Assembly: GCF_963169125.1 (NCBI RefSeq)
Contig: NC_084801.1
Coordinates: 117,269,061-117,333,060, forward strand
DNA: 64,000 nucleotides
Origin: Humulus lupulus
Lineage: Eukaryota > Streptophyta > Magnoliopsida > Rosales > Cannabaceae
Reading direction: 5' to 3'
Under the pieces are notes generated by a model, which saw nothing but the letters and a program-made list of their open reading frames with translations, was not told where the DNA came from and did not search any database. Made by a program: the position numbers and the translations under genes. Position 1 is the first letter of the stretch. Each line of letters starts with the position of its first letter. This document shows positions 1 to 64,000 of the stretch, in pieces.

Positions 1-1581
1 TTTGGATTGACCCAGCAGTTATCAGCCATGACTTGAATATAGACAATAATTTTCCACCAGTGCAACAAAAGAGGAGGCTGCTCGACAAAGATAGATCAAA
101 GGCGTTAAAAGATGAAGTCAAGAAGCTAAAGGAGAACAAATTCATCAGGGTAGCATTTTATCCATCTTGGGTCTCTAATCCTGTACTAGTTCCCAAGCCA
201 AATGGCAAGTGGAGGACGTGCGTGGATTTTACAGATCTCAATAAAGTTGCCCGAAGGATTGTTTCCCACTCCCAAGGATCGACCAGCTGGTCGATGCCAC
301 ATCAGGATATGAGATCTTATCATTCATGGACGCATACTCGGGGTACAAGCAAATTAGTATGCATCCACCTGATGAGGATCACACCAACTTTCGAACTGAT
401 ACAGGGCTTTACTGTTACTAAGTAATGCCTTTCAGTTTGAAAAATGCTGGTGCGACTTACCAGCGACTGGTCAACCACATTTCAAAGAGCTAATCGGTGT
501 TAACATGGAGGTATATGTCGATGGCATGCTAGTCAAATCGAAGAAGGCAGGAGAGCACATTGGGGACCTATGAGAATGCTTCAACGTCTTGAATAAATAT
601 TAGATGAAGTTAAATCCCCTCAAGTTTTCATTCGGTGTTGGATTGGGAAAATTTTTGGGATTCATAAGAAACTCGCGAGGTATCGAAGCCAATCCCAAAA
701 AGATCAAGGCCGTGATCGAGATGAAGTCACCTGCCAAAATTAAAGATGTTCAAAGCCTAACCGGGAGGATTGCTGCTTTGAGTAGATTCATTTCTAAATC
801 AATGGACAAGTGTGTTCCATTTTTTAATCTACTCAGGGGTAACAAGAAGTTCGAGTGGACGAAAGAGTGCGAGTATACTTTTTAGGCATTAAAGTATCAT
901 ATGTCGCAACCACCAATCTTATCCAAGCCGGTCGAAAAAGAAACTTTGTTCATCTACTTGGCAGTCACCGAGTATGCTGCTAGCACTATCTTGATCAGAG
1001 AGGAACATGTTCAAAAAGCTATGTATTATATAAGCAAGAGGTTAATAGGGGCAGAGTTGCAGTATCCTCCCATTGAGAAATTAGCTTATTGCTTGATTTT
1101 GGCCTCTAGAAAGTTGCAACCATACTTCCAAGCTCACACCATCGTGGTACTCACCGACAAGCCACTACGGCAAGTTCTGCAAAAACCAGAAGCCGCCGGT
1201 CGACTATTGAAATGGTCAGTCGAACTTGGGCAGTTTGAAATTTCTTATTCACCACGAGCAGCTGTGAAAGGACAGGATTTATATGACTTTATCGCAAAAT
1301 TCATTGGAATCTAGGATACCGAGTCGATAGTTGAGCCTGAACTCCAAAGTCAAACTCCTGCCTAGAAGTTGTTCGTAGATGGCTCTTCCAACGAGCACAA
1401 TGCATGAGCAGGGTTAATCTTAGTCACACCCGAAGGACATCGATTCCATTATGTAATCAGATTTGACTTCACATCGTCCAATAATGAAGCCGAATACAAA
1501 GCTCTGCTCGTAGGCTTAAGGTTAGCCAAGGACATGGATATAAAGTCGCTTGAGATCTACAGTGACTCCCAGCTAGAGGTT
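1..1581 (+). pseudogene. Element A pol, 5' part: reverse transcriptase and RNase H (broken)
   Basis: Reads from base 3 in frame into the RT region (KPNGKWRTCVDFTDLNK around 190-246), then shifts frame near 245-250 and again around 425-500. RNase H follows at about 900-1310 (YYISKRL near 1025) and an archaeal-type second RNase H at about 1365-1581 (LFVDGSS, EAEYKALL, SDSQ). In-frame stops are seen near 571, 601, 883 and 1312, among others. The RT active site reads YVDG instead of YVDD at about 514-525, so the polymerase would be dead even if the frames were repaired. The reading stops at 1581, where the LTR of element B begins, and continues at 13813. Confidence 0.85.
1577..1581. repeat. Target-site duplication AGGTT, left copy
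   Basis: AGGTT directly precedes the TG of the element B 5' LTR. The same five bases follow the CA end of its 3' LTR at 13808-13812. The size is normal for Ty3/gypsy integrase. Confidence 0.92.
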
Positions 1582-2344
1582 TGTATGCCCTAAATATCTG
1601 CGAGCTATTGGCGAGCTGGAAAAGGGCCTAATTCAATCTGCCACGTGTAAATCGTTCACCCGGAGCTGTTATTACGGGTTTCCACCTGTCTAGTTCGAGC
1701 TGATTAGAGAGTTAGCAGTTCACTCGAAGGCAGCAGGTCAGTGGTATGAATATCACAAGCTAGTGCTACATCAAGCTCGTGATGCGGCATAGGTCTGACA
1801 CCCGAACCCTTGTAAAGACAACCACGCAATGTAAACATGCATATATCAGACATCACGTGTATATTCCATTCCTGAATTCTCGAGCACGCAGTATAAACGT
1901 GTGTATTCAGACATCCCACGACTAGTTTGGGCCATGCGGCCCATTATCCTTCCTTACCTATTGATTAGACCACACTTCACTATCAGGTTTTAGGATCAAT
2001 GTCACAGAGATGACGTGAGGGGTGAAGAGGTCACAGGATGACCCCCTTGCCAACCTAGGTATCCTCTCCCTATAAATACCAAGACCCTAGGCATTGCAAG
2101 GGGTTGGCATATTATTGTAAAGAAACACTCTGTAAGAAATAGTCAAGAGATATCAATAATATCGACTGGTGGACTAGAGGATTTTAACCTTCGAACCACC
2201 TAAAATGAAAGGAGTGATCTCCTTCCCATGTTATTAATTTCCCACGTCTAGAATTACACTATTTTTATATTATGGTTCACTAATTAGCACTAATCCATCC
2301 TATTTATTCGTATAATTAAATGTTGGCGAAGAACCACGTCAACA
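1582..2344 (+). repeat. 5' LTR of element B
   Basis: Runs from TGTATGCCC to CGTCAACA (763 bp) and matches 13063-13807. It includes a TATA-like tract CCCTATAAATACC at about 2067-2079, the probable core promoter of the genomic transcript, followed by the likely R/U5 region. The internal domain starts at 2345. Confidence 0.92.
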
Positions 2345-2365
2345 GTTTGGTGCTTTCATTGAGAG
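2345..2365 (+). promoter_or_regulatory. Putative primer-binding region of element B
   Basis: Sequence beginning GTTTGGTGCTTTCATTGA directly after the 5' LTR. A near-identical block (one base changed in this stretch) follows the orphan LTR of element E at 38328. It is not the initiator-Met type seen in element F; I cannot name the primer tRNA. Confidence 0.6.
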
Positions 2366-2398
2366 GATTTAGATTGGTGCTATCGCAAAAACCTGATC

Positions 2399-4700
2399 AT
2401 GGTGGTTACTCGTTCGAGATATTGTAACGAGGTGGATCAACATGATGGGCAGGAGGCCCACCATGCCGCCATATCCGATGAACAAAACCCCGAGATCAGC
2501 GCCTTGGCCGCCAAATCTGAACCCAGATTTCCTGATGGCGATAGAGATGGAGAACATACAGTTGAGGAGTTAGCTATCCAGAGCAAACAAGCAAATCGAA
2601 GAAGTCTTGGCCCAGTAACCCCCTCTTACAACCAACGCTAACGTCAGAAATAGGCAAAGTAAGACTCATAAGTCCTGCCGGGATAACCGGTCCAGGCCCA
2701 GCCAATCAGTTAGAGCCTCGACTCCGAGTTCTACCCCCACATCACAACACCACCAGGAAACTGTGTTTGAGGAGTTTCCTAGGGCCAATCAGCAATTCAG
2801 CCGATCAGTCTGAACCTCAACTCCTAGCTCGATTCCACCATCAAATGCACCCAGAAGGGCCCGAGGCAGCTTGCGGAGGAGATCTGGTGAGGGCTCGCGA
2901 AGAAAGCCTACTCTGGCCAGCCATCCTGCACCACGGTCAGATCACCGAGCGCAGGATGCAAGGGATGATAGAATGGAGCAGCTGCGACCTAACTTGATCT
3001 GCCCGGACGGGACTAGGATCGCGTCACCAATTAGGCATCCCCCGTCGCCAATAAGATATCCATCTCCTCTCCGTTCAGTTCAGGAAATTTCGGCTCATGG
3101 GAGCAGTAGGAGAAATCCTCCTTCCGTCGGTCCTTCCCATCACAGCCGAGCGCGCGGGGAAGTCTCGGATCCTCACCCTCAGCAGCGGGCTCTGAGCTTT
3201 TCAAACGGGAGTTACTGGACCGGGAGCCACCGAAGTGGCAGATCCGGTGAAGACCTGCGCAATCGCTTGAGTTCGGTGCAAAGCCTTCGGGCTACCTCGA
3301 GGGCCGACCTTCGAGATCGCCTCAACTCATAGAGGGGAGATCCGGATAGAAATGGTAATCATGGTCACCAAGGGGATGGTCTTTGGGAAGTACGTCAGAG
3401 TGGGAGTGTCCCACCTAAAGCTCAAGCTTGGAGGGACAATAACCTGCCTAACGCTTACAATGGAACTAGAGCTGTTGAACAGCCCCAGAACAACCAAGGA
3501 AGTAAGGATCAAACCCTAGAGAGTTTAGCTCAGATGGAGGAGCTGATGAAGAAGTTCTTGTCAGATAAGGAAAAAGACGAATACGACTCGGGGGATGAAC
3601 TCGAGCTCTTCGCCCCCAGCATAGCAGCCTCAACGTATCCACTGGGTTTTCGGATGCCCTACTTGTCTAAGTTCGATGGAGACGGAGACCTGTCGGATCA
3701 TTTGGGTATGTTCAACACCCTGATGATGGCCCACAACATTGGCCCCGATCTAAGGTGTTTGATATTCCCTTCCACCTTGACTAGGTCGTCCAAGAAATGG
3801 TTCAAGCAGTGTAAAAAGCAGTCCTTCAGCTCGTGGAAGAGTTTTTCTGCCAACTTCAAGAGGGCGTTCCGAGCTTCTCAAGTCGTCTGCGTCAAAGCTA
3901 ACACCCTGGCGAATGTGAAGTAGAAGCCCGGGGAACCTTTGAAAGCTTACTTGGGCAGGTTCGCAAACGTCGTGGCTCGAGCTAGGGACGCGAACGACAG
4001 TTCCAAGCTTATGACCTTGAGGACTGGAATCCTCGTTGGTGGTTGGCTATGGAAAGAGATACAGAGAAGAGGTGTCAGCACCGTAGATGAATTCCTGAAC
4101 AAGGCCCAAGAATGGATAAACTTGGAAGATACGCCAGCGTCGGTCGCTGGAACCAGCTAAGCCCCTGATCAGCCCGTTGGAGTGGGAACGGATGTCGTGA
4201 AAATGACTCAAACCGTTACACAGAATAACCAAGGGGGTGGAGGCAAGAGAAAAGGGAGTAGCGAGGGTGGCTAGCACGGTCCGAAGAATAACAAGCCCTT
4301 GGAAAAATTTAAGCCAGTCTACGCAAGTTATACTAAGCTTACAAACACTAGGGAACACATTTTCCTAGCCAACTCTGCCCTCCCCTGGAAGAAGCTAGAG
4401 CCTTTGAAGCACCAGAAGGCCAAGAGGGACCCTTCCAAGTTCTGTCGATTCCACAAGGACATTGGCCACAACACTGATGATTGTAGTCATTTAAAGGATG
4501 AGATCGAGACACTCATCAGAGCCGGACCTTTGGCTCAATACGCGCGAAATAGAGTTCCTACCAGTCAGCCAGCCCCAGAAGCTCCGATAAATCAACCCGG
4601 GCCCTGGATAAATCAAGATACCCCTCCTCCTATGATAGGGGGAGAGATATCCATAATCTCGGGTGGCCCCCATTTGGCCGACATGAGCAGAGGTGCCTAG
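2399..4700 (+). pseudogene. Element B gag (broken)
   Basis: Starts at the ATG at 2399 (MVVTRSRYCNEV), 55 bp after the LTR. An N-terminal low-complexity region runs to about 3500, with frame changes. The conserved capsid-like part starts near 3534 (LSKFDGDGDLSDHLGMFNT; WFKQ) and runs through 4160. A zinc knuckle CRFHKDIGHNTDDC lies near 4441-4482, of the C-x2-H-type spacing seen in Tat gag. Stops at about 3921, 4158, 4273 and 4698 interrupt it. Aligned with the uninterrupted flanking reading, most are TAG where CAG (Gln) is expected. Gag would form the particle and bind RNA. Confidence 0.85.
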
Positions 4701-4703
4701 AAG

Positions 4704-5290
4704 AGATATGTCAATGAATTGAAGGCTCATAACAGAGTGGAATTCGTCCTGGAGCAGCATCTACCAAAACAGCAACGACTGGAGAGGCAACCGATCATCT
4801 TTACCGAGGAAGATGCTAGTCACGTCCAGTTCCCCCATAACGATCCTCTGGTCATAACTGCCCAGCTCGCCAACAAGAGAGTTAGGAGGATACTGATCGA
4901 TAATGGGAGTTTGGTGAACCTGTTGTTTTGGTCTACGCTGGAGAAGATGGGGTTATCCGTCACCGAGTTGAAGGCCACCTCCATGATGTTGTATGGATTT
5001 TCTGGAGAAGAGTTGGTAGCGATAGGAACAATCGAGCTGGTTATTACCGTGGGAGAGGGGCCCCGGACTGTCTCTAAGCTCCTCGAATTCATGGTCATCG
5101 ATTGTCCCGCCGCCTACAACGCTATTCTGGGTCGGCCTACATTGATAGAATTTGAGGCCATAACTTCCATCCGCCATCTCGCAGTCAAATTCCCATCCTC
5201 CACGGGGATATGCACGGTCCGAGGTGATCAACTCGCTTCCAGGGAATGCTATAGCATTTCCATGAAGGGAAAGTCACGACCCAGGTAGTA
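4704..5290 (+). pseudogene. Element B aspartic protease region
   Basis: Continues the gag frame after the TAG at 4698. The active-site motif is ILIDNGSLVNLLF near 4890-4930; DNGS rather than DSG or DTG is common in Tat elements. A second protease landmark, AYNAILGRPTL, lies near 5114-5146. The frame ends with tandem TAG TAG at about 5286-5291. The product would process the Gag-Pol polyprotein. Confidence 0.85.
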
Positions 5291-5379
5291 GACGATGACC
5301 ATTCAAGGCGGGGATGAGGAATCTCAGGAAGTAGGGCCTATTCCAGAGATAGAAAAACCTTAGAATGCCAATGGGGAGG

Positions 5380-7330
5380 GTATCATCTTGAATGATGATA
5401 TCGACCCTAGGATAGGCGAAGATAGATCCGAGCTCCAGGCCATCGAAGAGCTTGAGGAGGTGAGCATCGACCCACAAGACCCCTCGAAGGTGGTGAAGCT
5501 CGGAAAAAACTTGTATAGTAGAAGGAAGATGGAGCTGCTGATATTTTTACGAGAGAATCTAGATGTGTTTGCCTGGTCCCATGAGGACATGATAGGGATC
5601 AGCCCGGGCGTCATCCTGCACACCCTCAACTTGAACAAGAACGTGCCGGCGAAGTCCCAGAAACAAAGGCGCTTGGGCACGACCCAAGCTGAGGCCCTAG
5701 AGGAGGAAGAAGCCCGACTCTTGAAGTGCGGCTTTATTCGCGAGGCAAAGTACCCGATCTGGGTCGCCAATCCTGTTTTGGCCCCGAAGCCCAATGGGAA
5801 GTGGTGGACCTGCATCAACTTTTCTGATCTGAATAAAGCTTGCCCCAAAGATTGCTTCCCTTTTCCAAGGATTGGTCAATTGGTAGATGCCACGGCAGGG
5901 CACGAGCTCTTGTCCTTTATGGATGCATACTCAGGCTATAACCAGATCTCCATGAACCCGGCGGACCAGGAGCACACTAGCTTCATGACCCCAACTAACG
6001 TTTATTGCTACAAGGTCATGTTGTTTGGGCTGAAAAATGCAGGAGCTACATACCAGAGGTTGGTCAACAAGATGTTTACTAATCAGATCGGGAAAAACAT
6101 GGAAGTGTACATTGACGACATGTTGGTCAAGTCAAAGACTGCCAATAACCATGTCTCTGATCTGGAGGAATATTTTAAGATTTTAAGAGAGTAAGACATG
6201 AGGTTAAATCCCCAAAAGTGCACTTTTGGGGTTGTGTTAGGAAAGTTTCTGGGTTTCATAGTCAACACCAGAGGAATAGAGGCGAACCCCGATAAAATCA
6301 GGTCGCTACTCGAGATGCCCTCGCCCCGGTTATGAAAAGACGTCCAAAGTCTGACAGGAAGGGTGGCAGCCCTTAATCGGTTCATTTCCAAATCTACCGA
6401 CAAGTGTTTGCCATTCTACAACTTGCTCCAGGGAAATAAAAAATTCGAGTGGACCGAAGAATGCAAACGTACCTTCCTCGACCTGAAAGCACATTTAGCC
6501 GAGTCGCCCGTGTTGTCCAAGCCAACAGCAGGAGAGCCTCTTTTCCTTTACCTGGCCGTCACGGAAGATGTGGCTAGCGCAATACTGGTCCAGGAAGAAG
6601 ACCGGTCTCAGAAGCTAGTCTATTACATTAGCAAGAGGCTTCTCAAAGATGAATCCCGATACCTGTTGATGGAAAAAATGGCTTTCTGCCTTATTACGGC
6701 CTCCCGAAAGCTCAGGCTGTATTTCTAGTCCCATTCAATCCACGTCATAACCGATCAACCTTTAAGGCAGGTTTTGCAAAAACCTGAGGCATCGGGGCGT
6801 CTGTTGAAATGGGCTATCGAGCTCAGCCAATTTGAGATATTGTACGTGCCGCGAACTGCAGTGAAAAGCCAAGCTCTGACTGATTTTGTGGCAGAGTGCA
6901 CGGGATTCCGAGAAGAACCAGTGGAAGAACCGGTTCGAGCCTCGTGGAAAGTCTTTGTAGATGGCTCGTCTAACTAGAATGGATCCGGAGCTGGAATCAT
7001 CTTGATATCCCTAGAAGGGCATCGTTTCCACTCTGCGTTGCGATTCGGATTCAAAGCATCCAACAAGGAGGTCGAATACGAAGCTTTGTTGGCTGGGCTA
7101 AGGGTGGCCCAGGAGCTGAAGGCCAGCTCCGTCCAGTGCTACAGCGATTCCCAACTCGTGGTAAACCAAGTATCAGGAGAATACCAAGCGTGGGGAACCA
7201 AGATGGCTGCTTACCTGGCCAAGGTAAAGGAGCTGTCCGCATTTGAGCACGGCCTAATTGAACAGATACCTCGGGAGCAGAATACCAATGCTGACACCCT
7301 GGCAAAGCTCAACTTTGGGCCTGGTACCGG
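5380..7330 (+). pseudogene. Element B reverse transcriptase, RNase H and archaeal-type RNase H
   Basis: RT begins near 5388; landmarks are PNGKWWTCINFSDLNKACPKD (5791-5853), FMDAYSGYNQI (5917-5949), FGLKNAGATYQRLV (6025-6066) and the intact active site YIDDM at 6108-6122. The first RNase H lies at about 6360-6900 (LYLAVTED, VYYISKRLL). A second, archaeal-type RNase H lies at about 6945-7310 (FVDGSSN; EYEALLAGLRVAQ; YSDSQLVVNQV), the hallmark of the Tat lineage. Stops near 5361, 6192, 6333, 6726 and 6975 break the frame. Four of these five fit single C-to-T changes (Gln or Arg codon to stop); I did not resolve the fifth. Confidence 0.9.
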
Positions 7331-8633
7331 TAGAATTCTTGGAAATACCAAGCATAGAGGAAGCCGGGGCGGAGGTCGAGATGATCGACACCAGGCCGAC
7401 CTGGATGACTCCCATAATCCAATACCTCACAACAGGGAAGTTACCCGAGGAGCGAAACGACGCGAGGAGGGTACTTTACCAGGCTTCGAGGTATATAATG
7501 TTAGATGGGACATTGTACCGGCGTGGCCTCTTTTTACCTCTTCTGTGGTGTGTTCTGCCAGGTGAAGCGAAAACCATTCTGTAGGAGGTGCATGAGGGAT
7601 TTTGTGGAGATCACGCTGGGGGCAAAACCTGGCCTTGAAGGTGTTGAGGCAAGGTTATTATTGGCCCACTCTATCGAAGGACTAGATCTCTTATGTCAAA
7701 AAGTGCGACAGGTGCCAACGGTTCGCCAAGGTCGCCCGAGCCCCTCCAGTCGAGCTAAAGATGATCTCGTCCCCGTGGCCATTCGCGGTCTGGGAGATTG
7801 ATTTAGTTGGTGTCCTTCCCACGGGAAAGGGAGCTCGCTATGTTGTGGTGGCTATAGACTACTTCACAAAATGGGCAGAAGTAGAAGCCCTGGCGACGAT
7901 TACTTCAAAGAGGGTCCTCGACTTCGTGGTCAAGAGTATTGTCTGCCGATTCGGGCTGCCAAAGAGGATCGTGTCAGATAACGGAACACAGTTTGATAGC
8001 GATCTCTTCACCGAATTTTGTGAGAGGCACGAAATAGTTAAAAGCTTCTCCTCCGTGGCCTACCCCCAGGCTAATGGAAAGGTCGAGGCTATGAACAAGA
8101 CACTAAAAGCGAGCCTTAAGAAGAGGTTGGATGAAGCCAAGGGAGTTTGGCCCGAACAGCTCCCCCAGGTGCTGTGGGCATACCAGACCTCGCATCGAAC
8201 TTCGACGGGTCACACTCCTTTCTCCTTGGCTTTCAGGAGTGAGGTCGTCCTTCCTATCGAAACAAAGATAGCCTCGCATAGAGTCCGGACATTTGACTAA
8301 GACCAGAACGGTAAATTGCTCTGCGCGTCCCTCAACCTAATTGACGAAAAACGAGAAGCTTCACAGCTGCAGCTCGTGCATTATCAGCAGAAGATCACTC
8401 GTTATTTCAACTCAAAGGTCAAGAAATGCAACTTTAGCGTAGGTGACCTGGTGCTCTGAAGAGTCTTCTTAGCCGGTAAGGATCCCAAGGACGGAGTTTT
8501 GGGACCAAATTGGGAAGGACCCTATCAAATAATAGAGGTTGTGAAAGAAGGAACCTTTAAACTAGCTCGGCTTAATGGAGAAGCAGTCCCACGGACTTGG
8601 AACGCTGTACATCTGAAGAAATATTATCAGTAA
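7331..8633 (+). pseudogene. Element B integrase
   Basis: A frameshift near 7260-7320 leads into the linker (IDTRPTWMTPI) and then YIMLDGTLYRRG at about 7493. The zinc-binding N-terminus spans about 7585-7720 in broken frames (EVHEGFCGDHAGG; CDRCQRFA). The core starts near 7761. The catalytic triad is complete: D in AIDYFTKW (about 7857), D in SDNGTQF (about 7977) and E in GKVEAMN (about 8085), with 35 residues between the last two. Stops lie at 8298 and 8458. The C-terminal region has LGPNWEGPYQI and ends YYQ-stop at 8631-8633. No chromodomain, as expected for Tat. Confidence 0.9.
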
Positions 8634-8693
8634 TACTTTTGTAAGGCTTAGTTAGGAAAGCCACCTTGTTTTAGTAAATAATGAGCACGTTCC

Positions 8694-8740
8694 AAGTAAC
8701 CACGAAAGTTCATTTCCTGGTTACTTAGGGGGCATATATA
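8694..8740 (+). promoter_or_regulatory. Hairpin plus PPT-like purine tract just after pol (element B)
   Basis: Perfect 9-bp stem AAGTAACCA (8694-8702) and TGGTTACTT (8718-8726), followed at once by AGGGGGCATATATA. The core ACTTAGGGGGCAtAT is nearly the same as the true PPT of this family (ACTTRGGGGGCAAAT). Equivalent structures occur after pol in elements A (15605-15650) and D (49318-49367) with different stem sequences. Function unknown. Confidence 0.6.
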
Positions 8741-9333
8741 CTGGATACAACCAGGTCCAAAAACTTAAAAGTTGGGTTAAATTGACTAACCGGTGTTTTT
8801 CTTAAAAAGTGCGAGGTGTCAATGAAACCAACACGAACTAAGTTTCTAAAATCAATGTCCTGGATACAACCAGGTCCAAAAACTTAGAAGTTGATTCAAA
8901 TTGGTTAATCGATGTTTTTCTTAAAAAGGCACGATATATCAATAAAGAATTAATTCGAACTAAGTTTCTAAAATCAATGTCCTGGATACAACCAGGTCCA
9001 AAAACTTAGAAGTTGATTCAAATTGGTTAATCGATGTTTTTCTTAAAAAGGCACGATATATCAATAAAGAATTAATTCGAACTAAGTTTCTAAAATCAAT
9101 GTCCTGGATACAACCAGGTCTTAAAACTTCGAAGTTGATTCAAATTGGTTAATCGATGTTTTTCTTAAAAAGGCACGAGATATCAATAAAGAATTAACGC
9201 GAACTAAGTTTTGAAAAGTTAACCGTCCTAGATACAACCAGGTCCTGAAACTTAGAAGTTAGTTAATTGACTGAGTGCTTTGTGGTTTTAAAGAAAAAGT
9301 CAGTGAACTAACGTGAACTAAGTTTTTACCAAA
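8741..9333 (+). repeat. Five tandem repeats of about 119-124 bp in the 3' UTR of element B
   Basis: Units start at 8741, 8860, 8982, 9104 and 9228, each with CTGGATACAACCAGGTCC (last unit CTAGATACAACC). The middle units are nearly identical, the first and last diverged. Each unit carries an inverted pair CTAAGTTT ... AAACTTAG enclosing CTGG/CCAG. Hypervariable tandem repeats at this position are known in Tat/Ogre elements. 9334-9462 holds only an A-rich spacer. Confidence 0.93.
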
Positions 9334-9462
9334 TGCGCTGAAAATGAATAACAATAATGATAAAAATAGATTAAAATGAAATTCGGGGAAACCAATTGTC
9401 TCGAGGAGAAAAAACCTCGTGGTAAAACATTACAAGTAAATAAAAAAAAAATAACAAAAGTT

Positions 9463-12132
9463 CTAGGCCCCCCCAGGCCGCTCCAATGAAGTCACCCCTT
9501 CGGTCTCCTGCTCTCCTGCAGCGGAAGTCTCCCCAGTCTCAGAGGGCACTTCCTGTTGAAGACGAGCCTTGAACTTCTCGAGGAAGGGCTCCCACACCTC
9601 CGGTGCCAGGAAGGAGAAATCTCCATCCTGGTTGAAGGCCCAGCAATGATAAAGCATGGCCTCCATGGAGGAGCTGGAAGATACCCTCTCTACCACAAGG
9701 GCGGCCTTGGCCTCCTCAAGCTTGACCTTTACGGCAGCCAAGGCGACCTGTGTAGCCTCGGCCTCCAGTTTCTTAGCTTGGATCGCCTCCAGATCAGCCT
9801 TCGCAGTGGCCAAGGTGACCTGCGCGGCCTTTTCTCTTTCCTTGACAGCCGCCAGGGCAGCCTTGGCAACTCGCTCTTGCTGTTGTGCAGATGCGAAAGT
9901 GGCCTGAGCAGTCTGGAACTCGCCCTTGATCTCGTCAAACCTAGCACTGGATCGAGCTATGCTGCGGTGTAGAGCCAAAGCCGCCTGCAAAGGTAAAGAT
10001 AATAAGGCATGTGCTATAGAGAAATCAAAGAGAGTTAAGTAAGTTAACTAAGTAAACTTACCGTGAAGGTCATCCCCAGTGAAGACTCCATAATGTTCTC
10101 GGGGCTCCTCGTCTCGATCTCCCGCAAATGCCTTGGGATGGCATTGTAGTAATGATCCACCGTATAGCTCGCGGTCTCGTAAACCGTCCCTCGGAAGGCC
10201 TCAGGGATTTTCTCCAGGGTCTGAGTGTTAACCGGGATGCGCACGGTGGGAGTGGGAGATGGTGAGGCTCCAGATGGTGGCTCCAGTTCCCGAGTAGGGA
10301 CCGGAGGTCGCGGGGGAGGCGAGGGCATGTTCTCTGCGGCGGCAGAGACCTTGCCCCTCCCCTTAGCAGGAGACTTGGAGGTGGTCCCGGGAGGCTTGGT
10401 CAGCCGGAGTTTCTTAACCAATGGCCCGGACGACCCTAAGGGAGGGTTCCCCCCCTAGAAGATGGACCGCAAGACGTTGTCTCCGGGTTGTGCCATCTCT
10501 TTTCCTGAAACAAAAAGAAGTGTGTTAGTATACATGTGAGAAAACATGATCACAAGAAAAGTATAAGGGTGTATTGAAAAGGTCCTACCCTCCGAGCTAG
10601 AGGAGGAATCTATTGCCACGACCTCCGGCCGCAGCTTCTATGGGGGAGCCTAAGTTTATGACTTCGCGGATGAGAGGGGGCTCTGGATCCGGATCCGCCT
10701 CAGGACTGGACTCCTCTACATACTTCCTAAGCCCCGGAGCGACTACACCCTCCAAAAGGGAGGGCCACGACCTAAGGTTGGTCCCGTACTCCTCAAAAAA
10801 GGCCGACCTAAAAGCCAGGGTGTTGTCCACTACTACAGTGCCCCTAGGGCGGCCCATATCATGGCGCAATACTAGTTGGTCTACACACTGGTGTAGGGTT
10901 ATGTTAAGGTCTGGGTCATTTTGATGACGATGTAGGAGCTGCCTTGGATTAAACCTAGCAAGTTGTAGGTCTGCGGCAGCCCTGTCTACGTCCCTAAATA
11001 GGTATGGGTTACCTCGGCCGGAGGGGCCGGCTGCTGCCCTGGGCTGGATCCGATTCGCATCGGGGCCCTAGGCAACCTCGAGAGCCCACTTCTGACGCAT
11101 GAGCGGCACCTCGTCTTCCTCCTCCTGCTCGTCATTGTCCACAGCACCCCCCTCGGGGATGGACGTCAACTCGCGAGCTACTGGGATAGACCGTGACCTC
11201 CTCAAGGCCAGGGTCTGGCCCGGAGAAATTAACTTGCACGCTAGCATCATCTCATCAGATACGAGCTGGCGGTAGTCTTTTTCACTTGGTGGGAGCCCCG
11301 CCAAGGCCTCATATTGACCCCCGAGGGTCACCGATTTGGCCTTCCTCGCAAAAATGGTTGCACGATGGTATTCAAGTCAATACACATGAAAATAAATAAA
11401 GCAAGTGTGGCAATTTTTTGAGCTGAGGATAGAAGAAACTTACGAGGACGGTTGAAGTAGTGGTAATCACAGTTGCGAAACGCTATTGACATAAAGAACT
11501 GGTCCTTGAAGTCGTTGGGGTGGCTGGGCAACTTGATGACTGCAGGAGAATTGGGAAAACGGGTCAGGTAGTAGAACCCGTCGCCTCGCCCCCGTTGATC
11601 TGGGCTGGCTTTGAGGCAGAAGAAATAAAGGATGTCTGCTGGTTTAGGGACCTCCCACTCATGCTTCAGAAAGAGATACCTCAGCCCTGCTAGCAGACGG
11701 TAGGGGTTGGGGGCAGTTGGAAGGGAGCCATCCTCACGTAATTCAGAAAATCCGCAAAGTACTGGTCCAAAGGTAGGAAGGCCCTGGCCTTGAGGTGTTC
11801 TTCGCTCCAGGCCGCGAACTCCTCGTCGAGGGGCGTGCATCTCCTCTCGCCCTCGAGGGGAGGTCGGGCAACAAGAGCACCTATCCCGATTTTGATGTTA
11901 TTGGACAACAAGATCTTGTTGACCCTCCCTTGGGTCGTAATCTTCGAGACTATCCTCTCTGCCTCGAAGAAGGCATCAGGTCCACCTCGACCTCTTTCTC
12001 CACTGTGGGACCGAAGTGAGGGATTGGAGATTCCGCGACTATCTCTTTCCCCTTGCTAGCCTGCTGGGATGATGAACCGGCAACGCTCTTTTTAGGTATG
12101 TTCTTCATGTGCCCCACCTGGTCGCCTAACAA
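9463..12132 (-). pseudogene. Element B antisense ORF (aORF), putative 'gypsy-type transposon' protein, multi-exon, decayed
   Basis: Reads on the minus strand from about 12132 to 9463. Order of blocks: basic Ser-rich start (KNIPKKSVAGSSS, about 12100); acidic/Trp segment EEFAAWSEEHLKARAF and YFADFLNYV (about 11850-11710); core LLAGLRYLFLKHEWEVPKP with FYYLTRFPNS (about 11690-11520) ending NRPRK at about 11445, where an intron begins; next exon PPSEKDYRQLVSDEMMLACK (about 11300-11220); VVVDNTLAFRSAFFEEYGTN (about 10835-10776); a Pro-rich linker (10340-10220); an Ala/Glu coiled coil (about 9940-9690) and C-terminus MLYHCWAFNQDGDFSF (about 9655-9610). The core resembles the family often labelled putative gypsy-type transposon (PF04195 by my recollection). 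Homologues here are at 36598 and 45893 and, more distantly, 18546. Its role is unknown; nuclear action is a guess. Confidence 0.8.
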
Positions 12133-12787
12133 ACAAAGATGAAGAAAGTTTAAATAGGCGACCTAAAAATAGAAAAGGGAATCTAGCGTGAGAAGTGATT
12201 TTCATACACGGGCTGAGGTAATCTCAGCTCGTGGTGCGTGAGGCCAGGCGATGCCATGATCACGCGCCTGTGTTTCTAACGGATCCCCGATTGCTCAGGA
12301 TCTGTGTGTCAGGAGGGTTAGGATAATGCTTGCCTTGGAGGGAAAGTTTCAAAAAGAAAAACCACCTAGGAAGCGTGACCCCTAAGCTACCCGGTTTTGC
12401 ACCCCAGAAACTTATCGCCTTCCCCTCTCCAAACAGGCATTCCATAAAGCTACCCAGGAAAGTTACCCAGAAATTATCTTCTCATATACATCAAGTTCCT
12501 AGAGTGTACGACTAAGAAAGAGGCTTACCTAACAGAAAAATAGGAAGATCAAAGCATGCAACAGGCAGAGGACTTACAGTGTATTTTCCGTATGGAAGCC
12601 GTAAAAAGCGTAGGAATCGGAGTCCTAGTGGAATCCTTAAAGCTAGACTGGTGCAGAAACTCTTATGGCGAGAGCGTAGGGATCTTTGGGATGATAACCG
12701 GATGAAGAAAGACTTCTGGGGATAAAAAGGAGAGAAGAGGAGGAAAAAAATTCAAATAAAGGGTGGCAAATGCAGAAGGTGGCCAAC

Positions 12788-12801
12788 CTTATATATACGT
12801 A
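12788..12801 (-). promoter_or_regulatory. Putative aORF promoter TATA box (element B)
   Basis: Minus strand reads TTACGTATATATAAGG, about 262 bp inside the 3' LTR and upstream of the aORF. The same TTACGTATA core lies at the matching place in C (35913) and D (45127). 12133-12787 shows no other coding block and is the likely leader/intron. Confidence 0.6.
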
Positions 12802-13042
12802 AGAGGTAAAAGAACGAGGACCGTTCGATCACAATAATGTGAGATACGAGGGTCATAACTCGAGAGGCGAAATGACGGTCGAAGATAGGCTAGGCCATTT
12901 AATGCAATTCTCAGAAGCCGGACAATCACCAACCACGACGCTCCACGTGTCTGATACTTGCGCAGTGGACGGGACATGGAGAGTCGAAAAGGAAACTTAA
13001 AAGCCCCACTATGAAGGTCACAGATGACGTCATGGGTCATGA

Positions 13043-13062
13043 GCAGGGGCTTGGGGGGCAAA
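13043..13062 (+). promoter_or_regulatory. Polypurine tract of element B
   Basis: Purine-rich GGGGCTTGGGGGGCAAA abuts the TG of the 3' LTR and would prime plus-strand DNA synthesis. The same CTTRGGGGGCAAAT motif precedes the LTR of element A. Confidence 0.8.
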
Positions 13063-13807
13063 TGTACGCCCTAAATTTCCGCGAGCTATTGGCGAGCTGG
13101 AAAAAGGCCTAATTCGATCTACCACATGTAAATCGTCCACCCGAAGCTGTTATTACGGGTTTCCACCTGTCCAGTCTGAGCTGATTAGAGAGTTAGCAGT
13201 TCACTCGAAGGCAGCGGGTTAGCAGTATGGATATCACGAGCTGTCACTACATCAACCTCGTGATGCGGCATAGGTCTGACACCCGAACCTTTGTAAAGAC
13301 AACCACGAAATGTAAATGTGCATATATCAGACATCACATGTCTGTTCCATTCCTGAATTCTCGGGCACGCAGTATAAACGTTCGTATTTAGACATCCCAC
13401 GACTGGTTTGGGCCATGTGGCCCATTATCTCTCCTTACCTATTGATTAGATCACACTTCACTGCCATTAGGAATTAATCATCAGTGTCACAGAGATGACG
13501 TGAGGGGTGAAGAGGTCACGGGATGACCCCCTTGCCAACCCAGGTATCCTCTCCCTATAAATACCAAGACCCTGGGCATTGCAAGGGGTTGGCATATTAT
13601 TGTAAAGAAACACTTTGTAAGAAATGGTCAAGAGATATCAATAATATCGACTGGTGGACTAGAGGGATTTTAACCTTCGAACCACCTAAAAAGAAAGGAG
13701 TGATCACCTTCTAGAATTAAACTATTTTCATATTACGGATCACTATTTAGCACTAATCCATCCTATTTATTCGTATAATTACCTGTTGGCAAAGAACCGC
13801 GTCAACA
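13063..13807 (+). repeat. 3' LTR of element B
   Basis: TGTACGCCC ... CGTCAACA, 745 bp, paired with 1582-2344. Internal TATA-like CCCTATAAATACC at about 13553-13565. It lacks about 20-25 bp present near the end of the 5' copy. Confidence 0.92.
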
Positions 13808-13812
13808 AGGTT
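13808..13812. repeat. Target-site duplication AGGTT, right copy
   Basis: Identical to 1577-1581; the element A RNase H reading resumes immediately (VNQIIGEYQARG). Confidence 0.92.
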
Positions 13813-15306
13813 AATCAAATTATTGGGGAATATCAAGCCCGGGGTCTTAAGATGGTTGCTTATTTGAATAAAGCAAATGACTTATTGGCACAATTCGAAA
13901 AGTATACTCTCCAGAAAGTACCTCGTGATCAGAATTCAAATGATGATGCTTTGGCCAAGTTAGCAAGCGCGAAAGATGTTGACACCTTAAACATAGTACC
14001 AGTTGAGCATTTGTTCGCACCAAGCATTCAGGAAGAAGAGTCTTCCCTGGTAATCCAAACGACAGATACATGGATGATGCCCTTCATTAAATACCTAGAG
14101 GAAGGAGTGCTGCCGGCGGACAAAAATAAAGCAAGAACCCTCCAGAGGCAATCAACTCAATTCATTCTGATTGATGGAGTTTTATATAGGAGAGGGTACT
14201 CGTTGCCACTTTTAAGGTGTGTTTCAAAGGAAAAGGCCAAGGAATTAATGTGATAATTCCATGAAGGTTTCTATGAAGATCATGCTAGGGAGTAGAGTTT
14301 ATCAAAAAAGATCATAAGGCAAGGATACTTCTGGCCTACAATGAATGAGGACTCTGTGGATTTTGTTTGGAAATGTGAAAAGTTCCAAAGGCTCTCAAGG
14401 ATACCACGAGCATCCCCTAATGAGCTCAAAAAAATGCAAAGCCCGTGGCCATTCTCAGTATGGGGGATAGATTTGATCGGGTCTTTACCCACAGGAAAAG
14501 GCAATGTCAAGTATGCAGTAGTTGTTGTTGACTACTTTACAAAGTGGATCGAGGCTGAGCCACTTGCAACAATAACGACCAAGAAGGTGTTAGATTTTGT
14601 GGTCAAGAACATCGTGTGTCGGTATGGGTTGCCAAGAAAGATTGTTTCAGATAATGGCACACAATTTGACAGTGACCTGTTCACAGATTTTTGCGAGAGG
14701 CATGGGATTATCAAGATTTTTTCATCGATAGCTCATCCGCAAGCAAATGGACAGGTTGAAGCCGTCAAAAAAACCCTGAAAGACACCCTAAAGAAAAGGC
14801 TTGAAGAAGCAAAGGGGGCATGACCAGAATAGCTACCAGAAGTCCTTTGGTCGTATAAAACGTCCCATCAAACAACAACAGGCCATACTCCATTTTCTTT
14901 GGCCTATGGATATGAAACCATGTTGCCTATTGAATTATACTCGCCATCACATAGAAGGTTGGCATACGATCAGAGTACTAATAGTCAGTTATTGATGGAA
15001 TCTTTGGATTTGGTCGATGAAAGGCGTGAGCAAGCTCAACTCCGAGTAGCAGCTTACCAACAAAAGGTCGCTCAGTATTTCAACTCTAAAGTGCGTGAAA
15101 GAAAATTTAACGTGAGAGATTTGGTACTTAGAAGAGTTTTTCTGAACACCCGCGATCAACCTGCCGGAGTGCTGGGACCTAACTGTGAGGGTCCATATCA
15201 AATTGAAGAAGTCCTCCAACCAGGCACTTATAAACTTGCTCGCTTGAATGGAGATCTCATTCCTCGCTATTGGAATGGAGAACACCTACGCAAGTATTAT
15301 CAATAA
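13813..15306 (+). pseudogene. Element A pol, 3' part: RNase H end and integrase
   Basis: Continues the archaeal-type RNase H (VNQIIGEYQARGLKM; QNSNDDALAKL) directly from 1581. Integrase: linker TTDTWMMPFIKYL, LIDGVLYRRGYSLP (about 14167-14208), broken zinc-binding region, then the core at about 14430-14820. The triad is complete: D in VVDYFTKW (about 14530), D in SDNGTQF (about 14650) and E in GQVEAV (about 14758), with 35 residues between the last two. A stop at about 14821 (TGA) and a frame change near 14830-14900 precede the C-terminus (NTRDQPAGVLGPNCEGPYQI). Ends HLRKYYQ-stop at 15304-15306, matching the end of element B pol. Confidence 0.9.
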
Positions 15307-15604
15307 AACCGTTCTTTTTAAAGAATTGGCTTGTATTAATTTCACTTTTTACAAGTTTATGAACAAGGGTTAGTCAGTCATATGACTAGTCGCTTATAAG
15401 TGTAAGATGAATTTTTGATCACTCTTACAGACATGATTGTCCATTTATTACAAGAAATAAAAGGAACTGTGCGCGGCCAATTATTCTTGCCGATTATTGT
15501 ATTTATTACAAGTATTTGCTCATTACGTGTGTTGTTTTGCTAGATTATCATTTTTATAAGTATTTATTCCGAGCAGTAATGTTCGAGCAGGTCTTAGTCA
15601 TGGA

Positions 15605-15650
15605 AAGTGACCGAGGACCTTAAGCTCCTCAATCACTTGGGGGGCATATA
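15605..15650 (+). promoter_or_regulatory. Hairpin plus PPT-like purine tract after pol (element A)
   Basis: AAGTGA (15605-15610) pairs with TCACTT (15633-15638) and GAGGA (15613-15617) with TCCTC (15626-15630); GGGGGGCATATA follows directly. Same architecture as 8694-8740 with a different stem sequence. The rest of 15307-15980 is AT-rich 3' UTR without tandem repeats that I can see. Confidence 0.55.
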
Positions 15651-16009
15651 AGGTACTAAGCAAGCAAAGCATATCAACATGCATATGTAAACACACGAGG
15701 AAAATAAGGGAAAGCATACTACGGTACTTAGAGTATTTTTCATAATTTTGTTTAAATTTTGTCAAATAAAAAAAAGGTACTATGCTAAGTTCAGTCATGC
15801 GAATAAATGTTATAATAAATTGCAAATATTATAATGTCCAAATAGAAATGTGTTACACAATGAGCATTTGCTGCTCGGATGTAACTATTAATTAATAGGA
15901 AGCTACCTTATGCAGCAAAAAATTGTCTTGACATCACAAACTGTGGTTCATATGTCCTAATTACAAAATCAAAATAAATAAATAAATAAAGTTATTGAGC
16001 GGTAGGAGC

Positions 16010-18546
16010 AGTTGGAGGATCTTGCTGGGGCTGCTGGTCGACTGTGGTCCCAGCATCCTCTTCAATGCCTTCAATGCATGTCGCAAAAGAGATCTCTGGG
16101 GATCCCTGAGCTTTCTCCTCTTCCTCTAGGTGAGCAATGCACTTTGCCAGCTCAGCTTGCTTTGTATGCTTGGTAAATAATCAAAATTCGCCTCGGGGTT
16201 GCTTTTCCAGAACATGTAGAAGCAGTTGAACGTCGCTCCTTTGAACCTCTCCAGGTCGCGAGCGTTGGTTTCTTCGAGTAAGTTGACGAGCTCCTCCTGC
16301 TCAGCAATTTCTTTTCTGCTGATCGCCAAGTCGTCTTGGAGTTTGGAGGCCTCTTTGAAATTAATCACTGAAGCCTCATTATACCTCTCTTTGGCCTCAG
16401 TGACTTTGATCAAGGCCTCCTTGTGTTGCTTCAGCTCCTCGCCCAATTTGGCATTTTTCTCCTCAGCTGCTCGCAGCTGCTCGGCATGGTTTGCCTTGAC
16501 TGCCTTGATCTGCTCAGCGTGTCTAGCCTCAATCGCCTTGAGCTGCTCAGCGAGTCTTTCCTCAACTGTCTTGATCTCTTCAACATGCTTGGCAACCATC
16601 TCTTCTGAGCAACACCAGCCAATACTCATGATCAGAACTCCCTGCGATCAGAGAAAAAGTAACATTGTTAGTATGAATAAAAGGGAAAGATAGACAACTA
16701 AATCACAGAAAAAAATGACGACTTACACTGAGTACTTCATTCAGCGCGTGGCTGAAAATTTGGCCGACCTTCACGGTAGAGACATTGCTAAAGGCTTCCT
16801 GGCTACGCCGGTGTCTAGGCAGCTTATTCAATTTATCGTTAGTCGAGTTGTATGCTATGTTCAGGATAGCCTCCGCTTTAGTCTTTCCTGGCTGAGGAGG
16901 AGTACTTGGGTTGCGAGGACCTGGAGGAGTCGGGTCTACGTGAACTAGAGGAGTCGGGTCTACGGGAGCTGGAGGAGATGGGTCTACGGGAGCCGGAGGA
17001 GGATTCGTGTCCTTGGAAGGTTGTGGTGTAGGAGGATCCTTGATCCGAGCCCTTTTCTTGGAGGGGTCGCTACTGCTTTCTCTAGGGTACCGCCTGCTTC
17101 CTTTCCTTCTGCTTGTGGGAGCCGTGTCATTAGGGTTGCTGTACAAGTCAAATGCTTCTCCAGAAGGCATGACTGTAGGATGGAAATAATCGATCAAACA
17201 AGATAAATTAAGTTATTTAAAAAAAAGCAAGGGAATAAGAGCAAGAAAAACTCTAAGTAGTATACTCGAGGTATTATTACTGGTCGATACATTATTTATG
17301 GTACTACTGCTACACTCACTCTCTACCTCGAAGAAGTCTAAATTTAAACTATTGATCGCAAATTTGAGGTTGTCGTCCCTGTCAAATAAATGACAGGGAA
17401 TGGACAAGTTGTCTAAAAGAGAGAAGTCAGTATCGTTCTCGTCAGAAGACTCGAGTACGAGCTCGGGGTATTCTGGAAGTTTCTGCTTGCCCTTCGCATG
17501 TTGGGTAGGGGCAGCAGCAACTCATGGGATGCTGGAGGATTCCTTGATGGTCACTCCTGTTGCCCGCAGTCTCGGGGGCTGTGACACATCTTGTTGGTGC
17601 TCGGGGATCTCTCCTCCAGTAGCACTCCCTGCTGTGGACACCCTCACTTCCTGGTGAGGTGCCAGAAGGCTGACCAGCCTTAAGTTGCTTTCAGTGACTA
17701 GCTCTTTGACACTTTTCTCGATGTTCGTCATGCTGGCCAAGGCTGCTGCCCATATCTCCATCTCTAGAGTATGGTTTGGTCGGTACCATGGACCTAGACA
17801 ACACCAAAGTTCTAAGGATGATATAGAAAAGCTAGAAGAAATTAAACGACCAATAATTAAGAGATTTACCTCCTCATGTGAAGGCCAGGTTATCGGTGAC
17901 CAAGTCCGTTGTAAGGAAATATTCCTGGAAGTACTTCCATACATTGGATTTGTAAGTGATGTCGCTCAGAAAGGTACGAGCAGACTCTTGATGGTAGAGG
18001 TGGAAGAACCCCGTGTAGTTGTGGTTGGGATTAGACTTGAGATCGAACAGGTAGTTGATCTCGTGTGGTGTAGGTACAGGCTACTTCTTATGGTTATAAA
18101 GGATATAGAGTGCAAATAGTACTCTATATCCATTGGGAGTGATTTGAAAGGGAGTGACCTCAAAATAATTGGCCACCCCTTGAAAAAATTCGTGTAGGGG
18201 CAGATTGCCCTGCCTCAATGTGGTCCCATGACCAGGTGCTGAAGGTGCCCCCAGGCATGTTTGCCCTCTGGTCGGGTGAATGTTTGATTAGGGTTATCCT
18301 AGGAAGACCGGACTTCTTGAGATAGGTATTCACCATCCTACTTGATATGATGCTAGGAGGCGCAATGTACCATTCGACATCTGACCTAAGGATGTCGCGA
18401 GGTCGGGCTTTAGGTTGGATTTCTGGTGGTGCAATATTTACAGGCTGAGGGTTTGTAGAAGGGTCCTCGATACGAGGGGAAGGCTGGTTAGAAGAAGGGT
18501 TGGATGTTTTCTTCTTTCTGGGAGTGGTATATTTCACACGACCCAT
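16010..18546 (-). pseudogene. Element A antisense ORF (aORF), decayed
   Basis: Minus-strand reading begins at the ATG at 18546 (MGRVKYTTPRKKK), with a basic Pro/Ser-rich start and DILRSDVEWYIAPPS. After a frame change near 18200 the core reads FQITPNGYRVLFALYILYN and INYLFDLKSNPN to about 17900, the same fold-level pattern as the core of the B, C and D aORFs. Later pieces: a Pro-rich segment with repeated DPTPP-like units (about 17120-16900) and a Glu/Lys/Ala coiled coil of heptad-like EERLAEQLKAIEARHAEQ repeats (about 16600-16300). The C-terminal NCFYMFWKSNPEANFDY (about 16230) parallels CWAFNQDGDFSF in B. Introns probably separate the blocks; frameshifts and stops are present. Most diverged of the four copies. 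Confidence 0.7.
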
Positions 18547-19346
18547 GTTCTATTGACTGGTCGAAGGTTTGGTCGCTGGGTTTTGCTGAGAAAATGGAAC
18601 TTCTGGAAACAGCAGTGACGGTTGTTCTTGATCCTCGAACAATTGCGCAAGCAGATCGTCGTCGATTGGCCTCTCACCTCCCCAAGGATCGTGCATGAAT
18701 ATCTAGGAATAGAAAAGGGGAGATGAGAATCTACGTCCAACAGATAGAAGAAGTAGAAACATTGGGATAACGCTGCTCGTGTCTAAAAGTTAAGCTTTTA
18801 TACGACCAGCAACATTCTAACATAAACACTAAAAACATGCGAACAGTTTGGAAAAATAGATTAAAAAGCGGAAGTGAAAAGTTTTTTCAGGGAAACTTTT
18901 TGACTCAAAAAACAGGAGGGAAAAACCCAGGTTTTTCCAAATGCAAAAAAATTAAATTTTTACTTCGATTTTGGACTCTAAATCAGTATTCCTACTTCCC
19001 ATGCCAATTTCTAAGACTCACTTAGTGTTTCTACTAATTAAAACTCCTATCCTATCATGTTACTACCTACGCGCCCGATTACCCCGAAAGCATTTTTTCT
19101 CAAGAACATTCAAGACTTAAAACCCGAATACCAGAAAACTCGATAAATAAACGTGGCATGGTATATTAGGGAAAAAGAGATCAAGAAACTTACTTGAATG
19201 GCATATTGCAGCGAAGTTACAAACGTTGATTTTTGGGGTTGGACGAACATGCCTCGGATCACCAAATTTTTTTGGGCTTTTCTTGTTTTTTCTTCTGAGT
19301 TCTTGAGAAAGGAAAGATTGGTAAAAGGTAAAAAAATGAGAAGAGT

Positions 19347-19360
19347 GGGTTATTTATACT
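19347..19360 (-). promoter_or_regulatory. Putative aORF promoter TATA box (element A)
   Basis: Minus strand AGTATAAATAACCC, 210 bp from the 3' LTR and upstream of the aORF. The region 18550-19346 lacks further convincing coding sequence and is read as leader. Confidence 0.5.
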
Positions 19361-19555
19361 AATCGTGGCACAGTTAAAAGGTAATGATGGGGGTGAGTTT
19401 TTGATATGTGGGGAATCATGTTACCCGTCAAAACACTTTTGGGAAACTACAATGGCCATAATTAGCTAATTTTTCAAGAAGGCGGTGATAGATGTGACAG
19501 GTCAGACGGAAAGTTGGTCGATTAAGTTTATTATATGCTAGTCGCAGTAAAATAA

Positions 19556-19569
19556 ACTTAGGGGGCAAA
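19556..19569 (+). promoter_or_regulatory. Polypurine tract of element A
   Basis: ACTTAGGGGGCAAA directly before the TG of the 3' LTR at 19570. Confidence 0.8.
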
Positions 19570-20178
19570 TGTTTACCCAAAAAGGACTACCTGATGACGT
19601 GGCAGAATTAACCTACAGGTGGGTCACACGTGACCGTTTAAGTGAGTATGATCTGTTCGACCATCGACCAAAAAAGAATTCTCTCATGAGGCAGTATATT
19701 TCATTGGCGACCAGTCTGATCGCATTATTTCATATATTTCCTTCAGATATGTAATTTTGTGTTTATGTAATAATTGCAATTTCCATTATTATTTAGACAC
19801 GCCTGTATTAAATGTAATTAAGGTCCATCGACCCATGTAAAAACTATTTGAGCCTATAAATAAGAATCAAAGGGCTCAAGAGAAGGGTCTTTTTTCTTTT
19901 GGACTTTTTGAACTTCGGAATTCTAAGAGAGAAATATAGTGTTTTTATCCACCATACTTGTATCGATCATGAGGCTTGTGAAACTCGTGAACCCTAATTC
20001 ATTGATCACAATTCTTATGATTCTACATTAATAAGAACACAAAGTGGACGTAGGTTATACTAACTGCTGGGGCCAAACTACTATAAATCTTTTGTGTCGT
20101 TTATCTTTTTGTCTTGATTTCATCTCAATTTTATTGTTTGACTTGATTCCGTGTCGTTGACCAAATCGATGGTCAACA
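19570..20178 (+). repeat. 3' LTR of element A
   Basis: TGTTTACCC ... GGTCAACA, 609 bp, bounded on the left by the PPT. Includes a TATA-like GCCTATAAATAAG at about 19853 and ends in the TTGACC...GGTCAACA type of inverted pair seen in related LTRs (TTGGCGAAGAACC... in B). The paired 5' LTR is outside the window. Confidence 0.85.
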
Positions 20179-20770
20179 ATGACAATAACAAACATGACAT
20201 GAGAAACAAATATTTTCATAGCATTTTTAAAAATATATAATATTTTTATAAATTAAATTAATATATGTTTTATTAAAAAAATATTCTTATCGACGTTATT
20301 GTTTTATAATTAATATTAATAACTATATTATCTAGATTATCTTGATATTATCAATTTTTATTATGTTTATGTTTTTTTATTTCATACATTCTTTTTAAAA
20401 TTTAATAACAGTGTATATAAAGTAATTTATGTGCATATATATATATATATGATTAGTTATAAATTGTATTATAGAAAAAATGTAGAAAATAAAAAATAAT
20501 TGTGTACATTATAAATATTGATAATCTCGTAATAGTTCAGTTATTAATATTAAAAAATTTTAGGTGACAATTTTTTGTATTTTATTTATGTATTTTTATA
20601 GAGAACAGAAATTAAAATAGCATTTAAGGACCAAAATGATACGATTTGAAAAAATTGTGGACCTAACTAATACAAAATTAATTTTCAAAACTTAACTATT
20701 ACAAACTATAAAAGTAAGGATTGTACCTTAAAAAAAAATGTACATAGCTTTACAAAGTGAGATCTAGTAA

Positions 20771-20815
20771 AATATATATATATATATTTATATATATATA
20801 TATAAATCAAATAAC
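20771..20815. repeat. (TA)n microsatellite
   Basis: Runs of TATATATA interrupted by TTTA; shorter TA run near 20437-20450. Confidence 0.85.
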
Positions 20816-21767
20816 CATATAAAAAGTAATAGAAACGAATGGTTTGGATAAAATGTGGAGCACGAGACTGTACTCTTCATATATTTATTATGCAAGACTG
20901 TACTATTTATTTAAAAACAAAACAAACATGTCAACTGATTGAACATGATAACCAATAATTCACAATATATATATTGGTATTTGTTTAATTTTCTACTCTC
21001 TACTCTATTTTTTTCAACTACATCAATCAATCAATTTTTTATTTTATTTTATTTTACATCAAAAATTTACATATTTTTCTATTTCTTCTTTATATTTTCT
21101 TTACATCATTTAAATATTAATTTTTTATTCATTAAGATACTAAAAAAGAAAGAGTAAGAAACAAAATAAAGTAAAATATAATTAATTTAAAATAAGAAAG
21201 AATAAAAAAATAATAAAATAATTTTAAATTAATAAATAATTGTCTTTACATGTGAAGTAATACTATTTATTAAGGTAAAAAATGTATAAAATAATTCAAA
21301 TTTAGCTCCCCATTGAAACCTCATTTCTACCATTTTTTTTTATATTTGGAAATTTGCTAGTTTACCTCATCTATTGTAAGTGCTTTTATAACTTATTTCT
21401 ATCTAACCTCTTAATTAGTCAACTTCCATTTTCGAAAACACATGCTAGAGTATTTTTTTTCAATATTTTCTATGGCGGTGTTTGTACGCTTGTTTGAGAA
21501 AATACAAATATATTTTCAATATTATAAACTATATAACATATAATATGTTTGGTAGAGTAGAAACATGAGAGAAAAATATTTCAAAAGTAAAATTTGGAAA
21601 TTTTTGGTTTGGAAGAAAATAGAAAAGAAAAAAATTGAGAGAAAAATATAGGTGAGCCTTGTATAGAAAAGTTTATGGATTTTTTTACAAAAGTAAGTGA
21701 AAATTTTACCAAAATAAACTTCATTTAAAATACAACAAAATTGATAATGTAGGTAATAAATAGGGTT

Positions 21768-22124
21768 TGTATTTTTTTTATCATGTGTTTTGTCTCATTA
21801 ATTACTTCTTTGGACCCTGTATGTTTTGACAAATTACTTTTTGGACCTTATGTTTTATAAAATGGTTTAAATAGAACCATAAAACTCATTTTTATTGAAC
21901 AAAAATTGAATATAACAACATAGTTGTTAAGCTGAATTATTGTACTTTTGTTCTGAATTGTTCGTTTGGTGAATTAGTTATGATTTTTGTACAAAATATT
22001 TTGATCAAAATCAAATTTAGTGGGCTATTTGAACTATTTTACAAAATACGGGTCCAAAAGAAAATTTGTTAAAACACATAATCTAAATAGGTAATAAGAC
22101 AAAACACAGTATCAAAAAAATATA
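21768..22124. mobile_element. Foldback MITE with about 95-bp imperfect terminal inverted repeats
   Basis: The left arm (TGTGTTTTGTCTCATTA, then TTTTGACAAATTACTTTTTGG, with TTTTATAAAATGGTTTAAATAG) reappears inverted in the right arm (AGACAAAACACAGTATC; CCAAAAGAAAATTTGTTAAAA; GAACTATTTTACAAAATA). No coding capacity. Target duplication not resolved because both edges are poly-T/poly-A, so the superfamily is open; Mutator-like is plausible. Confidence 0.6.
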
Positions 22125-24839
22125 AATGAAATTGTAAATATATAATTTTCTTAATTTCCTTTTATTTCTTAACTCATCCACCAAACAAATTTAATGGAAA
22201 ATATTTTACCATCTTACATTGGGTATTATACAAAAAATTATTAAGTTTTTAAACTTGGAAAGTGTCCTTGAACGTGACCATGAATAGGAAGAATGATATA
22301 TCGACCCAGTTTCTCCAAATAATCAAAGTCAAAGAGATAGGATATGCATATATATCAAAAAGAAGCAAAAACAGTTCTAGTATCAAACGATAATTAATTG
22401 TTGGTAAGATGTCAGTTGCATGCATGCAATTTCTGTGGTAATAGCTCAAACATGCATGCCCAAGAAAGAAGGGACAATATATATCTGCCAAACATGAATG
22501 GGCTGCCATTCATTTCAAAGATTAGGACCAATTTTTATATATATACCAACGCCATCAATCCCTGTCCTATTCAAACATTTATTAGCTAGGTGAATTATTG
22601 GTCAGTAATATACTAGTTATATTTACTAATTACAGGACCACTCAAATGCTTAAAATTTAAAATTAATATATGATATATCGTTATCAAATGCCGCAAACTT
22701 GAAAATAAAAAATATTCTCTTTTCTTTTGTCATGTTCATAATGGTGGCATATATGATAGAACATATTTGGAAAATTTTCCTTACCTTAGATTATTGTAGT
22801 AAAATTAAAAAGCAGTGTTTGGCAAGTTAGTATTTTTTTTAATATTCATTTTATATAATAACGTCTGTCCAAATTTTTTATTAAAATGATTTTTTAGACA
22901 CACTTGACACCATATTTAAGAAATTATTATAAAAAGACTAAATTTTTAAATTTAAAATTAGCATAATTATCAGTTATAAGCAACGAGGGAAATAAATTGG
23001 AACTTTCATAATATCAGTCATAATATCAAAAGACTAACTAATTGAGTTACCTATATATGTGGGATTAAAACTAATAATATATTCCTTTTATCTATATATC
23101 CTAGGTATATTTTTAATTAATAGGTAGAAGCAACTGCAATGCATGTTTATTTAACATTGTCTATAATTTTAATAAAAATTGATTTATTATTTTTCAAAAA
23201 TATATATATAATAGAATAAATTATATTTGTATAGTATATAATCTCTCAATATATGACATCTAAACACAACGTTAATATAAATATATATTCACATAATTAC
23301 ATGACATATATATATAAAATAAATAAAATATTTAAAAAAAATTAATAATAGAAATAAAATAATAATATAAAAAGTCAAAGTGATAGTGTAGACAGTAGTA
23401 TACATACATTATGTATTTTTAGTTTCTAATGTATCTCATAATCCACTTTCTTGAATTTGATGAAAAAAAAAGAGATTCAATCTCTTAATAAAAAAACAAA
23501 CTATCACACAAATTTATAAAATAAAAAAATGATATGTATCCCTTTATTATTTTTAAATAAATCTGACTTAATTATTTAAATTATCATAAAATATCTTTAA
23601 ATATTCTATTTTAATTAATTAATTAATTTTTGTTTAAGTTTATGTTTGTTTTTTATTTTTGAATTGACAACAAAAGATTATATATTATATGTTTAATATA
23701 ATATTAAGTTTAAGTTTAATTAAATTTTATTTAAGTTATTAAATATATGATTTTATTATTTTTAAATAATTATCATTGTAAAATATCTCAAAAATATTTT
23801 ATTTTAATTTGGTTAATTATTTATTTATTTAAGTTTAAGTTATGTTTACAATCTACCGATAACTATAAGAGTATTCTGTTAAATATAAGAATATTCTGTT
23901 AAAGTTAACGGAAAGAAAAAAACGTTAAAACAAAAAATTTCTATTATCTACACATTTTTTATATATAATAGATATATGTGTGGGTCCACAATCAAATCAT
24001 TGTATAAAACAAAGCATAGGTTGTTGTTGTTGTTGTTATTAATTGCCCAATGCTATATTTTATCTTCCCAATTTATTTCGACCTTATTATCTTTTCTATT
24101 TTAGGAATCTTGATTATGTTTCTTTTGTTTTTTTATTAATAAAGAGGATATGAGAATTTTAATAGAGTGTATAAAAATATGGCTTTTTTTTTTCAAAAAA
24201 GTTAATTTATGTTTTTTTAATTTTTTTTTTCATTTTATGGCTTTATTCTCCCATATTTTTGTATAAAAATTTATTTATGTCATAATTTTAATGTTAATCA
24301 AGTTTTATTAATTTTGAATTATATGTTTGTTATTTTTTTAGCTTGTTTGTTTTTTTATATTATTAATTTTATATTAAATTTTTCTTTAGTTGTTTTGCAA
24401 TTTTTTTTTTTGTAATATTAATTGTGTTTATCCATTTCCCCACCCCTGATGCATATCCATTTCCTAACCCTTGAAGGTAGGAAATTATTTGGAACTAATT
24501 AATGCAGATGCTCAACATCATGAGGGTTTCACATCCTCACATCCATTGCCTACAAATGACCCGATGCAGCTAGACGATGGCAACGACAATGCTACTAACC
24601 TATAGGAGTATGATAGTCTTTATTATTATTTTGGATGTTAAAAAGAAACCATTAGTTTTTGTTATTTTCATTCAATTCGACAATATATTAGTAATGGATT
24701 AATTACTTTCTAGATATTATTGTTTATATATGATAAATATTATCTATTAATTAACTTTTTCTGAATAAATCAAGGTAATTTCGGGGAGAACGGTCAAAAT
24801 AGAAATCTAGTCAAAAACTAATTATTTAATTATTTTTTA

Positions 24840-26040
24840 TTTATTATATTATTTGTGACAACATTTTCAATTAATTGCAATGACATATTTGAAATAGACA
24901 CCACAATTAAAAACCAAAAAACATTTTTTGTTTATTTTTTAATATTTAAAATATTATTTAGGACGACACTTTTAAACCAATTGCGACATTATATAATTTG
25001 AATTGGTAGCCGTAATTAAAGACCAAACCCTACAAATTTAATTAAAGAATAATGTGCGAAAAATTTCAAACAATTATTAACATACCTTATTTGCAACAAC
25101 ATTCATTGTCGACAAACCTACAACAACAATATTTTTGCAGCAACATTTAAGGGTTATTGCGAGTCATTGCAATAATCCTCTTCACATAATAAACTTCTAC
25201 ATTTATACATGATTCACTTAGAAGAATTAAATATATGTAAATATACATAAAGGGCGTCTTTGTTGGATTGGTTACCTTTTTCGATGTCAACTCATCTTTC
25301 TTGTATTGGCTCTACCTGCATTAATTGTAAATGAAATTGTATGTATGTTAGTTTCTAATATAATTTATAACGAAAACTCTCGTAGAGTATATAAACATTA
25401 AATTAAATGTGGAAATATGCATAAAAAACTCTCAATTAAAACATATCTAGAAAATGTTATCCAACTCATAGGCATCCAAATGTAATCCATAGCAAGAAAA
25501 ACATTATCTTAAAAGAAATTTGAATGTCATCAACCAATAATGTTAATAAAGTAATATTTTACCGGAATATTTGGTCAAAATTCATGTAGTGTGAGAAAAC
25601 AGTTTTCAATATTTTCTAATTTCAATATATTATTAAATCCATAATATTTTTTTATCATACTAAAATAATAGCATATCATAATATTACATTTAATATAAAT
25701 ATCATATATAATTATTTGTTTCATTAATTACCAATTTAACCTCTCTTTTGTATATTTAGGTTCCCAACTTCAAATTTTCGTCTTTTAAAAATCTCTAACC
25801 TTCTAAATAATTTTTATTTATTAATCAATTCTAAGTCTACATCAAAAAAAAAAATTAATCGATAAATTATAATTTTTGCTATGCAAATAAAAGCTTATTA
25901 AATATATAAAAAAATCATATTATAAATGAATAAACAGCAAAATATATTTTTCATATTCTTCATTAGCGACAATGATTAATCATCAAGGCCTATCACCAAT
26001 ATGTTTGTCATTGCTAGAAAATATATATATTTCGTTGCTA
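24840..26040. repeat. Degenerate repeats with recurring TTGCRAYGACA-like motif
   Basis: Motifs such as ATTGCAATGACAT, ATTGCGACATTAT, TTGCAACAACATT, TTGCGAGTCATTGCAATAA and TAGCGACAATGATTA recur in both orientations, resembling subterminal repeats of a decayed CACTA-type transposon. No termini or transposase seen. Confidence 0.35.
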
Positions 26041-26104
26041 AAAATTGTTGAAGGTGTTACTATGATATCTTAACATGTCCAACACCCTCTTATATGGCAT
26101 ACTA

Positions 26105-26453
26105 CACTACGCCAAATAGTACCTATAGCGCCGTTCACTATGAACCGACGCTATTGATAATCTAGGTCAATAGCATAGGTTTAAAACTAACTCTATTTTT
26201 AACGAACATCATCTGTTACTAAACCGACATTGTACAGGAGCTTCAATAGCGTCGGTTCATAACCGACGCTTCTATTAAAATGAAACGTTGCATTTCATTA
26301 TTTGTAATGATAGCATCGGTTAAGAACCAACGCATCTGACCTAAATGACGTCGGTTTATGCTTAATAGCATCGGTTCTAAACCGACGCTAAAATTGATAT
26401 AGGAAAAAATTTGGGATCGTCTCCCTCATTCCATCCCGATCCCCTGAAACTAA
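26105..26453. mobile_element. Terminus of a third CACTA element (outermost of the nest)
   Basis: Begins CACTACGCCAAATAGT and is rich in subterminal repeats AGCGTCGGTT and AACCGACGCT in both orientations, typical of CACTA ends. The 5'-flank trinucleotide is CTA. No matching ...GGCGTAGTG end was found. Its interior is interrupted at 26454 by the next CACTA and probably resumes at 33508, being lost near the LTR of element C at about 34890. Confidence 0.7.
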
Positions 26454-27199
26454 TACAACAAGAATTAAGGCTATTAGCAGCGGGAAGGTCCACCCACTAC
26501 AAGAAATCTAATCTTTACCTACTAATATTTTACCTACCAATATATATTGGTAGGGAAAGTAGGGTTTTGCCTACCAATATTTATTGGTAGATAATATTAG
26601 TAGGTAAATGCTAGGTCATAATATTATATTTCGGAGCATAACTTTACCTACCAATAATATCAGTAGGTAATGATTTTTAACTACGTATATTATGGAGGGA
26701 AATTTTTTAACCATTCCACCTCAATTTTCCCCCCATTTTTTATTTTCATTATATTATTTTATTATTATAAATGCTTATTTGGAAGCTTATGTGATGTAAA
26801 TAATATGATGTGTACACAATGTATAATATGTGGCATGCCACGTGTGTACATAGTTGGAAAAAATATAAATAACATATATTTGAGTATTTATTTCAGCCAC
26901 ACACAAGATGATTTTAATTTAAATAAAAAAGAAATTGTGTATTAGGTATTAGAATTTTTGTAATTAAATAAATAAGAAAATTTGTAAATAAAAAAAAATC
27001 TGAAACATAAAGGGTCCGTTCGGTAACTCTCAAAAAAATGGTTTTTTAGTTTTTTAATTAAAAATCTGAAAATAAAGTTAGGAAATACGTTCGGTAATTC
27101 AATTTCATTTTTTATTTTTTTAATATAAAATCAAAATTAATTAAATTTTGAAAACATAAATTTGAAGCTTTTAAAAAAAAATTAAATCGTATTTTCATT

Positions 27200-27870
27200 T
27201 GTTCCCTCATATTTTCATTTGTTCTCTTTCCTTTTTTTTCCTTGTTCTCTCTCTCATTCGATTGGGTGATCTCTCTCCCTCGACTCGTCTCCATCGAAGC
27301 GGCGGTCGCAACCTCTGTTCTCTCCGGTAAGCGTTGTTAATAACCCCCCTCTCTACAGCTCTATCTCGCATGGCAGCCCCTGAATTGTTCATCTTCTTTT
27401 GCCTCAATTTTGGTTTATCTATTATTAGTAGTGTTATCCTTTTCGATCTTTGATTCTTCCACAATTTTATTGTATTTTTTTTTCTTTTCTTGTTAAGAAA
27501 TATAAAAGTTGTTGTTGGTTGTGGTTTATGGGTTTTTCTTCTTTGATTCAGGTTCTCTATTTTTTTTCTGTTTTGATTCTTCCCCGAAGCCGTCCGCCTC
27601 TTGCACTTTCTGGTGAGATTCCGACTAGCCCGAGCCTCTAGTTTGAAGAAGGGCACGGGGAAGAGGTGTGGGTCTGGGCTCGTGGTCTTCCTCGTCTCAG
27701 ATGCGGGCTCAATGGCGAGGATGGGGATCTACGTACGTTGTGGGGGCTTTGGGGAACAGCTGGGTTTGATCTCTCTCTCCCACTTACACTCACGGTAACT
27801 CACCTCTCTCCCATGGTATCTCTCTGTGTTGTTATATGTAAATATGATATATATATATGTATATATTGCT
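27200..27870 (+). other. GC-richer leader-like segment, possibly a third captured fragment
   Basis: CT-rich then GC-rich sequence with donor-like CCG|GTAAGCG near 27328 and several open frames below 100 codons on both strands. It looks like a 5' UTR and first-intron region of a housekeeping gene, but I cannot assign a protein. It could be the promoter/leader of either captured gene or of a third source. Confidence 0.35.
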
Positions 27871-27904
27871 GCTGAAAGTAATATAGTTGATAGCATAAAA
27901 ATTA

Positions 27905-28965
27905 GAGTTCTTGCTATTACAGGGTCTCTGCATCATATCGACAAAGACCTTCTCGGGTGGTGGTTGTGTGAGCGGCAAGTCAAATCTGGAGGTCTTAATG
28001 GGCGCCCAGAGACACTTCCAGATGTATGTAGAATTCTTATTTAAAAAGAAATTGCTTTGTTTCTTTTTTATAAGATACATTTAGAGCCCTGCATCTTGGA
28101 CCTCTACTTATTCATTGAATCATTTGAGCTAGTCTCAAGTGGCAAAAGAAACAAATATTTGTTAAAGCCTATTGAATTAGTTTTCTTAACTAGGTCTGCT
28201 ATTCATGGTGGGTCCTTTCTAGCCTGATCATGATTGACAGAGTACATTGGATTAACAAGGAAAAACTTGTGAAGTTCATCTTAGACTGCCAGGTAATCTT
28301 ATAACTATGCAAAGTACTCTTATCTTTCAGATCATCATGTTGGGAACAGGGACATTTTCACTCTTACCTCTAAGGATTTTGGTTAATTTTTGTAATCTCA
28401 GGATGTAGAAAATGGAGGAATTTCAGATAACCAGATGATGCAGTTGATGTCTACCACACATACTTTGGTGTAGCTGGTAAAATTACTTGAGTTCTTTCAT
28501 TTTCTTTTGAATTTGCATGCCGCCCTCTCTCTATGAAAGTTAACAGTCTAGGATGCATTGCATTTTGAAAGCATTTGTAATGCCAAAATTTCGGATTTAA
28601 CTATTTGTCCTCTATTATAAGTTATGTTCATAAAATTGGTACTATTTCATAGTTTAGGAAGGGTAAGATAATAGAGAGAGACACGTGGGGATAGTTGAGT
28701 AATCACTTCTATGGGTTTGCATTTTTTTTTTGTCTATGAAATTTTGAACGTAGGAATTTAGGAAACAGTGTAGTTATCTCTTTGGCTTGTGCCCTGAATT
28801 TCATTAGGTGCTAATTAAATGGTCTTTATGTTGCATTTTATTTTTATGACATGAAATATGGTTGATGCAGGACTTTCACTTCTTGAATATCCAGGATTGA
28901 AAGCCATAGATCCAGCCTATGCTTTGCCGGTTGATGTTGTAAATAGAATTTTCTTAGGCAAATAA
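27905..28965 (+). pseudogene. Captured 3' part of Rab geranylgeranyltransferase type-2 beta subunit gene
   Basis: Four consecutive exons with introns retained. Exon 1, about 27905-28023: [19 protein letters not shown]. Exon 2, 28194-28292: starts [19 protein letters not shown], exactly 33 codons. Exon 3, 28402-28476: begins DVENGGISDN, then has a 1-base deletion after GATAACC; the shifted frame reads DDAVDVYHTYFGVA. Exon 4, 28871-28965: [20 protein letters not shown] to a TAA stop, the natural C-terminus. All junctions are GT-AG. The YSWW and DDAVDVYHTYFG blocks belong to the prenyltransferase alpha-alpha barrel that, with the alpha subunit, adds geranylgeranyl groups to Rab GTPases. About the C-terminal third is present; the left edge is a capture junction, not a start codon. 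Retained introns show DNA-level capture. Not a functional enzyme. Confidence 0.9.
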
Positions 28966-29117
28966 TGATCCTGAAGAACAACTTATGATTCTAATTATAA
29001 CTGAACTCATTGTTTTCTCTTTTATAGGAAATAAAGAAAATAATATATCTTTATATTGAAGTAGAAATATATTGTTAAAGGGATAATGCTTTGGACATTG
29101 TTTTGAATCAAATGCAG

Positions 29118-29539
29118 TCTCGTGATCGTGGTCATTTGAATATGCCAGCTGATGAAAGAGAAAAGAGACACCAGCATAATTTCATGCATGTAACAACTCA
29201 TACATCTCAAGAATGGGCTGCAACCTTTGTTAGGTATGCTCATATATAGAATTAGCATGTATGATTTATAGATAATGAAACCTTCTCAATGTGGAGATTG
29301 ACATGTATTCTAGGATTTCAAATTTCACTTCTGTTCTAAGAAGGAAAAATATTTATCTGTTCATACCAGCTAGTGTTTCTTTTTCTGGCTTTATTCTAAT
29401 CTAGTGTCATTTTTTGTTTCTCCATTTCAGTGAACTTAATGATACTATTGTGGAAGCTCAACTGAGGACTAGGCAAGTTCCACCTCTACTTCCTATAAAA
29501 GAAGCCGTTGATCACTATTTGGAATCCAATAATAGATGA
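29118..29539 (+). pseudogene. Captured internal fragment of a class I trehalose-6-phosphate synthase gene
   Basis: Two exons in the same orientation as the Rab fragment and about 150 bp downstream. Exon 29118-29233: NMPADEREKRHQHNFMHVTT then HTSQEWAATFV, ending AG|GTATGC. Exon 29431-29539: after TTTCAG, ELNDTIVEAQLRTRQVPPLL and EAVDHYLESNNR, then TGA. This matches the end of the glycosyltransferase-20 domain of TPS1-like proteins (glucose-6-phosphate plus UDP-glucose to trehalose-6-phosphate), near the junction to the phosphatase-like domain. In the full protein the chain continues past SNNR, so the TGA at 29537 marks the capture boundary. Both coding exons are open. Recognition is from memory of the family. 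Confidence 0.82.
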
Positions 29540-29837
29540 TTCTTAGTTTATTTACATTAATTTACTAAGGAATGGAATGAACTTTATGAAGTTTTTTTTA
29601 TTTTGGTAGGGGTAACCTTAAAATGATAACTTTATGACTTATTTTAGTATTGAACATTATAAAGAATTTTAACATTAAACATTTTATTATTGAATGGTTT
29701 TTTTCTAGTTTATTTCTAATATATAACATTTATAAATAACTGCTATTATCTTTTACCTACACATAACTATTAAATTTGAACAAAATATAAATTATGTAAC
29801 AAACCAATAAAATAATGCTATGCGGGCTAATAAAATG

Positions 29838-29950
29838 ACACCACGTAGGATGCCACATATGATGCCACGTAGGATGCCACATATGATGCCACGTCATCAG
29901 ACACACAAAACTACAAAAACCATGTCAGCATACACGTAGGATGCCATGTC
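29838..29950. repeat. Short direct repeats of GATGCCACGTAG / GATGCCACATAT
   Basis: Alternating ATGCCACGTAGG and ATGCCACATATG units, at least two 24-bp cycles, inside the right part of the Pack-CACTA. Confidence 0.75.
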
Positions 29951-30461
29951 ATCAAACACGTCATTTGATGACTCATCAATTGATTTATAACTTAGTGGGG
30001 TCCATTGATTCTTTTACCTACCAGTGTTAATAAGTGTAGGTAAAGACTCTTTCCCCACTAACTTTTACCTACCAATCTCTACCAATTCAATATTGGTAGG
30101 TAAACCATATTACCCACCATTAGGCTAGTTTTACCTACACTTACAATTGGTAGGTAAAGACCCCATTTTCTTGTAGTGACCGCTAATACAGGTTAGGTTC
30201 GCTGCAAATTTGTATTAGTGGTGGGGCTCTGCTGTACCGCGAATTATTGGTCGGTAATAAGTATTATTAGCGGCGGACTGACACACCCACCGCTAATAAC
30301 ACATTATTACCAGCAGACAATAACAGCAGATCCCGTCGCTAATACCTGTGTCAGAGGCGACATTATTAGCCGCGGGGTCCACCGCTAATAATATTTTAAT
30401 TATATATTTAAATAAATAATTTTAAATTAATTAATATTTATTAAATTTAAATATTTTTAAG

Positions 30462-30820
30462 GGATAATTGCGGCATAAGTACCCAATGTTTGGGTTTTGT
30501 ACGCGGCATAGACCCAATGTTTATTTTAAGTGGCAAAAGTACCCAAAGTCAGTAAAACTGTAATTCCGTCAGTCTCCTCCGTTAGGCAGACACGTGTCAC
30601 GTTTTTATTGGTCCAAATCATAATTATTTTAAAAAATTATTGAGTTGGACCAATCACGAAGTGACACGTGTTGGTCCAGTCATCATGAAACGAAACCTAA
30701 CGGAGGAGGCTGACGGAATTACAGTTTTACTGACTTTGGGTACTTTTGCCACTAAAAATAAACATTGGGTCTATGCCGCGTAAAAAACCCAAACAATGGG
30801 TACTTATGCCGCAAATATCC
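30462..30820. mobile_element. Palindromic Mutator-like MITE
   Basis: Left end GGATAATTGCGGCATAAGT, right end the inverted copy (ACTTATGCCGCAAATATCC). Pairing extends through most of the 360 bp (GTCAGTAAAACTGTAATTCC against GGAATTACAGTTTTACTGAC; ACACGTGTCAC against GTGACACGTGT). The flanking ATATTTTTAA at 30451-30460 and 30821-30830 is a 9-10 bp target duplication, fitting Mutator-like elements. No coding capacity; inserted in the outer CACTA. Confidence 0.88.
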
Positions 30821-31039
30821 ATATTTTTAAAAATAATTCATAATAAATTTTAACAAAATAAACAATTAATTAATTCGAACATTAAAATTAATATATAATT
30901 TTAATATTTATCAAACTAGCTGATATCTCTATTGACATTAAAAATAAATACACTATTAATTTAATCAAAATACATAAACTATTAACTAAATAAAATCATT
31001 AAGGTTAATATTGTAATTATCCTCATCTTCAATATTTTG

Positions 31040-32435
31040 TTATGGCTGTGGCTGTGGTTGTGGCAGTGAGGGCGGTAGCTGTGTTTGTGGCGGTGAAGGA
31101 ATATAAGGTTGTTGTAAAGATTGTCCAAGCGTGAGGTCCCCAAACTAATCCCGAGACTGTGGCTGTATCAGGGTGGATAAAAAAGGTTGCTGCGACCCGC
31201 CCCCAAACTCACTATATCTAACATATGGCTGCTGGGACGAACCTCCAACCTCCCCATACCTAACATTAGGTAGTGGATGCTACATCGATCCTCCTTGAAA
31301 ATCGGTAATGTTAAAATATAGTGGAGGAGACTTGGAAGAGTGTCCAAACATGTACTGGTTTTGAAACTACAGAGGTTGTTGCGACAACAAATGTGGCGGA
31401 TACTGTGGAGGAGGCTGGTACTGCTGCTGTGGTGGTGTATGAAGGTCAGGATGGGCGGTGTTACTCTGAGAAGATGTACCACCTTCAGATTGTGATGACA
31501 AATTCCTCTGCAGAAAAATCTCAAACCGTGGGTCATACAGATTATTGGGTTGTTGAGGTACCACCATCTGAATCGTCTCATGCATTGCCTTCATCATGAG
31601 AACCATAGTAGTCATATCTTCATTAGGCGTAGGAGCAGTATGTGCTTGGGACTAACTTTGATCTGTAGAGCTGGAGGTTGTCTTTCTCACTTTCCCTTTC
31701 ACCCTATAACCCACTCCTCTTTGGCAGTCAGATCTCTCCCAGAGTACTTTACCTAGTATCTCGTCTTGATTGACCGGGGACAAATCGATGCCAGATACAT
31801 TACCAAACTCCTCACTCTACTGTTGAGACTGCCTATCAAGCTGTGACCTCTGAAGCTCCGCCGCCATTTTTTCATGTATAAAGAAAACATTATAAGCAAA
31901 AATTAGAAACATTAGAAACAAGAGAACAATAATATTTACTTTCATAATCTTGTTGAGCTGCCTCGTTGACATAAGTTTTTGTCGATTTTTTCATATGAAC
32001 ATCCCTCCAAGTATCAACAACATGCGCATATGGGTTCTCCTATACAAATGTAAACAAAATGTTTTAGAATGTATTATTTTTATAAAATTAAATTCACATC
32101 TTTTCTTACATATTCGTGACACTTAGCTGCGAATGATTTTGTGCCTTGTGTTGTTACATACTTCATTTGTTTTCTATTTGCTTAGTTTTTAGCGAAGCGA
32201 GCCAAAAATATTTCGCTAAAAAATAACTCACAAATATTCCTCCATGTCTCCTTAGTGCAATGACCGGTGGCTTAGAGAGGACATTCTCCCAATCTTCAGG
32301 TCCAACGTAATTATTTTTGAAGTGTTTATGTTTGATGTTCTTTCTCTCGCGATATCTTTTGCCCATTTCCTTATAGACAGTTGCTAGAACTGACTCACAT
32401 TGTGGATGACTGTCTATATTATAGTAATACTGCAT
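31040..32435 (-). pseudogene. Decayed CACTA transposase-associated protein (Ptta/En/Spm type)
   Basis: Minus-strand exon from about 32435: CESVLATVYKEMGKRYRERK and VGPEDWENVLSKP, then after a frame change CTKETWRNICELFFSEIFLA and TTQGTKSFAAKCHEYV (about 32255-32105). A second exon near 32045-31940 reads NPYAHVVDTWRDVHMKKSTK. A third, about 31860-31040, reads DEILGKVLWERSDCQRGVGY and ends in a Gln/Pro-rich tail (PPQQQYQPPPQYPPH). The W-x3-C-FF and GTKSFA-x2-HE pattern is that of the Ptta/En/Spm plant transposase family (PF03004 by recollection), the TNPA-like DNA-binding partner of CACTA transposases. Stops and frameshifts throughout. Confidence 0.75.
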
Positions 32436-33169
32436 TAAGAATTTTTTTTAGATGAATTTGTAAATAATGCAAATAAATAATGTAAAGAAAATGAATCCTC
32501 TTTATTCAATATTAAAAAAATACTATATTTTAGTTAATACTAAACCATCCATTATTATATTTTATAAATTAATTTAAATTATCACTTAAATTTTGATTTT
32601 CACCAAAACAGTCCTGTAATTATTTATATATTCCTATATATTTAATATATTTCCTCAATCTCATGCAAAACATGGGAACATTGTTCTAAGAATAAATACA
32701 TTTTCACTGAAATATGGTTTGTACACTTTGTAAAAATTAATTAATTCAGAAGCTAATCATGACTAAAAATTAATTAATTCTGTAAAAATAATTTAAAATA
32801 CATAAAATCGCCACATACCTTGTGCCAAGTTGAAGAATTTAGTCTTAGATATTTCTCTAAGGAGAAAATAGAGAGAGGGCATGGTGGGTGGGTGGGTGCC
32901 GTTGCCTTGCGCCTTAGATAGAAGAGAACGAAAGAGGGACGAATGAGCATAAATTCAAACTAAAAATTATTATAATAAAATTTGGTAAAATAATATTAGA
33001 AAACATACCTGGATTAAAGAGAGGAGAAGAGAAGATCCGCCGTGGTGGGTGCCGTTGCCTTGCGTCTAAGAGAGAAGACCTGCTGCATTAAAATTTGAAG
33101 AGAGGAGAAGAGAACAAGAGATGGGCGGGCGAGGGGTTATGATAAAATTTGAACATACTCAAGAGCATT

Positions 33170-33504
33170 AGTGGCGAGACCCGCTGGTATTAGTATTCTC
33201 CCGCCACTAATAATAGTATTAGCGGTGGATAGTTCACCTCTACTAAAGGTGATTATCCGCCGCTAATAAACTTTTTAAACAAACCCCTTCGTTTCCTGGG
33301 CATTTCATCTAGTGTATTAGCAGAGCACTACCTGCCGCTAATAATGGTAAGTACGCCGCTAATATATATTATTATATTTTTTTTAAAATAATCACACATT
33401 ATTAGCGGCAGACCCCCTATTTCGCCGCTAATACTCTGTACAATACCGGCGGACTGAGTCCACTGCTAATAGTTACGCCACAAATGGCATTAATTCTTGT
33501 AGTG
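33170..33504. repeat. Right subterminal repeat array of the outer CACTA
   Basis: Repeated GCCGCTAATA and TATTAGCGG in both orientations, ending TTCTTGTAGTG; the left counterpart is 30179-30400 (displaced by the Pack-CACTA). Confidence 0.8.
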
Positions 33505-33507
33505 TAA

Positions 33508-34890
33508 AATTGTAAAGGTGCTCATCATGACTGTGAACCCAGGCCCTCTTGAGCACTCCTAAGCCTCGAGAGCCCCTCCTGACCTTGGAACTTCACCCCT
33601 CTGTCACCCTTGAGAGCCCCTCCTTCCCACATCTCTGCCCTCCCCATGGGTAACTACTGCCCCTCCCATTTACGAGGTTCCCCACTGTCTCCAGCCTTCT
33701 CGGCCCCATTTCGAGACCCCCTCCCTTGTGGCCCCGCCTTCCCCCATGGGTCTCCGCTGCCCCGGGCCAAATCTGAGACCTTCCACGGTAATTTCATTAT
33801 TTTTTCCATTAATATATATAAATTTATAATTATATGCTTATTTTAGTGTTAGTAAATTGATTATAGAATTAGGATTATAAATAATTTTATTATATAGGAA
33901 TTATAAAGAAGATAAAATGTAGTTTAGTTTAAGTTTAAATATAATTTAATAATATTTTTAATTAGGTTAAATTAATTGAAAGTTTTTGTTATAATTTAAT
34001 ATCTTTTTGCAATATAATTATATAATACGTTTTAATTGTTAATTGTTGTTAGGTTTGATGCTTTTTGTTGTGGTGATCCCATTTGTGGAGAGCTCCGAGC
34101 CTTCGGCCCTCGCCACCTCCACAGAGGTGAGGTTAATTGTTTTTCATTTTTTTAAATTTAGTTAAGTTAATTTTAATAATTTGATTTAAATTATATAATA
34201 TTGAAATTGTGGTTAGTTTTGACCTCTTTTTTTTTTTTTTTTTGCAGTTGATAGGATTTGGTGGTGATCCTATTTGACAGCTAAGCATTTATCTTGGATG
34301 AGGTAATTCACTGGAACTTTAATAGTATATATATATGTATATTGAAAGATATAGTTATATTAAATTTAGTGGAATTTAGGATGAAAATTTAGTGAAGATA
34401 GGTTATGGGAATGTGTGCTGCGGTGATAAATGGTTGAAATTATGCATGTTGATTGATTGTTTGATAGTTGTGTATTATATGTTATGTATATGTACTTTTT
34501 GAAATTGGGAAATGTTGTATAAATAAGGGAAGTGCTGCCCAATTTTTTGTCAAGTTAATAACATTGATAGTTATGCAGGTTTGATATTGATTCATACTTA
34601 TGCATGTTGATTGGTTGTTAGATTTTCATGAATAATGTAATGTTTATATGTACTATGTGAATTTTGGATATGCTATAAAAATAGGGGAGATGCTGCCCAA
34701 TTATCTTTTAATATAGTAAATCTAGTCTTTGCGAAAATTTGAAATTTTTGGCTTGCTTGTTTTGTTTCTTAGAAAATTTACAATGGATAGAGATTGGTTT
34801 TTCTTTAGATAGACTATAAGTGAAATATAGGGAAGGTGTTGAGTATTCTTGCAGTTTTGTGCAATAAATTTAGAAATTTTGAATTTTGTT
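33508..34890. other. Probable interior of the outermost CACTA; no recognisable gene
   Basis: Starts with a 250-bp GC-rich, Pro-codon-rich tract (33535-33785), then AT-rich DNA with a pyrimidine tract and TTTGCAG acceptor-like site near 34247. Two imperfect direct repeats about 161 bp apart (from 34441 and 34602) share TATGCATGTTGATTG and GCTGCCCAATT. It resembles the leader and first intron of a transposase gene but no transposase motif follows. Confidence 0.4.
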
Positions 34891-34891
34891 C

Positions 34892-35651
34892 CATGTGCGT
34901 GTCATAAGTGTGGCAACGTTGTGAATATTAAGCTTATTATAGTGAAGGAAATAGAGAGATTAGACTTATAATAAACTGAAAGTATGAACACACAAGATTT
35001 TAAGTGGTTCAGTTGTTAAAATCCACATAGTCCACGAGTCACTCTCATTTTTGTTTAGGAACTCTTGGATAAATTATTTATGACAATTTCTGCAGAGTTT
35101 TAGCATACAAAATGTCAATCCTTTTTACAATCAATTCCCTTTATAATTATAGGGAATTGTGGTGGACAATATTGGGTAACCATACAATAAATGGTAACTT
35201 ATAGGTTTAGGTAACTTCCCAAATTATTGAATATACATAAATGCCCTAATTAAACCTATGGTTGTTATTTCGGGTATTGGATACATAACGATTTTAAACA
35301 TTTATTATGCATGAAGAATCTCAGAGTCTGTTGGGATTCTTCCTTATGCTCTTCATTGGACTTCCGCGAGCTAGATGTGCTATTCAATTGGATGTTATGG
35401 GAGAACAATGACCTATCCTAGATCATACCTAGAGCTTGATGAGGGCGATTTGGATGCCATATATCTCACTCTCTGTCACTGGCCTCTGAGGCGATCTGGA
35501 GGATCTTAAGCTATCCCAACCTTGGTGGCATAAACTCAAGCTATTTGATTTGGAGTAAAAGAAGTGTCTCCAGAGTCCAATATCCTTTATTTATTGCTTG
35601 CCAACTGTGCCCTGAGGAAGATAATCAAGCTCATATTTTTAGGGTACAACA
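34892..35651 (-). repeat. 3' LTR of element C
   Basis: On the minus strand it starts TGTTGTACCC at 35651. Homologous to the D LTR (44144-44862): shared GTGGTTCAGTTGTTAAAATCC and CACGAGTCA. The far edge near 34892 is diverged and approximate. Confidence 0.7.
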
Positions 35652-35665
35652 TTTGGCCCCCAAGT
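35652..35665 (-). promoter_or_regulatory. Polypurine tract of element C
   Basis: Minus strand ACTTGGGGGCCAAA abuts the LTR. Confidence 0.75.
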
Positions 35666-35912
35666 CCCTGCTTGTGTATGACGTCACTTCTGACACACAT
35701 AGTAGGGGCTTTTCTACTTCTGATGTTGGAAATTGTGCCCAACCACTCACTTGAGTATGGGACACGTGTCTACTTCTTATAAGCGTCTATTCAGGTTTTG
35801 AATACTATGAGAGTTGTCTTGTCAACCTTTTGTCATCATTTTGTTCATTTAATTCTGAATCTCAGATATAGAACTGCTTAAATTGAGTGGTTCATTTATG
35901 TCCCCAAATTTT

Positions 35913-35924
35913 ACGTATAAATAG
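35913..35924 (+). promoter_or_regulatory. Putative aORF promoter TATA box (element C)
   Basis: TTACGTATAAATAG, about 265 bp from the LTR and upstream of the aORF. The following 36,000-36,590 region is a CT-rich leader with a probable 5' UTR intron. Confidence 0.65.
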
Positions 35925-36597
35925 CAGAACAAAATCTGACCTTCACCACATTTGCATTCAAATTTTCCTTTCTTCTTTCGCTCCAAAAATTCTTAGAAAC
36001 CGTCTAACTTTCTTTCCTCTCAGAAATCCCTTCAACAATTTCCTCCCAGATTTTCTGCAATCTTCACCATTCCTTATCCTTTTACAACCCCGATCAAGAA
36101 CCAATCCATAAGTACACCTTTACACTTGTTTAAATTTCTTTTTACTCATTTTTTGACATGTTTATGAAATTTTCCAATGTGTTTTTGCCTTACTTTGGTT
36201 ATGTATAGGCTTTGTTTTGGTTTTATTAAGCCAAAACGAATTGGACTAGAAATGGTTAAGTTAAATGCACAAAAATAGGTAATTTTTTCTGAGTTTTTTT
36301 GGGTTTAGAGGTTCAATGTATGAGTGTTTAGCCTGAAAGGTGAAGGGTTTTAGGCTCAAATCCAGGTCGCTTAAGACCACTAGTTTGACATACGAATCTT
36401 AAGGTTCTAGTATTTTCCCGAGATTAGGGCACGTGACTTAGGGTTTGAAGTATGCTTTTAGCTCGTACAAACTTTAGATTGATCACTGAAGTCTTCGAAT
36501 CTTAGGTGATTGTTTCAGATGTTCTTAAAACTAGGTTACATCCCTAGATCGCCTCTAATGAGTAGTTTTGTGATCAGGCAAACTAAAAAAATTTATC

Positions 36598-37309
36598 ATG
36601 GCCCAACACAAGAAAAAGACCGTCCTAGGCTCCTCTTCGCAAAATAAAGATAATCAGGCCGCTGATACTCCTATTCCCCAATTCGGTCTGGTGGTCGAGA
36701 AGGAGGTCGATGTGAGACCTGGTAGTTTCTTCGAGGTCGAAAGGATTGTGTCTCATATAGTTTATCAGTCAAAGGTAGACAGAATAATGAGGAGTCATGG
36801 GATCGAGATGGACTTCAAATTTCGATCCTGACCTGCAATGGAGGGAGAGCAAAGTTGCACCCTGTTGGAGGAAGACTTCAGAGCTTGGAGTGATGAGCAC
36901 CAGAAGTCGGGTGCCTTCCACCTGTTGGATTCATACTTCACAAATTTTTTGAACTATGTGAAGCTCACCCCAATTCAGCTCCTGCAAAATTCCTATTGCC
37001 TCCTTGCAGGGCTAAAGTGTTTGTTCCTCAAGAATGAGTGGGAGGTCCCCACTCTGGAGGATATTTTATATTTGTTTTTGTCTGAAGGCTAATCTGGACA
37101 CTAAAACCAGAATTACCTCACCCGGTTCCCAAAATTTTCCAGCATCATCGACCATCCAAGCCACCCAGATGATTACAAGGACCAGTTCTTTATGTTGAAT
37201 GGGTTCCGGACATGCGAACATCGCTACCTCAACCGACCTCATAAATATCTTAGCTTTAAATCCTTATTTAAATTCCTTTTTTTAATTACTTATTTTTCGG
37301 GCATGATGA
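36598..37309 (+). pseudogene. Element C antisense ORF, N-terminal part
   Basis: ATG at 36598 (MAQHKKKTVLGSSS), acidic VVEKEVDVRPGSFFEVERIV, stop at about 36830, then EDFRAWSDEHQKSGAFHLLD and YFTNFLNYVKLTPIQLL, core LLAGLKCLFLKNEWEVP, a frame change near 37090, and QFFMLNGFRTCEHRYLNRPH at about 37187. It stops at the conserved intron position after NRP; the donor appears mutated (CTCATAAATA where D has CTCGTAAGTC). The rest was displaced by element E. Confidence 0.8.
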
Positions 37310-38327
37310 TGTGTCAAGGAATAGAATTATTAATGATCTTGGACCTGCTAGTTATTTCCACCGAAGGAAAGATGAACATAGCTTATAGCATGCTTTTTCT
37401 CACAAGCATGGCATGCATGCGCTAACATGTAAGGATAGTGTACATGTTCGCTTATATCAAGATATCATGTGCTAAAAGAGAAGTTCTTCTACCTCTGTTC
37501 GCATCAGGCAAGTTCTTCAACCCCCGTTCGCACAGGAGAGGTTCTTCTACCTCTTTTCAGACAAGAGAGGTTATTTTACCTTTGTTCGCACAAGTCAAGC
37601 CATCACACTCTAATAGGAGGATTTTGGTCATCCAATAACACACTCCTATTCCTATTCGTTCATTAGTGCCTGTAGGACGCTAACAGAGATGTCTGATCGT
37701 AGAGCCTTGACTAATTGCATTCATGTTCTCACTTAACACAAAGTATACTATCAAACGCTAATAGAAGGGGTTTAGTTGCTAGCCATATTCTTGAACTCCT
37801 ATTCGATAGGTGGTAATTCACTAACTGATACATGTGTCGTGTCTCTTTGTTATTTTACATCGGTTCGTTCAAGATAGACTGTCTACACTAACAGAATTAG
37901 CAAAGGAGTACAGAGTCATCATTTATCAAAATACAATTGTATTTACATTATTATAATGTTGTAATGTATTATTTACGGGCCATGCCCAATAGCTTATGCC
38001 CATGATTTATATGTTACCCTATACTCCTCACTATAAAAAAGAGGAGATGGGATAGGCCCTTACAAATCATAGTGATGAAACTCCATTCTTGTATAAACAA
38101 TCCTTATGTAATGTAAAAGAGAAGGAGGGTTGTAGAACAACCTACAATCTGAGTTCGCCAGAAACTATGATTCTTCAAGCTTAAGTATGAATAAAAGTTA
38201 CTAAGTGGACGTATGTCATATTTTTGGGGCCGAACCACTATAAAATATGGTGTTATTTATTTTATTATATCTCAGTTCTTGAATCCATGCTCTTATGTTC
38301 TTAAGTTGACGAAAAACCACATTAACG
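37310..38327 (+). repeat. Orphan 5' LTR of Tat-like element E
   Basis: The right edge is fixed by the family end TTGACGAAAAACCACATTAAC followed by the primer-binding block; the terminal CA is changed to CG. TATA-like CACTATAAAAAAGAGG near 38030. The left edge is approximate (TGTGTCAAGG). Contains a 29-bp minisatellite at 37482-37597. No matching 3' LTR in the window. Confidence 0.7.
37482..37597. repeat. Four 28-29 bp tandem repeats inside the E LTR
   Basis: Units begin near 37482, 37511, 37539 and 37568 with (A)GTTCTTCTACCTCTGTTCGC and variants. Confidence 0.85.
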
Positions 38328-38345
38328 GTTTGGTCCTTTCATTGA
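38328..38345 (+). promoter_or_regulatory. Primer-binding region of element E
   Basis: GTTTGGTCCTTTCATTGA; matches element B (2345) at 17 of 18 bases. Confidence 0.6.
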
Positions 38346-40185
38346 CAGAGCAGATTCAAGAGAGAGAGATTCAATCTGACGAATTTTATTATAAAGACTG
38401 ATGAAACCCCCAGCGCCGTCAAGGGCTAGATTAGTTTACTTGTTCATTTGTACCTAAGACATCTACCGTGCAATTGCAAATCATAAAAAAACACCATATT
38501 CGACCAACAAAAATCATGAATCTATGTGGAAAATCATTTCAATTATTTGCATTAAAATTAGGGCACAATGCTGAAATTAAAAATCCAGTGATTTTGAGTT
38601 ACAAGGTGGAGCAATCACGGTGACTCAAGGAAAGGTCCACCTATGGCGGCAGCTCAGTCAAGCTATAAAAGGGTGATAAATAAGCTATCTACCCTAATTG
38701 CATAAATACATTTATGGAATAAATGGGTACCAAAACTAAGCTTATACACCTCGTAAGAGTTGCCTCTTCGCTCGCTTATGCATAGAAAACGCGAAGAGAA
38801 ACTATGCTAAGACGGTGGAGCTCATAATGAGAAAAATTGTTTGCATATCTCTCTTAAATGCAGCCTATTCGTTTAGGCATGCATTCATGAAACTTGTTTG
38901 TCGTAGATACATACAAAGGACGAATAAGAACCAAAGTGAAGAAAATTAGCAAAATGCGGCTTGTTTTAACATTATTTCAAATCCTCACCCCAAAGAGGAA
39001 ACCTGTTTGCTCATCTATGGACACATAGTATGAACAAGAATCGTGTTCATCCATCTTCAAAGGAAAAATACGAGCATAATAAAAGAACTCATGCAATTAT
39101 GAGCTAACTTATATGAGTTGTCAAGGACATCAACTCGCAAGCTTCATGACACCTCAGCTCAAATTTAAGCTCCCATAGCAAAGAAAATATGTTCGTTTAT
39201 GTGTAGTCAGATTGAACGAAGCTTCAAACAACGAAAAAGAACTAGTTCACCCACATGTCCTAAAAGGACCAAAAAGGATCAAGATTTCATTGGAAGGATT
39301 AAATTGAGCATAAAAAAAACAAGGGATTTTATGGAACAAACAACTTGAACCCCGAGCTGGCCCATATGTGTCATTCGAGTTAACTACCACTCCATGCGGG
39401 TAATCCGAGCAGTATCGGGTATTCATACATGATTTGGTCAGAACTCTCGATAGGAATAATGAGGTGTCTCTAATATCTATACTTGAGCAGGTCATCACTC
39501 TACACAAGTCATTCGAGCCATATCCGGTACACATAGCCGAGTAGATTTCCCCACTATAAAAATTCTTTGAGCCATATCTGGTATCCATACCCAAGCTGGT
39601 TACCACTGTAGATGAGAATCACGAGTCTATAGTACCCATACCCGCATTGATTGCCATTCTATGATAGTCATCTGAGCTATAAACAAGAATTCATCTCCGA
39701 GCTCATCCATAGTGTACATTCAAATTGAAATCAAAGTTCTTCGTCAAGCTACTTTTTAAGTAAACCAAAGGAGATCATATTCGATCATTATAGACTATGC
39801 TAAATGAATAGGAAAGGAAGAGTATCCTTGAACCATTTCGAGGTCACCACAAAAAACTCTTCGCTCAGGCAAGGGGTGATCCAGACTAAGCAAAGATGGT
39901 TGGACCAAACTCTTATGAACACAGCTCGAAAGATTTGCCAGCGTGTTTCCCCTTTGAATGAAACGTGTCCCCCCATGCTTCACACATGTGGTGAACAAGA
40001 CATAATGAAGACATTCCGAGGAAAATCCTTTAATCTTTGTTTATGCAATTTCGAGCTAATCTATGCACATTATCGAGATAACTCCCGAATTGAGTTGATC
40101 ATGTCATCTCCGAACTGACTTGTTTTCGACATCCGAGCAAATATTGAAGAACTATGATATGATGGAAAAGCAAGGTCGTTCAAGC
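38346..40185. other. Unassigned repetitive DNA downstream of the E LTR
   Basis: No gag or pol frame found. AT-moderate DNA with recurrent TTCGTTC/TTTGTTCG words, and a diverged minisatellite (39352-39710). Could be the untranslated leader of element E or an unrelated older repeat. Confidence 0.4.
39352..39710. repeat. Diverged minisatellite of roughly 50-55 bp units
   Basis: Recurring pattern GAGCCATATCCGGTACACAT, GAGCCATATCTGGTATCCAT, GAGTCTATAGTACCCATACC, each followed by GAG/CAAGCTGGTTACCACT-like sequence. At least four decayed units, irregular spacing. Confidence 0.6.
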
Positions 40186-40974
40186 TAGAGCTATAAATGT
40201 GGGCCGGTCCACATTTTCGTGCCTCCGATAAATTCGGGCCGGGCCGGGCCTGGCCCATATTCAATTCGTGTCGGGCCGGGCCGACCCATTTTTGAAAGAG
40301 TAGGCCCAGCACAGCCCATGGGCCCGGCCCATGTCGTGCCGTGCTCGTGCCGTGTCAGGCCGGCCCACTTTCCTTATTCGGGCCCAAATTTGGGCCCACT
40401 TTATTTTTTCAAAAAAATGTGAGGATGGAGAATTGAACCCTCCACCTCCTCTTTAACCATCAATGGACTTACCACCAAACCAAATACATTTCTTTGTTTA
40501 AATTATAATTTTAGATATTTTTATATACTTTTTAACAATATTTTACACAAAATTATATCAAAGATAATTATTAGAATTTTAATACCTACTAATAAATGCT
40601 AAAAAATGTAAGTAACAAATCTTAAAATAAATTAATATAATTATAAAAATATAAACATTGAGAAAAATAATACTTCTATTATCATTTTAATTTATTAATA
40701 ATTGACAAATAAAAATTTCTTATGACTATTAATGTCAAAATATCAGGTTTTTTATCGTGTCGTGCTTTCGGGCTAGTTTGTTCGTGCTTTCGTGTCGTGC
40801 CTTTGGGCTTGTCGTGCCGTGCCGTGCTCAGGCCCATGTTGTGTCGTGCTGTGCCGTGCCAATTTTCAATTTGTGTCGTGCCTGGCCCAGGCCCATATTT
40901 TTTCGTGCCGTGCCGTGCTCGTGCCTCCCGGGCTCGTGCCGTGCTCAAAAGCCCGGCCCGTATTTAGAGCTCTA
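40186..40974. mobile_element. Non-autonomous hAT-type element, GC-rich
   Basis: Terminal inverted repeats TAGAGCTATAAATGTGGGCC (left) and TAGAGCTCTAAATACGGGCC (right, read inward). 8-bp target duplication GTTCAAGC (40178-40185) and GTTCACGC (40975-40982), one mismatch. Subterminal blocks of GGGCCGGGCC and CGTGCCGTGCTCGTGCC repeats flank an AT-rich core. The apparent open frames in the GC-rich parts are compositional. No transposase. Confidence 0.88.
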
Positions 40975-40982
40975 GTTCACGC

Positions 40983-41442
40983 TTATGCTGGCACATGGAA
41001 TGAAAAAAAGTCAAATGAAGAATCAAAAGAGCATGTTTGTTTATAGTGCATTCCTATGCCGCCTTGTAAAAAATTGAATAGAACACTAACTATTCTCACA
41101 CAAGTAGATTGGAACACATTTTCACATGTTCGCACATCTACATAAAGAAAGAAAGGAGAATGAATTTCAAGGCTCCCCTTAGAGTCATGACCACACAAAC
41201 CAAACTATGTATATCATAAATGAATAGACAAATGGAAGTAAGAAGAAAGCTTGTTTGTCCAACAATGTACATAGAGAATGAATAGAAATGAAGAATAAAC
41301 CTTTTCGCTTGTGGCGTAAAGACATACTCTGCTTGACAACCACAAAAAGAGGTTTGTTCGTTAGTGTGCCTTAACAAGGAACAAATAGAACCAATTCAAC
41401 TCTACTCATTTACCTTTGCAAAATCCATGCTAACAAACTAAT
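40983..41442. other. Unassigned DNA between the hAT element and the Tekay-like LTR
   Basis: No convincing coding or element signature; wording similar to 38700-39240 (TTTGTTCG, AATGAATAGA), so probably the same older repeat split by the hAT insertion. Confidence 0.4.
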
Positions 41443-43201
41443 TGTAATTCCTTGGATATCCAAGACCATTACACTGTGTATTTTAAATAGTGCAAGACTT
41501 GCTAATCAAGTCTTTTGGACATAAACGATTTACTAAGATCAATTAACAGATTAGGGTTAAAAGATTTTTATCGTAGAATAGCTGTTTTTCATTAAAATGT
41601 AAGAGTTTGTACAGGGATCCCAAAAAGGTGTTTTCAAGGCAATTACAACCCTCAAATAAATACAACTGAAGCCATCCTAAGTGACAAAATACAATTTGGC
41701 TCTAGTCCCTGTCAATCCCTCGGTCGTGGCGGTCGAGAAGCTATTGATGTACTCACCGCCCCTAAAGCTCTCAAACTCATAGTTGGTCTAGCTTTCCCTC
41801 TCCCTTACCTGCACCACATAGCACCCGTGAGCCAAAGATCAACAAGAAAACTTAATTCAACAAACATAAATAAAACATAGTTTATGCACAGTAAAACTTT
41901 GATCAACAAGTTCAATCAACAGCAGGATATAAGCAATAAGCTTAATAGTAATACTCAGTTCAACAAACACATAGACCAATCACATCAATCAATACGATTA
42001 GTTAAGTACAAGTAGCACTTCTATTTATTGTATAATTTTCAGGCCCGAAACCCTTAGACCGAGTCCTCTGGTCTTACAACGACCCTGACACGCTTAGGCC
42101 GGGCTACGTTCCGCATGCTTGCTATCAGCCCCCAGGACCCCTAGGTCGGCCTTCAAAATAGATATAATCATAAATATGCATTGCACATCGAGTAATCAAA
42201 GGAAACCTATATAAGCGTGCCTATCCAGAGATTCTTAGATACATATATATTCACAACCATAACATACTCATTAATAGGGGTCTAAGCCCCATTCACAACA
42301 CGAGTACAGTTTTCTTACCTCGAGTCCTAAGTTAAAGGTGTGAGACGGTCCCGAGCACGATCCTCAATCCCAAGCCTTAACGGTAACCCTAGTCAGACAA
42401 CGATAATGGATAACCATTAAAACCTAAACCAGTTAAATGCTTTAGGATAACGTACTAGCCTCTGGGACTTTGACTCCTATTAAACTGGGTAGTAGGAACT
42501 TTCCTGAGCCCTTAAATTTGGGTTCTTGAGCTTAAAACCTTGTTCAAGCCCGTAATCCCTATTTAAGACGCGGCCCAGCCCCTAAGGGCCGTGGCGCACT
42601 ACAAGTCAGAGAGCCTTGGGCTCTCTTTAGGGGGACACGGGCCGTGATGCGTGGACGATTTCAGAGGCTCCCAAGCCTCCTGGTTCATACGGGTCGTAGA
42701 GCGTAAAGAACAAGGTCATGGCTCGAGCCCAAAAACCCATAAATTCCCAACGTTTAAGATCCAAAAATCCTTAGAATTTCCTACCAAAAATATCCCTTTT
42801 TCCCAAAATCAAACCCCCAATAGGTTCATTGCAACAAATAAAAAATTTAAAACCTATAAATTGTCTCAAAACTACCTAAAATCTCAACAATAGACCCTAA
42901 GTTCATAACTCAAGAAAACCTCGGACTACAACAAAAGAACTATAAAAAATCAGAAAACAATCCTTACCTAAACTGAAATTTTGACCCTGAGCTAACTCCA
43001 ATTGTGCTCCTAGCTGGATTTATAAATTTTCAGCCCCAAACATCAAAGAATTGGTGCCCTTTTCTTCAATCTTCCAAGCTATCACCAAGAGAGAGAGATA
43101 GAGATAGGAAACGTGGGAGAGGGCCGAGAGAGAATACTGAGAGATGTTCTGGTTAGTTCTTGAAGTGTTTCTAAGTGTATCCCCTAACATAAAGACCAAA
43201 A
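41443..43201 (-). repeat. Tekay-like Ty3/gypsy LTR fragment, minus strand
   Basis: Starts TGTAATTCC; the next 100 bp (CATTACACTGTGTA; GATTAGGGTTAAAA) are the inverted equivalent of the end of the F LTR (53010-53145). Further landmarks in inverted order: GTGAGCCAAAGATCAA, TTTTCTTACCTCGAGTC and the GA microsatellite near 43087. It stops at 43201 where another LTR begins, so its 5' part is missing. No internal domain. Confidence 0.7.
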
Positions 43202-44143
43202 TGTTGGGAAAACTTATACAGGAGCTTATTTATGTTGAAGTAAATCTTATATTAAACAAATTAATATCACAAAACCTAAAACATGTTTCTAAAATTGAAT
43301 TCAAATAGAAATAATGGTAAGAACACTTACATGACACGCAGTGGAATGAATGAGTCCATCCTTCAGTTTCTCTAACCCTTTGTCGTAGAGTAATACCAAG
43401 AAACTGAACCGTTCTTCATTTTTCTTTTACAACCTTCCAAAGTATCCTTAGAATCACCTAGACTAGAGTGGGTAATTCTCAACACATGAGATAGATATAG
43501 GGAGAAGTAGAGAAAAGAATATCGAGGCTTAACAAAGGACTTATGTTTGTAGAGAGAATCTAAAACCTACTAGAACTTCTGATCTTCTCATAAACTTATG
43601 TTTGTCATCTGTTTTCAACTCTCACTAACCATTCTTTTTATAGGCTCAATCAAGTTACTTATTTAATTAAAAAATAAATAAAAGAATAGCCAATAAACAA
43701 CCCTAGGTCAAAATTATCATGGGCTTTAGGCCCATGAAATTTCCCATTTAATTATAAGCTTATTGGATTTAAATCAAGGCTTGTATTATAATTTGAATAT
43801 TGATTTAAACTTATTTATTAATTTAGATACTAATTTATCTTAATTAATAAATCTGCCCTAATTTCTCTTTTCTTCTTTAAATTGTATAACTCTGTGAAAC
43901 TTTCCAAAATTGACCTGGTCAACTTTGATAATTCTAATTGATAATTAAATCAATTAATTAAGACTATCTAGATGATTTTACCCACGGTACAGTGAGGGTC
44001 ATGGGCCTATGAAATCAAGCTCCAATAAGTTATCATAAATCTAACAAATAAATTTACTAACTTATTAATTCCTTGTGAGTCCACTAAAAACTTGGAATTT
44101 CACTCTTAAATTCATAGAACGCTCTTATAAGCAATATAGATAT
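43202..44143 (-). repeat. Probable Ty1/copia-type LTR, interrupted by element D
   Basis: Begins TGTTGGGAAAACTTATACAG. A TATA box CTATAAAAAG is seen on the minus strand near 43640, so transcription would run toward lower coordinates. The other end is cut at 44143 by the D LTR. No internal domain adjoins it on the left, so it is a 3' LTR or solo LTR. The superfamily assignment rests on remembered LTR style only. Confidence 0.5.
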
Positions 44144-44862
44144 TGTTGACGCGGTTTTTCGCCAACAGTGTATAAGAAATAATAAGGGCATATTAGTGCT
44201 TGATGGTAAACCGTAATGAAAATAACAAGAATTCGCTAAAAAACACATAACTTTTACGTGGTTCAGTAGTTAAAATCCACCTAGTCTACGAGTCAATATT
44301 ATTGCTGTTTCTCTCTCTATTTTGGCAGAGTTTCAGTATTACATAATAATCATCTTCCTTTCCTGTTCAATATTCCCAGTATTTATTGGGGAATTCCATG
44401 AACAGGTTTGGGTAACTGCGTGAGTCAATCACGTAATTACATAATGTATATATTTAACACAAATCATTCCCATTTATGTTGGGATATGAGTTGACAACAT
44501 AATAAATATGTTCCTGCTACCGCAAATAATAAATATGATAGCCTGGTCATGAATAAGCGGATAAACAAATCCCGAATCTTTGCGGATCCTTTAGGATGCA
44601 TTATATCTGAATCCCCATGAGCTATATATCTGTCACGAGCTTGTGCTCTGACAGCTATCTGACCCCAAGCTAGCGCTTTGACATCTATCTTATTCATAGT
44701 TCGTGGTAAAGTCAGGATGCCCAATACTAGGTCTAACCATTATGAATCGCGAGCTGTCCACATGAATAAAAATCAGATATCCTACTTGGTTATTTTTCCA
44801 TGTATTTATCTGCCAACTGTACTCGAGCTGAGTGAATGAACTCGTGCTAAAATTAGGGTACA
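44144..44862 (-). repeat. 3' LTR of element D
   Basis: Plus strand TGTTGACGCGGTTTTTCGCC ... TAGGGTACA, 719 bp. Its end is the inverted counterpart of the B LTR end (GGCGAAGAACCACGTCAACA). Homologous to the C LTR. Confidence 0.85.
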
Positions 44863-44876
44863 TTTGTCCCCTAAGC
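44863..44876 (-). promoter_or_regulatory. Polypurine tract of element D
   Basis: Minus strand GCTTAGGGGACAAA abutting the LTR. Confidence 0.75.
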
Positions 44877-45126
44877 TCCTGCCCGTGTTTGATGTCTTCA
44901 TTTTCTGACATACACAGTAGGGGCTTTTAGACTTCTGTCATATAAAACAATGCCTGCCTACTACTTGAGTACTGGACATGTGGTCTACTACAATCGGCGT
45001 CTGTTCGGGTTTCGAGGACTGAAATAATTGTGTTGTCAACTTTTTCCCACCATATGGTCCATTTAATTTTGGCCCTTGGATCTCAAGCTACCTCAATTGG
45101 ATGGCCCAAGTTAATTTCCGTAGTTT

Positions 45127-45138
45127 ACGTATAAGTAG
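45127..45138 (+). promoter_or_regulatory. Putative aORF promoter TATA box (element D)
   Basis: TTACGTATAAGTAG, about 268 bp from the LTR; same motif and spacing as in C (265) and B (262). A CT-rich leader follows. Confidence 0.65.
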
Positions 45139-45241
45139 GGTGATCAGACTTCAAATCTCACCACCTTTGCATTCAAAAAATTTCCATTTTTCAACTCTCA
45201 AACTTCCCTCCTCTTTCTCAGAATCCCTAAAACTATTCATC

Positions 45242-48200
45242 ATGCCCAGACGTTCAAAAGCTTTCCAGGAGCTTCCCGCTGCCGAATCTAAATCCTCTAG
45301 TCACCAAACATATTTCTCATAAGTATCTCATCCCTTGGTTTGAAAAATATTTCCCTTTCTTGTTTTTTTGTTCTTCGTTATCCAATGAGATTTCTATTCT
45401 CAACAATGTTCATTGTTTGTTACCGTTAGGTTATTTCTTAATGTTCATAGGAAAAAGGTTTCGACTTAGGTTCAATGCGTGAACCCGAACATGTTTTAGA
45501 ACTAAGATACTCATGAACTTGGGCAAATTTCTGGGTTCATCTGGGGTAGCCCTAATGGAAAATTAGTTTAAAGAATACCCATTCGAGGTAAAGAAACTGA
45601 AGGGTCTTTAGGTTTAATACTAGGTAGCTTACGGGTTGCGCTTCCTTGAGTGGTTTCACACTAAACTGCTTTCCAAAGGAGAGTAGTGGGTCTGACATTT
45701 CTGACATGAGGATCCCGAAGTATCTGGGGATTATTAAGAAACCGAGGCACGTAGCCTAGGATATTGCGTGGCACCATGCGATGGGGCTAAGGCTAACTTA
45801 AGCTCGTATAATGAAAATAATCCATTTCGTCCTTCGTACCTTTACGACATAGTTATAGATCATCTTAGGTCGCTTTATCGTCAGGCGATCTTATGGCACC
45901 CCTTAAGAAGAAACCCACAAGCTCATCCACTCAACTCAAAGACAAAGGGAAGAAAGTTGCCCTTGACTCTCCCATTTTGCACTTCAGTTCGGTAGTGGAG
46001 AAAGATGTTCCCGTCGACCCCAACACATTCTTCGAGGCCGAGCACATTATCTCAAAAATCAAGACTCAAGGGAAAGTGAATAAAATCATGTTTAGTCACA
46101 ACATTGAGATCGGAGCTGGTGGTCTCCTCGCCTGACCTGCGTTTGAAGGGGAAAGGAGCTGTGCCACTTTCCATGATGATTATGCAGCCTGCATCTGAAG
46201 GTTGGGGCCTTCCTTCCCCTAGACCAGTATTTTGTAGATTTCTTAAACTACGTGAAACTTGCTCCTTTCCAGCTCCCCCTAAACTAATACAGGCTTTTGG
46301 CGAGGCTGAAATATCTGTTCTTGAGGCATGAGTGGGAGGTCCCCTCTCCAGCGGATATTTTATTCTTTTTCTGTCTCAAAGCAAGCCCCGACCAAAGAGT
46401 ACACAGTGACAGGTTTTACTACCTCATGCGGTTTCCAAGCTCCACATCCTTCATTGAGCTTCCCATCCATCCAAACGACTATAAAGATTTATTCTTTATG
46501 TTGAATGGCTTCAAGAATTGCGAACACCGATACTTCAACTGGCCTCGTAAGTCTTCTACCTTTCTAAATCCAGCTCGTGAACTTTCATTCCTTTTACTTA
46601 AAATATTTTTTTTTGTACACGTCCTAATTGAGTTTGTTTTTCATGCAGCCATATTCGCCAGGATAGAAAAATCTGTGACCATTGGGGGTCATATGAGAAA
46701 CTATCCAGACTTTCCCCCGAGGAAAAAGATTATCGCCAAGTCGTGAATGATGTCAATTTGTTGGCATGTAAGCTGATTGGCGAGGGTTAAACACTGTTCC
46801 TGAGGACTCGAGCTCCTCTTCCAGTGATCCCCGAGCTTCCCTCCTCTCAAGAGGCTTTTCCAACCGCTGAGGACACCAATGAGTAAGCGACCGAGGTGCC
46901 TCTTGTTCAGAAAAGACGGGTTCCTGAAGATGATCAAAGATCTAATCATGAACTGGCTGCTTCTGGGGCAGCAGTCAGCCCCTCCGGCCAAGGTAACCCA
47001 TACCTTTTTACAGAGTTAGATTAGGCTACTGCTAGCTTTACGTTAATACATTTTAACCCCAACCAGCTAGTTAGTCGCCACCCCACCGATCCGGACCTAA
47101 ATGTAACTCTCCTTCAATGCGTGGATCACTTAGTAGTACGTTACGCCCACAATTATCCCAAAAACACCATTGTAGTTGACAACACGTTGAACTTTAAATC
47201 TTCTATCTTTGAAGAGTATTGAACCAACCTTAGGTCTTGGCCTTCTCTGCTCCAAGGAGCATTTGCTCCTGGGCTTAGGCAGTATGTAGACGAATCTAGC
47301 CCCGAGGAGGGACCTGAACACCCTAGGATCTTAGAGATTGTATTGTTAGTTTCTCCCTCCCCTCCGTTAATCCCAGGGCCAGAGGTCATGCTTAGCCTTG
47401 CTCATACACCCGAGCAGGTGATAGCAGATTCTTCCCCCAGCCCGGAGGGTAGGATCTTTATTCCCCCCCATTTTTTTTACATGTCTTTGAAACATTACTT
47501 TTGCGAATTAACTCCCTTTGTTGTTTTCAGGTGAAGAGATGGAATCGACAGGAGCTCCCAACTTAAGGATTTCCTTTCAGGCTAAAAAGTCCGGAGCGGG
47601 CCCTGTCATAAAGAGGCTTAGGGTGACGAAGAAGGCCACCCTTAAAACGAGGGATACTACAAAAGCTCCCTCTAAGGGTAAAGACATGAGCTTCGCTCGG
47701 AAGCCAGCTCTAGTGACTACTGTCATCATTGGGCAAGTTCCTCCTCCTCCCCCTCGACACATGCTTCCACCTCATCATGTAATTCAAACCGAGGCCCCGA
47801 TGGCCCAAATACCGGTTGAGCCACAGGACCTGGAAAAGATCCTCGAGGCCTTTCGGGGTATAGTGTATGAGACAGGGACTCATATGGTGGGCCACGCATA
47901 TAAAGCCAGTGCGAGGGACCTTAGAGCCATAGAGGAGTGCAGCCCGGAGGATGTCCTTATATCTACCATGGGGATGAACCTAACCGTGAGTCCTTTTCCC
48001 ACATCTGATTCTTTTTTGTTTACTATGTTCTTCTTAATCTTTTTTTTGAACTTGTTTTGTTATTCTGCAGTCCGTCCTGGCTCAATACCGAAGCATAGCT
48101 CATGCTAAGGCCAAAAATGAAGACATCTGAGTCGAGCTGGCCACTGCCAAGGCCGCCCTAAATGTTGCTCAAGAAAGTGAGCATGCCGCCAAAGCTGCCT

Positions 48201-48624
48201 TGACAGTTGCTCAGAAGAATGAGCATGCTGCTAAGGCTGCTCTTATCTCTTCCCAAGAAAGCGAGCAGGCCACAAAGACCACATTATCCGCCTCCGAAGC
48301 TCAGGCCGTAGAGGTAAACCACCGTGTTGAACAGCTTCGGCCAAGAATGGTGAGCTCAAAGTGAAACTACTCGAGGCCGAAGTTAAAGCCAAGCAGGAAG
48401 CGACAGTGTCATCGTCAACCATGGAGGAGATTCTTTACCATTGCTGGGCTTTCAACCAGGACGGGAACTTCTCCTTCATGGAGAACGGGCTATGGGATCC
48501 ACACCTTGCTAAATTTAACGATCATTTTTTGCAAGAACCCTCGGAGACTGGTGAGGCTTTCGGAGCGGCGAAGGGAGATGGTGAGGAAGTAACTTCAGCG
48601 GGGCGAGCTGACGGAGCCCAATGA
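45242..48624 (+). pseudogene. Element D antisense ORF (aORF), most complete copy, multi-exon
   Basis: Possible first exon at 45242 (MPRRSKAFQEL). Main start ATG 45893 (MAPLKKKPTSSS; VVEKDVPVDPNTFFEAEHII). After a frame change: core ARLKYLFLRHEWEVPSPADI, RFYYLMRFPSSTSFIELP, DLFFMLNGFKNCEHRYFNWP. The intron starts CTC|GTAAGTC near 46544 and ends TTTTCATGCAG near 46649. Next exon: IFARIEKSVTIGG then LSPEEKDYRQVVNDVNLLACK. Then NTIVVDNTLNFKSSIFEEY and NLRSWPSLLQGAFAPGLRQY (about 47160-47290); basic/Pro linker (47570-47780); EKILEAFRGIVYETGTHMVG (about 47838-47900); coiled coil with repeated AQ(K/E)xEHAAKAAL units (48140-48260); C-terminal YHCWAFNQDGNFSFMENGLW, TGA at 48622. Block order equals that of B. 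Role unknown. Confidence 0.85.
46544..46650 (+). other. Conserved intron of the aORF (element D)
   Basis: Donor GTAAGTC after NWPR and acceptor TTTTTCATGCAG. In B the same position (after NRPR, about 11442) carries an intron of similar length, ending before IFARKAKSVTLGG. Confidence 0.7.
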
Positions 48625-48922
48625 TCTCATTTATGATTTTCTTTGTAATTGTCTAACAATCTTTTGGTATTAAATAATTGCCTTCGGGCTTAGCTCTAGG
48701 TTATTTCTCCTTGATGTGACAATATATTTGTTTGTTTTATTTCAACATATATCTAACTTGTGATCTATTTGTCTTTCCTTTACTATCTTCTCATGTTTAT
48801 GAATCCTTAGACTCTCGTACATTCAAAATTTTAGGGATCAACTTTTAGATCGAGATAGATTTTACCAAACTTGATTATGTCCAAGTTTTTGTTCGCTTAT
48901 TTGCGTCGTACCTGTTAAGAAT

Positions 48923-49285
48923 CAAGCCTTGAACCTAGTTATATCCAAGGCTTTTAATGATTTAAAATTAGTTTGTGCTAGGTTTATTGAAAACTCGAGC
49001 TTTAAAAGGCCGTTGAATAATCATTTTTTCCAAATTTCTAAGTTTCGAACCTGGTTACATCTAGGGTTTTAAATGATTTAAACTTAGTTTGCTCCAGGTT
49101 TATTAAAAACTCGAGCTTTAAAAAGCCATTGAATAATCAATTTTTCCATGCTTCTAAGTTTTGGACCTGGTTACATCCAAAGTTTTAGATGATTTAAACT
49201 TAGTTCGCGTTAGGTTTATTGAAAACTCAAGCTTTAAAAAGCCATTGAATAATCAAAATTTCCAAGCTTCTAAGTTTTGGACCTT
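48923..49285 (-). repeat. About three tandem repeats of 116 bp in the 3' UTR of element D
   Basis: Units restart at 48981, 49097 and 49213 (GGTTTATTRAAAACTC). Read on the minus strand they contain GGATGTAACCAGGTCC and AAACTTAG/CTAAGTTT, clearly related to the 122-bp unit of element B. Confidence 0.88.
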
Positions 49286-49317
49286 ATCCGAGCATGCTTA
49301 ATTTTGCCAACCTCGGT

Positions 49318-49367
49318 TATGTGCCCCTCAAGTAACCAGAATGTATAAACATTCTTGGTTTCGTTAC
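49318..49367 (-). promoter_or_regulatory. Hairpin plus PPT-like purine tract after pol (element D)
   Basis: On the minus strand a stem GTAA..CCA.GAATG / CATTC.TGG.TTAC (GAATG/CATTC perfect) is followed by TTGAGGGGCACATA. It lies about 115-160 bp after the pol stop. Counterpart of 8694-8740 and 15605-15650. Confidence 0.55.
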
Positions 49368-49479
49368 AAATATGAGAACACGAGCTTCCAATAATAACAC
49401 TAAGAAATGGTTATTTAATAATCCATCTATTATTTAATCGAAACAACTTTTATAAATAAGCCTTACATTGATGGTGGTA

Positions 49480-50628
49480 CTATTGATAATACTTTTTCAA
49501 TTGCAGAGCATTCTAGGTCCGCGGGACTACTTCCCCATTTAGTTGAGCTATCTTGAAAGTTCCCTCATGCAAGACTTTTATGATCTGGTATGGTCCCTCC
49601 CAGTTCGGGCCTAATACACCATCCTTGGGGTCTTTATTTGCCAAAAAGACCCTTCGGAGAACTAGTTCGCCCAATCCAAGTCTGCGCCCCTCAACTTTAG
49701 AATTGAAATACCGAGTAATTTTTTGTATAATTGGCGAGAGGTAACTGCGATTCCTGTCATTTTTCTTCGATCAGAACAAGAGATGCGTTAAGTAACCCGT
49801 CATTCTAATTAAATGTACTTTGCCTATGAGTAGCTACCATGGCTTCGATTGGAAGCATGGCCTCGCTTCCAAAAGTTAAGGAAAAAGGAGTATGCCTTGT
49901 GGAGGTCCTGTTAGAAGTTCAGTAGGCCAAAAGTACATGCGAGAGCTGTTCGGGCCATATTCCTTTGGCTTCATCTAACCTCTTCTTCGGCCTTGCCTTA
50001 AAGGTTTTGTTTACAGCCTCAACCTGCCCGTTGGCTTGTGGGTATGCTACCGATGAGAAACTTTTCATGTTGCCATATTTTTCACAGAAGTCAGTGAAGA
50101 CATCACTGCCGAATTGCGTCCCATTGTCTGACACGATTTTCTTAGGAAGTCCAAATCAACATATAATACTCTTCACCACGAAGTCCAGGACTTTTTTTGA
50201 GGTGATGGTTTCCAGAGGCTCCGCTTCTACCCACTTTGTGAAGTAATTGATCGCCACCAGCGCATATCAAACTCCTCCCTGTCCCATAGGCAGGGAACCT
50301 ATTAAGTCGATTCCCCATACTGTAAATGGCCAGGGGGATGAAATCATCATTAGCTCGACTGGAGCAGCTCGGGAAACTATGGCGAAACGATGGCATTTGT
50401 CACACTTCTGAACATATGAGATCGAGTCTTTCGTTAAAGTGGGCCCAAAATAGCCCTGTCTCAGTATCATCTGTGCCAGGTTTTTCCCCTAGCATGATCT
50501 CCACAAAAGCCTTCGTCTATTTCTTATAAAATGGTTTTGGCTTCCTTGGGTAGAACACATCACAGGAGAGGCAACGAATGACCACGCCAATACAAGGTTC
50601 CATCTACTATTACGTACCATGGATGAAA
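49480..50628 (-). pseudogene. Element D integrase
   Basis: Minus-strand reading from the F insertion: YVIVDGTLYWRGHSLPLL, zinc-binding region (EGFCGDHA; YVQKCDKCHRFA), core SPWPFTVWGIDLIGSLP. The first catalytic Asp is replaced: AINYFTKW where A and B have A/V-x-DYFTKW (codon at 50246-50248). The second Asp (SDNGTQF) and the Glu (GQVEAVN) are kept. Stops lie at several positions, including QGGV-stop near 50268 and AY-stop near 49918. Ends KKYYQ-stop at about 49480-49482. RT and RNase H are beyond the insertion. Confidence 0.85.
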
Positions 50629-53145
50629 TGTCACAAAATTTCCTAATAAGGCTTAGGGCTTGATTAGGGGGCTGGGACGGCAATATATGAAATTACATGT
50701 TTAATTGCTATATTAATTTTTATTATATGAATTACATGATAATATGACTAGATGTGCATATTTAGGGGTATTAAATATGCATGTGGGCTCGCTTCTTATT
50801 AAGAGGGCGACTTTGGTAATTTGGCCTGTTGCGGGCATAATTGTGTATTTATGTGCATATATGTGATATATATGTGAGAGACCACATTATTATGTGGGTG
50901 ATTTTGGGATACTTGGCACGAGGCAATCCTAGGGAGCAAGTTAGCGGGAAAGTCACAATGGGACCGAATACCCGACTCGGGGTGAGTTAAAGGGTATTTT
51001 GGGTATTAGAAATTTATTTGGGTTATTGGGTTATGGAAATAAATAATTGGAGATATATTTGAAGTTAGAAAGTTTAGGAGGGAATATTGGGGAAATTTAT
51101 CATTTTTCCCTCGGGGACGTTCTTGGCAACCCGAGCCTTGGGATTAACTTAAGTGACTTAAGTTAGGAAATAAAAGATAAATTTAGAAACTTATAGAGCT
51201 GCCTTAACCGACTCTCTCTCTCTCTATACTCTCTTCTTTTTCTCTCAAGGACTTCCAAGCTTGAACCTTTGAACTAAGGGGAAATTTGGGCTAAGACCAC
51301 TTGAATTGAAGCTAAAATCTTGAGGATTAATTAAGTAGTAGTTTGTGGAATCCATCTTCAGAAGAGGTAAACTTTAAACTATGAATTCTAGCAATTAAAT
51401 TATATGTTTCTTGGATAGCTTTTAAGTGTTTATGAGCTTGTGAGTTTCAAAGATTGAACGTGTAGTTTTGATGAGTTTTGAGCTAGATTTTTGGTGGGTT
51501 TTGTTGCTAGGAACATATTAGTACTGTTGTGAAGGTTAAATTATGTTATTGAAATGATTTTGGGTTATATTAGATGGGTTTTGGCTGATGGAAATGGAGG
51601 ATTTTTTGCGTTTGTGGGGCCAAGTCGTGTCATTGTTCTTGGTAAGTCGCGACTCAGCTAGAGCCACGCACCAGGGAAGGCTTCTGTCTGCGAGGCGCGC
51701 CGCGACTTGAGAAGCCAAGTCACAGCCCATGCCTCTGGACAGAGAGGAGATAGAGGTTGGTCAGGGGAGCACGTCGCGACCCATAGGGGGGCAACTCACG
51801 GCCCGCCTAGGCAGTTTTGCCTTGGGAGTTTGTTTTCAAAATAGAACTGTTCCTTAGGGCTTCGGATTGTTTCCACGACCCAGTTTGGTTGAACCCAAGG
51901 CCCCGGAGGCTAGGACTTGGTCCAGAAGTCTTTGATCGCTTTATATTAATAGAATCCTATTTTCTGGTTGTGGCTTAGGGTTTCGCTAAGGGCTCGGAAT
52001 TGGGATCGTGCTCGAGGGTCGTTCTCGTTTACGCTTACTCGGACCTAAGGTAAGAAAACTGCACCCAGAACGTGTTGTGTGTGATTAGGGATCAGCCCGT
52101 CTATTGTATTTTAATATGGTTAGGGCTTGGGCCCCTGAATTGATTATGTTAGGAAATTGTTCTAAAGGCTTGTTGATAAATGCTTAAGTGCTTATATTCG
52201 TCAAATGAATTCTATGATTAGGGCATGCGACCCCTTATGTGATTATGTTTGGTATCGTGGGTATGGTTATTCAATAGAATTGTATGATTAGCATGAATAT
52301 GTGCTTAATTGTTGGGATGTGCCTATTCACACCTATGTCTTATAAGTAAAGTATGTAATCCTGGGTCAGGGCTTGATTTATAAGTCAAGGATGGCAATAG
52401 CGCGCTGTGCACTGGTCGTGAGGCATTGGCCTAAACCAGCAACGTACTATTACGTTGATCGAATCGAAGGTCAAAGATTAACCACAGGGGTTTGGATAGC
52501 TCTATGGCTAGTAAGACAGAGCTAAGGGCGAGGCGCCAGGTGACTCTATGGTCACATAGCTAGGGCATAGGCCCGAGAGTTGGCTTAAATGCCAAATGAA
52601 TAAGGCGACGACCCCAGGTTGATCCAATGATCATGCGATAGAATTATAAGATATTGGTTATGAGTGGAGATTACTAATTTCATTGAATGGTTATTTTAAA
52701 GTTATATTGTCTATTGTTGCACGTTTTGTTTTCTTGCTGATCCTTGGCTCACAGGTGCTTTGTGGTTTAGGTAAGGGAAAGGGAAAGCTTGACCAACCAT
52801 GAGTTGGAGAGCTTCGGTGGCAGCGTGTACATATGCGGCTGCTTGACCATCACAACGGGGGTATCTCAGAGGAACTAGGGTTATAGCCCTTTTTTGCCGC
52901 TTAGGCCGGCTAATGTAACTTTTGTTATGTATTTACCCTTTTAAACAGTTGTGTTGTATTATTTTGGGATCCCATATTGTATAACGCTTTTGAAACAAAA
53001 GTCAATGGTTCTTTGACCAAAATTTTTAACCCTAACCCTTGTCACTAACCTTAGTTACACAATTTAAGCCAAATGACCTGAACTGCAGGTCTAACACAAA
53101 TTTTAAGTACACAGTGTAACGGTCCTTGATTAGGAGGGCGTTTCA
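50629..53145 (+). repeat. 5' LTR of element F
   Basis: TGTCACAAAATTTCC ... GCGTTTCA. A TATA-like/CT-microsatellite region lies near 51210-51240, the probable start of the transcribed part, followed by leader-like sequence with splice-like GAGGTAAAC (51365) and GACCTAAGGTAAG (52046). Matches 58133-58300 plus 62206-64000. Confidence 0.9.
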
Positions 53146-53148
53146 ACT

Positions 53149-53166
53149 TGGTATCAAAGCTGCCAA
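53149..53166 (+). promoter_or_regulatory. Primer-binding site of element F (initiator Met tRNA type)
   Basis: TTGGTATCAAAGCTGCC, one change from the usual TGGTATCAGAGC, three bases after the LTR. Confidence 0.85.
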
Positions 53167-53613
53167 GGTTTAAGGGTTCCTGAAGACTGGCAGGGCATGT
53201 ACACTCACCACTAAAGACAAGCTCGACTCAGGGTTCGGTAACTGTTATATGTTTATATGTTTAAATGCTTATATAAGATATGAATGCCTTATCTACATGC
53301 CTGTTTAGGAAGCATAAGATTATCTGATAGGGCCTGGCCCTTGACTATTGCATGAATGTTGAAGAACATGCTTATTAGTTATGTTGGATTTATGTAAAAT
53401 ACTTGGATATGCTTATGTGTATTGTTAATTACTGATGAATATCAGGAGGTGCTTATTGGCACTATGAATTGTATATATTTATTGTGTGATGGCAAGCTTA
53501 TTGGCATTGCATACGTGTGTTATCTGATGATCTTGGACCGTCAGGTGGCAAACGGTACAGTTATGACTTACCTAATGGCCGATTGATCTCTATAGGTTGG
53601 ATAGAGTGTTAGA

Positions 53614-54750
53614 ATGAGCCCTCGAAGGTCAGAAAGATTGGCTGGCCAAGAGTTACAATCCAGTGAAGGGAATGTTAAAGGCCAGGCCCCACCGCCAGCT
53701 CCAGAAAACTGGCAGCAAGTGCTTGTTGACATGCAAGCTAGGTTAGAGAGGTAGGAAGAAGAGATACGCCTTTTAATACAGCAACAGGTTTCAGCAGGGA
53801 ACCAATAGGGAGCGGTTCTAATAGTGGTACAACCTGAGGTACCGGCAGCTGTACAACCCCAGGCAGGGGGAGATAGGTGGGAACCCCTATATGAGAGATT
53901 CAGGAAGTAGCACCCTCCAGTTTTTGAAGGCGGTTCTGATCCACTGAAGACTGAGCAATGCATGACTAGATAACCACTATCCTAGACTTTATGAAGGTAG
54001 GTGGTAATGAGAGAGTGGCCTGTGCCACTTATATGTTTCAGGAGGATGCCCGAATATGGTGGCAGGTGGTATCCCAGACTAGAGCAGTTACCACAATGGA
54101 ATGGGAAGTATTCAGAACCTTGTTCAATGGGAAGTACTACAACAACGTAGTTAAGGCTGTGAAGGCTGAGGAGTTCAGCAGGTTACTTCAGGACAACATG
54201 TCAGTGACCGACTACGCCTTGAAGTTTGACAGATTGGCAAAGTTTGCCAGGGATCTGGTGCCCACTGATGGGATGAGAAGAGAGAGATTTCTACAGGGGC
54301 TACAGCCTATGATAGCTTGGGATTTTTGCATTACTACTGTGTCGGGAGTGACTACCTATGCACAGGCTGTAGAGAAGGCGCTTACAGCTGAGAGCGCTGA
54401 GAAATAGGATCTAGCGTGATAATGTAGCAAGAAGAGATTCTAGGAGGTCGGGACCTCCATTTCTAGGTTTTGGTAGGGGCAGAGGCCCTAGTGATCAGAA
54501 GAGGAAGACCCTAGACACATTTTCAGTTCCAGGGCCAGATAGGAGGCCACGGGGTGTGCAGATGGGCCGCCAAGGTGGCGGTGAGACATGGAGGGCATAC
54601 CCAAAGGGTCCTGGGTGCAGGAGGCGCCATGTTGGGGAGTGTTGCGCGAAGGACTATTTTGTTTGTGGTAGTACGAGGCACTTGAAGAAAGACTTCCTGA
54701 GAGCTAGAAAAGAAGAGCCAAGGAAGGTGGACAGCCTGACGCCAGCTTAG
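53614..54750 (+). pseudogene. Element F gag (broken)
   Basis: ATG at 53614 (MSPRRSERLAGQ). Stops at about 53752, 53807, 53908 and 53970. Capsid region at 53991-54407 (YMFQEDARIWWQVV; FNGKYY; SVTDYALKFDRLAKFA; FLQGL). The nucleocapsid has degenerate knuckles: CRRRHVGECC and FVCGSTRHLKKDF near 54618-54690, where the last Cys is lost. No true stop between gag and pol: the TAG at 54748 is in frame with a continuing reading. Confidence 0.85.
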
Positions 54751-57700
54751 GTGTTCACTTTGACCCAAACAGAGGTCGAGGCTAGTCCCTTGGTGGTTAT
54801 AGGCCAGCTTTGTATTGCTGGAACCTTTTATACTTTTCTTATTGACTCGGGTGCTACGCACTGCTTTGTTGCTAGTAGGATTATAAATGGGTTGTGTAGA
54901 CCTTGTGAGTTCTTTTCTGTGGGGTTTGGTACGGTATTGCCTATTGGAGAGTTAGTGGTATACAGGAGATGGATTAGGTCACTACCAGTTATGGTGGACG
55001 GCAGGGAGTTGTCAGTTGACTTGGTGGAGTTAGAGATGACTGATTTCAACATAATTCTTGGTATGGATTGGCTGAAGAAGTATGGGGCATCGATAGAATG
55101 TAAGAAGAAGATGGTAACTTTTGAGCTAGAGGGTGAAGATCCCTTCCTTTTTGTTGGCGCCATGCATGGACCTTGTATACCTATGATATCAGTACTTAGA
55201 GCAAGAGACCAGTTGCAGGGAGGATGCATAGGGTTCTTAGATAGTGTGTTGGACACCACTCAGGTCATGCCAGTGGGACCAGAACAAACTCGGCTAGTTT
55301 GTGAATTTCTGGATGTGTTTCCAGAGGACTTGATAGGGTTACCTCCACAAAGGGAGATTGAGTTGGCACCGGGGATAGAGCCATTGTCTAGGGCACCATA
55401 CAGAATGGCTCCAGCGGAGCTGAAGGAACTGATGGTTCAACTATAGGAGTTACTGGACTTGGTTTTATCAGGCCCAGTTTCTCGCGATGGGGTGGACCGG
55501 TTCTCTTCTTGAAGAAGAAGGATGGTTCTCTGAGGATGTGCATTGACTACAGGGAACTGAATCAGTTGACTATCAAGAACAGATATCCTCTGCCAAGGAT
55601 TGGTGATTTGTTTGACCAGTTACAGGGTAAAACAGTATTCTCTAAGATAGATCTTCGATCTGGTTATCACCAGCTGAGGATCAAGGAGGAAGATATACCG
55701 AAGACAACTTTTCGTCCCAGGTACGGACATTATGAGTTTTTGGTTATGTCATTTGGATTGACTAATGCCTCGGCAGAATTTATGGGTTTGATGAACAGAG
55801 TGTTCAAGGACTACCTGGATCAGTTTCTGATTGTCTTTATCAACGATATATTGATATACTCTTGGACGGAAGCAGAGCACGAGCATCATCTTATGTTGGT
55901 ATTATAGAGGTTAAGAGAGCACAGGCTGTATGCGAAGTTCAAGAAGTGTGAGTTTTGGTTGCCACAGGTGACTTTCTTGGGTCACATAGTCAGTAAAGAT
56001 GGTATTAAGGTGGATCAAGTGAAGGTTGAAGTAGTAAGAGATTGTCAAAGACTGAAGAATGCTTCAGAGATCAGGAGTTTCTTGGGTTTGGCAGGTTATT
56101 ATAGGCGCTTTGTGGAAAGGTTATCCATGGTTGCATCATCATTGACAGAGTTGACACACAAGAATCAGAAATTTATTTGGTCGGACAATTGTGAAGACAG
56201 TTTTCAGAAGCTCAAGGAGAGTTTGATCACCACACCAGTTTTGAGCCTTCCTACAGATCAGGGCAAGTTTTTGGTTTACTGTGACACTTCGAGGTAGGGT
56301 CTGGGTTGTGTACTTATGTAGGCAGGAAAGGTCATTGCTTATGCATCACGTCAGTTGAAAGATTATGAGCAAAGATACCCCACGCATGATTTAGAGTTGG
56401 CAGCAGTTTTTTTTGCACTAAAGGTGTGGCGGCACTACCTGTATGGTGAGAAGTGTGAGATATACATTGATCACAAGAGTTTGAAGTACTTTTTCACTCA
56501 GAAGGATCTGAACATGAGGCAGAGACGTTGGTTGGAACTAGTAAAGGATTATGATTATGGGATCCTCTATCGCCCTAGAAAGGCCAACGTGGTAGCAGAT
56601 GCCTTGAGCTGAAAGGGACCGGGACAGTTGTATAGTGTCAGACAGATATCGAGGAAGTTGGCTGATGAGATGACTCGAGTGGGGATAGAGTTAGTGGTGG
56701 GCCGGTTGGCCAATATCACTTTACAGTCTATTCCCTTGGAGAGAATCAAGCAGAGACAGTTAGAGTATGGGTTTACTGAGGTATAAGGGTCGGATTTGTG
56801 TTCTGATGGACACTGAGATTAGACGAGAGATTCTGGATAAATCTCACACTACTCCGTATTCTCTTCATCCAGGCACCACAAAGATGTACCAAGACCTGAG
56901 AGTTTTATATTGGTTGTCTAGGATGAAGAGGGATGTGACAGAGTATGTAGCTAGGTGCCTGACCTGTCAGCAGGTCAAGGCTGGGCATCAGAGGCCGGCA
57001 GGACTATTACATCCTCTGAATGTCCTAGAGTGGAAGTGGGAAGATATCACGATGGATTGCGTGGTAGGTTTACCCAGGACAGTGGTCCAGCACGATTCTA
57101 TTTGGGTCATTGTCGATCGGGACACGAAATCAGCTCATTTTCTACCAGTGAGGATGAATTACACAGTTGACCAATATGCATATCTCTATGTGAGAAAGAT
57201 AGTTCGCCTTCATGGGACGCCGAGGTCTATCATGTCTGATAGGGACCCTATCTTTACTTCCAAGTTTTAGGGGAGTTTACAGAGGGCGATGGGTACACAG
57301 CTGAAGTTTAGCACAACTTATCATCCTTAGACTGATGGTCAGTTTGAGAGGACTATTCAAATATTGGAAGACATGCTGAATTTTGAAGGAACCTGGAGTA
57401 AGTTTTTGCCTTTGATAGAATTTTCTTATAACAACAGTTATCATTCTACCATCGAAATGGCACCTTATGAGATGTTGTATGGTAGGAAGTGTAGATCGCC
57501 CATTCATTGGGATGAGATGGGTGAGAGGAAATATCTGGGTCCGGATGCAGTTCAGAGGATCACTGAGGCTATCAAGAAGATTAAAGCTCGGATGCTCGCT
57601 TCTCAAAGTAGGCAAAAGAGTTATTATAATCTGAGGCAGAGGAATGTGGAATTTCAGGTGGGAGACTATGTCTTCCTTAGGGTTTCACCACTGAAAGGGG

Positions 57701-58095
57701 TGAAGAGGTTCGGGAAGAAGGGCAAGCTGAGCCCTAGGTTTGTGGGACCGTTTGAGATCTTGAAGAGGATCGGGCAAGTGGCCCAGGTTGGATTTACCCC
57801 CTGCACTGTCTAGTGTGCATAATGTATTCCATATTTCCATGCTAAGGAAGTATGTTCCATGCTAAGGAAGTATGTGTCAGATGAGACTCATGTACTAAGT
57901 TATGAGGATTTGAAATTGGAGACAGACTTGTCTTATGAAGAACAACCAATTTAGATTCTTGACAGGAAGGACAAGGTACTGTGGAACCAGACCATACCTT
58001 TAGTTAAGGTATTATGGAGGAACAGTAGGGTCAAGGAAGCCACCTGGGAGCTAGAGGCAGAGATGCGAGCTCAGTTTCTCGAGCTGTTCTGGTAA
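54751..58095 (+). pseudogene. Element F pol: protease, RT, RNase H, integrase, chromodomain (broken)
   Basis: Protease: FLIDSGATHCFVASRII near 54835-54885 and NIILGMDWL near 55048. [22 protein letters not shown] (near 55503), [20 protein letters not shown]; active site FINDILIYS at about 55836-55862, i.e. Asp to Asn at 55842, inactivating. RNase H: about 56265-56612 ([21 protein letters not shown]). Integrase: CLTCQQVKAGHQRPAG, first Asp in VIVDRDTKSAHF, second in SDRDPIF (about 57238), Glu in QFERTIQ (about 57343); stops at 57268 and 57330. C-terminus GPFEILKRIG, frameshifts near 57788 and at a 20-bp tandem duplication (57836-57875), then a chromodomain: YEEQPI, KVLWRNSRVKEATWELEAEM. TAA at 58093-58095. 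Confidence 0.9.
57836..57875 (+). repeat. 20-bp tandem duplication in pol
   Basis: Two adjacent copies of TCCATGCTAAGGAAGTATGT just before the chromodomain; adds a frameshift. Confidence 0.95.
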
Positions 58096-58116
58096 AATTT
58101 CGAGGATGAAATTTCT

Positions 58117-58132
58117 GTAAGGAGGGGATAGT
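58117..58132 (+). promoter_or_regulatory. Polypurine tract of element F
   Basis: GTAAGGAGGGGATAGT abutting the 3' LTR; preceded by the conserved AAATTTCGAGGATGAAATTT block typical of Tekay elements. Confidence 0.75.
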
Positions 58133-58295
58133 TGTAAGGATGAAATTTCCTAATAAGGCTTAGAGCCTTGATTAGGGGTCCGGGATAGAAATATATGAAA
58201 TTATGTATTTAATTGCTATATTAATTTTTATTATATGAATTACATGATAATATGACTAGATCTGCATATTTAGGGGAATTAAATTTGCATGTGGG

Positions 58296-58300
58296 CCCGC
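58296..58300. repeat. Target-site duplication CCCGC of solo LTR G (second copy 62201-62205)
   Basis: GGGCCCGC|TGTAACG at the left and GTTACA|CCCGCTTC at the right; the F 5' LTR has a single CTCGC here (near 50791). Confidence 0.92.
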
Positions 58301-61300
58301 TGTAACGACCCAGATTTTCAAGACTCGATAATGCGGAAATATAAATGTTTTCATTTAACAAAATGTCTAAAAAACCCATAGAAAAAAAAAACTTTTTAAA
58401 AAGTCGTATGGCCATACTTAACATTTAGTTACAAACATGTTTTATAAAGATTAGAGTGAGCATAGTTTAGGAAAATTACACAACATTTCCAAAAATAAAA
58501 AGGCTTCCCAAAAGGTCGGTCCACATGTACATTAGCAAGGAAGACTCCAGCGCTCACTGCTCTGCCTTGCCCTTGCTCTTACCTACAACATGAAACAACT
58601 AGGTAAGCGAAAACGCTTAGTAAGATCAACTTTCAAACAAAGCATGTAGAGAATTAGGGTTCCGGACCCATCCGGACCCTACACAATCAATTTCAAGAAT
58701 GCTAAAGCGTCCTGGCAAACTTATGGTCATGCCTGATAACCAATGATAAATTAATTCGTAACTAGAGAAAAATCCTGCACTCAGAAAAATCCCAGAACAA
58801 GCAGATATATTATATCACAACTATATCTTATCAACAATTATATCCCTGCACTCATAAAATCCCAGAGCAAGCAGATATATTATATCACAACATAATTCGA
58901 GACCAACGCTCGACAATTTCCAACAATTCATGCGTAACGCGCCCTCCAACATAATTGCTAATCTGTAAAAGAGAACTGAGTCCCCACACTAAGATCTAGC
59001 CAATAAATATTCTCATCAAGGGTAACTATCGTGTTACCTAGGGCATCGCTACTTATTCAAGAGTGTAATCCAATTTACACGATTTTACGGAGACTTCTAT
59101 GTTAATCAGTGGTGATGGTGAGCAGCTGCCCCTAGGGTGTTCAGCCTCACTCAATCTTGGCAACCCCTAGTATCTCTAGGCACTCTCACGGAATGGACAA
59201 TATTCACGGCTGCTATCAGGGAATAACTTATCAGAGCACTTGCTCGGATTCTAACCGTCCAATGATTAAGTAAGCATGAGGGCCCCTAGGTCCCATTTAT
59301 CTTGGCGCCCCTAGGTTTAACCAGGTTATCCTCATCTCATGGCCACTCGTCGCGGTAATGAACCGGACATAAATAGAATCAAGCAGTGTGACGGGGATCA
59401 ACCGTCTAGGATATGACGGACTTCTACCGTTCATATTTTCTAAATCAGCACTCACTAGACTAACGTCTCTAAGCAACTTTCTATGACAGCCTATATATAT
59501 GCATGTATCCCTATACTAACATACAAGACAATAATCATTTCATGTTGCAGCCATACAATATAAGTTGACTTACTTGGAGTCCTTAGCGCTCAGCAAGTTT
59601 TCACCCTCCAACGTTCAGTCCAGTTACGCTTAGCCAATACTGTAGTTATCCATACAGTATACTCGGATTAATTATGGCACTCATAATTCATTATTATTAT
59701 TTTGGGCAGTTTGGTCATTTTAATAAAAGTCATTTGTAAGGATTTACAATCCTTATTTGGTTTTAAACCTATTAAGGAAAGTTATACAAAATATTCGAGA
59801 CTAAACCCTAAGTCTCGGGGAGACCTATCCTAAGGTCTCGATACCTAGGCTTGGGTATCACAATGGTATTTCCCCACAACCCGCTAAAAATCTTATTCTT
59901 TCAAGGTATCACTATTAACCCGCACTTTCGACTAGTCGGTTAAAATATGTAAGATTTTAGCCGGTATTATATCCAGAAAATACAAATAAATTCCTTAATT
60001 ATTTTTAAAGAAAATAAACTCTTTAAATTTTCCTTTTATTTTTCTTAAGGTTTTAATATCTAAAAACCGTTTTAAGAAAATTGCCTAATTTGTCTTAATT
60101 AGGGAAACCGTTATAAATTTCTCATCTTGACTAATTAATTTTCCAAAAGCAATTAATCAATTTTACTTACTAGGAAATTATTTATTTTCTCAAAATATAG
60201 GGTTTTAAACCCTCTTTTAATTTATTAACTATTAATAAATTAAATCTCTTATTTTTAGAAAGAATAAAAACTCTTTAATAAAAATAATTCATTTAAACTC
60301 AAAGGGTTAATTTGAGTGAAAATATGATTTCAAGACTTACCATTTTATATCTTGAAATAAACAAAATTTTACTTTTTACCTTATGTTCCAACATCTCATT
60401 TTTACACTAAGTGTGAAAAACCTAATTTTCACATTTTTAACTACATACTTCGTTAGTTCATAACTTGAAATTTACTTACCCAATTGTTACCAAAATTTCC
60501 CAATTCCATTTTTGTTATGCCATTTAGGTCTTTGTAAAATCTTAGGTCAAAATGAGCATTTTTGATTGGTGAAATCATTTTCCAACAATGAGGTAAAAAT
60601 GACCTTATTTTCAAGTCCTTATTTTTTCCAAACTTTGACAGTTAATAACTTTCAAACCGTTTAATATTTTCTTACCAAATTTTACAGTGGACTAATAGGT
60701 TATGCCAGAAATATTTCCACAAAATTTTAGAAAAAACTGGGTTCATTTTCCCTATGCAGTGGCTGTCCAAACTTGGTTCCGAAAATGAGAATACGAAAAA
60801 ATAGTTTTTTACCTAAACTTTGAAATAGCATAACTTACTCATTTCTAAACATTTTTTAGTGTTTCAAAAGCTCAATTTTATGTACTCAATCTCAACAACA
60901 TCACAGTACAATTTAATTTTACAAAACCAATATACAGTGGCTGCTTGACCCCTTGGAAGTCACAGCTCAAAACATGTTTTGTTTTAGGGTATCCTACAAA
61001 ACCCTTGGGGGTTTTGGTTCCCATTTTCAAACAACAATACACATGCATCATAAAAATTATTAAACAACTACCATAACCTTATTACATCACCAACAAGAAA
61101 CTTTAAGCATTACATATACAAAATAATGCTTAAAACTAAAAACCCTACAACAAAATCATCAAAAGTAAACTTTTTACCTCTTTGGTGTTCTTGCTTAAGG
61201 TTTGACCTTCCTATTAGCTCTGGCTCCTCCAAAACCATTCAAAATCCTTAACCAACTTCCCCCAACAACATAGGTAATTAGCTATTTGAAACTCTAAGCT

Positions 61301-62200
61301 TAAAACTTTACAAAAGCCTAGATTAGTGAAGGTTTACCTTAGGGAAAATACTTCCTAGACCAAGACTTAGCCTCCAAGTTTCCTTGGTGTTCTTCGGCTT
61401 GAAAAATGGAGAGAACACTTTGAGAGGTCTTCAAAAATCAGATGAGTGAATGAGAGAGAGTGGTGTGGTCGGTTGGGGAGGGATGGGAGAGTTATATACT
61501 ATCTAATTTATCTAAAAAACACTCAAGTGTTTTCCTCCCACTTGCCCACTTGACTTGACTTAGTTAAAATGAGATTTATCTTTATTAAGTTGGGTTCACA
61601 CCACCTAAAACACCACATGGCCGGCCACCCCTTTGCCATATATGATCATTTCATATATATTTTTTTTTTAATAAAGGTTTCATAAGAACAAAAGTCCAAA
61701 TTGGCTTTTGACACCTTTTTTCACTCTTATTAAGTTTTAATCACCAAAATTAACATTAATTAATTAAATTAAATGTCTCTCACATTTAATTTAATTAATC
61801 ACATAGTAAAATTTAACCTAAGGTCCAATCATGGAATAAATTCCCCATTTCGGTAAAATTAGGCATTTAGCACAAAATGCCCTAAAATTTCCATTTTCTT
61901 TTAGGTTTATTATTTTTGACCAAACTTTAACTTTTATGAATGTATTTTATGCCCAAAATATAATTGCCATGATTTTTCATTTTATTTTCCGAGATTTTTA
62001 CCCGATCAGGGTTTTTGTGTCCGTCCAGGACCGAAAGTCTTTTCTTGACTTTTAAAATCACAAAATTCATATTTTGGCTAGCAATAACTCATGGAATACT
62101 TACAAACAAAATATAATATTATTTAAAATAATATTCTTAACCCGGGGGAAAAATCCCGACCCGAGTCGTTTAAAGGTACCCGAAAACGTAGGACGTTACA
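58301..62200 (-). mobile_element. Solo LTR G, 3.9 kb, Tekay-like, minus strand
   Basis: Plus-strand ends TGTAACGACCC and GGACGTTACA give a perfect 7-bp TGTAACG/CGTTACA inverted end pair. No internal domain, PBS, PPT or gene. On the minus strand a TATA-like AGTATATAAC (near 61490) is followed by a CT-rich leader (CTCTCTCTCATTCAC), mirroring the F LTR layout. A motif near 58760-58890 (AAAATCCCAGARCAAGCAGA then TATATTATATCACAAC) occurs twice, 80 bp apart. Formed presumably by LTR-LTR recombination of a full element. Confidence 0.88.
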
Positions 62201-64000
62201 CCCGCTTCTTATTAGGAGGGCGACTTTGGTAATTTGGCCCGTTGCGGGCATAATTGTGTATTTATGTTCATATATGTGATATATATGTTAAAAACCACAT
62301 TATTATGTGGGTTATTTTGGGTTACTCGGCACAAGGCAATCCTAGGGAGCAAGTTAGCGGGAAAGTCACAACAAGACCCGATACCCGACTCGGGGTGAGT
62401 CAAGGGGTATTTTGGGTAATAGACATTTATTTGGGTTAGTGGATTATGGAAATAAATAATTGGAGATATATTTGAAGTTAGAAAGTTTAGGAGGGAATAT
62501 TGGGGAAATTTACCATTTTTCCCTTGGGGACGTTCTTGGTACCCTGAGCCTTGGGATTAACTTAAGTGACTTAAGTTAGGAAATTAAAGAGAAATTTAGA
62601 AACTTATAGAGCTGCCTAAACTGACTCTCTCTCTATACTCTCTTCTTTTTCTCTCAAGGACATCCAAGCTTGAACCTTTGAACTAAGGGGAAATTTGGCC
62701 TAAGACCACTTGAATTGAAGCTAAAATCTTGAGGATTAATTCAGTAGCAGTTAGTGGAATCTAGCTTCAGTAGAGGTAAGCTTTAAACTATGAATATTAG
62801 CAATTAAATTATGTGTTTCTTGGCTGGTTTTTAAGTGTTTATGAGCTTGTGAGTTTCAAAGATTGACGGTGTAGTTTTGATGAGTTTTAAGCTAGATTTT
62901 TGGTGCGTTTTGTTGCTGGGAACATATTAGTACTGTTGTGAAGGTTAAATTATATTATTGAAATGATTTTGGGTTATATTGGATTGGTTTTGGCAAATGG
63001 AAATGGAGGATTTTCTGGGTTCGTGGGGCCAAGTCATGACTTTTTTCTTAATAAGTCGCAACTAAGCCAGAGCCATGCACCAGGGGAGGCCGCACCGTGA
63101 CTTGAGAGGCCAAGTCGTGGCCCGTGCCTCTGGACAGAGCGTGTCACGACCGATAGGGGGCAAGTCGCGGCCTGCCTAGGAAGTTTTGCCTTGGGAGTTT
63201 GTTTTCAAAATAGAACTTTTCCTTAGGGCTTGAGATTGTTTCCACTACCTAGTTTTGGTGGAACCCGAGTTCCCGGAGGCTAGGACTTGGTCCAGAAGTC
63301 TTTGATCACTCTATATTAATAGAATCCTATTTTATGGTTGTGGCTTAGGGTTTCGCTAAGGCCTCAGAACTGAGAACGTACTCAAGGGTCGTTCTCGTTT
63401 ACGCTTACTCGGACCTAAGGTAAGAAAACTGCACCCAGAACGTGTTGTGTGTGATTAGAGCTTGACCCGTCTATCGTATTTGAATATGGTTAGGGCTTGG
63501 GCCCCTGAATTAATTATGTTAGGAAATTGTTCTAAAGGCTTGTTGATAAATGCTTAAGTGCTTATATTCGTCAAATGAATTCTATGATTAGGGCATGCGA
63601 CCCCTTATGTGATTATGTTTGGTATCGTGGGTATGGTTATTCAATAGAATTGTATGATTAGCATGAATATGTGCTTAATTATTGGGATGTGCCTATTCAC
63701 ATCTATTTCCTATAAGTAAAGTATGTAATCCTGGATCAGACCTTGATTTATAAGTCAAGGACAGAAATAACGCGTTGTGCGCTGGTTGAGAGGCATCGAC
63801 CTAAACCTGCAACGTACTATTACGTTGATCGACTCTAAGGTCAAAGGTGAACCACAGGGGTTTGGCTAGCTCTATGGCTAGTGAGACAGAGCTAAGGGTG
63901 AGGCCCCAGGTGACTCTATGGTCACATAGGTAGGGCATAGGCCAGAGAGTTTGCTTAAAAGCCAACTGAATGGGGCGACGACCCCAGGTTGATCCAATGA

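Follow-up and report, generated by a model that had tools for sequence, protein, structure and literature searches.

A hop Pack-CACTA element with parts of a Rab geranylgeranyltransferase-beta gene and a trehalose-6-phosphate-synthase gene, nested in a second CACTA element

CACTA transposons carrying host-gene DNA have been described in several plants. The soybean CACTA element Tgm-Express1, which has five gene fragments, is like the hop element reported here in that, by its published description, it holds several unrelated host fragments including introns (PMC1947982), but it is described as lying within an intron of a gene that is expressed and with which it is co-spliced (PMC1947982), whereas the hop element sits inside another transposon and has donors and intermediates that could be traced within one genome. 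For the Pack-CACTAs of Arabidopsis, rice and maize, target-site duplications (TSDs) of 5 nt are reported, compared to 3 nt in hop, and several hop copies differ from the elements described there in carrying a whole nine-exon gene (PMC8903248). The account of wheat 3B also has CACTA elements carrying genes, with one gene recurring in several copies of a family; 46% of these captured genes have structures judged likely functional, they average 488 bp of CDS and 3 exons, and their dN/dS is mostly 0.2-0.6 against a distant homologue, whereas the comparison between hop copies is neutral (PMC4290129). In the Tpn1 family of Ipomoea nil, a species other than hop, the interior is likewise replaced by host genic DNA while the ends are conserved (PMC5105172). 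Pack-CACTAs with several genes are already known, and the hop family is a well-traced addition to them; in the open-licence literature we found nothing on Rab geranylgeranyltransferase-beta (RGTB) and trehalose-6-phosphate synthase (TPS) captured in a transposon, on Pack-TYPE elements of Humulus or on hop CACTA elements.

The window is a stretch of 64,000 nucleotides of Humulus lupulus DNA (contig NC_084801.1, positions 117,269,061 to 117,333,060), in which a Pack-CACTA is nested in a second, older CACTA element.

26454..33504, + strand: outer CACTA element, TACAACAAGAATTA..TAATTCTTGTAGTG, with TSD TAA at 26451-26453 and 33505-33507
26492..26494, no strand: left copy of the TSD ACC
26495-30178: inner Pack-CACTA element
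26495..26506, + strand: left terminal inverted repeat (TIR), CACTACAAGAAA
26495..27012, + strand: 5' shell, matched by sister elements at 90-96%, by some over part only
29534..30178, + strand: 3' shell
30167..30178, - strand: right TIR (TTTCTTGTAGTG, end at 30178)
30179..30181, no strand: right copy of the TSD ACC

The TIRs of the inner element form a perfect 12 bp pair of CACTA type, the subterminal repeats TTTACCTAC and GTAGGTAAA occur in both orientations near both ends, and subterminal inverted homology scored 63 against a maximum of 33 in 200 dinucleotide shuffles. CACTA (En/Spm) elements make TSDs of 3 bp, and the TIRs, 3-bp TSD and subterminal repeats together place the inner element in this superfamily. 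The initial annotation had described a clean CACTA element without a transposase, and both points were borne out: the ends lie at 26495 and 30178 with TSD ACC, and no transposase was found in 10 ORF pieces and 3 leader ORFs (a part of the 93 listed ORFs, flanks included), which gave weak, unrelated Pfam matches only. Lacking a transposase of its own in the scanned ORFs, containing host-gene DNA and belonging to a mobilised family, it is a Pack-CACTA. A transposase in the outer element was also considered and rejected, as four ORF pieces scanned there gave no transposase match and two weak unrelated ones.

The interior is made up as follows.

27013..27583, + strand: left-interior stretch, with L019 the sole other carrier among 20 family and donor loci (L009-L028)
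27584..27918, + strand: leader module, whole or partial in 12 of loci L009-L028
27905..27918, no strand: leader/RGTB junction, imperfect direct repeat GAGTTCTTGCTATT (14 bp)
27905..28023, + strand: RGTB exon 6 without its first 15 nt, carrying K221T
28194..28292, + strand: RGTB exon 7
28402..28476, + strand: RGTB exon 8, 1 base short (frameshift)
28871..28965, + strand: RGTB exon 9, ending at the native TAA
28966..29141, + strand: RGTB 3' flanking DNA, donor homology extending to rc(L021) 4445
29135..29141, no strand: RGTB/TPS junction, 7-bp microhomology TTTGAAT
29135..29233, + strand: TPS exon, 5'-truncated
29431..29537, + strand: TPS exon, 3'-truncated
29534..29537, no strand: TPS/3' shell junction, microhomology AGAT, source of the TGA

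The RGTB identity was supported by PDB RabGGTB (E = 2e-47) and Pfam PF00432 (1.3e-25); for TPS the Pfam match was under its curated cut-off (PF00982, 9.9e-7), and three hop TPS-like gene models match the element's TPS part at 96-99%. The two captured fragments proposed earlier are therefore present, but the leader at 27584-27918 is a third imported stretch. Four RGTB exons do run to the native TAA, the first of them being 15 nt short through an internal deletion, and exon 8 has indeed lost 1 base (75 nt here; the donor's length of 76 is shared by 14 of 15 other copies, L016 being the exception with 72). This loss is not the sole exon defect, although the initial annotation had seen no other: besides the missing start of exon 6, the TPS part is truncated on both sides. 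Its two exons stood up to scrutiny, but their TGA comes from the 3' end of the element and was ruled out as a natural TPS stop. AGAT is where shell sequence takes over; the native TPS gene has AATAATAGAT before this junction and TGCTTATACTG after it. The stretch 28966-29134 between the RGTB and TPS exons turns out to be RGTB 3' flanking DNA, to which SRDRGH ahead of the TPS exon, tried as TPS or as a third gene, also belongs.

The RGTB and TPS exons lie in one orientation with their introns, which have GT-AG borders, are the same as in the donor genes and, together with flanks, are ~96% identical to those of the donors. Entry of the exons as spliced cDNA is refuted because the introns are present; with nothing in its favour, we give a retrocopy practically no credence. 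The exons were traced to an intact, nine-exon RGTB gene of 313 aa (L021, contig C8, 27.37 Mb) and a native TPS gene (L047, contig C27:4.62 Mb), host introns matching, so that capture at the DNA level from two unrelated loci, as first proposed, holds. Could the two fragments already have been neighbours at one host locus and been taken up together? The donors are on different contigs, in the 9.0 kb (L021) and 5.0 kb (L047) fetched neither adjoins the other's fragment, loci L020, L025 and L028 hold the gene parts apart or otherwise joined inside elements, and an RGTB-TPS pair adjoining outside CACTA ends was not seen in this assembly. Nothing was found in favour of joint uptake, which is extremely unlikely. 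These donor surroundings matched the element in its gene-derived part only, with no match to the element ends and no exact TIRs, although the missing exact TIRs around L047 say little by themselves because a family copy, L048, also has none within 6 kb. Six fixed CDS differences separate the RGTB donor from the family, all of them synonymous. This is hard to square with cargo that had drifted neutrally in the element for a long time before it amplified, and would fit a diverged allele or paralogue taken up just ahead of the burst.

A search of the hop genome with the 26495-30178 unit found the family, with at least 44 matches (window and donor included), a lower bound because 40 of 1668 candidates were scored. 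RGTB, TPS and 3' shell occur together at 96-98% in at least 11 further loci, and the 3' shell alone is matched as a single block at 96-97% by at least 17 further loci, from which L027 and L028 were inspected and L027 has neither RGTB nor TPS. TSDs differ between copies, and among the 15 elements that show an exact TIR at each end, 14 are flanked by matching 3-bp TSDs (for L011, which has two right ends, the matching one was taken); L020 has no matching TSD. All nine RGTB exons plus TPS are present in 8 sister elements (L009, L011-L014, L017, L018 and L020). The picture of a single element joining two fragments was therefore right as to a Pack-CACTA with two unrelated donors, but RGTB is whole in sister elements and later deletions gave rise to the fragments seen here, the window element being, on the sequence comparison, a deletion derivative of a larger family.

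The junctions suggest an order for these events. The TPS/shell match is unbroken at 17 fetched loci and the window, and the in-frame TGA is present at those same 18. At the site of the window's RGTB/TPS junction L020 has ~1.86 kb. K221T is carried by each of the 12 elements that share the TTTGAAT junction; the donor lacks it, and so do the 4 elements without this junction that were tested. The leader/RGTB junction is seen in the window copy only, and at its site the sister L009 has ~1.59 kb including RGTB exons 1-5; this indicates that an internal deletion at the imperfect 14-bp repeat took out these exons from the window copy, and the RGTB 5' boundary was ruled out as a capture breakpoint, since sister elements run on into the whole gene. 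From junction presence and absence we infer that the TPS/3' end (AGAT) was formed first, then RGTB/TPS (TTTGAAT), then the window-only leader/RGTB deletion.

RGTB cargo evolves neutrally. Private RGTB coding changes were non-synonymous or stop in 66 of 87 cases, where 0.76-0.78 was expected (p = 0.61 and 0.90), pooled copy-copy dN/dS was 0.97, and no selection on coding parts was seen, as judged on the RGTB part. C>T changes numbered 42 at 121 available CHG sites, 9 at 44 CG sites and 48 at 724 CHH sites (CHG vs CHH p = 8e-12, from a rough table of hits against sites), an excess at CHG that resembles the pattern in silenced transposons.

It is very improbable that RGTB survives as a functional mobile gene in some of the sister copies, with the family adding useful gene dosage. 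L018 has an intact 313-aa frame and all eight introns GT-AG, and the frame of L017, with four residue changes, is intact too, but the pattern across RGTB copies overall is neutral, 6 of the 8 nine-exon copies carry stops or frameshifts, and in L017 a splice site of intron 8 is gone. L018 carries nine other changes plus D224N in the LPDVC motif, which we take to be zinc-binding, so a zinc ligand was probably lost, and because of D224N a functional L018 gene is a weak rival only. From these frames it is unlikely that the family moved a complete multi-exon housekeeping gene and that, in some haplotype or cultivar, an L017- or L018-like copy still makes or recently made a Rab prenyltransferase subunit that works or acts as a dominant negative.

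The initial annotation had also suggested a chimeric or regulatory RNA against the two essential genes, and transcription from the leader could in principle yield a product that fuses RGTB or the leader with TPS, or serve as a source of small RNAs, in either case with a role in the cell. Positions 27586-27732 of the leader translate to 49 aa that match hop gene model P0181 at 92% identity, the match stopping at a GTACGT donor-like site; P0181 combines leader and TPS, as 1 of the 252 proteins fetched, none of which joins RGTB and TPS, and P0137 likewise uses cargo, that of sister L012. Splicing RGTB exon 7 straight to the TPS exon preserves the frame, the longest ATG frame reached 95 aa across six hypothetical splice chains (leader end/exon-6 start sites set at 27923, 27732 and 27794), and Tgm-Express1 is described as yielding chimeric transcripts (PMC1947982). 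However, the RGTB frameshift and stop sit between the gene parts, the cargo is sense to the leader, among 66 inverted repeats the longest 25 have no arm >24 nt inside the gene-derived part, and neutral change with CHG-biased decay speaks against a working transcript. We consider such a product very unlikely, and on sequence grounds nothing found favours a regulatory RNA from the element.

We put at roughly 0.93 the probability that the cargo is a passenger throughout its history of capture, spread, deletion and silencing, neither coding nor regulating visibly; mobility requires only the element ends. On this reading a non-autonomous hop Pack-CACTA family copied DNA of at least two host genes, a whole RGTB gene and part of a TPS gene, together with the leader, possibly by error-prone gap repair with template switching or by fusion of neighbouring insertions, and spread to many sites by transposase presumably supplied in trans. 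Repeated internal deletions between short repeats have shortened elements, the window copy being one such shortened derivative that inserted into an older CACTA element, with its cargo a neutral, silenced and presumably methylated passenger.

Annotators of the hop genome should beware, because protein P0137, named an RGTB-like product, is a model of transposon copy L012, which explains 244 of its 245 residues. With both donors, whole-gene elements, intermediates and junctions (4-, 7- and ~14-bp repeats) in one genome, the family gives an unusually full record of cargo change, and the growth and shrinkage of gene-carrying CACTA elements becomes testable in hop.

The unit at window 26495-30178 has perfect 12-bp CACTA ends and the TSD ACC, in agreement with the matching ends and TSD given in the initial annotation, and the inverted homology between its ends scored 63, compared to a maximum of 33 in shuffled sequences (n=200). 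A scan of 10 ORF pieces of the unit found no transposase family, as had been claimed, and gave weak unrelated matches only, and its matches to Rab geranylgeranyltransferase-beta (RGTB) and trehalose-6-phosphate synthase (TPS) proved to be real. The unit is nested 41 bp inside a second, outer CACTA element, the end alignment of which scored 27 (maximum in shuffles 24, n=300), which taken alone is modest support for that element. Neighbouring features are:

Window 26454-33504: outer CACTA element, TSD TAA, one end degenerate.
Window 30462-30820: MITE-like inverted repeat within the outer CACTA element, its two 125-nt arms being complementary at 96%.
Window 4701-8300, 13690-15306 and 54751-57813: LTR-retrotransposon genes (Pfam matches, six ORFs scanned).

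The retrotransposon ORFs matched reverse transcriptase and integrase in Pfam, one of the six giving a weak aspartyl-protease match only. Directly left of the outer element, at window 26143-26400, GCATCGGTT..AACCGACGC motifs recur and are perhaps subterminal repeats of a further element.

Searching the genome with the element gave at least 44 matches, among which are the RGTB donor and the window's own copy, and copy counts are lower bounds as 40 of 1668 candidates were scored; the part at window 27905-30178 was found at 11 or more other loci (96-98%). Twenty loci were fetched (19 family loci and the donor, L021) and, with the window included, both exact TIRs lay within the fetched range in 15 of 21, the pair not being found within that range at L014, L016, L019, L021, L022 and L024. 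Matching 3-bp TSDs flank 14 of these 15 elements, the exception being L020 (of the two right ends present in L011, the one giving a match was used).

The cargo varies across this family. All nine RGTB exons are present in eight elements (L009, L011-L014, L017, L018 and L020) and exons 5-8 in L022, L023 and L026; RGTB begins within exon 6 in L010, L015 and L016, and at the end of exon 4 in L019. In L020, L022, L023 and L026 an RGTB exon region occurs twice and the TPS part is longer; in L025 the TPS part is longer still, and RGTB is present as two pieces whose order is reversed. L024 has TPS alone in the fetched DNA, L028 has the leader (window 27584-27918) and TPS without RGTB, with approximately 480 bp extra between TPS and the 3' end, and L027 has the element ends with RGTB and TPS both absent. 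When all 98 of 98 candidates were scored, the TPS exon was found together with the TGA arising at its junction with the 3' shell (window 29534-30178) at 18 loci, window included, and without that TGA at 17 others besides the native gene; the latter, of which L028 and L048 were inspected, are apparently a second family branch without RGTB.

Both donor genes were located, and at each the element matches only the respective gene part, which upholds the proposed capture from two unrelated host genes. L021, on contig C8, is an RGTB gene of nine exons with GT-AG introns and a 313-aa frame, and no exact TIR was found in the 9 kb fetched around it. The native TPS gene (L047, C27 at 4.62 Mb) has exons extending past the captured segment and leaves the 3' shell unmatched, whereas the family copy L048 does match the shell; no exact TIR lies in the 5 kb fetched for L047, which is a weak test because L048 likewise has none in 6 kb. 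A protein search of the genome with the RGTB N-terminus (57 of 57 candidates scored) returned, besides L021 and the second RGTB copy described next, fetched family loci or C10:63.21 Mb, approximately 10 kb past L024, where the matches are taken as a putative part of the L024 element. A second RGTB copy at C4:47917998-47967435 (L039, L040) is split over approximately 50 kb, 86-91% identical, and apparently broken within an exon.

Codon 221 of RGTB is ACA in all 12 elements carrying the TTTGAAT junction between RGTB and TPS, whereas the donor has AAA there, as do 4 of 4 elements tested that lack this junction; among 220 fetched proteins this residue is K in 218 and T in 2, both from hop. The junction of leader and RGTB was seen in no copy other than that of the window. 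The nesting of these characters suggests an order in which the AGAT junction (TPS to 3' shell) would have come first, then the TTTGAAT junction with K221T, then the deletion in the window. A tree built from the shared part has a star-like shape and places the window beside L019 (support 0.73). Capture may have proceeded by template switching during gap repair, or by fusion of neighbouring insertions.

Among 16 copies there were 232 private substitutions (filtering against one misaligned block in L014 dropped 0 rows), of which the coding ones (60 non-synonymous, 6 stop, 21 synonymous) agree with what is expected under no selection (flat P = 0.61; spectrum-weighted P = 0.90). Pooled dN/dS between the eight all-exon copies was 0.97, compared to 0.11-0.46 between donor and copies. 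Of the fixed differences between donor and family, 44 lie in introns or flanks and 6 in the CDS; these 6 are all synonymous, which differs from the private changes (Fisher P = 0.0004). The donor RGTB branch is therefore constrained and the element copies are not. As no fixed change is non-synonymous, this argues that the captured version, for example another allele, would have been under selection until shortly before amplification; hop heterozygosity is reported to be approximately 4.6-5.5% (PMC9930403). Intron and flank distance is 3.4-4.4% from copy to donor, with means of 1.4-2.2% between copies. C>T density at CHG was approximately five times that at CHH, with CG intermediate (the Fisher table, of hits against available sites, is rough). 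Methylation at CHG of the transposon type would produce such a pattern.

Two copies keep an intact frame. That of L018 is 313 aa long, and the copy has GT-AG borders at its eight introns, the TSD TAA and exact TIRs, with ten residue changes including D224N; D224 and C226 are presumably zinc ligands, going by the rat enzyme. L017 has an intact frame with four residue changes, and has lost the intron 8 splice site. A first RGTB protein search gave Momordica as best match (82%), with hop absent among the 120 matches listed; in a search with the RGTB and TPS parts, the top RGTB match and the top TPS matches were from Humulus lupulus. The hop protein P0137, which carries the annotation geranylgeranyl transferase beta 1-like, agrees with the L012 copy at 244 of 245 residues (179 + 65), the mismatch falling at the start of the exon that the model skips, and ends just ahead of the stop at codon 257 in the L012 reading; it is the gene model of that transposon copy (C4:29511500-29518800). 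Another hop protein, P0159, has its best match among the fetched loci in L016 (C1:226030200-226037700), and its PF17781 domain, N-terminal to the RGTB part, is possibly an additional captured or adjoining gene fragment.

Host gene fragments inside CACTA elements are already documented (PMC1947982, PMC8903248, PMC5105172 and PMC8978399), and some captured structures in wheat CACTA elements were judged likely functional (PMC4290129). The hop family is therefore a further case of a known phenomenon, and its worth lies in the completeness of the record obtained from one assembly.
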